Shown: piece by piece, positions 1 through 48,962 of the stretch
How the letters are laid out: the number at the start of each line of letters is the position of its first letter
How positions within the stretch are numbered: position 1 is the stretch's first letter
Notes under the pieces: model-generated
Seen by the model: only the letters and a program-made list of their open reading frames with translations
Databases searched by the model: none
Told to the model about the DNA's origin: nothing
Made by a program: the position numbers and the translations under genes
Assembly: GCA_030590985.1 (NCBI GenBank)
Contig: JAUVBX010000002.1
Span: 1 to 48,962 of the forward strand
Reading direction: 5' to 3'
Origin: Lutibacter sp.
GTDB taxonomy: Bacteria; Bacteroidota; Bacteroidia; Flavobacteriales; Flavobacteriaceae
DNA: 48,962 nucleotides

Positions 1-57
1 CGGATAGAACAAAAGTTTCCTAAACTTTAGATCCAAGTTCGATTCTTGGCAAGGGTA
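1..57 (+). tRNA. tRNA-Arg(CCU), 5' part cut off by window edge
   Basis: Anticodon arm AAAGT-TTCCTAA-ACTTT (anticodon CCT), T-arm CCAAG-TTCGATT-CTTGG (33-49), then 3' acceptor strand CAAGGGT + A. Confidence 0.85.
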
Positions 58-178
58 CTCTGATTTTGGATTTACGACTGCCTCGATTTACGATTTTAGC
101 TTCTAGGTTGAACTTTGACAAAGTTAGTTGTTGCTTTTTTGTAACTTTGTGTTAAATAGCAATTTAAAGTTATGAGTT

Positions 179-1342
179 ATGAAAAAAATCACTTTATTTA
201 TTAGTGCAATTCTCTTTACAATTTTTATTAATGGGCAGTGTAATGAGCCAACTAATGTTCATATCAATAATGATTTTGATAGCATAGGCATAATTTGGGA
301 TGCCAATGGAGCAAGTTATTGGGATATTGAATATGGCGAGGCAGGTTTTACACCAACCGGAACTCCTACAGAAGAGGATTTATCATATCCCAAATTTGAT
401 TTAATGTACAATCCTATTGAAACAGGAATTTATGTAGATTTCTATGTGCGAGCGGACTGCGGTGGTACAACTAGTGATTGGGTGGGCCCTTTTACTTTCT
501 ACAACCATTGTTTTGACAGAGTTTGGTCTGAATTTCTTGTCGAAGAAGATTTTGAAGGAGAATTTATTCCTGAGTGTTGGACTGAAACAAGTCAAGGAGC
601 ACCAGATACTGGTGTAGGATTGTTTGGAAATAGTGCTTGGCTGCAAAGTGATTTTGCAAACGACTCATCAAATAGTTTGGGTGCAAAAGTAAATATCAGT
701 GGAACTGATGTAAATGAATGGTTAGTATTACCACCAATGCGTGGACTTATGGGTTGTAGGGATGATTGGCATCTTATAATAAATATTAGCATTGCATTGA
801 CCGAAGCTAACTCGATTAATCCAGCAAATTTAGGTTCTGATGATGTGATTAAACTTGTTATATCTCCTGATTTAGGGGAAACATGGTTTGTTATCCATAT
901 GTGGGATACCAATACAACTATCTCAAATACAGGTGAATATTTTGATGTTTTCTACGAGAATTACACACATGGCTTTGACTTGTTTGAAGGGATATTTTTA
1001 GTAGCTTTCTGGGTAAATAGTGGTACTGTTGATGATTCAGAAAATATAGATTTTTTTATTGATAATTTATTTGCTGAGCCACCATTTTCAGGATCTATTA
1101 CTGATTTAAAATCAAAAGGTTTTACTTATTACCCCAATCCATCAAAAAACATACTTTACTTGACAGCCAAAGAAACAATTAACAAAGTAACAATTTACAA
1201 TAGTTTAGGTCAAGAAGTACAACAAAACACAATTAATTCATTAAGTGATCAACTTGATATTTCAGATTTACCCAATGGAGTTTATTATATGCGGGTAAGT
1301 ATAGGACATACGATAGGAGTTGTTTCTGTATTGAAAGATTGA
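179..1342 (+). CDS. Secreted protein with FnIII-like N-terminal region, cleaved-adhesin/MAM-like middle and T9SS type A C-terminal sorting domain
   Basis: Signal peptide MKKITLFISAILFTIFINGQ; C-terminal YPNPSKNILYL...VTIYNSLGQEV...LPNGVYYMRVS is typical of Por secretion/T9SS CTDs; EDFEGEFIPECWT...WLVLPPM resembles cleaved-adhesin domains. Confidence 0.85.
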   Translation: MKKITLFISAILFTIFINGQCNEPTNVHINNDFDSIGIIWDANGASYWDIEYGEAGFTPTGTPTEEDLSYPKFDLMYNPIETGIYVDFYVRADCGGTTSDWVGPFTFYNHCFDRVWSEFLVEEDFEGEFIPECWTETSQGAPDTGVGLFGNSAWLQSDFANDSSNSLGAKVNISGTDVNEWLVLPPMRGLMGCRDDWHLIINISIALTEANSINPANLGSDDVIKLVISPDLGETWFVIHMWDTNTTISNTGEYFDVFYENYTHGFDLFEGIFLVAFWVNSGTVDDSENIDFFIDNLFAEPPFSGSITDLKSKGFTYYPNPSKNILYLTAKETINKVTIYNSLGQEVQQNTINSLSDQLDISDLPNGVYYMRVSIGHTIGVVSVLKD

Positions 1343-1357
1343 TAGAATAAGGATGGG

Positions 1358-1467
1358 TGAAAAGTAAATTTATATCAATTCGAGCGCAGTCGAGAGTTCT
1401 TTATTATTAAGTATAGCATGTTATATTTCTCGACTGCGCTCGAAAAGACTGTTTTAAAGACTTTTCA
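1358..1467. repeat. MITE-like palindromic element, copy 1
   Basis: Inverted repeat TTCGAGCGCAGTCGAGA (1379-1395) / TCTCGACTGCGCTCGAA (1428-1444) with outer arms TGAAAAGT/ACTTTTCA; same layout as 20060-20192. Confidence 0.75.
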
Positions 1468-1501
1468 GCGAACTTTAGTTTTTTGAATTCGTCTTACAAA
1501 T

Positions 1502-2182
1502 TTAAAACTTTAAAGAATCTCCAATCGGAAGTAGATTGAGCTCTTTACGTTTTTTAGCAAACTTAGTAATGGCTTTTATTTTGTCAATTTCTATATAGCC
1601 AAAAGTGTCGTAGTGATAGCCTAGTATTTTTTTACATTCTAGAAAATCACTTGCTTTTATGGCGCTTTTAATACCCATAGTAAAGTTGTCTCCAATTGGT
1701 AAAACGGCTAAATCGAGTTCCCCAATTAATCTAGGGATTAATCGCATATCATAGGTCAAGGAAGTATCACCGGCGATATATACTTTATGATGTTTTGTTT
1801 CTAATACAAAACCCGCAGCATTTCCGCCGTAGCTACCATCAGGGAATGAACTAGAATGTAAGGCATTGACCATGTGTATTTTTCCAAAATCAAATTGCCA
1901 TGAGCCACCGATATTCATTGGGTGTCCTTCAATGCCTTTACTTTCAAAATAGGTTACTATTTCAAAATTTGATATTACTTTGGCTCCTGTACGTTTCGCA
2001 ATAGTTTCTACATCTAGAATATGATCTTCATGGGCATGTGTAATTAGTATATAATCAGCTTCTAATTTATTAATATCAATTTTTTTTGCTAAATCATTAC
2101 CTGTAATAAAAGGATCTACAAGAATTACTTGTCCATGTGCTTCAATGCTTAGTGATGCGTGTCCGAGATAGGTTATTTTCAT
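1502..2182 (-). CDS. Metal-dependent hydrolase, beta-lactamase superfamily (UPF0173/YtkL-like)
   Basis: MKITYLGHASLSIE, HAHEDHILD metal-binding motif, AGDTSLTYDM. Confidence 0.9.
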   Translation of the reverse strand: MKITYLGHASLSIEAHGQVILVDPFITGNDLAKKIDINKLEADYILITHAHEDHILDVETIAKRTGAKVISNFEIVTYFESKGIEGHPMNIGGSWQFDFGKIHMVNALHSSSFPDGSYGGNAAGFVLETKHHKVYIAGDTSLTYDMRLIPRLIGELDLAVLPIGDNFTMGIKSAIKASDFLECKKILGYHYDTFGYIEIDKIKAITKFAKKRKELNLLPIGDSLKF

Positions 2183-2256
2183 AATAGAGTTTAGAGTTTT
2201 TAAAGTTTAAAGTTTTTAAAGTTGAAAGTTTCTTAATTCATAGTTGATTTTCAAAT

Positions 2257-3159
2257 TTACAAAATTTGTCCTAATCCAAAAAGCATAGCAAATAAAAATG
2301 TACTCAAAGCTAAATTTTTTAATTCTGGGTCTAAAGTTTTCGAATCTTTATTTTTAAGAACACGAATTAATTGTTTGGTAATTGGAATATATGCAATGAC
2401 AAATAAGAATTGCCAAGGTGAATGATAGTGATAATTTACATAAAACAAGGCAAAAATAAATGAGAATCCTATTAAGTAATAATAGTATTTTTTTGATTTT
2501 ACTTCACCCAATTTTACTGCCATTGTATTTTTTTCTGTAATAATATCTGATTCTCTATCGCGCATATTGTTAAGATGTAAAACACCAATACTTAATAATC
2601 CGATTGAGAAACTCGGAAGAAAGATGGTCCAATCTAGTTGTTTGGTAAATAAAAAATAGCTACCAACTACACTTAAAAAACCAAAGAAAAGTAACACAAA
2701 CAAATCTCCTAAACCGCTATAACCATAGGCATTTTTCCCCATGGTGTATTTAATTGCGGCAGCAATACTAGCAATTCCTAAAATAAAAAAAAGAAAGGTA
2801 TATAAAGGGTTCTCTAATCCAAAAGACACAAAAATAAGACAAAGCGCTATTGCTAACGTAAGTATTGTGGTAAGGATAATTGTATTTTTTAATTGTTTTT
2901 GTGTTATAGCTCCACTTTGCAGAGCTCTTTGTGGACCAACTCTGTCATCACTATCGGTTCCTTTTATTCCATCACCATAATCATTTGCGAAGTTAGAAAG
3001 TATCTGGAAACCTACAGTTGTTAGCAATGCTAAAACTACTATTTTCCAATTTGAAAACCCATCAGCATAAGCTAAAAAACTACCTACGATTATTCCAGAT
3101 ACTGATAAAGGAAGTGTTCGTAGACGAGCAGCTTGGACATAGGTTTTAAATTGCGGCAT
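2257..3159 (-). CDS. menA: 1,4-dihydroxy-2-naphthoate octaprenyltransferase
   Basis: UbiA-type polytopic membrane protein with NFANDYGDGIKGTDSDDRVGPQRALQSG and NNMRDRESD motifs typical of MenA. Confidence 0.92.
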   Translation of the reverse strand: MPQFKTYVQAARLRTLPLSVSGIIVGSFLAYADGFSNWKIVVLALLTTVGFQILSNFANDYGDGIKGTDSDDRVGPQRALQSGAITQKQLKNTIILTTILTLAIALCLIFVSFGLENPLYTFLFFILGIASIAAAIKYTMGKNAYGYSGLGDLFVLLFFGFLSVVGSYFLFTKQLDWTIFLPSFSIGLLSIGVLHLNNMRDRESDIITEKNTMAVKLGEVKSKKYYYYLIGFSFIFALFYVNYHYHSPWQFLFVIAYIPITKQLIRVLKNKDSKTLDPELKNLALSTFLFAMLFGLGQIL

Positions 3160-3181
3160 GGGCAGTCAATGTTTTTGTCAT

Positions 3182-3955
3182 TTATAAATCTTGGGCAATC
3201 AGTTCTGCGATGTCTAATACTTCAATTTCGGCTTCTTTGTCTTGTATTTTAACTCCATCAGTAAGCATCGTATTACAAAATTCACAAGCTGTAGCAATAA
3301 TTTGAGGTTTAACCTCAACCATTTCATCAGTACGTTTTTCAAAAATTTCTCTATCTCCTTTTTCGGCATCCTTAAACATTTGAGCGCCGCCTGCACCGCA
3401 ACAAGTAGCCAAACTTCTATTATTTTTGGCTTCAATTAATTCGGCATTCAATTGTTTTAATAAAATTCTAGGAGTCTCATATTCGTTATTAGCTCTACCT
3501 AGATAACAAGGATCATGGAAGGAAATTCGTTTTCCTTTAAAGTTTCCTCCTTTTATTTTAAGTTTTCCTTCTTGAATTAATTCATTTATAAATTGCGTGT
3601 GATGTAGCACTTCATAATCACCTCCTAATTGTGGATATTCATTTTTTATCGTATTAAAAGCATGTGGGCTAGCCGTGACTATCTTTTTGACTTCATACAT
3701 ATTGAATACCTCAATATTCATTAAGGCTTGCATTTGAAAAAGCATTTCGTTTCCTGCTCTTTTGGCAGGATCACCAGAACAAGTTTCTTCTTCTCCCAAA
3801 ATAGCAAAATTTATATTTGCTTTGTTTAAAATCTTTACAAAAGCCTTTGTAATTTTTATAGCTCTATCATCATAACTTCCAGCACATCCTACAAAAAATA
3901 GGATATCAGCTTTTTTACCTTCTGCGGCTAGTTCCGCCATTGTTGGTGCGTTCAT
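3182..3955 (-). CDS. (Fe-S)-binding protein with CCG domains (heterodisulfide reductase-like)
   Basis: CCG-type motifs: FVGCAGSYDD, SFHDPCYLGR, ATCCGAGGAQMF, TACEFCNTML. Confidence 0.9.
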   Translation of the reverse strand: MNAPTMAELAAEGKKADILFFVGCAGSYDDRAIKITKAFVKILNKANINFAILGEEETCSGDPAKRAGNEMLFQMQALMNIEVFNMYEVKKIVTASPHAFNTIKNEYPQLGGDYEVLHHTQFINELIQEGKLKIKGGNFKGKRISFHDPCYLGRANNEYETPRILLKQLNAELIEAKNNRSLATCCGAGGAQMFKDAEKGDREIFEKRTDEMVEVKPQIIATACEFCNTMLTDGVKIQDKEAEIEVLDIAELIAQDL

Positions 3956-4079
3956 TTTAATTAGTTAAAAGTTTGTAAAGTTAAAAGTTTAAAAATTTAA
4001 CTTTGAAATTATTATGTAAATTCTATATTTTGACTGGCTTAGCTTGACTTATTATAATTAAGCTGAGCTTGACGAAGCC

Positions 4080-5405
4080 TTACTCATCTCTCCAATTAGC
4101 CCTATCTAGTTGATTATACTGCCAAGGTGCTCCGTTATTTTCAATATTTGTCATCATCATATTGAGTTCAGTTGGTGCAGCAGATTGTTCCATAACTAAA
4201 TAACGACGCATATCAATAATGATAGATAATGGGTCTATTTGTACAGGACATTCTATTACACAAGCGTTGCAACTCGTACAAGCCCAAAGGTCCTCAGGTG
4301 TAATATAATCGTTTAGCAGCTGTTTGCCATCTTCTTTAAATTCACCATTTTTATCAATATTTTTTCCTACTTCCTCTAATCGATCACGAGTTTTCATCAT
4401 GATCGCTCGAGGTGATAATTCTTTACCCGTTTGATTGGCAGGACAAACTGAGGTGCAACGTCCACACTCTGTACAGGTATACGCATTCATCAATTGAACC
4501 CAGTTTAGATCTTGTACATCACTAGCGCCAAATTTATCAGGCATATCTTCTTCATCTCCATCAGCTGGTATTGCAAAAGGATCTGCATTAGGATCCATCA
4601 TCATTTTTACTTCATTAGTTACTGATTCTAAATTATTTAGTTTTCCTACTTCATCTAAATTTGCATAATATGTATTTGGAAAAGCAGATAGGATATGAAG
4701 ATGTTTTGAATAGTATAGATAATTTAGAAATACAAAGATGCCGATAACATGTAACCACCAAGCACCTCTTTCAAGTAGAATAAGTGTATCTACATTTGAT
4801 GAAGAAAAAAGAGGAACGATAAATTGACTTATAGGATAACTTCCAGCTTTAACATAATGTTCAGCTCCCAGATTTTGTAAGTTTATATCTGCTGCATTCA
4901 TAATGAGAAATAAACTCATTAATACCATTTCAAAATATAAAATATTTAAAGCGTCATTTTTAGGCCATCGTGTCATTTCTTTATTCCAAAAACGAGGAAT
5001 ACGAATAATCATACGGCGTGTCCAAAAAATGACTACAGCAATTAAAACTAAAAAGGCTAATATCTCAAATGAGCCAATTAAGAAATTATAGAAATCACCT
5101 GCAAAAGAAAAAATACGATGAGTTCCAAATAATCCATCAATTACGATTTCTAAAAATTCAATATTGATTAGAATAAAGCCTACATAAACAATGAAATGTA
5201 AAATTGCTGGGAAGGGTCGACGTAACATTTTAGTTTGACCCAAAGCAACCCACGCCATATTTTTCCAGCGTTCAGCTTTTCGGTCATTGCGATTAAGCGG
5301 TTTCCCTAGTTTTATATTTCTAAAAATTTTCTTGACATTTTGTATAAAAAATACAGCTCCCGCAATAAGTAATATGGCGAAGAGTACATTTGGAAGATAA
5401 TGCAT
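4080..5405 (-). CDS. 4Fe-4S dicluster (Fe-S)-binding membrane oxidoreductase subunit
   Basis: N-terminal TM segments; two ferredoxin motifs CTECGRCTSVCP and CTSCNACVIECP. Start placed at MHYLPNV instead of the longest ORF start (5432). Confidence 0.88.
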   Translation of the reverse strand: MHYLPNVLFAILLIAGAVFFIQNVKKIFRNIKLGKPLNRNDRKAERWKNMAWVALGQTKMLRRPFPAILHFIVYVGFILINIEFLEIVIDGLFGTHRIFSFAGDFYNFLIGSFEILAFLVLIAVVIFWTRRMIIRIPRFWNKEMTRWPKNDALNILYFEMVLMSLFLIMNAADINLQNLGAEHYVKAGSYPISQFIVPLFSSSNVDTLILLERGAWWLHVIGIFVFLNYLYYSKHLHILSAFPNTYYANLDEVGKLNNLESVTNEVKMMMDPNADPFAIPADGDEEDMPDKFGASDVQDLNWVQLMNAYTCTECGRCTSVCPANQTGKELSPRAIMMKTRDRLEEVGKNIDKNGEFKEDGKQLLNDYITPEDLWACTSCNACVIECPVQIDPLSIIIDMRRYLVMEQSAAPTELNMMMTNIENNGAPWQYNQLDRANWRDE

Positions 5406-5691
5406 ACTAAAGATAGTTAAGTATAGACACACAAAGGTATAAAATTGAAGTTAGAAATAAGTAATTTGAAGTTAGAATTTATAGATAATTTATAGTTCTG
5501 ATTAATACAGTTGTATTATACAGTCATCACTGATCTTAACTCATAAAAGAGAGATTGTTTTTATTATTTATTAGTGTTTAAAATCTTAGGATTTTTGTGA
5601 TATAAAAGAAGTCTATTTAAAAAATGAAAAAGTTAATTTTGGATAGGTTTGTATAAAAGTGTACATTTACGTAGAAAATTTTAAAAAGCTT

Positions 5692-7266
5692 ATGAAAATA
5701 ATTTCCTATTTTCTGATTTTCTTTTTACTAATTTCTTGCGAAGAAAGAAAACAGAATTCAACTATTCAAGCCCCCAACATCGAAATCACAAAAAAAAGTA
5801 GGATTATTCTTATTGATTCTGCTAAAATAGCTGCTATTAAAGATACATTGTTATTGACTTTTTATAATGCAAATAATAACAAAACTTTTTGGGTGGGAGA
5901 TTCTATTCGTAAAAAAATACTTCCTCTTTTAAATAATGTAGCACAAGAAGGATTGTTTCCGAAAAATTTTGATCTTAAAAAGATAAATAGTTTTGAGAAA
6001 AATATCGATAGTTTAAGTGATATCTCTATAGTAGATTATGATATTTTATTAACTCAAAATTTAAGTCGATATATTCAAAAAGTTTCCAAAGGTAGTCTTG
6101 ATCCTAAAAGTCTTTATGACAATTATGATTTGAAAGAAAATGAGATAGATTTTCAAGAATTACTATTAAATTTTCAAAAAAAAGATTCATTTGCTATTTC
6201 TGTAAAATTAGTTAGACCTAAGCATATTGTATATAAACGTCTTAAAGAAGCGCTTAACATACTAAATACCTTTCCGGAAGAAAAATTTACAAGAATTGAA
6301 ATTGAAGATAAAGTAGTTTTAAATGATACAAATCTTGTATTACTACCAGTTAAGAAAAAATTAATTTATTGGAAAGATTTATTGCCTTTGGATAGCTTAA
6401 CAGCAATTTTTGATATTGAAACAGAATTGGCAATTAAAAAGTTTCAAATGAGGCACGGGCTTGCTTCAGATGGTGTAATTGGAAAAGGAACGATTAAGGC
6501 TCTTAATTTCTCAAAGAAAGATAGAAAGGAGCAGATTATTGCTAATATGGAGCGTTGGAGATGGTATCCAAGAAAATTTGAAAAAGAATATCTTATCGTT
6601 AATATTCCTGATTATTCATTAAATGCTATTAAAAACCAAGATACAATTCGAACTTGTAAAACTATTGTAGGTAAGTTTAAAAGACAGACACCTGTTTTAT
6701 CATCTAAGTTAACACATTTGGTGATAAATCCTACCTGGATGATACCACCGACCATTCTAGAGAAAGATATAATACCAGCTGCCCTAAGAGACAGTAGCTA
6801 TTTTCATAAGAAAAGTATTGCCGTGTTTGATACGAATAATGAAGTGGTAAATATTATTGACTGGAAAGTTGAAAATGCAGATAGCTATCGTTATGTTCAA
6901 AGTCCTGGAAGACATAATGCATTGGGATTAATAAAATTTATGTTCCCAAATAAGTATATGATTTATCTTCACGATACGAATAGTAGAAGTTCTTTTGGAA
7001 GAAATATTCGTGCTTTGAGCTCTGGATGCGTTCGTGTACAGAAACCTTTAGAATTGGCAGAATATCTTTTGGATAATCCGAAAAAATGGAGTCTAAAAAA
7101 AATTAATGAGACTCTAAAAAAAGATGAACCAAAAGCTGTATATTTTAAGAAAGACATCTATATTCATATCTTATACTGGACTGCTTGGAGTGAAAAAGGG
7201 TCACTACAATTTAGAGGTGATCTTTACGATTTAGACTCCGAATTATATCAAAAATTAAGTAACTAA
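5692..7266 (+). CDS. L,D-transpeptidase, YcbB/LdtD-like, lipoprotein
   Basis: Lipobox-like LLISCEE; PG-binding segment FQMRHGLASDGVIGKGTIKALN; YkuD catalytic HDTNSRSSFGRNIRALSSGCVRVQ. Start moved from 5659 to ATG at 5692. Confidence 0.88.
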   Translation: MKIISYFLIFFLLISCEERKQNSTIQAPNIEITKKSRIILIDSAKIAAIKDTLLLTFYNANNNKTFWVGDSIRKKILPLLNNVAQEGLFPKNFDLKKINSFEKNIDSLSDISIVDYDILLTQNLSRYIQKVSKGSLDPKSLYDNYDLKENEIDFQELLLNFQKKDSFAISVKLVRPKHIVYKRLKEALNILNTFPEEKFTRIEIEDKVVLNDTNLVLLPVKKKLIYWKDLLPLDSLTAIFDIETELAIKKFQMRHGLASDGVIGKGTIKALNFSKKDRKEQIIANMERWRWYPRKFEKEYLIVNIPDYSLNAIKNQDTIRTCKTIVGKFKRQTPVLSSKLTHLVINPTWMIPPTILEKDIIPAALRDSSYFHKKSIAVFDTNNEVVNIIDWKVENADSYRYVQSPGRHNALGLIKFMFPNKYMIYLHDTNSRSSFGRNIRALSSGCVRVQKPLELAEYLLDNPKKWSLKKINETLKKDEPKAVYFKKDIYIHILYWTAWSEKGSLQFRGDLYDLDSELYQKLSN

Positions 7267-7279
7267 AAATTGTGTAATT

Positions 7280-7969
7280 TTAATTTTTAGAGGGGTAATA
7301 GATGTATAAACAAGATTTGTCTTTTATTATATCAATAAGTTCTTTTGTATCTCCTTGTGGTAATGAAGGACAGCCAAAACTTCTGCCTAATCTTCCATTT
7401 TGGTTGATAAAGGTTTCTGAAACATAAGAAGCTCCGTGTACAACAATAGCTCTTTTTCTAGCATTGTTATTAATCCCTTTTTCTAAGCCATCTAATCGCA
7501 TAGAATAACCATGTTTTCCATAATAGGTTTCTCCAGTTGCGTAAAATCCTAGGCTACTTTTGTGAGATTCAGGTATGTTAGAAAAATTAGTTGCAAATTC
7601 ATTTCCTGAATTTCTACCATGAGCCACTAAAGATTGAAATATTATTGCATTATTTTTAACATCGATTACCCATAGGCGTTTTTCTGTGGATGATAAACTA
7701 AAATCAATTATGGTTAAAAGTTCCTTTTGAAAAACTCCTTTTTCTTCTAATTGATAATAACCTTGAAGTGCTTTTGTAAAACTTTCTTGACTTGGATGCA
7801 TAAAATTGTTTGCATTCAAATTCTTATAAAATGTTTCAAATTTTGTATTTGGTAATATCTCAGAAGTTATTACTTCAATATTTGAAGTCATTGGTATCTT
7901 TGGGTCTGAGGGGTTTGTTTTAAAAGAAAACAAAACAAACAATAAAAGGGGGAGTACTCTATAAATCAT
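7280..7969 (-). CDS. Murein L,D-transpeptidase catalytic domain family protein (YkuD_2-like)
   Basis: WVIDVKNNAIIFQSLVAHGRNSGNEFATNFSN...SSLGFYATGETYYGKHGYSMRLDGLEKG...AIVVHGASYVS...GRLGRSFGCPSLPQ. Confidence 0.88.
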   Translation of the reverse strand: MIYRVLPLLLFVLFSFKTNPSDPKIPMTSNIEVITSEILPNTKFETFYKNLNANNFMHPSQESFTKALQGYYQLEEKGVFQKELLTIIDFSLSSTEKRLWVIDVKNNAIIFQSLVAHGRNSGNEFATNFSNIPESHKSSLGFYATGETYYGKHGYSMRLDGLEKGINNNARKRAIVVHGASYVSETFINQNGRLGRSFGCPSLPQGDTKELIDIIKDKSCLYIYYPSKN

Positions 7970-8129
7970 TGTAAATCATTAAGTTTAATTGTAAACTTAA
8001 GTTGGCGAATTTAGTATTTTTTTTTAATTATACAAATAAATACAAAAAAAGTAAGATAAGATAAACTCATTTTGGTACTATTTAGTAACGAGCACCAGTA
8101 GAAATTAGTATTAACAAGTTAATAATTTA

Positions 8130-9161
8130 CTATTCGACAGGATCAACATAACCTTCTTTATCCTTTTTGCCAAATAGAGAGAAATGTACAAAACGTTTGG
8201 GGTGTTCTTTCATCTCATGAAGTAGTTCTTCTAATTCTTTAGATGCATTGGTTAGGTTGGTGTACATTTTTTCATCTTTTAGTAATTTTCCTAAACTGCC
8301 TTCTCCTTTGTCTAAGTTTGTGACAATAGAATTGATATTAGTGATGGTTGTTTGTAATTCTTTCACGGTTTTAGCAATTTCAGCTTCCGTTAGTTCTTTA
8401 TTTAGGTTTTGAGTAAGCTCTGAAAACTCGTTGGTCACTTGCTCAGCATTAGTCAATGTTTTTGCTAGGGTTTCTTTATTTTGTTCTAGCATTTCGTTGA
8501 GATTGTTTGAGATTGCTTTAAAACTAGTCATAGATTGATCTAGTTGTAGCATACTATTTTTTAAATGTTTTCTTGTAGGTGTATCTAATATATCGTTAAA
8601 ACCAACTAATAATGAATCGGCTGATACAATAACACTTTCTAATTTTGCTGATAAAGGGTTTAGTTTTTCACCCATCGATGAGAATATATCCGATTCAATA
8701 CTACCTTTTAGATAATCACCAGATTTGGCTTTTTCTCCTTCATAAGAGGGAATTATGGCTATAGCTTTGCCACCCATTAAACCATCGCTGTAAATTTTTA
8801 CTTCAGAATTTTTAGAAAACTCGAAATCGGCTTCCATACTAAATTCCACAATTAACTGTCCTTTTTTTTGAGGATCTGTGTTAAAGGTAATGTTTTGTAC
8901 TTTACCTACTTGTAGACCATTAATAGTGACTTTGCTTGCAGAGTTCAGACCCTGAACATTTTGGTATTTTGCAAAATAGGTAGGGATATTTCCATCGAAT
9001 AGATTCTTACCTTTCATGTAGTTGTAGCCCCATATAAACAGAGCAAGGGCAGCGATAAATACAACTCCTGTCTTAAATTCTCTTGATAGTGTCAAAACTT
9101 TTTTATTTAGTACTAATAGACGTATGTTCTTTATAATTCCATCATCCAACAGCGAATACAA
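8130..9161 (-). CDS. MlaD/MCE family protein
   Basis: Single N-terminal TM followed by YFAKYQNVQGLNSASKVTINGLQVGKV MCE core and long coiled-coil C-terminus. Exact start uncertain. Confidence 0.88.
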   Translation of the reverse strand: MYSLLDDGIIKNIRLLVLNKKVLTLSREFKTGVVFIAALALFIWGYNYMKGKNLFDGNIPTYFAKYQNVQGLNSASKVTINGLQVGKVQNITFNTDPQKKGQLIVEFSMEADFEFSKNSEVKIYSDGLMGGKAIAIIPSYEGEKAKSGDYLKGSIESDIFSSMGEKLNPLSAKLESVIVSADSLLVGFNDILDTPTRKHLKNSMLQLDQSMTSFKAISNNLNEMLEQNKETLAKTLTNAEQVTNEFSELTQNLNKELTEAEIAKTVKELQTTITNINSIVTNLDKGEGSLGKLLKDEKMYTNLTNASKELEELLHEMKEHPKRFVHFSLFGKKDKEGYVDPVE

Positions 9162-9190
9162 TATTACAGTATTTTTTTAAAAAATTGAAT

Positions 9191-10291
9191 TTATTGTGGA
9201 GTTGATTTTAACAATTTAGCTACAGAAAGACGTTCTTCTCCACGAAATGCGACAATAAAAGCAGATTTGTATCCTTTTTCCACTGCTTTGACTTGTAATT
9301 GTTTTATTAAATTATAATCTGAAGTTCTCCCTAAATAGTATTTGTAGAACTTGTCTACTTTTACTCGTTCGATATTTTGTAACCCCCTGAAGTTGTAGGA
9401 TTTGGTTGCGACTCTGTTGGAGCTAGATGCTATTTGTACTTTAAAAGTAACATTTTTGAAAATACGGTTATTGTTTACTGAAGCGTGACTATTGCTATCT
9501 TTTATACTGTTCTTTTCTAGTTCTTTTTTATACTTTTTAATTCCATCAACTATAGAAGCAGCAATTTTCTGTTGTCCCGTCTTTTTTCGCAAAAAATCTT
9601 CTTCAATTTCATTGCTTAAAAAACCAATTTCAATTAAAATTGAAGGCATATAAGTTTGGTGTAATACGACAAAACCTGCTTGCTTTACACCACGTGTACG
9701 TCGTTTACCTACTTCGGAAAAACTTTTTTCGACAATTGTTGCCATCCTGATGCTTTGATCAAGATAATCTTCTTGCATTAGGGTTAAGCTAATGATAGAT
9801 GCAGGAGAATGAGGATCATAAGAATAGTGTTTTTCATAGTCTTCTTCTAACAAAATTACATCATTTTCACGTTTGGCAACTGCTAGGTTGGTTTTATTAC
9901 GGTGCACACCTAACACATAAGTTTCCGTACCCGTTGCCTTATAAGTTGCAGCATTTGCGTGAATAGAAATAAATAAATCAGCATTAGCTTTATTAGCAAT
10001 TTCGCCTCTTTTTTTTAATTCAATAAATATATCTTTTTTACGAGTGAGAATAACTTTAGTTTGGGGCATTTCACTCTTTATTATTTTTTCTACTTCTAAG
10101 GCTACTGCTAATACAATATCTTTTTCATTTTTATCTTTATAACGTTTTGTGCCAGTAGTCCCAGTATCTTTACCTCCATGACCCGGATCAATTATCACTG
10201 TAAATGTTTTGTCTTGCGCCTGAAGTTTATGTAAAGGTGCTAAAACAATCAGAAGCACAATAGATATAGGAAGTAGTTTAAATAAGTACAT
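9191..10291 (-). CDS. N-acetylmuramoyl-L-alanine amidase (Amidase_3/AmiC-like)
   Basis: TVIIDPGHGGKDTGT, FISIHANA, IEIGFLSNEIEEDFL. Start placed at MYLFKLLP. Confidence 0.93.
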   Translation of the reverse strand: MYLFKLLPISIVLLIVLAPLHKLQAQDKTFTVIIDPGHGGKDTGTTGTKRYKDKNEKDIVLAVALEVEKIIKSEMPQTKVILTRKKDIFIELKKRGEIANKANADLFISIHANAATYKATGTETYVLGVHRNKTNLAVAKRENDVILLEEDYEKHYSYDPHSPASIISLTLMQEDYLDQSIRMATIVEKSFSEVGKRRTRGVKQAGFVVLHQTYMPSILIEIGFLSNEIEEDFLRKKTGQQKIAASIVDGIKKYKKELEKNSIKDSNSHASVNNNRIFKNVTFKVQIASSSNRVATKSYNFRGLQNIERVKVDKFYKYYLGRTSDYNLIKQLQVKAVEKGYKSAFIVAFRGEERLSVAKLLKSTPQ

Positions 10292-10476
10292 TATATTTTT
10301 AAGATATTGTTGGGGATTTACCCACATATTTTAATTATTTTTGACCAACGTTTAAGATTCTTACAATTATCAAGCCATAGAGATGTAAAAGCATTGATAA
10401 GATTTTAAGAACAATACGAAATTACCATATTTTTAATTAGATTTTAGTAAGCTAAAAAATAGTAATTCACAAGTAT

Positions 10477-13134
10477 TTGTTAATAAAAAGCAAGCATATT
10501 ATATTATTTTTTACCATTGTCTTTCTCGATTTTTCGAGTATATACGCACAGGTGTTGGGCAGTGTAAATAAAGAAAAAAAGACTCAAAAAATAGATTTAG
10601 AAGCAAAAGTATTTAAATCTAACGCTTCTTTATTGAAAAAGGATACAATACATGTAGATAGTATTCCAGTTAAAACACCTAAAGAAACTTTAAGTGATAT
10701 TATTGATCATTCAGCAGAAGACTATATTCAAATTGATGTGGTGAAAAATACTACAACACTTTATAATAATGCAAAGTTACATTATGAAGATGTAGATTTG
10801 GAAGCAGGTATTATTATTATTGATTACAAAAAGAATTTGATTATTGCTAGAGGTATAAAAGATAGTACTGGTTACACACAAATACCTTATTTTAAACAAG
10901 GAATCGAAGAGTCAACTCAAGACTCAATAATGGTAAATTATAATACTGAAAAAGCTTTAATTTGGGGATTAAATTCAGAGCAAGATAATGGAATCATTAT
11001 GGGTAGTGGTATTAGTAAGAAGGTAAATGATTCAACTGTCTATGTAAGAGATATAGTAATAACTACCTCAAAAAAGAAAAATCCAGATTATTATATAGGG
11101 ATTAACAAAGCGAAGATTATTCCTAATAAGAAAATAATTGCGGGAGCTTCACAATTGTTTATCGCTGATGTTCCTACGCCAGTTTGGATTCCTTTTGCTT
11201 ATTTTCCATTAACTCGTACACGAACATCTGGTATTTTAATGCCAACTTGGGGTGAGTCGTCACAGCAAGGTTATTTTTTACAAAATGGAGGCTATTATCT
11301 GGCTTTAAATGATTATTTCGATTTAGCACTAACAGGAGATATTTATACGAATGGAAGCTGGGGTTTAAGAGCTAAAAGTAATTATTCTTTACGGTATAAA
11401 TTTAATGGAAATATTGGTTTTAATTATGATAATGTTATCTATAGTCTTAGAGGTTTTGATGATTATAGTAAGAGTTCAAATTACAATATCAGATGGACGC
11501 ATAGTCAAGATGCAACAGCCAACCCCAATGCGCGATTGTCTGCATCTGTAAACTTAGGTAGTAGTAAGTATTATAGAGAATCTTTAAATGAATACGGTAC
11601 CAATTCTTATTTAAAAAATCAATTAAGCTCATCTGTGTCTTTTTCGAAACGTTTTGTTGGAACTCCTTTCAATTTGAGTTTGTCTGCAACGCATACACAG
11701 GTTACAGATACGGAAAGTATCACTATGTCTTTACCTTCTTTGCAATTGAGTATGGATCGTATTTATCCATTTGCTCCTAAAAATGGATCCTCAAAAAACG
11801 CATTACATAAATTGAGTCTGAACTACAATCTCTCGGGAGATTACCGTATTAATACTAAAGATGAATATTTCTTTAAAAAGGAAATGTTTGAAGGGGCAAA
11901 ATCAGGGGTAAAGCATAGTGCTACTCTGAGTACTAATATGAAATTATTTAATTATTTTACTGTCAACCCAAGTGCTAATTATAAAGAAACATGGTATTTT
12001 GATTATATTGATAAGAAATTCAATTCAGATGAAAATATAGTTGTTTCAGATACAGTAAATGCTTTTAAAGCCCTAAGAGAATACAGTACTGGGGTATCAT
12101 TATCTACTAATATTTATGGAACATTTAAGTTTAAAAAAGGACGATTAAAAGCGATACGTCACACGGTTCGTCCCTCTGTTTCTTATAGTTACCGTCCTGA
12201 TTTTAGTTTTTATGATGAAGAAGTTTATAATCCTGAAACAGATAATGTAGAAACTTATTCACCTTATCAAGGAGGTATTTATGGGGTGCCAGGTAAAGGA
12301 ATATCAAATAGTATTGGTCTAAGTTTGAATAATACTTTTGAAGCCAAAGTAATGTCAAAAGATTCAACTCAAACTGAAGCAAAAAAAATAAACTTATTGA
12401 ACAATTTAAATTTTTCTACAAGTTATAATATAGCTGCAGATTCGTTACGCTGGTCACCAGTTAGTATGACAACAGGTGCTAGTTTATTTAAAAACAAAAT
12501 GCGTATAAATGTCAATGCTAGTTTAGATCCGTATGCCATTAATGTAAATGGCAGTAGAGTTAACCAGTTTAATATTGATAACGGTGGTAGTCTATTTAGA
12601 TTGACGCGAGCAGGCGTAACAATGAGTTATAGCCTGTCTGATAAAAGTTTTAAAAGGGAAGAAGGTAAAACGGGTTCAAGTAAGACTAATGATATTATAA
12701 ACGAAGATATTGGAATAATAGATGATGATTTGCAAAATCAGGGCGATAGAAAAAATTCGACTGAACAAAAAACAAAGAAAACAAAATTGTATTATTCCAA
12801 AATTCCATGGAATCTAAGTATGTCTTACACACTACAATATGCCAATGGACAACGACAGAATGAAATTTCATCAAATTCATTGATGTTTAATGGTGATTTT
12901 GAGTTAAGTCCAAAATGGGGTGTAGGTTTTAATTCTAGTTATGATTTTAAAGGACGTGGTCTTGGATATACAAGACTAAATTTTCAACGCGATTTAGATA
13001 GTTGGAAAATGAGTTTTAGTTGGGTACCTTTTGGAACTAGAAAAACCTATTATTTCTTTATTGGTGTAAAATCATCAGTATTAGGAGATCTAAAATATGA
13101 TAAACGAAAATTACCAGACAAGCGTTTGTTTTAA
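10477..13134 (+). CDS. lptD: LPS-assembly protein LptD (OstA-like + beta-barrel)
   Basis: OstA-like N-terminus (YNNAKLHYEDVDLEAGIIIIDY), PVWIPFAYFPLTRTRTSGILMPTWGESSQQGYFLQNGGYY LptD motif, C-terminal barrel. Apparent TTG start. Confidence 0.9.
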   Translation: MLIKSKHIILFFTIVFLDFSSIYAQVLGSVNKEKKTQKIDLEAKVFKSNASLLKKDTIHVDSIPVKTPKETLSDIIDHSAEDYIQIDVVKNTTTLYNNAKLHYEDVDLEAGIIIIDYKKNLIIARGIKDSTGYTQIPYFKQGIEESTQDSIMVNYNTEKALIWGLNSEQDNGIIMGSGISKKVNDSTVYVRDIVITTSKKKNPDYYIGINKAKIIPNKKIIAGASQLFIADVPTPVWIPFAYFPLTRTRTSGILMPTWGESSQQGYFLQNGGYYLALNDYFDLALTGDIYTNGSWGLRAKSNYSLRYKFNGNIGFNYDNVIYSLRGFDDYSKSSNYNIRWTHSQDATANPNARLSASVNLGSSKYYRESLNEYGTNSYLKNQLSSSVSFSKRFVGTPFNLSLSATHTQVTDTESITMSLPSLQLSMDRIYPFAPKNGSSKNALHKLSLNYNLSGDYRINTKDEYFFKKEMFEGAKSGVKHSATLSTNMKLFNYFTVNPSANYKETWYFDYIDKKFNSDENIVVSDTVNAFKALREYSTGVSLSTNIYGTFKFKKGRLKAIRHTVRPSVSYSYRPDFSFYDEEVYNPETDNVETYSPYQGGIYGVPGKGISNSIGLSLNNTFEAKVMSKDSTQTEAKKINLLNNLNFSTSYNIAADSLRWSPVSMTTGASLFKNKMRINVNASLDPYAINVNGSRVNQFNIDNGGSLFRLTRAGVTMSYSLSDKSFKREEGKTGSSKTNDIINEDIGIIDDDLQNQGDRKNSTEQKTKKTKLYYSKIPWNLSMSYTLQYANGQRQNEISSNSLMFNGDFELSPKWGVGFNSSYDFKGRGLGYTRLNFQRDLDSWKMSFSWVPFGTRKTYYFFIGVKSSVLGDLKYDKRKLPDKRLF

Positions 13135-13179
13135 AGTTTAGAGTTGAAAAGAATAAATAACAAACATAAATTTATAATA

Positions 13180-13566
13180 ATGAAAAAAATAATTAAAACA
13201 CCAAATGCACCTATGCCAATAGGCCCTTATAACCAAGCGGTTTTTTCAAGAAATACCTTGTATATTTCTGGGCAACTACCTATGAATCCTGTAACAGGAA
13301 AATTAGTAGAAACAGGTATTAAAGATGCAACCAGACAAGTAATGAAAAACTTAGAAGCAATCTTAACAGAGGCAGATTTAAGTTTTAATAATGTAGTTAA
13401 GGCTTCTATTTTTATTGCAGACATGAATGATTTTGGAGATATAAATGCGGTATATGGAGAATATTTTGATGAAGCAATCGCTCCCGCTCGTGAAACAGTG
13501 CAAGTAGCAAAACTACCTTTAGGTGTTGCTGTTGAGATTTCTATGATTGCTGTTAGTGAGAAATAG
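13180..13566 (+). CDS. RidA family reactive intermediate/imine deaminase
   Basis: APMPIGPYNQAVFSRNTLYISGQLPMNP...ARETVQVAKLPLGVAVEISMIAV. ATG at 13180 gives a 128-aa product. Confidence 0.94.
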   Translation: MKKIIKTPNAPMPIGPYNQAVFSRNTLYISGQLPMNPVTGKLVETGIKDATRQVMKNLEAILTEADLSFNNVVKASIFIADMNDFGDINAVYGEYFDEAIAPARETVQVAKLPLGVAVEISMIAVSEK

Positions 13567-13619
13567 AAAAAATTGAAACTCAATTAATCATACAGCTACT
13601 TTTTTATTTAAGACTATTT

Positions 13620-13982
13620 TTAAACTGCTCTAATCAGTAATTCTGCTGTTGCAGGATTAGTAGCTAGTGGAATATTATGTACATCACACAAACGCATGAG
13701 CATAAAAATATCAGGTTCATGCGGGTGTTTTTCTAGTGGGTCTCTAAAGAAAATGACTAAATCAATTTCGCCTTGAGCTACTTTCGCAGCAATTTGTGCA
13801 TCACCACCCATGGGGCCTGATAAAACCTTTTGAACATTAAATCCAGCTTTTTCTGCTTTTTCGCCAGTAGTTCCAGTAGCGACCAAATGAATTTCTTTTT
13901 GGATTAAAATGGCTTTATAATCCATTAAGAATTGAATCATTTCCGCTTTTTTTCCGTCGTGAGCAATTATTGCTATGTTCAT
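13620..13982 (-). CDS. mgsA: Methylglyoxal synthase
   Basis: MNIAIIAHDGKKAEM, ATGTTG, LSGPMGGDAQIAAKVAQGEIDLVIFFRDPL. Confidence 0.95.
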   Translation of the reverse strand: MNIAIIAHDGKKAEMIQFLMDYKAILIQKEIHLVATGTTGEKAEKAGFNVQKVLSGPMGGDAQIAAKVAQGEIDLVIFFRDPLEKHPHEPDIFMLMRLCDVHNIPLATNPATAELLIRAV

Positions 13983-14021
13983 TGATTTTTTATTTTCTAT
14001 CAAAGGTAGTTTTTTTGAAAT

Positions 14022-14055
14022 AAAAAGAGATTACCTTTTTAGATAATCTCTTTTT
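14022..14055 (-). terminator. Probable rho-independent terminator downstream of the EF-G-like gene
   Basis: 12-bp perfect stem AAAAAGAGATTA (14022-14033) / TAATCTCTTTTT (14044-14055). Confidence 0.65.
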
Positions 14056-14121
14056 AAAATTAAATTTTCATAAGCCTTTCTTTTACAATTGGCATAGCAA
14101 ATACAAAAGAAAAATCAACCT

Positions 14122-16245
14122 TTAATCATCAGCTTCTTCAGCTTTACGTTTCTTAATTAGTCCACTTTGTACATTCGAAGGAACTGGTTGGAATGTGTCA
14201 AAAGTAGAAATAAATGATCCTCGTCCTTGAGTTAAAGATCGTAAGGATGTTGAGTATTTATACATTTCAGCTAAAGGTACTTTAGCGGTAATCTTTTGGT
14301 ATCTACCTTCTCCTTCCATGCCCATTACAATAGCACGACGTGATTGTAAATCGGTCATTACATTTCCCATCATTTCTTCTGGCATTTTAACTACAAGGTC
14401 ATGAATGGGTTCCATTAATTTAGGATTGGCATTTAAGAAGGCTTCTTTAAATGCATGTGCACCTGCTAATCTAAAAGATAAATCGTTAGAGTCAACTTGA
14501 TGCATTTTTCCGTCAAATAACATAACTCGTATATCACGTGCATAAGAACCTGTTAATGGTCCTTCTTCCATCACTTCTAAAACACCTTTCATCACGGCTG
14601 GCAGATAACGTGTATCAATAGATCCACCAACTATACAGTTTACAAAGACTAATTTACCACCCCAATCTAAATCAATTACTTCAGTTCCACGGACATTAAA
14701 TCCTTCAGGGTCTGGCATTCCTTCTTTGTATGGTTCAATTTTAATATGGACTTCACCAAATTGTCCAGCACCACCAGATTGTTTTTTATGTCGATAGCTA
14801 GTAGTAGCAGAACGTTGTATGGTTTCGCGATAAGCAACTCTAGGTTGTTCGTATACTGCGTCAACACCATAAATATTCTTTAACTGCCAATCAATTACTT
14901 GAAGATGCAATTCTCCTTGACAACCTAAAATATGTTGTTTAAGTTCTTTAGAATATTCAACTATACAGGTAGGGTCTTGACTATGAATTTTACGTAGAGC
15001 TTCGTGTAATTTTTCTTCGTCTTTACCTTCAACTGCATGTACTGCTTTTTTAATACGAGAAACAGGATAGTTAATAGGTTTGATAGTTAGCTCATTGTCA
15101 TCAGTATATAATGTGTCGTTAGTTTCAGTATATTTAAGTTTTAAAGTAGCGCCAATATCACCGACACTAAGCTTTTCAACTTGCACACGGTCTTTACCTT
15201 CCATTATGAAAAGCTGGTTGATAGTTTCTGTATCACCTGTTCGAGAATTGACTAATTTAGAGCCTTGTTCTAATTCTCCTGCTTTTACTTTAAAGAAAGT
15301 AATTTTACCTAAATTAGGGTCGTTTAAAGTTTTAAATATAAAAAGAGTAGTTGGTGAGTCTGTACGTGAAATTGTTTCGCCTTCTACACTTTGTTCCTCT
15401 TTTAAGTCTATGGCACTAGGAGCAACATTATCTATAAAGCCCATTAAACGTCCACTACCCATGTCTTTTAATGCAGACATGCAGAATACAGGAAATAACT
15501 CGTGGTTTAACATTCCTTTTTTGATACCTACACGCATTTCATCTTCGTTTAGTGTGCCTTTTTCAAAGAATAATTCCATTAGATCTTCGTCATTTTCTGC
15601 TGCTTTTTCTACCAGTTCGTTATGAAGAGCCTCTGCTATTTCTTTTTGGTCATCTGGAATTTCAAACTTTTCTGGTTTGCCACCTTCTGGTCCAAATTTG
15701 TACATTTTCATTTTTAGTACATCTATGATGCACTGCGCGCCATCAACTTTGATGGGATATTGAATTTTAATAGCATTTTTTCCAATCAAGTTTACAATAC
15801 TATTAAAACTATTTTCAAAATCAGCTTTATCGTGATCTATTTGATTGACAACAAAAACAGATGGTTTAGCAAAACGATCTACATAATTCCAAATAATCTC
15901 TGTACCTACTTCAGCACCATGTTGTGCATTTATCACCATAAGAATAGTATCGGCAACACGCATGGTAGAAGCAATCTCACCTATAAAATCATCTAAACCG
16001 GGTGTATCAATAATATTGATTTTATAATTACGCCACTCTGTATGAAGTGGGGTAGCAAAAATTGAATTTTGACGTTCTTGTTCTATGTCGTGAAAGTCAG
16101 AAACAGTATTTTTTTCTTCAACGCTTCCACGACGATTCAGTAGACCAGCTTCAAAAAGCATCGTCTCAGCAAGGGTTGTTTTTCCACTATGGTGTGCCCC
16201 AACAAAAGCGACATTTTTAATGTGTTTGTTATCGTATACTTTCAT
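14122..16245 (-). CDS. Elongation factor G-like GTPase (divergent EF-G paralogue)
   Basis: Non-standard P-loop GAHHSGKTT, DTPGLDDF, NQIDHDKAD, EF-G domain IV/V (GQFGEVHIKIEP..., MGMEGEGRYQKITAKVPLAEMYKYSTSLRSLTQGRG). Confidence 0.9.
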   Translation of the reverse strand: MKVYDNKHIKNVAFVGAHHSGKTTLAETMLFEAGLLNRRGSVEEKNTVSDFHDIEQERQNSIFATPLHTEWRNYKINIIDTPGLDDFIGEIASTMRVADTILMVINAQHGAEVGTEIIWNYVDRFAKPSVFVVNQIDHDKADFENSFNSIVNLIGKNAIKIQYPIKVDGAQCIIDVLKMKMYKFGPEGGKPEKFEIPDDQKEIAEALHNELVEKAAENDEDLMELFFEKGTLNEDEMRVGIKKGMLNHELFPVFCMSALKDMGSGRLMGFIDNVAPSAIDLKEEQSVEGETISRTDSPTTLFIFKTLNDPNLGKITFFKVKAGELEQGSKLVNSRTGDTETINQLFIMEGKDRVQVEKLSVGDIGATLKLKYTETNDTLYTDDNELTIKPINYPVSRIKKAVHAVEGKDEEKLHEALRKIHSQDPTCIVEYSKELKQHILGCQGELHLQVIDWQLKNIYGVDAVYEQPRVAYRETIQRSATTSYRHKKQSGGAGQFGEVHIKIEPYKEGMPDPEGFNVRGTEVIDLDWGGKLVFVNCIVGGSIDTRYLPAVMKGVLEVMEEGPLTGSYARDIRVMLFDGKMHQVDSNDLSFRLAGAHAFKEAFLNANPKLMEPIHDLVVKMPEEMMGNVMTDLQSRRAIVMGMEGEGRYQKITAKVPLAEMYKYSTSLRSLTQGRGSFISTFDTFQPVPSNVQSGLIKKRKAEEADD

Positions 16246-16382
16246 CGTTTAAAAATTTAAAATTAAAGGAAGCATAAAAGTAATAATAATGAGAGAGATA
16301 GCGTATGATATTTGTTAGTTTTTTAGTTTATAGGTTATATAATTCTTATTTTATCTGTTAATTATTAATAAACATCTGTTTT

Positions 16383-18059
16383 TTATGATAAACCCGAGAT
16401 TTTTCCATTTTTATCAATATACATATTATCAGAAGCTGGTGTGTTAGGTAAGCCAGGCATACGCATCATTTTCCCTAAAATTGGGATCACAAAACCTGCA
16501 CCTACAGCAATTTCAAATTCACGAACAAAAACGCGAAAATCTTTAGGACGACCAATTCTTCGAGGATTATCAGACAATGATTTTTGAGTTTTAGCCATAC
16601 AAATCGGTAAATGATCCAAACCTAAATTTGTGATAATTTTTAGATGGCTTTTTGCTATTTTGGAAAAATCGACACCATCAGCTCCATAAATTTCTTTAGC
16701 AATTTTTTCAATTTTTTCAATAATTGGTGAGTTCCAGTCATATAAGGGTATAAACTTATTTTTTTCTTTATCAATACAAGAAACTAGTGTTTTTGCTAGC
16801 TCTTTCATACCCTCACCACCTTTTTCCCATCCTTCTGCCACGACAGCTTTTATATCAATTTTTTTGCAAATTTTTATTACAAAATCAATTTCCTCTTGGG
16901 TGTCTGTTTGAAATTTATTGATAGCAACGATGGGTGTTATTCCAAAAGTTTTGACATTTTCAATATGTTTTTTCAGATTTTCAAAACCAATCTCAACTTT
17001 AGAAACATCAGGTATATTACGTTCAATTCTTGAAGCACCTCCATGATGTCGCATCGCTCTGATAGTAGTAACTAATACAACCGCTTTAGGGTTAAGTTTC
17101 CCTGCAACACTTTTAATGTTAAAAAATTTTTCTGCTCCTAGATCAGCTCCAAATCCTGCTTCTGTAATTACATAATCAGCTAAAGATAAGCCTATTTTAG
17201 TGGCAATAATTGAGTTAGTACCCTGTGCTATATTGGCAAAAGGACCTCCGTGAATGATTACCGGGTTTTCTTCAAGGGTTTGTACCAAATTGGGTTTTAT
17301 AGCATCTCTTAATAAGATTGCCATCGCATTTTCTGCTTTTAAATCTCGAGCATAAATAGGTTTTTTATCGTAAGTAAATCCAATAAAAATATTACCTAAT
17401 CTAGTTTTTAGATCAGCAAAGTCCTCTGCTATGCATAAAATTGCCATGACTTCAGAGGCAGGTGTGATGTTAAAACCTTCTTGACGAGGAACACCATTAG
17501 CATAACCTCCTAAGCCAATAACCATTTCTCGTAATGCTCTGTCATTCATATCCATAACACGTTTCCAATCTATACTTCTTGGGTCGATATTTAAACTATT
17601 TGTTTTGCTTTGGAGGTTGTTATCAATTAAAGCAGAGAGTAAATTATTCGCCTTCTCAATTGCAGAAAAATCACCTGTAAAATGCAAATTGATATCTTCC
17701 ATAGGTACAACCTGAGAATAACCACCACCAGCAGCACCACCTTTTATCCCAAAAACAGGGCCCAATGAGGGTTCTCTGATAACTGCTATTGCCTTTTTTC
17801 CAATTTTATTAAGACCTTCATTCAAACCTATAGAAATTGTTGTTTTTCCTTCACCAGATGGAGTTGGAGATATCGCAGTGACTAAGATTAAGTTTGATTT
17901 TTTAATTTTTTGGTTATCTTTTAAAGAAAGGGGTAGTTTTGCTTTATACTTACCATACAATTCTAAATCATCTGCATTAATTTTTAATTTTTTGGCTATT
18001 TCAACAATCGGTAACATGGTAGTTTGTTGTGCTATTTCTATATCAGATAAGATTTTCAT
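16383..18059 (-). CDS. fhs: Formate--tetrahydrofolate ligase
   Basis: TAISPTPSGEGKTTISIGL, REPSLGPVFGIKGGAAGGGYSQVVPMEDINLHFTGD. Confidence 0.96.
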   Translation of the reverse strand: MKILSDIEIAQQTTMLPIVEIAKKLKINADDLELYGKYKAKLPLSLKDNQKIKKSNLILVTAISPTPSGEGKTTISIGLNEGLNKIGKKAIAVIREPSLGPVFGIKGGAAGGGYSQVVPMEDINLHFTGDFSAIEKANNLLSALIDNNLQSKTNSLNIDPRSIDWKRVMDMNDRALREMVIGLGGYANGVPRQEGFNITPASEVMAILCIAEDFADLKTRLGNIFIGFTYDKKPIYARDLKAENAMAILLRDAIKPNLVQTLEENPVIIHGGPFANIAQGTNSIIATKIGLSLADYVITEAGFGADLGAEKFFNIKSVAGKLNPKAVVLVTTIRAMRHHGGASRIERNIPDVSKVEIGFENLKKHIENVKTFGITPIVAINKFQTDTQEEIDFVIKICKKIDIKAVVAEGWEKGGEGMKELAKTLVSCIDKEKNKFIPLYDWNSPIIEKIEKIAKEIYGADGVDFSKIAKSHLKIITNLGLDHLPICMAKTQKSLSDNPRRIGRPKDFRVFVREFEIAVGAGFVIPILGKMMRMPGLPNTPASDNMYIDKNGKISGLS

Positions 18060-18192
18060 TTTTTAAAATTTAAATTAAAAATGTAGGCTAATTTACACTA
18101 ATTTTTCAATGGAATATAGAATAAGTATGAGTAATATAATTCACCGTTTTATGCTGTAATTACTTTTAATTAATTTCCGTAACTTCGCAAGA

Positions 18193-19245
18193 ATGACAAA
18201 TAAATTGAGAAAACTATTATATCCTCTTAGCATTTTATATGAAGGAATTACTAGTCTACGAAATAAGCTTTATGATAACGATATTTTAAATTCAAAAGAA
18301 TTTGATATTCCTCTTATTGTTGTTGGTAATCTTAGAGTAGGAGGTACTGGTAAAACTCCGCAAGTTGCATATTTGGTTAGTTTACTAAAAAAGAAATATA
18401 AGATTGCTGTTCTGAGTCGTGGTTATAAAAGAAATTCAACGGGTTTTGTAATTGCAGATGCTACTGCTACTTCACAAAATATTGGTGATGAAGCTTATCA
18501 ACTTTATCGTCAACATTCTGATATTATTGTGTCTGTTGATGCTGATAGAACAAATGGTATAAACTCATTATTAGCTTTTTCCAATCCTCCAGAAGTCATT
18601 ATTTTGGATGATGCTTTTCAGCATCGAAAAATAAAAGCAGGTTTAAATATCTTACTGACACCTTATGACGATTTATATACTGAAGACAGTCTTTTACCTA
18701 CTGGTAATTTAAGAGAGAATATAAAAGGAGCTGACAGAGCACAATTGCTTGTTGTAACTAAATGTCCTGTGACTATTTCTGAAAAACAGGAATATGAAAT
18801 AGCATCAAGATTGCAACCTACATTGGAGCAAATTGTATATTTTACAAGAATTAAATATGCTGATTATATACAAAATCATACACATCAAATTACAAATAGT
18901 GAGCTTCAGGAGTATAAAATAATATTGGTAACAGGTATTGCTAACCCTAAACCATTAGTAGATTATTTAAATAAAAAGGAATTAAAATATAAGCATTTAT
19001 CATATAAAGATCATCATAATTTTACTGAAGAGGAATTGCAATATATTCAAAATGAGTATGATATGCTTAAAAGTGATAAAAAATTGATTCTAACTACAGA
19101 AAAAGATTATGTTCGTATCTTTGAAGGCTTGAATAATTTGTATTATTTAGCAATAGAGACCATTTTTATTAATCATCAAAAGGATTTTGATAAACTAATT
19201 ATAGATTATGTGGGAGAAAACACAAGAGACGGTAAAATTTCTTAA
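18193..19245 (+). CDS. lpxK: Tetraacyldisaccharide 4'-kinase
   Basis: VGNLRVGGTGKTP, VLSRGYKR, DEAYQLYRQ, VIILDDAFQHRKI. Confidence 0.95.
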   Translation: MTNKLRKLLYPLSILYEGITSLRNKLYDNDILNSKEFDIPLIVVGNLRVGGTGKTPQVAYLVSLLKKKYKIAVLSRGYKRNSTGFVIADATATSQNIGDEAYQLYRQHSDIIVSVDADRTNGINSLLAFSNPPEVIILDDAFQHRKIKAGLNILLTPYDDLYTEDSLLPTGNLRENIKGADRAQLLVVTKCPVTISEKQEYEIASRLQPTLEQIVYFTRIKYADYIQNHTHQITNSELQEYKIILVTGIANPKPLVDYLNKKELKYKHLSYKDHHNFTEEELQYIQNEYDMLKSDKKLILTTEKDYVRIFEGLNNLYYLAIETIFINHQKDFDKLIIDYVGENTRDGKIS

Positions 19246-20020
19246 AGACAAAGGATTTGTTAACATAGACTATGGAATTATTTTAGGTACTGGTTTAGGT
19301 AACTTTACTGATAATATTGATATAAGTATTAGAGTTCCTTATGAGGAAATTCCTCATTTTCCTGTTTCTACTGTTAGTGGTCATCAAGGTGAATTGATTT
19401 ATGGAACTGTAGGGAAGAAAAAAGTTTTGGCTTTACGAGGTCGTTTTCATTATTATGAAGGTTGGTCATTGCAAGAAGCTACTTTTCCTGTACGAGTGAT
19501 GAAATATTTAGGGATAGATAATTTAATTGTATCTAATGCTTCTGGTGGTGTAAATGCCAATTTTAAAACAGGTGATGTGATGTTAATTTCTGACCATATA
19601 AATATGATGCCAGAACATCCACTACGTGGAGCTAATGATGAACGATTTGGTCCCCGTTTTGTCGATATGCACGAAGCTTATTGTAAAGATATGATTGTAC
19701 ACATGGAAAATGTGGCAAGTAAACAAAATATTAAATTACAAAAAGGAGTTTATTTGGCTTTACAAGGTCCCACTTTTGAAACTCCTGCTGAATATGGGAT
19801 GGTGCGTAATCTAGGAGCTGATGCCGTTGGTATGTCTACAGTTCCTGAAGTTATTGTCGCCAAACATATGGGTATGACCATCTTTGGACTATCTGTTATA
19901 ACCGATTTAGGAATTGAAGGAAAAGTTGAAGAGGTATCTCATGAAGAGGTTCAAAAGGTCGCCAAAACAGCTGAGAAAAAAGTAGGTATGTTGATGACTG
20001 AGTTTATTAAAACCTACTAA
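19208..20020 (+). CDS. Purine-nucleoside phosphorylase
   Basis: IILGTGLGNF, VSGHQGELIYG, RGRFHYYEGW, SNASGGVN, GPTFETPAEYGMVRNLGADAVGMSTVPEVIVAKHMG. Overlaps lpxK by 38 nt. Confidence 0.95.
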   Translation: MWEKTQETVKFLKDKGFVNIDYGIILGTGLGNFTDNIDISIRVPYEEIPHFPVSTVSGHQGELIYGTVGKKKVLALRGRFHYYEGWSLQEATFPVRVMKYLGIDNLIVSNASGGVNANFKTGDVMLISDHINMMPEHPLRGANDERFGPRFVDMHEAYCKDMIVHMENVASKQNIKLQKGVYLALQGPTFETPAEYGMVRNLGADAVGMSTVPEVIVAKHMGMTIFGLSVITDLGIEGKVEEVSHEEVQKVAKTAEKKVGMLMTEFIKTY

Positions 20021-20059
20021 ATCAGTTATTGGATTTTTCTAGTTTTCTAACAAAAAATT

Positions 20060-20192
20060 AAAAGAGGCTGTCTGAAAAGTAAAAATATTTTATCTATACG
20101 AGCGCAGTCGAGAATTATTGATTATCAATATGTTGTATTTCTCGACTGCGCTCGAAAAGACAGTTTTAATGACTTTTCAGACAATCTCTTTT
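20060..20192. repeat. MITE-like palindromic element, copy 2
   Basis: Terminal inverted repeats AAAAGAGGCTGTCTGAAAAGT (20060-20080) / ACTTTTCAGACAATCTCTTTT (20172-20192), plus inner IR CGAGCGCAGTCGAGA (20099-20113) / TCTCGACTGCGCTCG (20140-20154). Confidence 0.8.
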
Positions 20193-20957
20193 TTAGGACT
20201 TTTCTCTTAATAAATGTGTTGTGTTAGCTTGTGCAGTCGGCATAATAACTATATCATTTAAGGTAACATGTGACGGGCGTTGCACGCTAAATAAAATAAC
20301 TTCAGCAATATCTTGTGCTAAAAGCGGTTTCATATCTTGATAAACATCCTTTGCCTTTTCTTGATCTCCATGATAACGAACTACAGAAAATTCAGTTTCA
20401 ATCATTCCAGGAGCAATATTAGTAACTTTGATGTTGTGCGAAAGTAAATCAATACGCATAGATTTAGACAACGCATCAACCGCATGTTTAGAAGCACAAT
20501 AAACATTTCCATTTAGATAAACTTCTTTTCCAGCAATAGATGCAATATTGATTATATGACCTTTTTTACGTGCAATCATCAGTGGGATAATCATTTTTGA
20601 AACATATAATAATCCTTTAACATTGGTATCAATCATTCTATTCCAATCGTCAATTTCACCTTTGTCAATGGTTGAAACTCCTGCGGCTAAACCTGCATTA
20701 TTAACAAGTACATCAATATTTTGCCATTCTTCAGGTAAATTCCCTAAACTCTGTTCTACTTCATCATAGTTACGTACGTCAAAATTGAGAGATAGCACTT
20801 TTATTTCTTGATTTTTCGTAATTATTTTTTCAAGTTTTTCTAATCTATCATTTCGCCTTCCTGTAATAATCAAATTAAAATTGTTTTCTGCTAAAAGTAG
20901 GGCGGTAGCTTCACCAATACCTGAAGTGGCTCCTGTTATTAGGGCTAATCTATTCAT
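20193..20957 (-). CDS. SDR family NAD(P)-dependent oxidoreductase (YdfG-like)
   Basis: ITGATSGIGEATA, NNAGLAAG, NIASIAG...YCASKHAVDALS. Confidence 0.93.
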   Translation of the reverse strand: MNRLALITGATSGIGEATALLLAENNFNLIITGRRNDRLEKLEKIITKNQEIKVLSLNFDVRNYDEVEQSLGNLPEEWQNIDVLVNNAGLAAGVSTIDKGEIDDWNRMIDTNVKGLLYVSKMIIPLMIARKKGHIINIASIAGKEVYLNGNVYCASKHAVDALSKSMRIDLLSHNIKVTNIAPGMIETEFSVVRYHGDQEKAKDVYQDMKPLLAQDIAEVILFSVQRPSHVTLNDIVIMPTAQANTTHLLREKS

Positions 20958-21098
20958 TGTTTTGCTATTATGTAGTTAAATACTCTCTTTGTATTAATTT
21001 TTGATTTGTAAAGATAGTGTTTACATTAAAATCTGGTAGTTATGGTTTCCTTTAAAATTAGACAAAATGTAAATACTCCAAAAATGGTTTTAAAATGG

Positions 21099-21106
21099 TA
21101 ACTTTG
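21099..21106 (+). promoter_or_regulatory. Bacteroidota-type -7 promoter element upstream of gpmI
   Basis: TAACTTTG matches TAnnTTTG, about 70 nt upstream of the ATG. Confidence 0.5.
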
Positions 21107-21176
21107 CCCCTTGATTTTTGAGGTATTATTTATTGAAATTTCATTAAAAATCTTTATCCTTACAATTAATAAAATG

Positions 21177-22691
21177 ATGAATAAAAAAGTAATTTTAATC
21201 ATACTTGATGGTTGGGGAATGACCCAAAACCCAGAGGTTTCAGCTTTAAAACAAGCAGATACTCCCTATATAGATTATTTAATCAAAAAATATCCTAATG
21301 CGACATTGTTGACCTCAGGTTTAGATGTCGGTTTACCCGATGGACAAATGGGAAATTCTGAAGTTGGTCATATGAATTTAGGAGCTGGACGAATCGTTTA
21401 TCAAGATTTTGTAAGAATTAATAAAGCTATAGATACGGATGATTTTGCAAATGAAAAAGTTTTAAAAGATGCTTTTGAATATGCAGAAAAAAATCAAAAG
21501 AAAGTACATTTTTTAGGTCTACTTTCTGATGGTGGTGTACATTCTCATACCAAACATCTTGAGGCTTTGGTAAAAATAGGAGAACAATACCAAACTGAAA
21601 ATTATATTCATGCTTTTACTGATGGACGTGATGTTGATCCACATTCGGGTAAAGGTTTTGTTCAAGATTTGCAAGTTTTTTTAAAAGGTACACACACTAA
21701 ATTAGCTTCGATAATAGGTCGTTATTATGCTATGGATCGTGACAACAGATGGGAGCGTGTTAAACAAGCTTATGATTTACTCGTGAATGGAGTAGGAACT
21801 AAAACAACAGAACCTATCCAAGCTATAAAAGACAGTTATAATCAAGATATTACAGATGAATTTATAAAGCCAATTGTCATTTGTGATACTAGTATGAAGC
21901 CTTTAGCTAGTATTGAAAAGGATGATGTAATTATATTCTTTAATTTCCGTACCGATCGAGGGCGTGAACTAACAGAGGTGTTGTCACAGAAAGATTATCC
22001 AGATTTTGGCATGAAAAAATTACCCGTGCATTATGTGACGATGACAAATTATGATGAGAAATTTAAAGGGATCAATGTTATTTATAACAAAGAGAATCTA
22101 AAACAAACTTTGGGAGAAGTAGTTGCTCATTATGGAAAAAAACAAATTAGAATTGCAGAAACAGAAAAATATCCACATGTAAGCTTTTTCTTTTCAGGCG
22201 GACGTGAAAAATTATTTGAAGGCGAAAAACGGATCTTAGTCAATTCACCAAAAGTAGCCACCTATGATTTAAAACCTGAAATGAGTGCTTATGAAGTTAG
22301 AGATAAACTTCTACCAGAATTAAATAATCAAACCGCTGATTTGGTAATTCTCAATTTTGCTAATGGTGATATGGTTGGGCATACTGGTATTTTTAAAGCC
22401 GCAGTAAAAGCTGCTGAGACCGTTGACGTTTGTTTAAAAGATGTGATAGAAACAGGATTAATAAACAACTATACGAGTATTGTTATTGCAGATCATGGAA
22501 ATGCCGAATGTATGATAAAACCAGATGGTAGTCCACATACAGCGCACACGACGAACCCAGTTCCGTTGATTTTAGTCGACAATGACCGAAAACATATCAA
22601 TAGTGGTATTTTAGCTAATATTGCTCCCACAATTTTAGAGATAATGGATTTACCAAAACCTGAAGAAATGACGGAGGAATCCTTGTTATAA
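21177..22691 (+). CDS. gpmI: 2,3-bisphosphoglycerate-independent phosphoglycerate mutase
   Basis: VILIILDGWGMTQNPEVSALKQADTP, GQMGNSEVGHMNLGAGRIVYQD, HGNAECMIKPDGSPHTAHTTNPVP. Start is ATG at 21174 or 21177. Confidence 0.96.
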   Translation: MNKKVILIILDGWGMTQNPEVSALKQADTPYIDYLIKKYPNATLLTSGLDVGLPDGQMGNSEVGHMNLGAGRIVYQDFVRINKAIDTDDFANEKVLKDAFEYAEKNQKKVHFLGLLSDGGVHSHTKHLEALVKIGEQYQTENYIHAFTDGRDVDPHSGKGFVQDLQVFLKGTHTKLASIIGRYYAMDRDNRWERVKQAYDLLVNGVGTKTTEPIQAIKDSYNQDITDEFIKPIVICDTSMKPLASIEKDDVIIFFNFRTDRGRELTEVLSQKDYPDFGMKKLPVHYVTMTNYDEKFKGINVIYNKENLKQTLGEVVAHYGKKQIRIAETEKYPHVSFFFSGGREKLFEGEKRILVNSPKVATYDLKPEMSAYEVRDKLLPELNNQTADLVILNFANGDMVGHTGIFKAAVKAAETVDVCLKDVIETGLINNYTSIVIADHGNAECMIKPDGSPHTAHTTNPVPLILVDNDRKHINSGILANIAPTILEIMDLPKPEEMTEESLL

Positions 22692-22711
22692 ATCGGGTTA
22701 TTCGAATTTTG

Positions 22712-23515
22712 TTAGAATGCAGCTATCTTTTCATGAATTTGTTTAAAATGATCGAAGGCTTTAATAAGTCGAGACCCATACCAAGAAAAATATTGTCCAT
22801 CTACATAAATAGTCAATACTTTTTTATTACTACGTAAAACTTCGAAAACCTCTTCATCGGTGAAGTCATGTGGCTCACTGCTAAATAGAAATAAGTCAGG
22901 ATTTCCACCGAGAATACGAATTCTTTTAATATTTATTTCGGGGTATCTTTCTGTATGTGCATAGGCATTTTCAAATCGACAAATGCGTAGCATATCATTT
23001 ATAAAAGTTTTATTACCTGCTACCATCCACGGATTTGCCCAAATAAAATAGACAACTTTTTTGATCGGTGTCTCTTTAATAAAATTTTGAAATTTAGCTA
23101 AGCGAAAGTTAATTTTATCTATTATATGCTCTGATTGTGTGCGTCGTTCGAAAAGTAATCCTAATTCTTTTATGAGCAGTAAGGCATCATCCAACGACTT
23201 GACATCCGAAACATAAACAGGAGCAATTTTTTCTAACTCAGTAACCATCTCAGGTGTGTTTTCTTCTTTGCTACATAAAATAAAATCAGGTTCTAAATCT
23301 TTTATAACTTGAAATTTTACCTTTTTTGTACCTCCAATCAATACTTTAGTTGATTTATAATGTACAGGATGTATACAATACTTGGTTACACCAACAATTT
23401 GACGTTCCAAACCCATGTCGTGTAGTAATTCAGTTAAAGATGGCACTAACGAAATAATACGTTGTGGAGTTTTGGGTAAGTCTATTTTTCTATTTAGGGA
23501 ATCTGTATATTTCAT
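22712..23515 (-). CDS. Helical-backbone metal receptor / BtuF-like ABC substrate-binding protein
   Basis: TPQRIISLVPSLTELLHDMGLERQIVGVTKYCIHP, LEPDFILCSKEENT. No obvious signal peptide. Confidence 0.85.
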   Translation of the reverse strand: MKYTDSLNRKIDLPKTPQRIISLVPSLTELLHDMGLERQIVGVTKYCIHPVHYKSTKVLIGGTKKVKFQVIKDLEPDFILCSKEENTPEMVTELEKIAPVYVSDVKSLDDALLLIKELGLLFERRTQSEHIIDKINFRLAKFQNFIKETPIKKVVYFIWANPWMVAGNKTFINDMLRICRFENAYAHTERYPEINIKRIRILGGNPDLFLFSSEPHDFTDEEVFEVLRSNKKVLTIYVDGQYFSWYGSRLIKAFDHFKQIHEKIAAF

Positions 23516-23643
23516 TTTTCTTGAACCATATAAGACATATAAGTACACATAAGTTTTATGATTTTTATTATCATTCTGAGTAGCACGAAGAATCTTTTCA
23601 ATTAATACAACAGATTCATCCTATTGCCGCAATGATATAAAAA

Positions 23644-24462
23644 TTATTGATTATTTAATATCCTTTTCATTTGTCGTTGTAATTCTAAAGCTTTTTGTTT
23701 TGCTTTTTGAGCAAAATCTAATCCATTACCAGCATAGATGATACCTCGTGAGGAATTTATTAGAAGTCCGATATCGTTGTTTAGTCCATATTCACAAACG
23801 GCTTCCAAATTTCCACCTTGCGCACCAATTCCTGGAACTAACAAAAAATGATTGGGAATAATCTTACGAATTTCCTTGAAATATTCTGGTTTGGTAGCCC
23901 CAATTACATACATTAATTGCTCTGAGCCTTTCCATGTTAATGATTTTTGGAGGACTTTCTCAAAAACTCGCAAATTATCGGTTTGTAAACCTTGAAAATC
24001 TAAACTACCTTTGTTGGATGTCAAGGCTAATAGAATGGTGAATTTATCCGAGAAAGCTAAAAAGGGTTCTACCGAATCTTGTCCCATATAAGGGGCAACA
24101 GTAAGCGCATCAAAATTCATATTCTCAAAAAAAGCTTTAGCATAACGCGTAGATGTATTGCCAATATCACCACGTTTTGCATCGGCAATGGTAAAGATCT
24201 CGGGGTATTTTTCATTGAGATAATCAATTGTTTTTTCTAAAGATCTCCATCCATCTAAACCATAAGCTTCATAAAATGCTGTATTTGGTTTGTAAGCAAC
24301 AGCTAATTCATGAGTCGCATCAATTATTTGTTTATTAAACTCAAAAATGGGATCGGTTGTTTCTAATAAATGAGGTGGAATTTTATCTAAATCTACATCC
24401 AAACCAATACATAGAAAAGATTTTTTCTGTTGAATTTGTGCTATTAGTGCCTGTTTTGTCAT
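23644..24462 (-). CDS. pyrF: Orotidine-5'-phosphate decarboxylase
   Basis: [61 protein letters not shown]. Confidence 0.95.
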
Positions 24463-24531
24463 CGCTTACAAAAATAAGCATTTAATTATTGCGTTAGTAA
24501 AGTATTACAATCTTTATATACATACTAAATT

Positions 24532-25137
24532 ATGAAAACACTTATTAAGAATAGTATCCCTTTTTTGATTGCCTTACTAATTTTAGTTGTGATTGTATTT
24601 AAAAACCGAGATTCTAAACCTGTTTTAAATGAATTATTCACACTAAACTTGGCTCAAAAGGAAAATATTCCTCTAAATGAAATCATACCAGAAGGAACTG
24701 AAATAAGCATCCTAATTGACAAGAGTGATTTTCAATTACATATTTACACCGCTGATACGCTTGTAGAAACCTATCCAGTTGTTTTAGGTGGAAATCCCAT
24801 AGATGATAAACTACGTGAAGGTGATCAATGCACACCTGAAGGCACTTTTAAAATAGTGAGCAAATATCCCCATGGAAGTTGGTCAAAATTTATTTGGATC
24901 AACTATCCAACTACTGATTCTTGGAGGAAACACAAAAAAGCTAAAGCGAATGGAGTTATCTCAAAAAATGCAACAATAGGTGGTGAAATTGGTATTCATG
25001 GACTTCCAGAAGGTACAGATGTAATGATTGAAACCCGTATCAACTGGACATTGGGCTGTATTTCACTAACAAATAATGATGTGAATGAAATTTATCCTTT
25101 TATTGATAAAAATACGGTGATTAAGATTCGAAAATAG
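24532..25137 (+). CDS. L,D-transpeptidase, YkuD/ErfK-like
   Basis: ISILIDKSDFQLHIYTADTLVETYPVVLGGNP...TPEGTFKIVSKYPHGSW...GGEIGIHGLPEGTD...NWTLGCISLTNNDVNEIY. Confidence 0.88.
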   Translation: MKTLIKNSIPFLIALLILVVIVFKNRDSKPVLNELFTLNLAQKENIPLNEIIPEGTEISILIDKSDFQLHIYTADTLVETYPVVLGGNPIDDKLREGDQCTPEGTFKIVSKYPHGSWSKFIWINYPTTDSWRKHKKAKANGVISKNATIGGEIGIHGLPEGTDVMIETRINWTLGCISLTNNDVNEIYPFIDKNTVIKIRK

Positions 25138-25177
25138 GATGTTGAGGAATGGTTTCGTGTAAAAGCAGTGGTGAGAA

Positions 25178-25438
25178 TTATTTATCAATGTTCCTATACT
25201 GATTATGATTCAACTTATCCAAAAGCTCTTGATAAATGTTTTTTGTTGTGGAATTTTGTGGGAGATAATCACTTAAAGAGAATTGATTTTTAACTGGATT
25301 AAAAATTAATGTAGCATTAGATTTATTATTGTTAGATATTTTTATTAATTTACGTTTAGCTTTATCTATTAAACTCTCTTGTTTCGCATTATAGTTATAG
25401 CCAATTACTCCTAATATTTTATTTACATTTTTATTCAT
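25178..25438 (-). CDS. Hypothetical small protein
   Basis: ORF of about 86 aa (MNKNVNKILGVIGYNYNAKQ...), Lys/Asn rich, no recognised family; coding status only moderately supported. Confidence 0.5.
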   Translation of the reverse strand: MNKNVNKILGVIGYNYNAKQESLIDKAKRKLIKISNNNKSNATLIFNPVKNQFSLSDYLPQNSTTKNIYQELLDKLNHNQYRNIDK

Positions 25439-25482
25439 ATCGTTTAATTTAAAATTACGAATCAATTTTTATATACATATTT

Positions 25483-25593
25483 AAGAAAGCGGTTTATCTC
25501 TTGCAATTGGTGGCACTGCCCGTTCCAATCACTCAATATACTGTTTTACATAAATGCAAACTAAATATTGTTTGTCGGATTTTCCGCTTTCTT
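25483..25593. repeat. Inverted-repeat-bounded intergenic segment
   Basis: Perfect 10-bp arms AAGAAAGCGG (25483-25492) / CCGCTTTCTT (25584-25593), with inner ATTGG...CCAAT; begins 2 bp 3' of the 25595-26206 ORF stop on the minus strand. Confidence 0.6.
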
Positions 25594-25594
25594 T

Positions 25595-26206
25595 TTAAAA
25601 TTCTACTAAACCAAAAGAGCATAATTTATTCTCAAATTCATCTAAGGTTAATTCATTCATCTTTACTTTAATAAATCCTTTTACTAATTCCATTGTTGTA
25701 ACTAAAGAATACTTACCTGCGTCTGCATATCCAATTTGGTCTAATGTAAAAGGAACATAGTCCTTTTCTTTATAAGACTTATTATTGTCGTGATTTATTA
25801 TAAAAACGCCAAAAGCGTTTTCTTTCTTATGCCTTCTTACTTCTAAATGTTTCGTTATTTGCCTTGTCTTGTTATCTGTTGGGTGTTTCTTTTTTGTTCC
25901 TGTAACCTCAATTATTATTATTTTGTCGGGTAGAAAAATTCTAATATCGTCCTTTTTTAATTGTTTTCCTACTTTACGAACCTTTTCAAACCCAATGTCC
26001 TTAAAATACATTTTTATATATTGTTCTAATTCATCATTACTTATTTTAGGATGTATTATACCTCTTAAAAATTCATATTTATCGGATAATGTTTTTAATT
26101 TTCTATTTATCTTATTTAAGTCATTCTTTAGGCTTTTTCTCTCATCAAGTAATTCTGATATATCAGGGAAGTCCTTTGTCAAATTATGATACTCTTTTTC
26201 ATTCAT
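25595..26206 (-). CDS. Uncharacterised protein: N-terminal coiled coil plus possible PD-(D/E)XK-like domain
   Basis: Coiled-coil-like ISELLDERKSLKNDLNKINRKLKTLSDKYEF; ELEQYIKMYFKDIGFEKV...KKDDIRIFLPDKIIIIEVTGTKKK resembles the helix-D-ExK core, but with EVT instead of ExK. Confidence 0.6.
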   Translation of the reverse strand: MNEKEYHNLTKDFPDISELLDERKSLKNDLNKINRKLKTLSDKYEFLRGIIHPKISNDELEQYIKMYFKDIGFEKVRKVGKQLKKDDIRIFLPDKIIIIEVTGTKKKHPTDNKTRQITKHLEVRRHKKENAFGVFIINHDNNKSYKEKDYVPFTLDQIGYADAGKYSLVTTMELVKGFIKVKMNELTLDEFENKLCSFGLVEF

Positions 26207-26207
26207 A

Positions 26208-26531
26208 CTATTTTTCTAAATCCTTTGATTTTTTATGTCCTATAAATATACTGCTTACAAGTAATATTACCCAAATGACATCTACTACATTCCAAACAGT
26301 TCTACCAAGTGCTAATTTAAAGAATGGGTTAATTAACAGTACAGAACCAAACCAAATAATCATAAAGGTTTTGCTTCCCTTTTCAAGTTCCTTATACCCT
26401 AAGATTGCAAAACCTATCATTCCTATAAAACGCATTATTTCATAGTAATTATAGGGCATTTTGAATAATGCACCTATGAAAAGGAGTGAAAGTGTTATTT
26501 TAATTATGTTTTTTATAAGAAAATCAATCAT
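26208..26531 (-). CDS. Small multi-spanning membrane protein (possibly DUF6804-like)
   Basis: Three to four hydrophobic segments; NPFFKLALGRTVWNVVDVIWVILL. DUF resemblance is from memory only. Confidence 0.55.
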   Translation of the reverse strand: MIDFLIKNIIKITLSLLFIGALFKMPYNYYEIMRFIGMIGFAILGYKELEKGSKTFMIIWFGSVLLINPFFKLALGRTVWNVVDVIWVILLVSSIFIGHKKSKDLEK

Positions 26532-26537
26532 CTTGTT

Positions 26538-27143
26538 TTATAGTTTTTTTTCATTTATTCTTTTAAGTATTTCAATTCTGTGATTTAAATACCATTTTAG
26601 ATTACGAAATTTTTCCCAATTTATTTTTCCATTATTGTTGTAGTAATAACTTGTTCCTGTTTCATTAGATTTTATTTCAACAGAGTTAAACTCTTTTATA
26701 TCATTTTTTTTTAATTCATCAAGTTCAGCTAAGCAGTTTTCGTAAAAATCCAATAGGTTTTGACTATAAATGATTGAGTCAAATTCATATTGTCCAATAA
26801 ATATTTTAAAATTATTTTTGTAGCTATGTTTTGGTATTTTTCCTTTTTTCTTTTTAATATATTTACTTAGATAATCATTAATTTTCAACCCAAACGCACT
26901 TGTTTCGTTATTATTAATTGTTATCTCATTTTTTCTTTCAAAATCAATACTTAATAAATATGAAATTAAAACCACATCAATCACCATTAAAGATATTATA
27001 ATCCAAAATGGAAGATCAAGAATGTACAAGTAATACAAAAATAGAGATGCAAAAAAAATTAGGATTCTAATAAATGCACTAGATGAAATGAAATATCCTT
27101 TTTCATATTCAGATTTAGATTTTCGATAATAAATTTCTTGCAT
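26538..27143 (-). CDS. Hypothetical membrane-anchored protein
   Basis: Two N-terminal TM segments (ILIFFASLFLYYLYILDLPFWIIISLMVIDVVLISYLL) then a soluble domain; 6 bp from the next ORF, so likely an operon. Confidence 0.6.
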   Translation of the reverse strand: MQEIYYRKSKSEYEKGYFISSSAFIRILIFFASLFLYYLYILDLPFWIIISLMVIDVVLISYLLSIDFERKNEITINNNETSAFGLKINDYLSKYIKKKKGKIPKHSYKNNFKIFIGQYEFDSIIYSQNLLDFYENCLAELDELKKNDIKEFNSVEIKSNETGTSYYYNNNGKINWEKFRNLKWYLNHRIEILKRINEKKL

Positions 27144-27201
27144 TTTTATATTTTTTTGTTATGAGTAATTCTGTTTTTCTAATGAACGCCAACGTTTTTG
27201 A

Positions 27202-27319
27202 ATATGGTGCGTTTGGCATTTCAACGCTCCAATATTTCAAATTACTACTATGTTTATTTATTACTAATATATTCATTTCTATCACTATCCGCCAAATGCA
27301 CTATATTTTTTGTTGTAGC
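27202..27319. repeat. Long imperfect palindrome, cassette-boundary-like
   Basis: Arms ATATGGTGCGTTTGGC (27202-27217) and GCCAAATGCACTATAT (27291-27306) are imperfect reverse complements; flanked by CAACG (left) and TGTTGTAGC (27311-27319, right). Confidence 0.6.
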
Positions 27320-27329
27320 TAGTTCATAA

Positions 27330-28817
27330 TCAATCAAGGCTGTTAATATTTCGTTTAATAAGATGTTTGATTTTAGGATCTAGTACATTAAAGATGCGTT
27401 CACCTTTTGGACCTAATTTATCATCCTCATTAATTAATCTATATTTTATCATTAATTCAATTTTTCTTACACACCAATTTGTTTTTTGATTAAAAACAGC
27501 ACTAAGTTCACGTATTGTAAAACTAATTCTTTTTGTCCTTAGAATTAAATTTATCATACTAATAACATCTTTATTTTTACCTGTTCTAGATGGGTACAAC
27601 GATAAATAATCATATCTCTTAGCAAATTTAATCAAGCCTTTTGACACCGAATTACTATCAAAATATTTTATGTCAGAATTTGATGTTTGAATATCATATA
27701 TATCTGACATACATGATATTAAATCTCTAGGTGAATGATTTGATATTTCAATAATTTCATCAATATCATTCTTGTTTTTAAACAAATCATTAAATTTTTT
27801 TTTATCACTTGTGAAATATCTTACTCGTTTATCAATTAGAGGAACCATATCCGATTTTTTCCAACTAATATCAATTTCTTTAAACTTATCAAAACGAACT
27901 GTTTTTGATAAAATTGGTTTTACTTCAGTCCATAGACTAAATGCTATTGCAATATCATTCTGTAATAAAAGTTCAGTATCGGTTAAAATGTCTTTCGTGA
28001 AAGCTGCAATTTTATTTACATCATGGTTTAATTCTTGAAATTCATCAACTTTATCGAAAAGTATCACTGAAGAATTAAAATAAGATTTTTGGGCAATAGA
28101 ATTGATTCTATTTAATAATTCTTTTAAATGCCTTTTATTAGTAGTTAGTTGTAGCTCTGCATTTGAGGCATCAATATTAGGTTCCTCTATTTCACCAATA
28201 AATTCCGTGAAATCTCTAATATTTACATCGCCTAAGCCAATTGATTCTGAAATTATTTTTGAAGTAATCATAACGCCCGTATTGATAATTGAATTTGTGG
28301 GTTTGATAAATCCATTAAATAATCTAATGAAAAAGTTTTTTACTTTGACTTTCTTAATATTTTCATATCTATTTTCATACTCAACTCTTGTAAGAGGTTT
28401 GAAAAACAATTTAATAAGAAGCCCCAAGCTTTCTTTATCCTCTGTGTCTAACTTTTTTAGAATATATTTATTCTTGTCAAGAAACAGTACAAATTTTGTT
28501 ACAAACTCTGTTAAAATAAGATTTAATAGAGGGATTTTGTTGTTTGTTAGAGCTATATCATCGAATCTATCAATAATAATTGTGAGTACCTTATCTTTTT
28601 CTAAATCTGATTTTAATTCATATATTATTGATGATTTACCATGACCTCTTTGTCCTAAGATAAATCTGCTAGTGCCTGATTTCAAATCATCTAACAGTGT
28701 TTTGTAAAATAATGGTGGGTAAAATATTTGAGAAAGGAAATCTAATTCCTCCTCAGCAGAAAATTTAGAAAAGGGGTTCTTATTAAACCCCATTTTTTCA
28801 TTAAGAGTATTTTTCAT
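27330..28817 (-). CDS. P-loop NTPase with C-terminal winged-helix-like region (possibly Sll1717-type ATPase)
   Basis: Walker A GQRGHGKSS, Walker B SVILFDKVDEF; C-terminal ISFTIRELSAVFNQKTNWCVRKIELMIKYRLINEDDKLGPKGERIFNVL looks like a wHTH. Confidence 0.75.
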   Translation of the reverse strand: MKNTLNEKMGFNKNPFSKFSAEEELDFLSQIFYPPLFYKTLLDDLKSGTSRFILGQRGHGKSSIIYELKSDLEKDKVLTIIIDRFDDIALTNNKIPLLNLILTEFVTKFVLFLDKNKYILKKLDTEDKESLGLLIKLFFKPLTRVEYENRYENIKKVKVKNFFIRLFNGFIKPTNSIINTGVMITSKIISESIGLGDVNIRDFTEFIGEIEEPNIDASNAELQLTTNKRHLKELLNRINSIAQKSYFNSSVILFDKVDEFQELNHDVNKIAAFTKDILTDTELLLQNDIAIAFSLWTEVKPILSKTVRFDKFKEIDISWKKSDMVPLIDKRVRYFTSDKKKFNDLFKNKNDIDEIIEISNHSPRDLISCMSDIYDIQTSNSDIKYFDSNSVSKGLIKFAKRYDYLSLYPSRTGKNKDVISMINLILRTKRISFTIRELSAVFNQKTNWCVRKIELMIKYRLINEDDKLGPKGERIFNVLDPKIKHLIKRNINSLD

Positions 28818-28854
28818 ATATGTTTTTTTTCATTTAATTTTTTATTCAAAATTA

Positions 28855-28882
28855 GCTACAACATCTGTATAAACACAATGGC
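28855..28882 (+). repeat. Motif related to the 27291-27319 palindrome arm, inverted orientation
   Basis: GCTACAACATCTGTATAAACACAATGGC versus reverse complement of 27291-27319, GCTACAACAAAAAATATAGTGCATTTGGC. Confidence 0.5.
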
Positions 28883-29037
28883 TTATATATCTATTATGTC
28901 TGCAAGTTAACAAAAAACTAAATGAAGTCAGTAAAAATAGGTTATCTAAAACATAATATAAAACAGCATCTGTTATTAAGCGTTAAAAACGACTAATATT
29001 TCTCGTGTTATATCTTTCGTCTATAATCTATTCTCCT

Positions 29038-29045
29038 TACTTTTG
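29038..29045 (+). promoter_or_regulatory. Bacteroidota-type -7 promoter element upstream of tpiA
   Basis: TACTTTTG matches TAnnTTTG, about 23 nt before the ATG. Confidence 0.5.
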
Positions 29046-29067
29046 TAAAAATAAAAAAACTAAAACC

Positions 29068-29832
29068 ATGCGTACAAAGATAGTAGCCGGAAACTGGAAA
29101 ATGAATTTGGATGTAGATGCATCAAAACAATTAGCCAAAGATATTTCTGTAGATATTCAAAATCTTGAAACCAATAATACACGAATTATTATCGCACCAA
29201 CTGCGACAAACTTATATCCTGTTTCTCATCAAGTAGGGATGGATACTCGTATAGAACTTGCTGCACAAAACATGCACCAAGCCAAAAACGGTGCTTTTAC
29301 TGGTGAGATTTCTGCAGAAATGATTCGCAGTGTTGGTGTAACTAATGTTATTCTTGGGCATTCTGAACGTCGAGCTTATTTCGGTGAACATAATGATACA
29401 CTTGCTGAAAAAGTAACAACAGCATTACAAAATAAAATGGAAGTTATTTTTTGTTTTGGAGAACATTTAAAACAAAGACAAAAAAAACTACATTTTTCTA
29501 CCGTACTTAGTCAAATAAATGAAGGACTGTTTCATTTGAACAAAGAAGACTGGAAACACATTATTCTTGCTTATGAACCTGTTTGGGCTATTGGAACAGG
29601 AGAGACAGCCACACCCGAACAAGCCCAAGAAATGCATGAGTATATTCGAACAATTATTTCAGGAAAATACGATAAAGAAACAGCACAAAATGTTTCAATT
29701 TTATATGGTGGAAGTGTAAAACCATCTAACGCCAAAGAAATTTTTTCACAAGCTGATGTAGATGGTGGATTAATTGGTGGTGCGGCCTTAAACTCTACTG
29801 ATTTTGTGGCTTTGGTTAAAGCTATTCAATAG
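29068..29832 (+). CDS. tpiA: Triose-phosphate isomerase
   Basis: MRTKIVAGNWKMN, ILGHSERRAYFGE, AYEPVWAIGTGETATPEQAQE, ILYGGSVKPSN. Start at ATG 29068. Confidence 0.97.
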   Translation: MRTKIVAGNWKMNLDVDASKQLAKDISVDIQNLETNNTRIIIAPTATNLYPVSHQVGMDTRIELAAQNMHQAKNGAFTGEISAEMIRSVGVTNVILGHSERRAYFGEHNDTLAEKVTTALQNKMEVIFCFGEHLKQRQKKLHFSTVLSQINEGLFHLNKEDWKHIILAYEPVWAIGTGETATPEQAQEMHEYIRTIISGKYDKETAQNVSILYGGSVKPSNAKEIFSQADVDGGLIGGAALNSTDFVALVKAIQ

Positions 29833-29934
29833 TTTTACCGCCAAGACACAGAGACGCAAAAGAGTAATGATTGAAGAAATGAATCATTTTACATCAAATC
29901 ATTATCGCATTGAATCATTAAATCATTTAATAAA

Positions 29935-30792
29935 ATGATACAACCTTATATAGCCTACCATTTTACCATTGAACCCTTACAACCAGCAAGAGAAATATTA
30001 GTTGCTGAATTAGGAAGTTTAGGGTTTGAAACTTTTAAGGAAACAGAGAATGGTTTAATCGCTTACATTCCTAAAAGTGATTGGCATATAACTATTTTAC
30101 ATGAAGTATTTGTGTTAAATAGTGGTGAGTTTAGAATTGTCTATGAAAAAGAGGAAATAGAACCCGTAAACTGGAATAGTGAATGGGAAAAAAACTTTGA
30201 ACCTATTGATATTGATGATACGGTTAGTATTCGGGCTCCTTTTCACAAGACTGGAACTTCAAAATACAACATTCTTATCGAGCCCAAGATGAGTTTTGGA
30301 ACAGGACACCACGAAACTACACATTTGATGGTGCAACATCTGTTAAAGTTAGATTTAAAAGATAAATCTGTTTTAGATATGGGTTGTGGAACTGCTGTTT
30401 TAGCGATTTTGGCTGAAATGAGAGGTGCAAGTATTTTAGACGCTATAGATATTGACCCTTGGTGTTATGAAAATTCATTGGAGAATATTGCTCGAAATAA
30501 CTGTAAAAATATTAAAGTTTATGAGGGTGATGCCTCACTTTTAGTCAATAAAAAACCTGTCTACCAAAAAGGTAGATATGATATAATTATTGCCAATATT
30601 AATCGTAATATTTTGCTACAAGACCTCATAATTTATGCTAAATCTCTAAATGAAAATGGCATTTTATTACTCAGTGGCTTTTACCAAGAGGATATTCCAG
30701 TGATTGATGCCGAAGCTTCAAAACACAATCTAAAAATAGATTTGATTTTAGAGCGTAATAATTGGGTTGCTGTTCGCTATCTAAAATCCTAA
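29935..30792 (+). CDS. prmA: Ribosomal protein L11 methyltransferase
   Basis: EPKMSFGTGHHETTHLM, VLDMGCGTAVLAILAEMRGA, IIANINRNILL. Confidence 0.95.
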   Translation: MIQPYIAYHFTIEPLQPAREILVAELGSLGFETFKETENGLIAYIPKSDWHITILHEVFVLNSGEFRIVYEKEEIEPVNWNSEWEKNFEPIDIDDTVSIRAPFHKTGTSKYNILIEPKMSFGTGHHETTHLMVQHLLKLDLKDKSVLDMGCGTAVLAILAEMRGASILDAIDIDPWCYENSLENIARNNCKNIKVYEGDASLLVNKKPVYQKGRYDIIIANINRNILLQDLIIYAKSLNENGILLLSGFYQEDIPVIDAEASKHNLKIDLILERNNWVAVRYLKS

Positions 30793-32921
30793 TTTTTTGC
30801 TAATTCAGGATGAGATTTTGTTTTAAGTTCCGCGAGCACATTCAATCCTTCTTCAACATAAACATCTTTTGATAAATTGGTGTGCCAAACTTCTCGTTTT
30901 TTTGCAAGAATGCTATCAGCTTCTATTAATGAAATCTCATATTGAGGTGACATATATGTCAAATTGGTAGTATAAGAGTCTAATGCATCAAAGGCTTTGG
31001 CTTCATCATCATGTGATTCGATATCTTTTTTAAATTCTGTATAGTTTAAAAAAATTATTTTATCATCTTGTCCCTTTTTTAACCATTTAGCATTGCTATC
31101 AATTAATTGAAATTGCGAATTTTCAAATACTCTTTTTCTACTATTTTGAATACTAATGTCATAGTTTTCATATTCATTCCATTTTGTGAAATCTGTTGAT
31201 TTGATTTTATCCCATTTGAGTGGACTTTCTTCATCTCTTTCCCCTATATTTAAATAGCTATAACGAGAAGGTACAACTACGTCGGGAACAACACCTCTAA
31301 GTTGTGTAGAACCACCGTTTATTCTGTAAAATTTTTGGATGGTCATTTTTAAAAATCCCAGATCTTTATCTGTTCTTGCATATTGATTTAAAGGATAGAA
31401 ATTTTGAACTGTTCCTTTCCCAAAGGTTTGATTTCCGCCTATGATAATCGCTCTTTTATAATCTTGCATAGCGGCAGCTAAAATTTCAGATGCAGAGGCT
31501 GATAACTCATTTACCAAGAATACCAAAGGGCCATCCCAATGAAGACCAGATTCATTATCTTCTCGAATATTTGCTTTTTCTCCTCGATATTTCACTTGAA
31601 CAATGGGCCCTTTATCAATAAATAAACCAGCAATTTCGACAGCTGTTTTTAAAGAACCTCCCCCATTATTTCTTAAATCAATTAAAAGACCTGAAATACC
31701 TTCTTTTTTTAGATTCTCAATTTCTTGAGCCATATCTGTAGCTGAATTTCTATAGTTCTGTTGATCAAAATCTATATAGAATTTAGGTAAATTAATAAAT
31801 CCATATTTTTTACCATCTTTTTCAATGATGGAAGATTTTACAAAAGTTTCTTCTAATTCAACAACATCTCTAATAATTGATATTGTTTCAATTTTACCAG
31901 ATACTCTTTTTAGTGTTAAGCGTACTTCTGTTCCCTTTTTGCCTTTTATATATTCAATGGCATTATCTAACCGCATACCGACTATATCTAGAGATTCACC
32001 ATCTGCTTGAGCTACTTTAAGTATTAAATCACCCACTTCTAATTCACCAGCTCGCCAAGCAGGACCTCCAGATATAAGCTCAATTACCTTAGTATAGTCA
32101 CCATCTTTTTGTAAGCGCGCTCCAATACCCTCTAGTTTTCCAGACATTGAAATATCAAATCGTTTTTTAATTTTTGGATCTAAATAATTAGTATGTGGCC
32201 CAAATTGAGCTGCAATACTATTGATAAAGTAGCTAAACCAATCATCTTGTGTTAGTTCGTCTAATCTATCATATAAATTATCCATATTTTCTTTAGTTTT
32301 TTCTAAAGCTTCTTCCTTAAGAGTTTCATATGACTTTTGTAAATAAGTGCTATCTATTTCAAAATTGTCATTTTCTGTTTGTTCCATATCATATAAACGA
32401 CCGATATAGCGCATTTTTAGTTGTTTTTTCCAAGTGTCTAAAAGTTCAGTCTTATCTTTTGCAAATGAAGTATTCTCATAATCAACTGAATAAGTTTCAT
32501 CCTTACTAAGATTGAATGGCTGACTTAGTATTTCTTTATAATAGGCTTTTGTTTCATTAACTCGTTGTTCATATCGGCTATAAACTGAATAAAAATAAGT
32601 TAGATCATCTGATAAAATTTGATCATCTATCAGAAATTTGAATTGGGAAAATTCATCGATATCCGTTTGTAGAAAGTAATGTTTTGAAGGGTCTAATATT
32701 TCTAAGAAATCAGTATAAACACCCTCAGAAAAATTGTCGTCTATTGTGGTTGGTTGATAGTGACCTTGAGTTAAAATATAGCGTAAAACATTAACTAATT
32801 GCTTATCTTTTTCGGGGTCGGGTTGGTATCTGAAGTTAAAACTAACTAATATACCAGCTATCAATATAATGGGGATGATAAACTTATAATTTCGTTTCAT
32901 AAACAGGGTAATTTGTTTCAT
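30789..32921 (-). CDS. Carboxy-terminal (tail-specific) processing peptidase, Prc-like
   Basis: DUF3340-like N-terminus, PDZ (GIGARLQKDGDYTKVIELISGGPAWRAGELEVGD), S41 core SGLLIDLRNNGGGSLKTA, NELSASASEILAAAMQDYKRA, FGKGTVQ. Confidence 0.95.
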   Translation of the reverse strand: MKQITLFMKRNYKFIIPIILIAGILVSFNFRYQPDPEKDKQLVNVLRYILTQGHYQPTTIDDNFSEGVYTDFLEILDPSKHYFLQTDIDEFSQFKFLIDDQILSDDLTYFYSVYSRYEQRVNETKAYYKEILSQPFNLSKDETYSVDYENTSFAKDKTELLDTWKKQLKMRYIGRLYDMEQTENDNFEIDSTYLQKSYETLKEEALEKTKENMDNLYDRLDELTQDDWFSYFINSIAAQFGPHTNYLDPKIKKRFDISMSGKLEGIGARLQKDGDYTKVIELISGGPAWRAGELEVGDLILKVAQADGESLDIVGMRLDNAIEYIKGKKGTEVRLTLKRVSGKIETISIIRDVVELEETFVKSSIIEKDGKKYGFINLPKFYIDFDQQNYRNSATDMAQEIENLKKEGISGLLIDLRNNGGGSLKTAVEIAGLFIDKGPIVQVKYRGEKANIREDNESGLHWDGPLVFLVNELSASASEILAAAMQDYKRAIIIGGNQTFGKGTVQNFYPLNQYARTDKDLGFLKMTIQKFYRINGGSTQLRGVVPDVVVPSRYSYLNIGERDEESPLKWDKIKSTDFTKWNEYENYDISIQNSRKRVFENSQFQLIDSNAKWLKKGQDDKIIFLNYTEFKKDIESHDDEAKAFDALDSYTTNLTYMSPQYEISLIEADSILAKKREVWHTNLSKDVYVEEGLNVLAELKTKSHPELAKN

Positions 32922-33090
32922 TAAGATAATTTAATGTCAGCCAAAATAATACCATTTATTGATAAAACGCAAATTTTTGGGAATAATTTCATGTTAAAAA
33001 ATATTTAATTACAAAAGTATCAAAGTTAATATTTGTCTAATCAATCAATTTTTAATAAAATATTATATGCTAACATCTAATAATATTTGC

Positions 33091-33098
33091 TAGCTTTG
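33091..33098 (+). promoter_or_regulatory. Bacteroidota-type -7 promoter element upstream of surE
   Basis: TAGCTTTG matches TAnnTTTG, about 22 nt before the ATG. Confidence 0.5.
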
Positions 33099-33120
33099 AA
33101 GCTCAATTTATTATAAAAAA

Positions 33121-33891
33121 ATGAAAAAAAAGCCTTTAATTTTAGTAACAAATGACGATGGAATTACAGCTCCAGGTATGCGCCTTCTAATTAGTGCCAT
33201 GAATGAAATCGGCGAAGTTGTTGTTGTAGCTCCAGATAGTCCACAAAGTGCGATGGGTCATGCAATAACTGTTAATAATACTCTGTTTGTGGAACCCGTA
33301 AATATTGATGATGGTCCTCAAATTGAATATTCTTGTAGTGGCACACCTGCAGACTGTGTTAAACTAGCAGTAAATGAGTTGCTTAATAAAAAACCTGACT
33401 TATGTGTTTCTGGCATTAATCATGGCTCTAATTCGTCGATAAATGTAATTTATTCTGGTACCATGAGTGCAGCGGTTGAAGCTGGTATTGAGGGAATTCC
33501 TGCTATCGGGTTTTCATTTTTAGATTATTCTTGGAATGCCGAATTTGATCACCTAAAAGATTACGTTAAAAAAATCGCACAAAATGTAATAAAAAATGGT
33601 TTGTCGAAAGGAGTTGTTTTAAACGTAAATATGCCTAAAACAAAAGATAAAAAATTTCAAGGTGTTAGAATATGCAGACAAGCACGTGCCAGTTGGGTAG
33701 AAGAATTTGATAAAAGAGTAAATCCTCATGGGAAAGAATATTACTGGCTTACGGGTAAGTTTGTAAATATGGACAAAGGCGAAGACACGGATGAATGGGC
33801 ACTAGCAAATAATTATATTTCTATAGTTCCTGTTCAATTTGATATGACAGCGCATCATTTTATAGATGATTTAAATCAATGGGAGATATAG
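33121..33891 (+). CDS. surE: 5'/3'-nucleotidase SurE
   Basis: ILVTNDDGITAPGMRLL, VVAPDSPQSAMGHAITV, SGINHGSNSSINVIYSGTMSAAVEAG. Confidence 0.96.
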   Translation: MKKKPLILVTNDDGITAPGMRLLISAMNEIGEVVVVAPDSPQSAMGHAITVNNTLFVEPVNIDDGPQIEYSCSGTPADCVKLAVNELLNKKPDLCVSGINHGSNSSINVIYSGTMSAAVEAGIEGIPAIGFSFLDYSWNAEFDHLKDYVKKIAQNVIKNGLSKGVVLNVNMPKTKDKKFQGVRICRQARASWVEEFDKRVNPHGKEYYWLTGKFVNMDKGEDTDEWALANNYISIVPVQFDMTAHHFIDDLNQWEI

Positions 33892-33918
33892 TACTTATCA
33901 AATTGTAATAATAAAATT

Positions 33919-34197
33919 ATGAAAAAAAATATTCTTATTGGCTTTATATTAAGTATTCTCACCACGATTGCAGGTAGTTATTTGTATTTGGAATTTATTA
34001 TGCAAAATGGTTTTGAAGCCTCTTGGCAATGGATGCTTGACACTCACAACCAGGGTACTATATTATCCTTGGGTGCAATCCCTAACTTGTTGTTATTTTT
34101 TGTATTCCTTAAAAGAAAAGAAGACTATAAAGCGCGTGGTGTTTTAATAGGAGTAGTACTAATTGCTTTAACTGTAGTTGGATATAAAATATTCTAG
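33919..34197 (+). CDS. Small hypothetical membrane protein
   Basis: 92 aa, three hydrophobic segments; lies between surE and lpxB, and its stop codon abuts the lpxB ATG. Confidence 0.75.
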   Translation: MKKNILIGFILSILTTIAGSYLYLEFIMQNGFEASWQWMLDTHNQGTILSLGAIPNLLLFFVFLKRKEDYKARGVLIGVVLIALTVVGYKIF

Positions 34198-35313
34198 ATG
34201 AAATATTACCTCATTGCTGGTGAAGCTTCAGGCGATTTGCATGCATCAAACTTGATGAAAGCTTTAAAAGCTAAAGATATAAATGCCGAATTTAGGTTTT
34301 GGGGTGGTGATCTTATGCAATCTGTAGGAGGTGATTTAGTGACACATTACCAAAAATTAGCTTTTATGGGCTTATTAGAGGTTCTTAAGAACATAAATAC
34401 ACTTACTAGATTTATTAAATACTGTAAACAAGACATCGCTGAGTACCAACCTGATGTTTTAATTTTAGTAGATTATTCAGGTTTTAATTTACGTATTGCA
34501 CCTTTTGCCAAAGAATTGGAGATACCTACGCATTTTTATATCGCACCAAAACTTTGGGCATGGAATGAAAGAAGAGTCAAAAAGTTTAAAAAATATATTG
34601 ATGAACTCTATGTCATTTTTCCTTTTGAAAAAGATTTTTTTGAAAAAAAACATAACTATCCTGTTCATTATGTAGGTAATCCGTTGCAAGATGTTATTGC
34701 TGACAGACCTCCTACTAAGGAAAGAATCTTTAGAAAAGAATTTCAATTAGGTAAAAAACCCATTATTGCATTATTACCAGGTAGTCGATTACAAGAAATT
34801 AAAAAAATGTTACCTTTAATGGTACAAATGAGTGAAGAATTCACAGACTACCAATTCGTTATTGCTGGAGCTCCAAATAGAGAGAAATCCTTTTACAAAA
34901 CCTACATAAAAGATTATTCTGTAGCTTTTGTCCCTAATAAAACATATGACTTATTGAGTGTTTCTTTTGCTGCTTTAGTTACTTCAGGTACAGCGACTCT
35001 AGAAACAGCCTTATTTAAAATTCCACAAGTAGTTTGCTATGAGACAAGTGCACTGACCTATTTTGTTGGAAATCTTTTAGTCAGAAATCTCAACTATTTT
35101 TCTTTAGTCAACCTTATAATGAATGCACCAATAGTTGTAGAACTTTTACAAAAAGAATTTAATAAAAGAAGATTGATTAAAGAGTTAAAAGCAATTTTAG
35201 ATTCTAAAAATAGAACTACAATTTTTGAAAATTATCTAGATTTAGAGGAAAAACTTGGAGGAAAGGGCGCGTCGAATGAAGTAGCTGAAATAATTATAAA
35301 AAAATTATCCTAG
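34198..35313 (+). CDS. lpxB: Lipid-A-disaccharide synthase
   Basis: MKYYLIAGEASGDLHASNLMKAL, FWGGDLMQSVGGDLV, PKLWAWNERRVKKFKKYID, LLPGSRLQEI. Confidence 0.96.
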   Translation: MKYYLIAGEASGDLHASNLMKALKAKDINAEFRFWGGDLMQSVGGDLVTHYQKLAFMGLLEVLKNINTLTRFIKYCKQDIAEYQPDVLILVDYSGFNLRIAPFAKELEIPTHFYIAPKLWAWNERRVKKFKKYIDELYVIFPFEKDFFEKKHNYPVHYVGNPLQDVIADRPPTKERIFRKEFQLGKKPIIALLPGSRLQEIKKMLPLMVQMSEEFTDYQFVIAGAPNREKSFYKTYIKDYSVAFVPNKTYDLLSVSFAALVTSGTATLETALFKIPQVVCYETSALTYFVGNLLVRNLNYFSLVNLIMNAPIVVELLQKEFNKRRLIKELKAILDSKNRTTIFENYLDLEEKLGGKGASNEVAEIIIKKLS

Positions 35314-35343
35314 TTTTTAAAAAATAGCTAACTTTGTTTAGCT

Positions 35344-37386
35344 ATGAAAAAAATTACCCAATACATTCCACTACATTTAAGTTTATTCCTAGTTTTAGGA
35401 GTATTATTTGGTTATTATAATCCTATTCCTACTAATATTATACTCATTTATCTATTAGTTTCTCTTGGATTATTGGGACTACTTTTTTGGTTGAACAAAT
35501 CGTATTTTCAGTATAAATGGATTTTTCAATTAGTGAGTTATATTACAATTTTCGTTATTGGAATTGTAAATATCACTATTCAAGATAGTTCACATCAAAA
35601 TGCACATTATTCACACTATAGATCTAATGAAAATCAAATACTTTTTCAGATAGATAAAGTGCTCAAACCTACTTTATATCACACTAAATATTATGCAAGA
35701 GTTTTACAAATTGATTCTATACAATGTGAGGGTGAAATTCTATTAAATATTAAGAAAGACAGTATCGAAAAAACATTACGAGTCGGTGAAATCTATATCA
35801 CAAAATCAAAATTACATGAAATAAACAAGCCTTTAAATCCCTATTCATTTGATTACAGTAATTATTTGAAAAAACAAGGGATATTACATCAAATATCTGT
35901 TGAAAACACTTCGTTGTTAGCAATTGACATAAAAATTAATGGACTAAAAATATATGCAGCTCGTTGGCGAGATAAAATTCAAAATTCACTACATAAGTAT
36001 CCTTTTCAAGATAATGAAATGGCTATCATCAATGCTATTGTATTAGGACAAAGACAAAGTATTTCAAAGGATTTATTAGAGAGTTATGCGGGAGCGGGAG
36101 CTATTCATATTTTAGCAGTATCTGGATTGCATGTAGGAATTCTCTTCTTACTATTGAGTTTTTTGTTTTCGCCTTTAGAAAAACTGCCTTATGGTAATCA
36201 TATTAAAACATTACTAATCGTTCTAGTTCTTTGGGGCTTTGCTTTATTAACGGGCTTAAGTGGCTCAGTCGTAAGGGCAGTATCGATGTTTACTTTTATT
36301 GCCATAGGATTGTCAATTAGAAATCAAAGAAGTTCTGTGTTACACGCTCTCATAACTTCATTTTTTATATTGGTTTTAATTCATCCATTATTTATCTTTG
36401 ATGTAGGTTTTCAAATGAGTTATGCAGCAGTTTTAGGGATAGTATTATTATATCCAAAAGTTAATGCTCTTATTCCTAGGATGAAGTGGTTAATCCCTCG
36501 AAAAATATGGCAATTATTTAGTGTTTCTGTAACGGCCACAATTGGTACATTACCAATTAGTTTGTATTACTTTCATCAATTCCCAGGATTATTTTTCTTA
36601 TCAAATATTGTCATTGTGCCTTTTTTAGGAATTATTATGGGAGTAGGAATTTTGGTGGTTATTCTTTCTTTATTTCAGTTCTTACCCAGTTTTATAGTTC
36701 AAATATATGCTGGTGTCTTGTCATTGATGAATGCTTTTATTGAGTGGGTTGCTCACCAAGAACAATTTCTATTTAAAAATATTTCCTTTTCTGTTTTTGC
36801 GCTTATAGCGAGTTATTTTGTTATAGCTATGGGTTATCGTTGGTGGATTGAAAGAAAAACCGCTCGGCTGTTCACTTTTTTAATTGCTATTGTGTTATTA
36901 CAAGGGGTATTTATTTTTGAAAAGCACCAAACAGAAACAATCGATGAACTAATTATTTTTCATAAAGCAAGGGAAAGTATTTATGGGATAAAAGAAGGGA
37001 ACAAAGTTCAAATTTTGCATTCTTTTGATAGTATTAAAGATGGTAGAATACGATTTATAAATAATTATAAGGTTGGATTAAGCATCAAGGAATTAAAGTT
37101 TGTACAACCCATACCAAATGTTATGATGTATAATAAGAATACTATTTTAATAGTGGATAGTTTAGAAGTCTATCAAGATATTCCTTTTAAACCAAATATA
37201 GTCCTTTTACGACAATCACCTAGAATAAACTTGGAACGATTATTACAAGAATACCAACCTAAAACACTCATTGCAGATGGTTCTAATTATAAAAGTTATG
37301 TTTCGTCTTGGAGAGAAACTTGTTTGCGAAATGATGTGAAATTTCATTATACTGGTGTTGAAGGAGCATATGTTCTCAAGCAATAA
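35344..37386 (+). CDS. ComEC/Rec2 family competence protein
   Basis: DUF4131-like N-terminus plus AIVLGQRQSISKDLLESYAGAGAIHILAVSGLHVGILFLLL. TAACTTTG-type element just upstream. Confidence 0.93.
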   Translation: MKKITQYIPLHLSLFLVLGVLFGYYNPIPTNIILIYLLVSLGLLGLLFWLNKSYFQYKWIFQLVSYITIFVIGIVNITIQDSSHQNAHYSHYRSNENQILFQIDKVLKPTLYHTKYYARVLQIDSIQCEGEILLNIKKDSIEKTLRVGEIYITKSKLHEINKPLNPYSFDYSNYLKKQGILHQISVENTSLLAIDIKINGLKIYAARWRDKIQNSLHKYPFQDNEMAIINAIVLGQRQSISKDLLESYAGAGAIHILAVSGLHVGILFLLLSFLFSPLEKLPYGNHIKTLLIVLVLWGFALLTGLSGSVVRAVSMFTFIAIGLSIRNQRSSVLHALITSFFILVLIHPLFIFDVGFQMSYAAVLGIVLLYPKVNALIPRMKWLIPRKIWQLFSVSVTATIGTLPISLYYFHQFPGLFFLSNIVIVPFLGIIMGVGILVVILSLFQFLPSFIVQIYAGVLSLMNAFIEWVAHQEQFLFKNISFSVFALIASYFVIAMGYRWWIERKTARLFTFLIAIVLLQGVFIFEKHQTETIDELIIFHKARESIYGIKEGNKVQILHSFDSIKDGRIRFINNYKVGLSIKELKFVQPIPNVMMYNKNTILIVDSLEVYQDIPFKPNIVLLRQSPRINLERLLQEYQPKTLIADGSNYKSYVSSWRETCLRNDVKFHYTGVEGAYVLKQ

Positions 37387-37406
37387 ATTGAAGTAAAAGA
37401 TTATTA

Positions 37407-37414
37407 TATATTTG
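37407..37414 (+). promoter_or_regulatory. Bacteroidota-type -7 promoter element upstream of the Pif1-like gene
   Basis: TATATTTG matches TAnnTTTG, about 16 nt before the ATG. Confidence 0.4.
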
Positions 37415-37430
37415 TTTAAAACTAGAATGA

Positions 37431-39890
37431 ATGAAAAAAACAACTTCTACTTCGCTAAATTCTGAACTTGAGATGGCTTGGAACTTTGTTGAAAAAACAG
37501 ATAGAAATATCTTTTTAACAGGAAAAGCAGGTACAGGTAAGACTACTTTTTTACATAAAATAAAGCAAGAGTCTTTAAAAAGATTGGTTGTTGTAGCTCC
37601 GACAGGTGTTGCTGCCATAAACGCCAAAGGTGTGACTATTCATTCGTTTTTTCAAATGCCTTTTGGCCCTATAATTCCTGATGGTTCTCAATTTAAGAAT
37701 ACGGGTAATTATAAAATGAAATTTAGTAAACGAAAGATTGATATCATCCGATCTTTAGATTTATTGGTCATTGATGAAATTAGTATGGTTCGAGCCGATT
37801 TACTCGATGCTATTGACTTAGTTCTTAAGCGTTACAAAGACCGAAATAAAGTCTTTGGAGGTGTGCAAGTACTCATGATTGGTGATTTACAACAACTCTC
37901 TCCTGTCGTTAAACCTAATGATTGGAGCATTCTTAAATCTTACTACGATACCGCCTATTTTTTTAGTAGTAAGGTCTTTCAACAAGCCAATGCTATTAGT
38001 ATTGAACTTAAACACATCTATCGTCAAGATAATGAGAAATTTATAGGTATTCTCAATGAGATAAGAACCAACAAGTTAACACAAAAATCAGCTGATGAAC
38101 TAAACCAACGCTACCAACCCGAATTTGTTCCTATAAAAAATGATGGCTATATCACTCTAACCACACATAACAATCGGGCAAATAATATGAATGAGATGGA
38201 GTTGAACAAACTCACCAATAAAAGCTTTTATTACAAAGCTCAGATAAAAGGTAGATTCCAAGAAAACACCTATCCGACTCACGAAAAATTAGAACTAAAA
38301 GTAGGCGCACAAGTCATGTTTATCAAAAATGATAGTTCACATGAAAAAAGATACTATAATGGTAAAATAGGGAGCATCACTTATTTAGATAAAAAGGAAG
38401 TGATTGTTCATTGTCCCGATGATGATTCAACTATTGTGACCACACCTGAAGTTTGGGAAAATATAAGTTACTCTATCAATCAGGACACCAAAGAAATATC
38501 TGAAGAGTTATCTGGCTCATTTTCACAAATGCCACTACGCCTTGCTTGGGCAATTACAATCCATAAAAGTCAAGGTTTAACTTTTGAAAAAGCGATTATT
38601 GATGCCGAAGCGTCTTTTGCACACGGGCAGACGTATGTTGCACTTAGTCGATGTAAAACTTTAGAAGGAATCATTTTAAAAAGTAAGATTAGTGATAGCA
38701 GTATCATCAATGATAATCGAGTAGAATTATTTACTGATAATGTTGCTGCAAACCAACCTGATAAAAAGGCATTAGATAATTCACAAAAAATCTATCAACT
38801 AAATCTGATTGAAGAACTCTTTAGTTATCACGCTTTTTTATATCCTGTAAAACGACTTATCGATATCTATTATCAGAATAAAACTAGTTTAAAAGGAACT
38901 ATTATTGATCCGCTATTGCTTATCAAAGATAAAGGGATTATAGAATTACTCAAAGTGAGCAATAGCTTTAAAATACAACTTAAAGAACTAACAACTGAGA
39001 TATTAGAACCAGAAAACAGCTTATTAATTCAAGAACGACTTAAGAAAGCTATTGACTATTTCATCAAATATACCAATGAAAAAATAAGTAAACCTTTAGA
39101 AGAATTAACCTATACCACAGATAACAAAACGGTTAAAAAAGATTTTAAAAAACAACTAAAAATTCTAGAGGATCTACTCTCTTATAAACAATTTTGCCTC
39201 ACAGGTTTATCAGATGGATTTACAACAAAAAAATATTTAAAGTTACGTGCCGAAGCAGTTTTACAAGAAGTTGAACCTACAAAAACACGTAAAGAATACA
39301 AGGACACAACGGAACATCAAGAACTATTTGAGCAGCTCCGTGAATTACGTATGATTATTTCTCATGGAGAATCTATTCCACCTTTTCAAGTATTCACTCA
39401 ACACACTTTATATGAACTATGTGAATTTTTTCCTATTACAGAAAAACAGTTACTAGCTATAAATGGAATGGGAAAGATTAGAGTTAAGAAATATGGCGGT
39501 GAAATATTAGATGTTATTCAAGATTATGTTATAAAAAATAAGTTAAAATCTAGGAAAGTTCAATCAAAAAAACCAAAACAAGAAAAAGGAATTTCGCAAA
39601 GAGAATCATTTAACCTTTTTAAAAGGGGCTTAAATATAATTGAAATTGCAACCAAAAGAGGTTTTGCTCAAACTACAATTGAAGGGCATCTTTCTGAATT
39701 TATTCTAACAGGAGAAATTGCTATTACAGAACTAATTTCAAAAAAAAGATATTTAGCACTTCGAAAACTTCTAGAAAAAACAAAATTTGAAGGTTTATCA
39801 GATTTGAAAAACAAAATTGATGATAAATATTCCTATGGTGAATTACGTATGCTGATGAAAGATCTTGAGTATAGAAACAAAAAAGTTTAG
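37431..39890 (+). CDS. Pif1-like SF1 helicase with C-terminal HRDC and HTH domains
   Basis: FLTGKAGTGKTTFLHKI, VVAPTGVAAINAKGVTIHSFFQMP, LLVIDEISMVRADLLDAID, AWAITIHKSQGLTF; HRDC-like LRELRMIISHGESIPPFQVFTQHTLYELCEFFPITEKQLLAINGMGKIRVKKYG; HTH-like RESFNLFKRGLNIIEIATKRGFAQTTIEGHLSEFI. Confidence 0.92.
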   Translation: MKKTTSTSLNSELEMAWNFVEKTDRNIFLTGKAGTGKTTFLHKIKQESLKRLVVVAPTGVAAINAKGVTIHSFFQMPFGPIIPDGSQFKNTGNYKMKFSKRKIDIIRSLDLLVIDEISMVRADLLDAIDLVLKRYKDRNKVFGGVQVLMIGDLQQLSPVVKPNDWSILKSYYDTAYFFSSKVFQQANAISIELKHIYRQDNEKFIGILNEIRTNKLTQKSADELNQRYQPEFVPIKNDGYITLTTHNNRANNMNEMELNKLTNKSFYYKAQIKGRFQENTYPTHEKLELKVGAQVMFIKNDSSHEKRYYNGKIGSITYLDKKEVIVHCPDDDSTIVTTPEVWENISYSINQDTKEISEELSGSFSQMPLRLAWAITIHKSQGLTFEKAIIDAEASFAHGQTYVALSRCKTLEGIILKSKISDSSIINDNRVELFTDNVAANQPDKKALDNSQKIYQLNLIEELFSYHAFLYPVKRLIDIYYQNKTSLKGTIIDPLLLIKDKGIIELLKVSNSFKIQLKELTTEILEPENSLLIQERLKKAIDYFIKYTNEKISKPLEELTYTTDNKTVKKDFKKQLKILEDLLSYKQFCLTGLSDGFTTKKYLKLRAEAVLQEVEPTKTRKEYKDTTEHQELFEQLRELRMIISHGESIPPFQVFTQHTLYELCEFFPITEKQLLAINGMGKIRVKKYGGEILDVIQDYVIKNKLKSRKVQSKKPKQEKGISQRESFNLFKRGLNIIEIATKRGFAQTTIEGHLSEFILTGEIAITELISKKRYLALRKLLEKTKFEGLSDLKNKIDDKYSYGELRMLMKDLEYRNKKV

Positions 39891-39923
39891 TAAATTATAT
39901 TTTATAGATTTACCATAAAAATA

Positions 39924-39957
39924 AAAGCTGCTGAAAGTTTTAACTTTTAGCAGCTTT
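39924..39957. terminator. Probable bidirectional terminator between the helicase gene and dsbD
   Basis: AAAGCTGCTGAAAGTT (39924-39939) / TAACTTTTAGCAGCTTT (39941-39957) hairpin between convergent genes. Confidence 0.7.
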
Positions 39958-39976
39958 CAATTTAGTTTAAGTGTTT

Positions 39977-41938
39977 TTAATATTTATTTATTCCTTTTTT
40001 TAACCAATTGTAAAAATCTTCAATATCTGAATTATAGGAATAAGGAGTAATCAACTCCTTTTCATCATGATTTAGCATCACATAATAGGGTTGTGTATTT
40101 GTTTTATACTTTACAGTTTGGAATTCACTCCATTTGTTACCTACTGTTCTTATCTTTTTACCTGTAATTTCAGATGTGTATTGTTCTTCTTTGGGAAGCT
40201 GTTCTTTAAAATCAACAAAAAGTGAAATCAATACTACTTCATTGTCCAAGACTCGTAAAACTTTGGGGTCTGCCCAAACATAATCTTCCATCTTACGACA
40301 GTTAACACAAGCTTTTCCTGTAAAATCAAGTAGCACAGGCTTATTTGTACTTTTGGCATAAGCCATTCCTAAATCATACTCTTCAAAACTTACAATATCA
40401 TGTGGTCCAAGATGTGCTCCTTCAGGTAGTTTTTTCTTTGATTTTTTTAATTTTGTGAAACCTACTCCATAGGGTGATTCAGCATATTTTAATGGTGGTG
40501 GAAAACCACTAATTAATTTTAGAGGTGCTCCAAATAATCCTGGGATTAAATAGAGTGTAAATGCTAATGATAATAAACCTAATGAAAAACGACTTACAGA
40601 AATTCGAGAACTATCATCGTCATGAGGTAATTTGATTTTCCCAAATAAATAGAAAGCTAAAGTGCCAAAAACAGCTATCCATATAGCAACGAATGCCTCA
40701 CGTTCAAACCAATGTAAATCTAATACAAGATCAGCATTTGATAAGAATTTAAATGCAAAAGCTAATTCTAAAAATCCTAAAAATACTTTTACAGTGTTTA
40801 ACCATCCACCTGATTTTGGCATAGCATTCAACCAACCAGGAAACGCAGCAAATAATGTAAATGGTAAAGCTAAAGCAATTGAGAAACCAAGCATACTAAT
40901 AATTGGTCCTATACCACCTGAAGTTGCTGAAGCTGCCAGAGCCGTTCCAACAATAGGTAAAGTACAAGAGAATGATACTATCGCTAAAGCTAGTGCCATT
41001 AAGAAAATGCCGATGTAGCCACCTTTCTTGTCAACACCTTGGTCTACTTTTGTACCCCATGAACTAGGTAGCATTATTTCGAAAGCACCCAAAAATGAGA
41101 AAGCAAATACGATAAGAATTAAAAAGAAAATAAGATTAAATCCGACACTAGTTGAAAACTCATTCATTGTATCAGCGCCAAAGATACCAGTTACGAAGCT
41201 ACCTATAGCTACATATATTGCTACAATTGAGATACCGTAAACTATCGCATTTTTAATACCCTTTGCCTTGCTTTTACTTTGTTTAATAAAAAAGCTTACT
41301 GTCATAGGTATCATTGGGAATACACAAGGCGTTAAAAGAGCGGCGAATCCACCCAGGAAACTCAAGAAAAATATAGTCCACAAACCTTTATTTTTCTTTT
41401 TCTTGTTTTCTGTTGAAGTAGTAATAGTTTCTTCGGTTATTTCAGCTACCGGCATGTTTTCAATAGTAGTAGTTGCTTTTGACAGGTCAAAATTAAAAGT
41501 CTCCTGTATTTGGATACAAACTTCTTTACAAGCTTGTCCATAAACAGTTACTTCAATATTATTTACATCAGCATTAAGCAACTTAATGGGTTGCTTTAAC
41601 ATTGCATTGTGGGAAAAGAATATTTCTTCTTTACCAAAAGTTTTATTAAAAGCTTTTTCAGTAGGACTTTCTAAAGCTTTCCCCTCAAAAGTAAATAGCG
41701 AATCAGCTTCATCACTGTAAAATTCTATAGGTAAAGAGGCTCCATCTGGATTGTATTGTGAATACAAATGCCACTGCTCTTCGATGGTAGCTTTAAACAC
41801 CAAATTGTATTCAGTGTCAGATACTCTTTCTACACTAGAAGTCCATTTTACAGGTTCTTCCATTTGTGTTAAATTTCCAATTTGTGCAAAAGAAAATGTA
41901 ATCCAAAAAAGTGCTATTATGCTAAGAATTCTTTTCAT
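39977..41938 (-). CDS. dsbD: DsbD-like protein-disulfide reductase / cytochrome c biogenesis-type thioredoxin family protein
   Basis: DsbD-alpha-like N-terminus (VYGQACKEVCIQ), TM domain with LTPCVFPMIPMTVSFF and FSCTLPIVG, C-terminal thioredoxin DFTGKACVNCRKMED. Confidence 0.93.
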   Translation of the reverse strand: MKRILSIIALFWITFSFAQIGNLTQMEEPVKWTSSVERVSDTEYNLVFKATIEEQWHLYSQYNPDGASLPIEFYSDEADSLFTFEGKALESPTEKAFNKTFGKEEIFFSHNAMLKQPIKLLNADVNNIEVTVYGQACKEVCIQIQETFNFDLSKATTTIENMPVAEITEETITTSTENKKKKNKGLWTIFFLSFLGGFAALLTPCVFPMIPMTVSFFIKQSKSKAKGIKNAIVYGISIVAIYVAIGSFVTGIFGADTMNEFSTSVGFNLIFFLILIVFAFSFLGAFEIMLPSSWGTKVDQGVDKKGGYIGIFLMALALAIVSFSCTLPIVGTALAASATSGGIGPIISMLGFSIALALPFTLFAAFPGWLNAMPKSGGWLNTVKVFLGFLELAFAFKFLSNADLVLDLHWFEREAFVAIWIAVFGTLAFYLFGKIKLPHDDDSSRISVSRFSLGLLSLAFTLYLIPGLFGAPLKLISGFPPPLKYAESPYGVGFTKLKKSKKKLPEGAHLGPHDIVSFEEYDLGMAYAKSTNKPVLLDFTGKACVNCRKMEDYVWADPKVLRVLDNEVVLISLFVDFKEQLPKEEQYTSEITGKKIRTVGNKWSEFQTVKYKTNTQPYYVMLNHDEKELITPYSYNSDIEDFYNWLKKGINKY

Positions 41939-43250
41939 CTTGTGATGTAATTTTAATGATTTTAGTTGTGTTTTTTGTTATTTTAAATCGGTTATCAAGC
42001 CGTTTATCAATAACCCAAATAATTTTGTTTTGAGCATCGCAAAGTAACCAAATTTTTTCTTTCTCTAAACGTGATAATTTTAAGTCAATAAAAAAATCAC
42101 TTAATTTTTTCTTTCCTTTAATCCCTAATGGATAGAAATAGTCGCCTTTTTGCCATTTTCTTACAAAAAGTGGAAAGTTTATTTTTGATTTGTCAATATA
42201 TTCAACATCTTTTACCCCAAGGTCAATTTTCTGAAAATCAACTGTTTCAATTTTGTATTTAAAATTTTTAATGTTGAACTCTTTATCTACCAGTCTTTTT
42301 TCTATTTTCTTTTCACCATTTTCTTTCTGTGATAAAACTAAAAATTCTCTATCTTTTAATAAGGAATGAGTTTTAGAAAAAACTTGTTTTCCTGATTGAG
42401 CAGTTATTAAGTCATTTATATCATTCCATTCTGTAAAACCATAATTTTTCAATAATTCATATATAATGGCTTTAACATTTGATAAGTTTAATAACTTTTT
42501 TAACGAAATGTAAACCAAATCATTGTGTACTTTCCAAATTTTAGGTTTTATCGATAAAATATAATCATCGACTAAAGCTTGACTTTCTTTTAAGTGCTTT
42601 TGACTTTTTGAAAAAGCCTTTTTAAAATCGGGATTTATATCCTCTAGAATTGGAGCTAATTGATGTCGTATCTTATTACGTAAATATTTAGAAGTAGCAT
42701 TTGAAGCATCTTCTCGCCATGTTAGTTTATTTAGTTGAGCATATTCTAAAATTTCATCTCTTGAAAAAGCTAATAATGGGCGAATAATTTTATCATTTTG
42801 TTGTGGAATACCTGTTAAGCCTTTTAATCCAGAGCTTCTGTTCAGATTGATAAAAAAGGTTTCGATATCATCGTCTAGATGATGAGCGGTTAATATGAAA
42901 TCATATTTATGTTTTTGTAATAAACTATCAAACCATTGGTATCTAATTTCTCTTGCAGCCATCTGAATAGATAGTTTGTTTTTAGCCGCATAGCTCTCGG
43001 TGTCAACAGTATGTATAAAAACAGGAGTTTGCAATCCAGTTCCAAAATCCTTAACAAAGAGCATATCTTGATCACTTTCTTGATTTCTTAATTGATAATT
43101 TACGTGTGCCAATGAGAAAGTAAATTCAAGTTTATGAAGTAAATGTGTTAGGACGATACTGTCTATTCCTCCCGAAACAGCAATTAAAAGTTTTGCTTTT
43201 TTGAGAAAGGATAAATTATTTTGAATATGTTGAATAAATTGGTCAATCAT
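41922..43250 (-). CDS. tilS: tRNA(Ile)-lysidine synthetase
   Basis: PP-loop LIAVSGGIDSIVLTHLL, LTAHHLDDDIETFFINLNRSSGLKGL; 17-nt overlap with dsbD. Confidence 0.95.
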   Translation of the reverse strand: MIDQFIQHIQNNLSFLKKAKLLIAVSGGIDSIVLTHLLHKLEFTFSLAHVNYQLRNQESDQDMLFVKDFGTGLQTPVFIHTVDTESYAAKNKLSIQMAAREIRYQWFDSLLQKHKYDFILTAHHLDDDIETFFINLNRSSGLKGLTGIPQQNDKIIRPLLAFSRDEILEYAQLNKLTWREDASNATSKYLRNKIRHQLAPILEDINPDFKKAFSKSQKHLKESQALVDDYILSIKPKIWKVHNDLVYISLKKLLNLSNVKAIIYELLKNYGFTEWNDINDLITAQSGKQVFSKTHSLLKDREFLVLSQKENGEKKIEKRLVDKEFNIKNFKYKIETVDFQKIDLGVKDVEYIDKSKINFPLFVRKWQKGDYFYPLGIKGKKKLSDFFIDLKLSRLEKEKIWLLCDAQNKIIWVIDKRLDNRFKITKNTTKIIKITSQDEKNS

Positions 43251-43310
43251 AAAAAGCAAAATTAACTTTTTTTTGTATCTTTATAAAAGGATATTTAAAA
43301 CTCTTTTATT

Positions 43311-44024
43311 ATGAAGAAAATAGCCAAACTTAAAGCACATAAAGAGGCGGATAAACGTAAAAAATTTGGTAAAAAGGTTCTTAAAATCATTCCTGAGTTA
43401 AAACCTTATGTGCGTCATAGGATATATTTGGCTGAAAGCATGGGAATAATCCATGAAAATATGTTTCGTTCAACGGGTATTATTAATGATGCTATTATTA
43501 AACTTTATGAAAGTGATATTTCACAATTGACTTCTTCTACAGATTTAAAGATCAAGATGTTTTCACTAGTTAAAGAACGTTTGGATCAAATATACAAAAA
43601 AGAGGCTTGGCATCAGAATTCAATAAGTACAGATAAAATATTACACCAAGAATTAAATAAACTCAAAGAAAGATATACAATTGATGCCGATGGAGATTTT
43701 GTAATGAAAGAAGAGCTTACAGATATATCATATAAACAACGGGATTTTATTCCTCAGTTATTTTTATATGATGATACAGTACAGAGTGTTAAAACGGCAT
43801 TTGACATAGATTTTATGGATGAAGAAAGAAAAACAGTATACACAGGTTTGTATCGTTCCCTTTCTTTAGAAGCATCAAATGTAGTTGATTTACATGTATT
43901 TGGAAGATTAAATACAACAGAGATTGCACAAATAAAGAATGCTGATGAACCTAGTATTAGAGAAATAATTTTACAAGTAAAAGATACTATTCAACGGATT
44001 ATTACACATAAGAAAGATTTATAA
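43311..44024 (+). CDS. Uncharacterised protein with sigma-70-like features
   Basis: LKPYVRHRIYLAESMGIIHENMFRSTGIINDAIIKLYE resembles sigma region 2; SLSLEASNVVDLHVFGRLNTTEIAQIKNADEPSIREIILQVKDTIQRII resembles sigma region 4. Confidence 0.6.
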   Translation: MKKIAKLKAHKEADKRKKFGKKVLKIIPELKPYVRHRIYLAESMGIIHENMFRSTGIINDAIIKLYESDISQLTSSTDLKIKMFSLVKERLDQIYKKEAWHQNSISTDKILHQELNKLKERYTIDADGDFVMKEELTDISYKQRDFIPQLFLYDDTVQSVKTAFDIDFMDEERKTVYTGLYRSLSLEASNVVDLHVFGRLNTTEIAQIKNADEPSIREIILQVKDTIQRIITHKKDL

Positions 44025-44672
44025 TTATTCCATAAAATTTGGATCTAACTCAGCTCCTAAATGAAAATCTAAATCAATTAAATTATCTGAAAAACTATCC
44101 AAATTCTTGCGTTTATCAAGCAATGTATCTATAGCTTTCACCGCTTTATCTAATCTAGTTTTCATATCACCTTTTAAAAGGATATAGTTCTTTTGATGTG
44201 ATTGTAAAGCATTTTCAAAAGCATTAAACATTTCTTGACGTTGACCAGGACGATCACGTAAGTCGTCAGCTTCCCAAGGAGTATCTATATAAGTTAATAA
44301 GTATAAATCGTATTTGTTTTCTCGTGCCGCTTCATCTAATTTTGGATCAACAAAACCGCCATAATACTCTTGAGAATAAACCTTGGTTTCTAATAAATCT
44401 GTATCACAAATAAGTACTTTATCCGCTTTTTTTACCAACTCATTTTCTAGGCGTATTTGCCCTATTGCAATAGGAATTAAATCTTTATTCTCACACGTTT
44501 TTCGCTCATTATTCCATTTGTCTTGTAGATATTCGCGTGCATACTCAGCTACCCAAACGGTATTGTAGTGACGAGCTAATTGTTTAGAAAGTGTTGTTTT
44601 ACCAGTAGATTCTGGGCCAAACAACACTACTTTTATAATGTTTGCTTCTTCTTGTCTAAGGTTTTTTTCCAT
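44025..44672 (-). CDS. AAA ATPase, NadR/ribosylnicotinamide kinase-like
   Basis: VVLFGPESTGKTTLSKQLARHYNTVWVAEYAREYL; next to pnuC. Confidence 0.88.
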   Translation of the reverse strand: MEKNLRQEEANIIKVVLFGPESTGKTTLSKQLARHYNTVWVAEYAREYLQDKWNNERKTCENKDLIPIAIGQIRLENELVKKADKVLICDTDLLETKVYSQEYYGGFVDPKLDEAARENKYDLYLLTYIDTPWEADDLRDRPGQRQEMFNAFENALQSHQKNYILLKGDMKTRLDKAVKAIDTLLDKRKNLDSFSDNLIDLDFHLGAELDPNFME

Positions 44673-45343
44673 TCTTTATATCCTAAAATTGCTAATATTA
44701 AAAATATACTGTATTGAATTCCTGTAAATCCATATCCTTTTACGAAATATAAAGGTATAGAAACAATATTTACGGCAATCCAAAATGTCCAGTTTTCTAA
44801 TTTTTTATTTGCCATCAACCACATTGCAGCAAATGCTGCTCCTGTTGTAAAAGTATCTAAAAATGGGGTTGCTGTTCTAAAATCGGCTAAACGACCTGAA
44901 GTTAATTTTTCAATAGCATAGTTTACAGATTCTGTAAAGCCCAGATTATTTGGCATCACATTATAATATCTATAAACAGCAATCACAAAAACAGATGTAA
45001 ATACAAAAATACCGAATGTTTTTAGTTTATCAATTTTATTCACTCTTGTTATAGGAATATGATGTGCATTATCATCGATAATCTTACTCCACATATACCA
45101 ACCATAAATGCTCATCATTGTATAATAAATATTGATAATCAAATCACCATATAAACTCCATTGTGACAATAAGTAAACATATATTCCCGTACTGATAATA
45201 CCTGTTGGAAAAACTAAAATATTCTCTTTTTTTGCATAAAAAACACTGATTACCCCAAAAAGAGCAGCTATAAATTCTAAAAGAATATTAAAAGTTGAGG
45301 CTTCTTGATAGGGTTCTAGAAAGAATTGAATTATTGTATCCAT
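44633..45343 (-). CDS. pnuC: Nicotinamide riboside/mononucleotide transporter PnuC
   Basis: Polytopic; ENILVFPTGIISTGIYVYLLSQWSLYGDLIINIYYTMMSIYGWYMW; overlaps the nadR-like gene by 40 nt. Confidence 0.92.
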   Translation of the reverse strand: MDTIIQFFLEPYQEASTFNILLEFIAALFGVISVFYAKKENILVFPTGIISTGIYVYLLSQWSLYGDLIINIYYTMMSIYGWYMWSKIIDDNAHHIPITRVNKIDKLKTFGIFVFTSVFVIAVYRYYNVMPNNLGFTESVNYAIEKLTSGRLADFRTATPFLDTFTTGAAFAAMWLMANKKLENWTFWIAVNIVSIPLYFVKGYGFTGIQYSIFLILAILGYKEWKKTLDKKKQTL

Positions 45344-45350
45344 AGGTAAT

Positions 45351-46073
45351 TTACAAATTTTCTAAAAGTAATTCATTATTCTCAAAAGCTGTACCAATTA
45401 CTACCATCGTGGCACCAGCTTTATAAGCTGTTAGTAATTGTTTGGTTGTGCGAATACCGCCACCAACTACAATTGGACTTTGAACATTTTGGTTTATTTG
45501 TTGAATTATTTCTGGTGGAACAACTTTTTGCGCTCCACTACCTCCATCTAAATAGACTAATTGGTGTCCCATCATTTCTCCTGCTAAAGCTGTAGCCATA
45601 GCAATTTCGGGTTTATGACGAGGAATAGGTTTACTATTACTAATATAAGATGCAGTAGTTTCGCGTCCACTTTCTATTAATAAATAACTGGTAGAAATCA
45701 CTTCTAAATCAGTTTGTTTAAGTAAGGGTGCTGCTACGACCTGATTTCCAATTAGAAATTCAGGATTTCGACCTGAGAGTAAGGACAAAAACAGAATACC
45801 ATCTGCATTATCACTAATTTGCATGGCATTTCCAGGAAATAGAATTACTGGAATAGAAGTGTTTTTTTTTATCTCAAGAATAAGGGTATCTAAAATATTA
45901 GTAAACAACAAACTTCCACCTACTAAAATAAAATCGACTTTATGCTTATTAATTTTTTCAATCTTTTCTGCAACTTGATTAAAAACTAATTTGTCCGGAT
46001 CTAATAAAATAGCCAACAATTGCTTATTTTCTTTTTTAGCTTTTTTTATATGGGTCAGTAATGAATTATTCAT
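45351..46073 (-). CDS. Geranylgeranylglyceryl/heptaprenylglyceryl phosphate synthase family (PcrB-like)
   Basis: LLAILLDPDKL, ILVGGSLLFTN, PVILFPGNAMQIS, YLDGGSGAQKVVPPE, IVVGGGIRTTKQLLTAYKAGATMVVIGTA. Confidence 0.93.
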   Translation of the reverse strand: MNNSLLTHIKKAKKENKQLLAILLDPDKLVFNQVAEKIEKINKHKVDFILVGGSLLFTNILDTLILEIKKNTSIPVILFPGNAMQISDNADGILFLSLLSGRNPEFLIGNQVVAAPLLKQTDLEVISTSYLLIESGRETTASYISNSKPIPRHKPEIAMATALAGEMMGHQLVYLDGGSGAQKVVPPEIIQQINQNVQSPIVVGGGIRTTKQLLTAYKAGATMVVIGTAFENNELLLENL

Positions 46074-46580
46074 TTATCTTGGCGTAATAATATTCATCTA
46101 AAATTTGATTATTTTTAAATACAGCCTTTCGTTTGATGCATTCTAAAATAAATCCGTTTTTTTCAACACTTTCATCGAGGCTTCATTGTGTTCAAAAACA
46201 CCAGCAAAAATTCGTGTCAAATGTAAGCTTTCAAATCCATATTTGACAATCATTGCAATAGATTTACTTGCAATGCCTTTATTCCAATATTTCTCCCCCA
46301 CATAATATCCAAGTTCGGCTGTTTTGATATATACATCAGGTTGTGAATGAATACCAATACTACCTACTAAATTTCCTTTATAAATGATGCCGAAAATTCC
46401 TTTAATTACTCCATTTATATTTTTATTAATGAACTCCTTAGCATCGTTTATTGAATAAGGATGTGGAAAAAGATCTCTCATATTATTAGCAATCTTAGCA
46501 TTATTAGCATTTAATGCCAAAGCTTTTGCATCAGAAAGAATATAAGGTCGTAGTAGTATGTTGCCTTCTTGTAATTCCAT
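46066..46580 (-). pseudogene. GNAT family N-acetyltransferase, frameshifted at an A7 tract
   Basis: ORF 46143-46580 ends ...NEASMKVLKKTDLF*; +1 A at 46157-46163 would give ...MKVLKKNGFILECIKRKAVFKNNQILDEYYYAKINE*, a normal GNAT C-terminus ending at 46066. Confidence 0.85.
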
Positions 46581-46586
46581 TATCAG

Positions 46587-47207
46587 CTAGTTGGTAGCAT
46601 AAACCAATGTAAATCCATCTAATTGTTCAAAGAATATTTGATAGACTTCATAAAAATTATCTTTTTTAATCCAACCTCGGGTTTTTTTGTCGGATAATTT
46701 AAAGGGCTCAATTGGTAGGTGATGCTTAAATAGTAAACCACCATCAGGGTGAATTTTAAATAGACTTTCTTTAGCTCCCCAAACTACAGTTAAAAACTCA
46801 ATTACATTTTCTTCTGCCATAAAATCATATTCATCAGCAACAAATTTCGGAGCTATCTTAATAATTTTTTTTCGATTTTTTTCGATGTCTATTCCTATTT
46901 CATAATCACTTATAGCTATGGCAGAAAAGGTAAAAGAATGGGTGATAGATATATGTTTTCCATCTTTTAAATGAGGTTTGCCATCATCGGTGTAAAATAA
47001 GTCATGATCAGTATAACCAGCTTCACGTAATAAATGTCGAACACTTAAAAATCCCTTTTGATGTAATTCAGATCTCATGCCATTGATTCTATTTAAACTC
47101 CGTTTGGTTAAGTTTAATCCAAGGAGTAAATCTGATTTAGATTCTACAATACTCCAAACTAAAATTTGGGTGTGAGAATCATGTTGTATTTTTTTAAATA
47201 AAGGCAT
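46587..47207 (-). CDS. 4'-phosphopantetheinyl transferase superfamily protein
   Basis: KHISITHSFTFSAIAISDYEIGIDIEKNRKKI...FLTVVWGAKESLFKI. Confidence 0.92.
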   Translation of the reverse strand: MPLFKKIQHDSHTQILVWSIVESKSDLLLGLNLTKRSLNRINGMRSELHQKGFLSVRHLLREAGYTDHDLFYTDDGKPHLKDGKHISITHSFTFSAIAISDYEIGIDIEKNRKKIIKIAPKFVADEYDFMAEENVIEFLTVVWGAKESLFKIHPDGGLLFKHHLPIEPFKLSDKKTRGWIKKDNFYEVYQIFFEQLDGFTLVYATN

Positions 47208-47290
47208 AAAAGATTGAAAATTTCTCTAAAGCTTATAATCACTTTTTAAATTTCAGTATATTAACACATCAATAAATCCACATTAATGTT

Positions 47291-47298
47291 TACTTTTG
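47291..47298 (+). promoter_or_regulatory. Bacteroidota-type -7 promoter element upstream of ahcY
   Basis: TACTTTTG matches TAnnTTTG, about 25 nt before the ATG at 47323. Confidence 0.5.
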
Positions 47299-47322
47299 CA
47301 AAAATCAAACAAATATACAATT

Positions 47323-48639
47323 ATGGGTTCAGATACCACTACTTTTATAAAATATAAAGTAAAAGACATTAACTTAGCTGAATGGGGGCGTAAAGAAATT
47401 ACACTAGCCGAAGCAGAAATGCCGGGTTTAATGAGTCTGCGTGAAGAATATGGAAGTATCAAACCATTAAAAGGATCACGTATTGCAGGATGCCTACATA
47501 TGACTATACAAACAGCTGTATTAATTGAAACTTTAGTAGAATTAGGAGCCGAAGTTACTTGGAGTTCTTGTAATATATTCTCTACACAAGATCATGCCGC
47601 CGCTGCAATTGCTGCTAAAGGTATATCAGTTTATGCATGGAAAGGGATGACGGAAGAAGAATTTGATTGGTGTATTGAGCAAACCTTATTTTTTGGTGAA
47701 GAACAAAAACCACTTACTTTGATTTTGGATGATGGAGGTGACCTTACTAATATGGTGTTGGATAAATTTCCAGAATTAACCAAAAACATCAAAGGGCTAT
47801 CCGAAGAAACCACAACGGGTGTTCATAGATTATATGAAAGAATGGAAAATGGTACGTTGCCTATTCCTGCAATCAATGTAAATGATTCAGTTACTAAATC
47901 AAAATTTGACAATAAATATGGTTGTCGTGAAAGTGCAGTTGACGCTATACGTCGTGCCACAGATTTAATGCTGGCTGGAAAAGTTGTAGTCGTTGCAGGA
48001 TATGGTGATGTTGGTAAAGGTACAGCAGCATCTTTTAAAGGATCAAATGCACGAATAATCGTTACAGAAATTGATCCAATATGTGCTTTACAAGCTGCGA
48101 TGGAAGGATTTGAAGTGAAAAAAATTGATGATGCTATATTTGAAGCTGATATTGTTATTACAGCAACAGGAAATAAAAATATTATACAAGCCAAACATTT
48201 TAAAGCACTCAAGGATAAAGCAATCGTTTGTAATATTGGCCATTTTGATAATGAAATTGACATGAAATGGTTAAATGATAATTACGGTCACACAAAAGAT
48301 ACCATCAAACCACAAGTTGACTTATACAACATTGATGGTAAAGAAATCATTGTATTAGCTGAAGGACGTTTAGTAAATTTAGGCTGTGCTACTGGACATC
48401 CAAGTTTTGTTATGAGTAATTCATTTACAAACCAAACTTTAGCACAGATAGAATTATGGAAATATCCTGAACGTTACAAAAATGAAGTTTATGTGCTACC
48501 AAAACATCTAGATGAAAAAGTAGCTCGTTTGCATTTAGAAAAATTAGGCGTTGAATTAGATGAATTAACCGAAGAACAAGCTAACTATATAGGTGTAAAA
48601 AAAGAAGGACCCTATAAGCCTGATTATTATAGATACTAG
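47323..48639 (+). CDS. ahcY: Adenosylhomocysteinase
   Basis: [74 protein letters not shown] at 47323. Confidence 0.97.
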
Positions 48640-48700
48640 TTGAAAGTATAAAGTTGAAAGTTCACTTTTAGCTTTTGACTTCAAACTTTTAACTAAATAG

Positions 48701-48788
48701 GGAGAGGTGGCCGAGTGGTCGAAGGCGCACGCTTGGAAAGCGTGTGTATGCCTAAAGCGTACCGAGGGTTCGAATCCCTTCCTCTCCG
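48701..48788 (+). tRNA. tRNA-Ser(GGA)
   Basis: Acceptor GGAGAGG / CCTCTCC + G; anticodon arm CACGC-TTGGAAA-GCGTG; long variable arm; GGTTCGAATCC T-arm. Confidence 0.95.
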
Positions 48789-48795
48789 CAAAGAA

Positions 48796-48826
48796 ATCCT
48801 ACAATGAAGTTGTGGGATTTTTTATT
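48796..48826 (+). terminator. Terminator of tRNA-Ser
   Basis: AATCCTACAA-TGAAG-TTGTGGGATT hairpin followed by a T-run. Confidence 0.75.
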
Positions 48827-48871
48827 GCTTTCTGCGTCAAAAATTCATTTTTGTAAGCAGAAAGCAATAAA
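48821..48871. repeat. Strong hairpin 3' of tRNA-Ser
   Basis: 15-bp perfect arms TTTATTGCTTTCTGC (48821-48835) / GCAGAAAGCAATAAA (48857-48871); the loop also contains CAAAAAT-TC-ATTTTTG. Confidence 0.85.
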
Positions 48872-48962
48872 AAAGACCAAGTCACGCTTTAGCGTGCTAG
48901 GATTTCATTGTAGGATGCCCTCATTAGGGATCAGCGACCATAGGGAGCTAATCCTTATGAGA

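What the first reader, a model, noticed from the sequence alone, without database searches (positions are those of the whole stretch)
25178..28882. Accessory block of five uncharacterised minus-strand ORFs centred on a P-loop ATPase
Seen: the ORFs here are all on one strand and none matches a housekeeping gene, while both flanks are core genes (an L,D-transpeptidase, then tpiA-prmA). The contents are a 495-aa NTPase (Walker A GQRGHGKSS, Walker B ILFDKVDEF) with a wHTH-like tail, a tightly packed three-gene operon (gaps of 6 and 1 bp) of two membrane proteins and a possible nuclease-fold protein, and a small ORF. Inference: ATPase, membrane effectors and a nuclease-like protein in an island are reminiscent of anti-phage or conflict systems, and this is the best candidate in the window for something undescribed. 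Function is not established.
Basis: partly seen in the sequence, partly recalled or inferred. Interest (0 to 1): 0.7.

Follow-up and report, generated by a model that had tools for sequence, protein, structure and literature searches.

The report
Anti-phage ATPase in an integron-like cassette
The block is not one new defence system but a small cluster of swappable gene cassettes; its ATPase belongs to an already tested anti-phage family (DS-41), and it is carried by an integron-like gene-capture system that turns out to be widespread in flavobacteria, where integrons were thought to be almost absent.

Summary
In detail: five minus-strand ORFs lie between ldt and tpiA. Two same-genus relatives have an empty site, so the block is accessory. 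The 495-aa ATPase passes the curated cut-off of NCBIfam NF053860 (DS41_1_antiphage), the family of DS-41, validated against phages in E. coli. The three-gene operon is a separate unit: nuc203 (PD-(D/E)XK-like), DUF6804 and a membrane protein.

The main find is what carries the genes. A 130-bp non-coding element (27187-27319) follows the ATPase. It is a structured repeat, present in 49 of 61 sampled Flavobacteriaceae genera, often in one-way arrays downstream of a tyrosine recombinase. Cassettes there are bracketed by their own exactly complementary end boxes: 48 of 73 consecutive element pairs, against 6 of 635 non-consecutive pairs. The ATPase has such a bracket too (GTTGTAGC/GCTACAAC), and the same bracket encloses its homologues inside arrays of two other genera. 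These are integron-type cassettes with attC-like sites. The recombinase lacks the IntI-specific insertion and carries an N-terminal extension instead, so this is integron-like rather than a canonical integron. The window holds a cluster without an integrase. Phage defence and recombination are inferred here, not tested.

The parts
24532..25137 (+). ldt (L,D-transpeptidase), left core flank
   Evidence: YkuD E 1e-21; next to tpiA with a 64-84 bp gap in relatives L064 and L068
25178..25465 (-). small ORF (95 aa), no family; 3' end of the cluster
   Evidence: no convincing hit in any library
25480..25597 (.). second palindromic spacer (GAAAGCGG...CCGCTTTC) directly 3' of nuc203; an internal structure of that gene's unit, not an attC-like site
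   Evidence: homologue follows the 52%-identical nuc203 gene in L250 with compensatory stem changes, and there the attC-like site lies further down at 937-1042
25595..26206 (-). nuc203: PD-(D/E)XK-like protein (D87, E100, T102/K, G103, Q116, K119)
   Evidence: motif conserved in 4 aligned homologues; weak Mrr_cat (E 0.058); homologues are followed by attC-like sites in L250 and L270
26208..26531 (-). DUF6804 membrane protein (107 aa)
   Evidence: PF20619 E 8e-27; homologues in or beside arrays in L252 and L253
26538..27143 (-). membrane-anchored protein (201 aa, N-terminal hydrophobic hairpin), no family
   Evidence: no plasmid match
27187..27319 (-). attC-like recombination site at the 3' end of the ATPase cassette (R'' GCTACAAC = 27319-27312; crossover GTT = 27193-27191)
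   Evidence: dispersed family, covarying 17-bp stem, bottom-strand bias
27192..28861 (-). ATPase gene cassette, from the crossover in its 5' box GTTGTAGC (28862-28855) to the crossover of its attC-like site
   Evidence: inverted repeat 27311-27333 / 28841-28863; identical bracket around the homologues in L192 and L194
27330..28817 (-). DS-41 family AAA+/Orc1-Cdc6-like ATPase with C-terminal wHTH (495 aa)
   Evidence: NF053860 415.8 bits, over the cut-off; AlphaFold pLDDT 79, best PDB match Cdc6/Orc1 2qby E 3.4e-6
28855..28862 (-). 5' end box of the ATPase cassette (GTTGTAGC on the minus strand), complementary to its own R'' box
29068..29832 (+). tpiA, right core flank
   Evidence: synteny

Best explanation
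The ldt-tpiA interval holds a small integrase-less cluster of gene cassettes that arrived through an integron-like system of Flavobacteriaceae. Shown: the ATPase is a DS-41 family protein and forms one cassette, made of a 5' box, the gene, and a 3' attC-like site whose outer box is the reverse complement of the 5' box. Inferred: a tyrosine recombinase of the XerA/IntI-like family seen beside related arrays folds the attC-like site on the bottom strand and exchanges circular cassettes at the GTT crossover. The nuc203-DUF6804-mem201 operon and the 95-aa ORF are probably the remains of separate cassettes. The ATPase most likely gives phage defence by itself: an Orc1/Cdc6-like AAA+ core with a DNA-binding wHTH that senses or blocks phage DNA replication (this last step is a guess, about 0.35). 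Its effector step is unknown.
For: Family: NF053860 over its curated cut-off; DS-41 is one of the systems validated against phages in E. coli MG1655 (PMC13092281). Mobility: empty site in L064 and L068, and another cassette (DUF3223 gene plus the same element) in the closest relative L067. Element: copies at 70-88% identity at 16 other loci in 13 genomes, almost always at the 3' end of a gene on one side; 6 pairs with changes on both sides, 0/500 shuffles as good; G.T pairs on the gene-antisense strand 55 against 2 on the other. Arrays: downstream of a recombinase in L178-L188; 56 of 61 elements have a same-strand gene near their inner edge, 55 of them within 34 bp. Cassette signature: consecutive end boxes fully complementary in 26/40 pairs (22/26 with gaps under 1.3 kb) against 3/431 non-consecutive, repeated on separate loci with 22/33 (21/23) against 3/204. 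The ATPase cassette itself: same bracket GTTGTAGCT/AGCTACAAC inside arrays of Oceanihabitans (L192) and Aurantibacter (L194); another bracket in Flavobacterium restrictum (L202).
Against: The window has no recombinase, and none was found in this genome at E <= 1e-60, but the genome is only 56% complete. The operon's expected partner box (complement of GTTGGCGTTC) was not found on its left side, so its cassette is not intact, or is not one. In the window the attC-like body differs from that of the same cassette in L192 and L194, although the end boxes are the same. Excision and insertion have not been seen. DS-41 membership rests on a profile, and identity to the E. coli plasmid homologues is only about 24%. 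No DS-41 mechanism is given in the main text I could read.
Confidence: 0.85

Rival explanations
1. The five ORFs are one multi-gene anti-phage system (ATPase sensor, membrane effectors, nuclease).
For: Same strand, contiguous, lower G+C, no housekeeping genes.
Against: ATPase homologues occur without the operon in at least 12 other genomes. nuc203 and DUF6804 homologues occur apart from it. A recombination site separates the ATPase from the operon.
Confidence: 0.06
2. The element is a transcription terminator or RNA element that happens to follow accessory genes, and the block arrived by ordinary homologous recombination between ldt and tpiA.
For: It sits at gene 3' ends and has a stem.
Against: Length about 130 nt with a conserved loop; per-cassette complementary end boxes; G.T bias favours the strand opposite to the transcript; arrays beside a recombinase.
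Confidence: 0.05
3. The cluster is a piece of a canonical integron (IntI-type) that automated tools have missed.
For: Same cassette logic. In a small tree IntI2 falls with the flavobacterial recombinases rather than with XerA/XerD, but with long branches.
Against: 0 of 151 genomes have an integrase over the TIGR02249 cut-off. The recombinases lack both insertions seen in IntI2 and have an extra N-terminal stretch of about 100 aa.
Confidence: 0.1
4. The ATPase has a host role (e.g. DNA replication or plasmid control) and the anti-phage label is carried over too far.
For: Orc1/Cdc6-like fold match with TM-scores below 0.5; distant from the E. coli homologues.
Against: Patchy distribution: 4 of 398 genomes of the order over the cut-off. 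Carried by cassettes and E. coli plasmids; in non-cassette loci some neighbours are type I R-M, SoFic and mad2 genes. Curated equivalog model passed.
Confidence: 0.2

Closest known systems
DS-41 (DefensePredictor system; NCBIfam NF053860 DS41_1_antiphage)
   Same: Full-length profile match over the curated cut-off, P-loop and wHTH layout, stand-alone gene in the homologues seen
   Different: About 24% identical to the E. coli plasmid homologues; carried in a cassette with an attC-like site; defence not tested in this clade
Chromosomal integrons and CALINs (attC clusters without integrase) with IntI
   Same: One-gene cassettes, 3' palindromic site, GTT crossover, cassette start complementary to its own R'' box, bottom-strand folding bias, one-way arrays next to a tyrosine recombinase
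   Different: Recombinase lacks the IntI-specific insertion, has an N-terminal extension, and points the same way as the cassettes; end boxes do not follow strict RYYYAAC/GTTRRRY
Vibrio sedentary chromosomal integrons as reservoirs of anti-phage systems (Darracq 2025, cited in PMC13064858)
   Same: Anti-phage gene family carried as a cassette
   Different: Bacteroidota, another recombinase family; here a cluster without an integrase
RdrA (RADAR) and NLR/STAND ATPases
   Same: Foldseek matches of the AAA+ core (8hr8, NLRs)
   Different: No sensor repeats, and no TIR, CARD or deaminase partner; TM-scores below 0.4

Membership tests
DS-41 (NF053860) | Full-length profile match over the curated cut-off | tested here: met
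   415.8 against 370 bits, profile 1-448 of 448
DS-41 (NF053860) | Walker A/B and conserved GxRGxGK, DxxDE and PRDL motifs | tested here: met
   invariant G55 R57 G58 G60 K61, D255 D258 E259, P363 R364 across 15 homologues
DS-41 (NF053860) | Protects against phage | not testable with these tools
   shown for DS-41 in E. coli (PMC13092281), not for this protein
Integron gene cassette | Gene followed by a palindromic attC site at its 3' end | tested here: met
   covarying stem
Integron gene cassette | Cassette 5' end complementary to its own R'' box | tested here: met
   window GTTGTAGC/GCTACAAC; arrays 26/40 and 22/33 consecutive against 3/431 and 3/204 non-consecutive
Integron gene cassette | Bottom strand folds better than top strand | tested here: met
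   G.T 55 against 2 in A2; the stem was predicted on that strand, which leans the count somewhat
Integron gene cassette | R boxes RYYYAAC / GTTRRRY | tested here: inconclusive
   AAC/GTT cores present; the rest varies, e.g. GTTGTAGC, GTTACCAC, GTTGGCAA
Integron (canonical) | Integrase beside the array | tested here: inconclusive
   present beside related arrays; none found in this 56%-complete genome
Integron (canonical) | Integrase with IntI-specific additional domain | tested here: not met
   0/151 genomes over the TIGR02249 cut-off; about 28 + 12 aa insertions of IntI2 absent
Integron (canonical) | attI site | not tested
   no search for a primary insertion site was made
Integron (canonical) | Site-specific recombination activity | not testable with these tools
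   needs a bench assay
PD-(D/E)XK nuclease (nuc203) | D...(D/E)XK catalytic motif in the fold | tested here: inconclusive
   D87, E100 and Q116 invariant, K102 replaced by T in the window protein; single-sequence fold unusable, pLDDT 45

The most novel reading that the evidence does not exclude
Flavobacteriaceae, and probably other Bacteroidota, carry a widespread, undescribed integron-like gene-capture system. Its dedicated XerA/IntI-like recombinase lacks the IntI-specific domain, and its own attC family builds arrays of a dozen or more cassettes. It moves anti-phage genes such as the DS-41 ATPase between genera, and integron finders that require the IntI domain would miss it.
Probability: 0.5. 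Interest if true: 0.88.

Novelty: new variant of a known kind. Interest (0 to 1): 0.7.

Why it matters
Integrons are held to be nearly absent from Bacteroidetes: the IntegronFinder 2.0 survey names a complete one there only in Salinibacter (PMC9024848). Here 49 of 61 sampled Flavobacteriaceae genera have the attC-like site and 38 of 61 have a related recombinase. If confirmed, one of the main families of marine and host-associated bacteria has a cassette-shuffling platform with a different enzyme. That would explain many accessory single genes in these genomes and give a direct way to harvest new functions, anti-phage genes among them. It also makes testable whether the IntI-specific domain is needed for attC recombination.

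Tried and rejected
PADLOC and PHROGs gave nothing for the ATPase. Rfam gave no real match to the element. PDB sequence search gave none for the ATPase. Single-sequence AlphaFold of nuc203 was unusable (pLDDT 45). I first took the second spacer (25480-25597) for another attC-like site and rejected that: model R1 does not match it, its arms pair within itself, and in L250 the real site lies beyond it. A single-system reading of all five ORFs was rejected. A search for the missing partner box of the operon cassette found none. No viral contig encodes nuc203; three encode distant ATPase relatives. Tree placement of the recombinase against IntI2, XerA and XerD is unsure because of long branches.
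Full report
1. The observation. All five minus-strand ORFs, the operon gaps (6 and 1 bp) and the Walker motifs are as described. The block is AT-richer than its flanks. The left flank is a YkuD L,D-transpeptidase, the right flank tpiA-prmA. In same-genus genomes the ldt-tpiA gap is 64 bp (L064) and 84 bp (L068). In others ldt is missing and pyrF adjoins tpiA. In the closest relative (L067) the interval is about 1 kb and holds a different gene. So the block is accessory. From shared contig lengths and record titles the genome belongs to Flavobacteriaceae; it is a 1.43-Mb, 56%-complete assembly.

2. What the genes are. The 495-aa ATPase matches NCBIfam NF053860 (DS41_1_antiphage) over the whole profile with 415.8 bits (cut-off 370); the wider family is ATPase_Sll1717. 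DS-41 is one of the systems that gave protection in E. coli MG1655 in the DefensePredictor study, and it has homologues as far away as Halobacteria (PMC13092281). An E. coli conjugative plasmid carries a distant homologue as a lone gene, also over the cut-off. An AlphaFold model from 15 homologues (mean pLDDT 79, weak only at 152-214) matches archaeal Cdc6/Orc1 bound to DNA (2qby, E 3.4e-6). Below that come NLR proteins, RdrA of RADAR and TnsC, all with query-normalised TM-scores below 0.4. With the conserved PRDL motif and a C-terminal winged helix this points to an Orc/Cdc6-like, DNA-binding AAA+ protein. That it senses phage DNA is inference.

3. nuc203 has D87, E100 and Q116 invariant in four homologues and T in place of the catalytic K102. 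The pattern is PD-(D/E)XK-like but not proven; the fold attempt failed. DUF6804 is a named family without function. The 201-aa membrane protein and the 95-aa ORF have no family.

4. The element. Between the ATPase stop and the next gene lies a stretch of about 130 bp that reappears in L067 directly after ldt, next to the different gene. A DNA search found it at 70-88% identity at 16 other loci in 13 genomes, at unrelated places. In nearly every case a gene on one strand ends within a few bp of the same side of the element. Seventeen copies share a 17-bp stem; six pairs have changes on both sides, and no shuffle of 500 did as well. G.T pairs are formed on the strand opposite to the gene 55 times against 2 for the other strand. 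That is the strand on which integron attC sites fold (general knowledge of integrons). The stem was predicted on that strand, so the count leans somewhat that way.

5. Arrays and recombinase. A covariance model (R1) found the element in 49 of 61 genomes of the family, each from a different genus, including two more places in the window's own genome, and in 15 of 41 genomes sampled over the phylum. The copies cluster beside tyrosine recombinases that had turned up with the integron-integrase profile TIGR02249, none of which passes that profile's cut-off (0 of 151 genomes). In L180, L183 and L188 a recombinase of about 380 aa is followed by 9-14 elements within 12-15 kb, all in one orientation, interleaved with small genes on the same strand as the recombinase. 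Of 61 elements in seven loci, 56 have a same-strand gene near their inner edge, 55 of them within 34 bp, and 2 an opposite-strand one. A related recombinase (E <= 1e-60) is in 38 of 61 genera. A 15-kb Cytophagales plasmid carries the recombinase and one element.

6. The test. In integrons the first bases of a cassette pair with the R'' box of its own attC, because both belong to one hairpin in the circular form. So in an array the outer flank of one element should be the reverse complement of the facing flank of the next element, and of no other. Six bases beyond the invariant GTT/AAC were compared. In L178-L188, 26 of 40 consecutive pairs match at all six (22 of 26 when less than 1.3 kb apart) against 3 of 431 non-consecutive pairs. 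In separate loci the figures are 22 of 33 (21 of 23) against 3 of 204. Most failures are long gaps where an element was probably missed. I know of no other mechanism that gives this pattern.

7. Back to the window. The ATPase has exactly this bracket: GTTGTAGC at 27312-27319 and GCTACAAC at 28855-28862. The cassette of L067 has another one, GTTAGCC/GGCTAAC. ATPase homologues with 67-68% identity lie inside arrays of Oceanihabitans (L192) and Aurantibacter (L194) with the same bracket GTTGTAGCT/AGCTACAAC, and a distant one in Flavobacterium restrictum (L202) with GTTAGCTGT/ACAGCTAAC. In Winogradskyella and Aquimarina only parts of the bracket remain, and elsewhere none. So the ATPase is a mobile cassette gene in this family. 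nuc203 has a 52% homologue inside an array (L250) and a longer relative, in two copies, in an array with recombinase (L270). DUF6804 homologues lie in or beside arrays (L252, L253). The operon and the 95-aa ORF therefore also look cassette-derived, but no intact bracket was found for them.

8. Known or not. It works like an integron cassette. It is not filed as a canonical integron, because the defining IntI-specific domain (definition in PMC9668308) is absent from the associated recombinases. They have neither of the two insertions of IntI2, and an additional N-terminal stretch of about 100 aa instead. NCBI names the relevant model 'site-specific tyrosine recombinase/integron integrase' (NF040815), so a link to integrons is already hinted at in annotation. 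The IntegronFinder 2.0 survey reports almost no integrons in Bacteroidetes, although reviews list Bacteroidota among phyla with some. Full-text searches found no paper on such arrays in Flavobacteriaceae. The library holds open-access papers only, so this is weak evidence of novelty. That chromosomal integrons store anti-phage systems is known from earlier work (Darracq 2025, cited in PMC13064858).

9. Content. Of 53 cassette genes in seven arrays, few are known: 35 Pfam families are hit, mostly once each, and one gene has a PADLOC hit. So arrays are not mainly stores of known defence genes. Where the ATPase lies outside arrays, some neighbours are type I R-M, SoFic and mad2 genes.

10. Verdict. 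The ATPase is a new member of a known anti-phage family. The five ORFs are not one system. The carrier is an integron-like variant that may be undescribed and is the part worth following.

Noticed in passing
L186:221-982 and 993-1135 (own genome, contig C28): Another single cassette in the window's own genome: a DUF5131 (phage Gp37/Gp68-type) gene with an R1 attC-like site directly at its 3' end, wedged against core genes.
   Followed up: partly
L185:6752-8877 (own genome, contig C11): AbiEii-family nucleotidyltransferase gene (type IV toxin-antitoxin) near a second R1 element at 8734-8877.
   Followed up: partly
L067:9122-9829: In the closest relative the same ldt-tpiA interval holds a DUF3223 cassette with the same element, so the interval is a repeated landing place.
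   Followed up: partly
L273:6870-8030 and 10451-10592: Small Chondrinema litorale plasmid (15 kb) with the recombinase, an acetyltransferase gene and an attC-like site: a possible plasmid-borne form of the system.
   Followed up: partly
L270:12062-15557: Two copies of a protein of about 600 aa with a nuc203-like C-terminal part, each followed by an attC-like site, in one array downstream of a recombinase.
   Followed up: partly
L178-L188 recombinases, residues 1-100: N-terminal extension of about 100 aa with no clear Pfam family; could replace the IntI-specific domain in holding the folded site.
   Followed up: no
L254:3095-4855 and L255:3173-4882: Uncharacterised proteins of about 580 aa on Synechocystis and Pantoea plasmids carry the nuc203 domain after an unknown N-terminal part; the Pantoea one lies near phage-plasmid genes.
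   Followed up: no
window 25480-25597: Palindromic spacer that travels with nuc203 (compensatory changes between the window and L250); function unknown, perhaps a terminator or regulatory RNA.
   Followed up: partly
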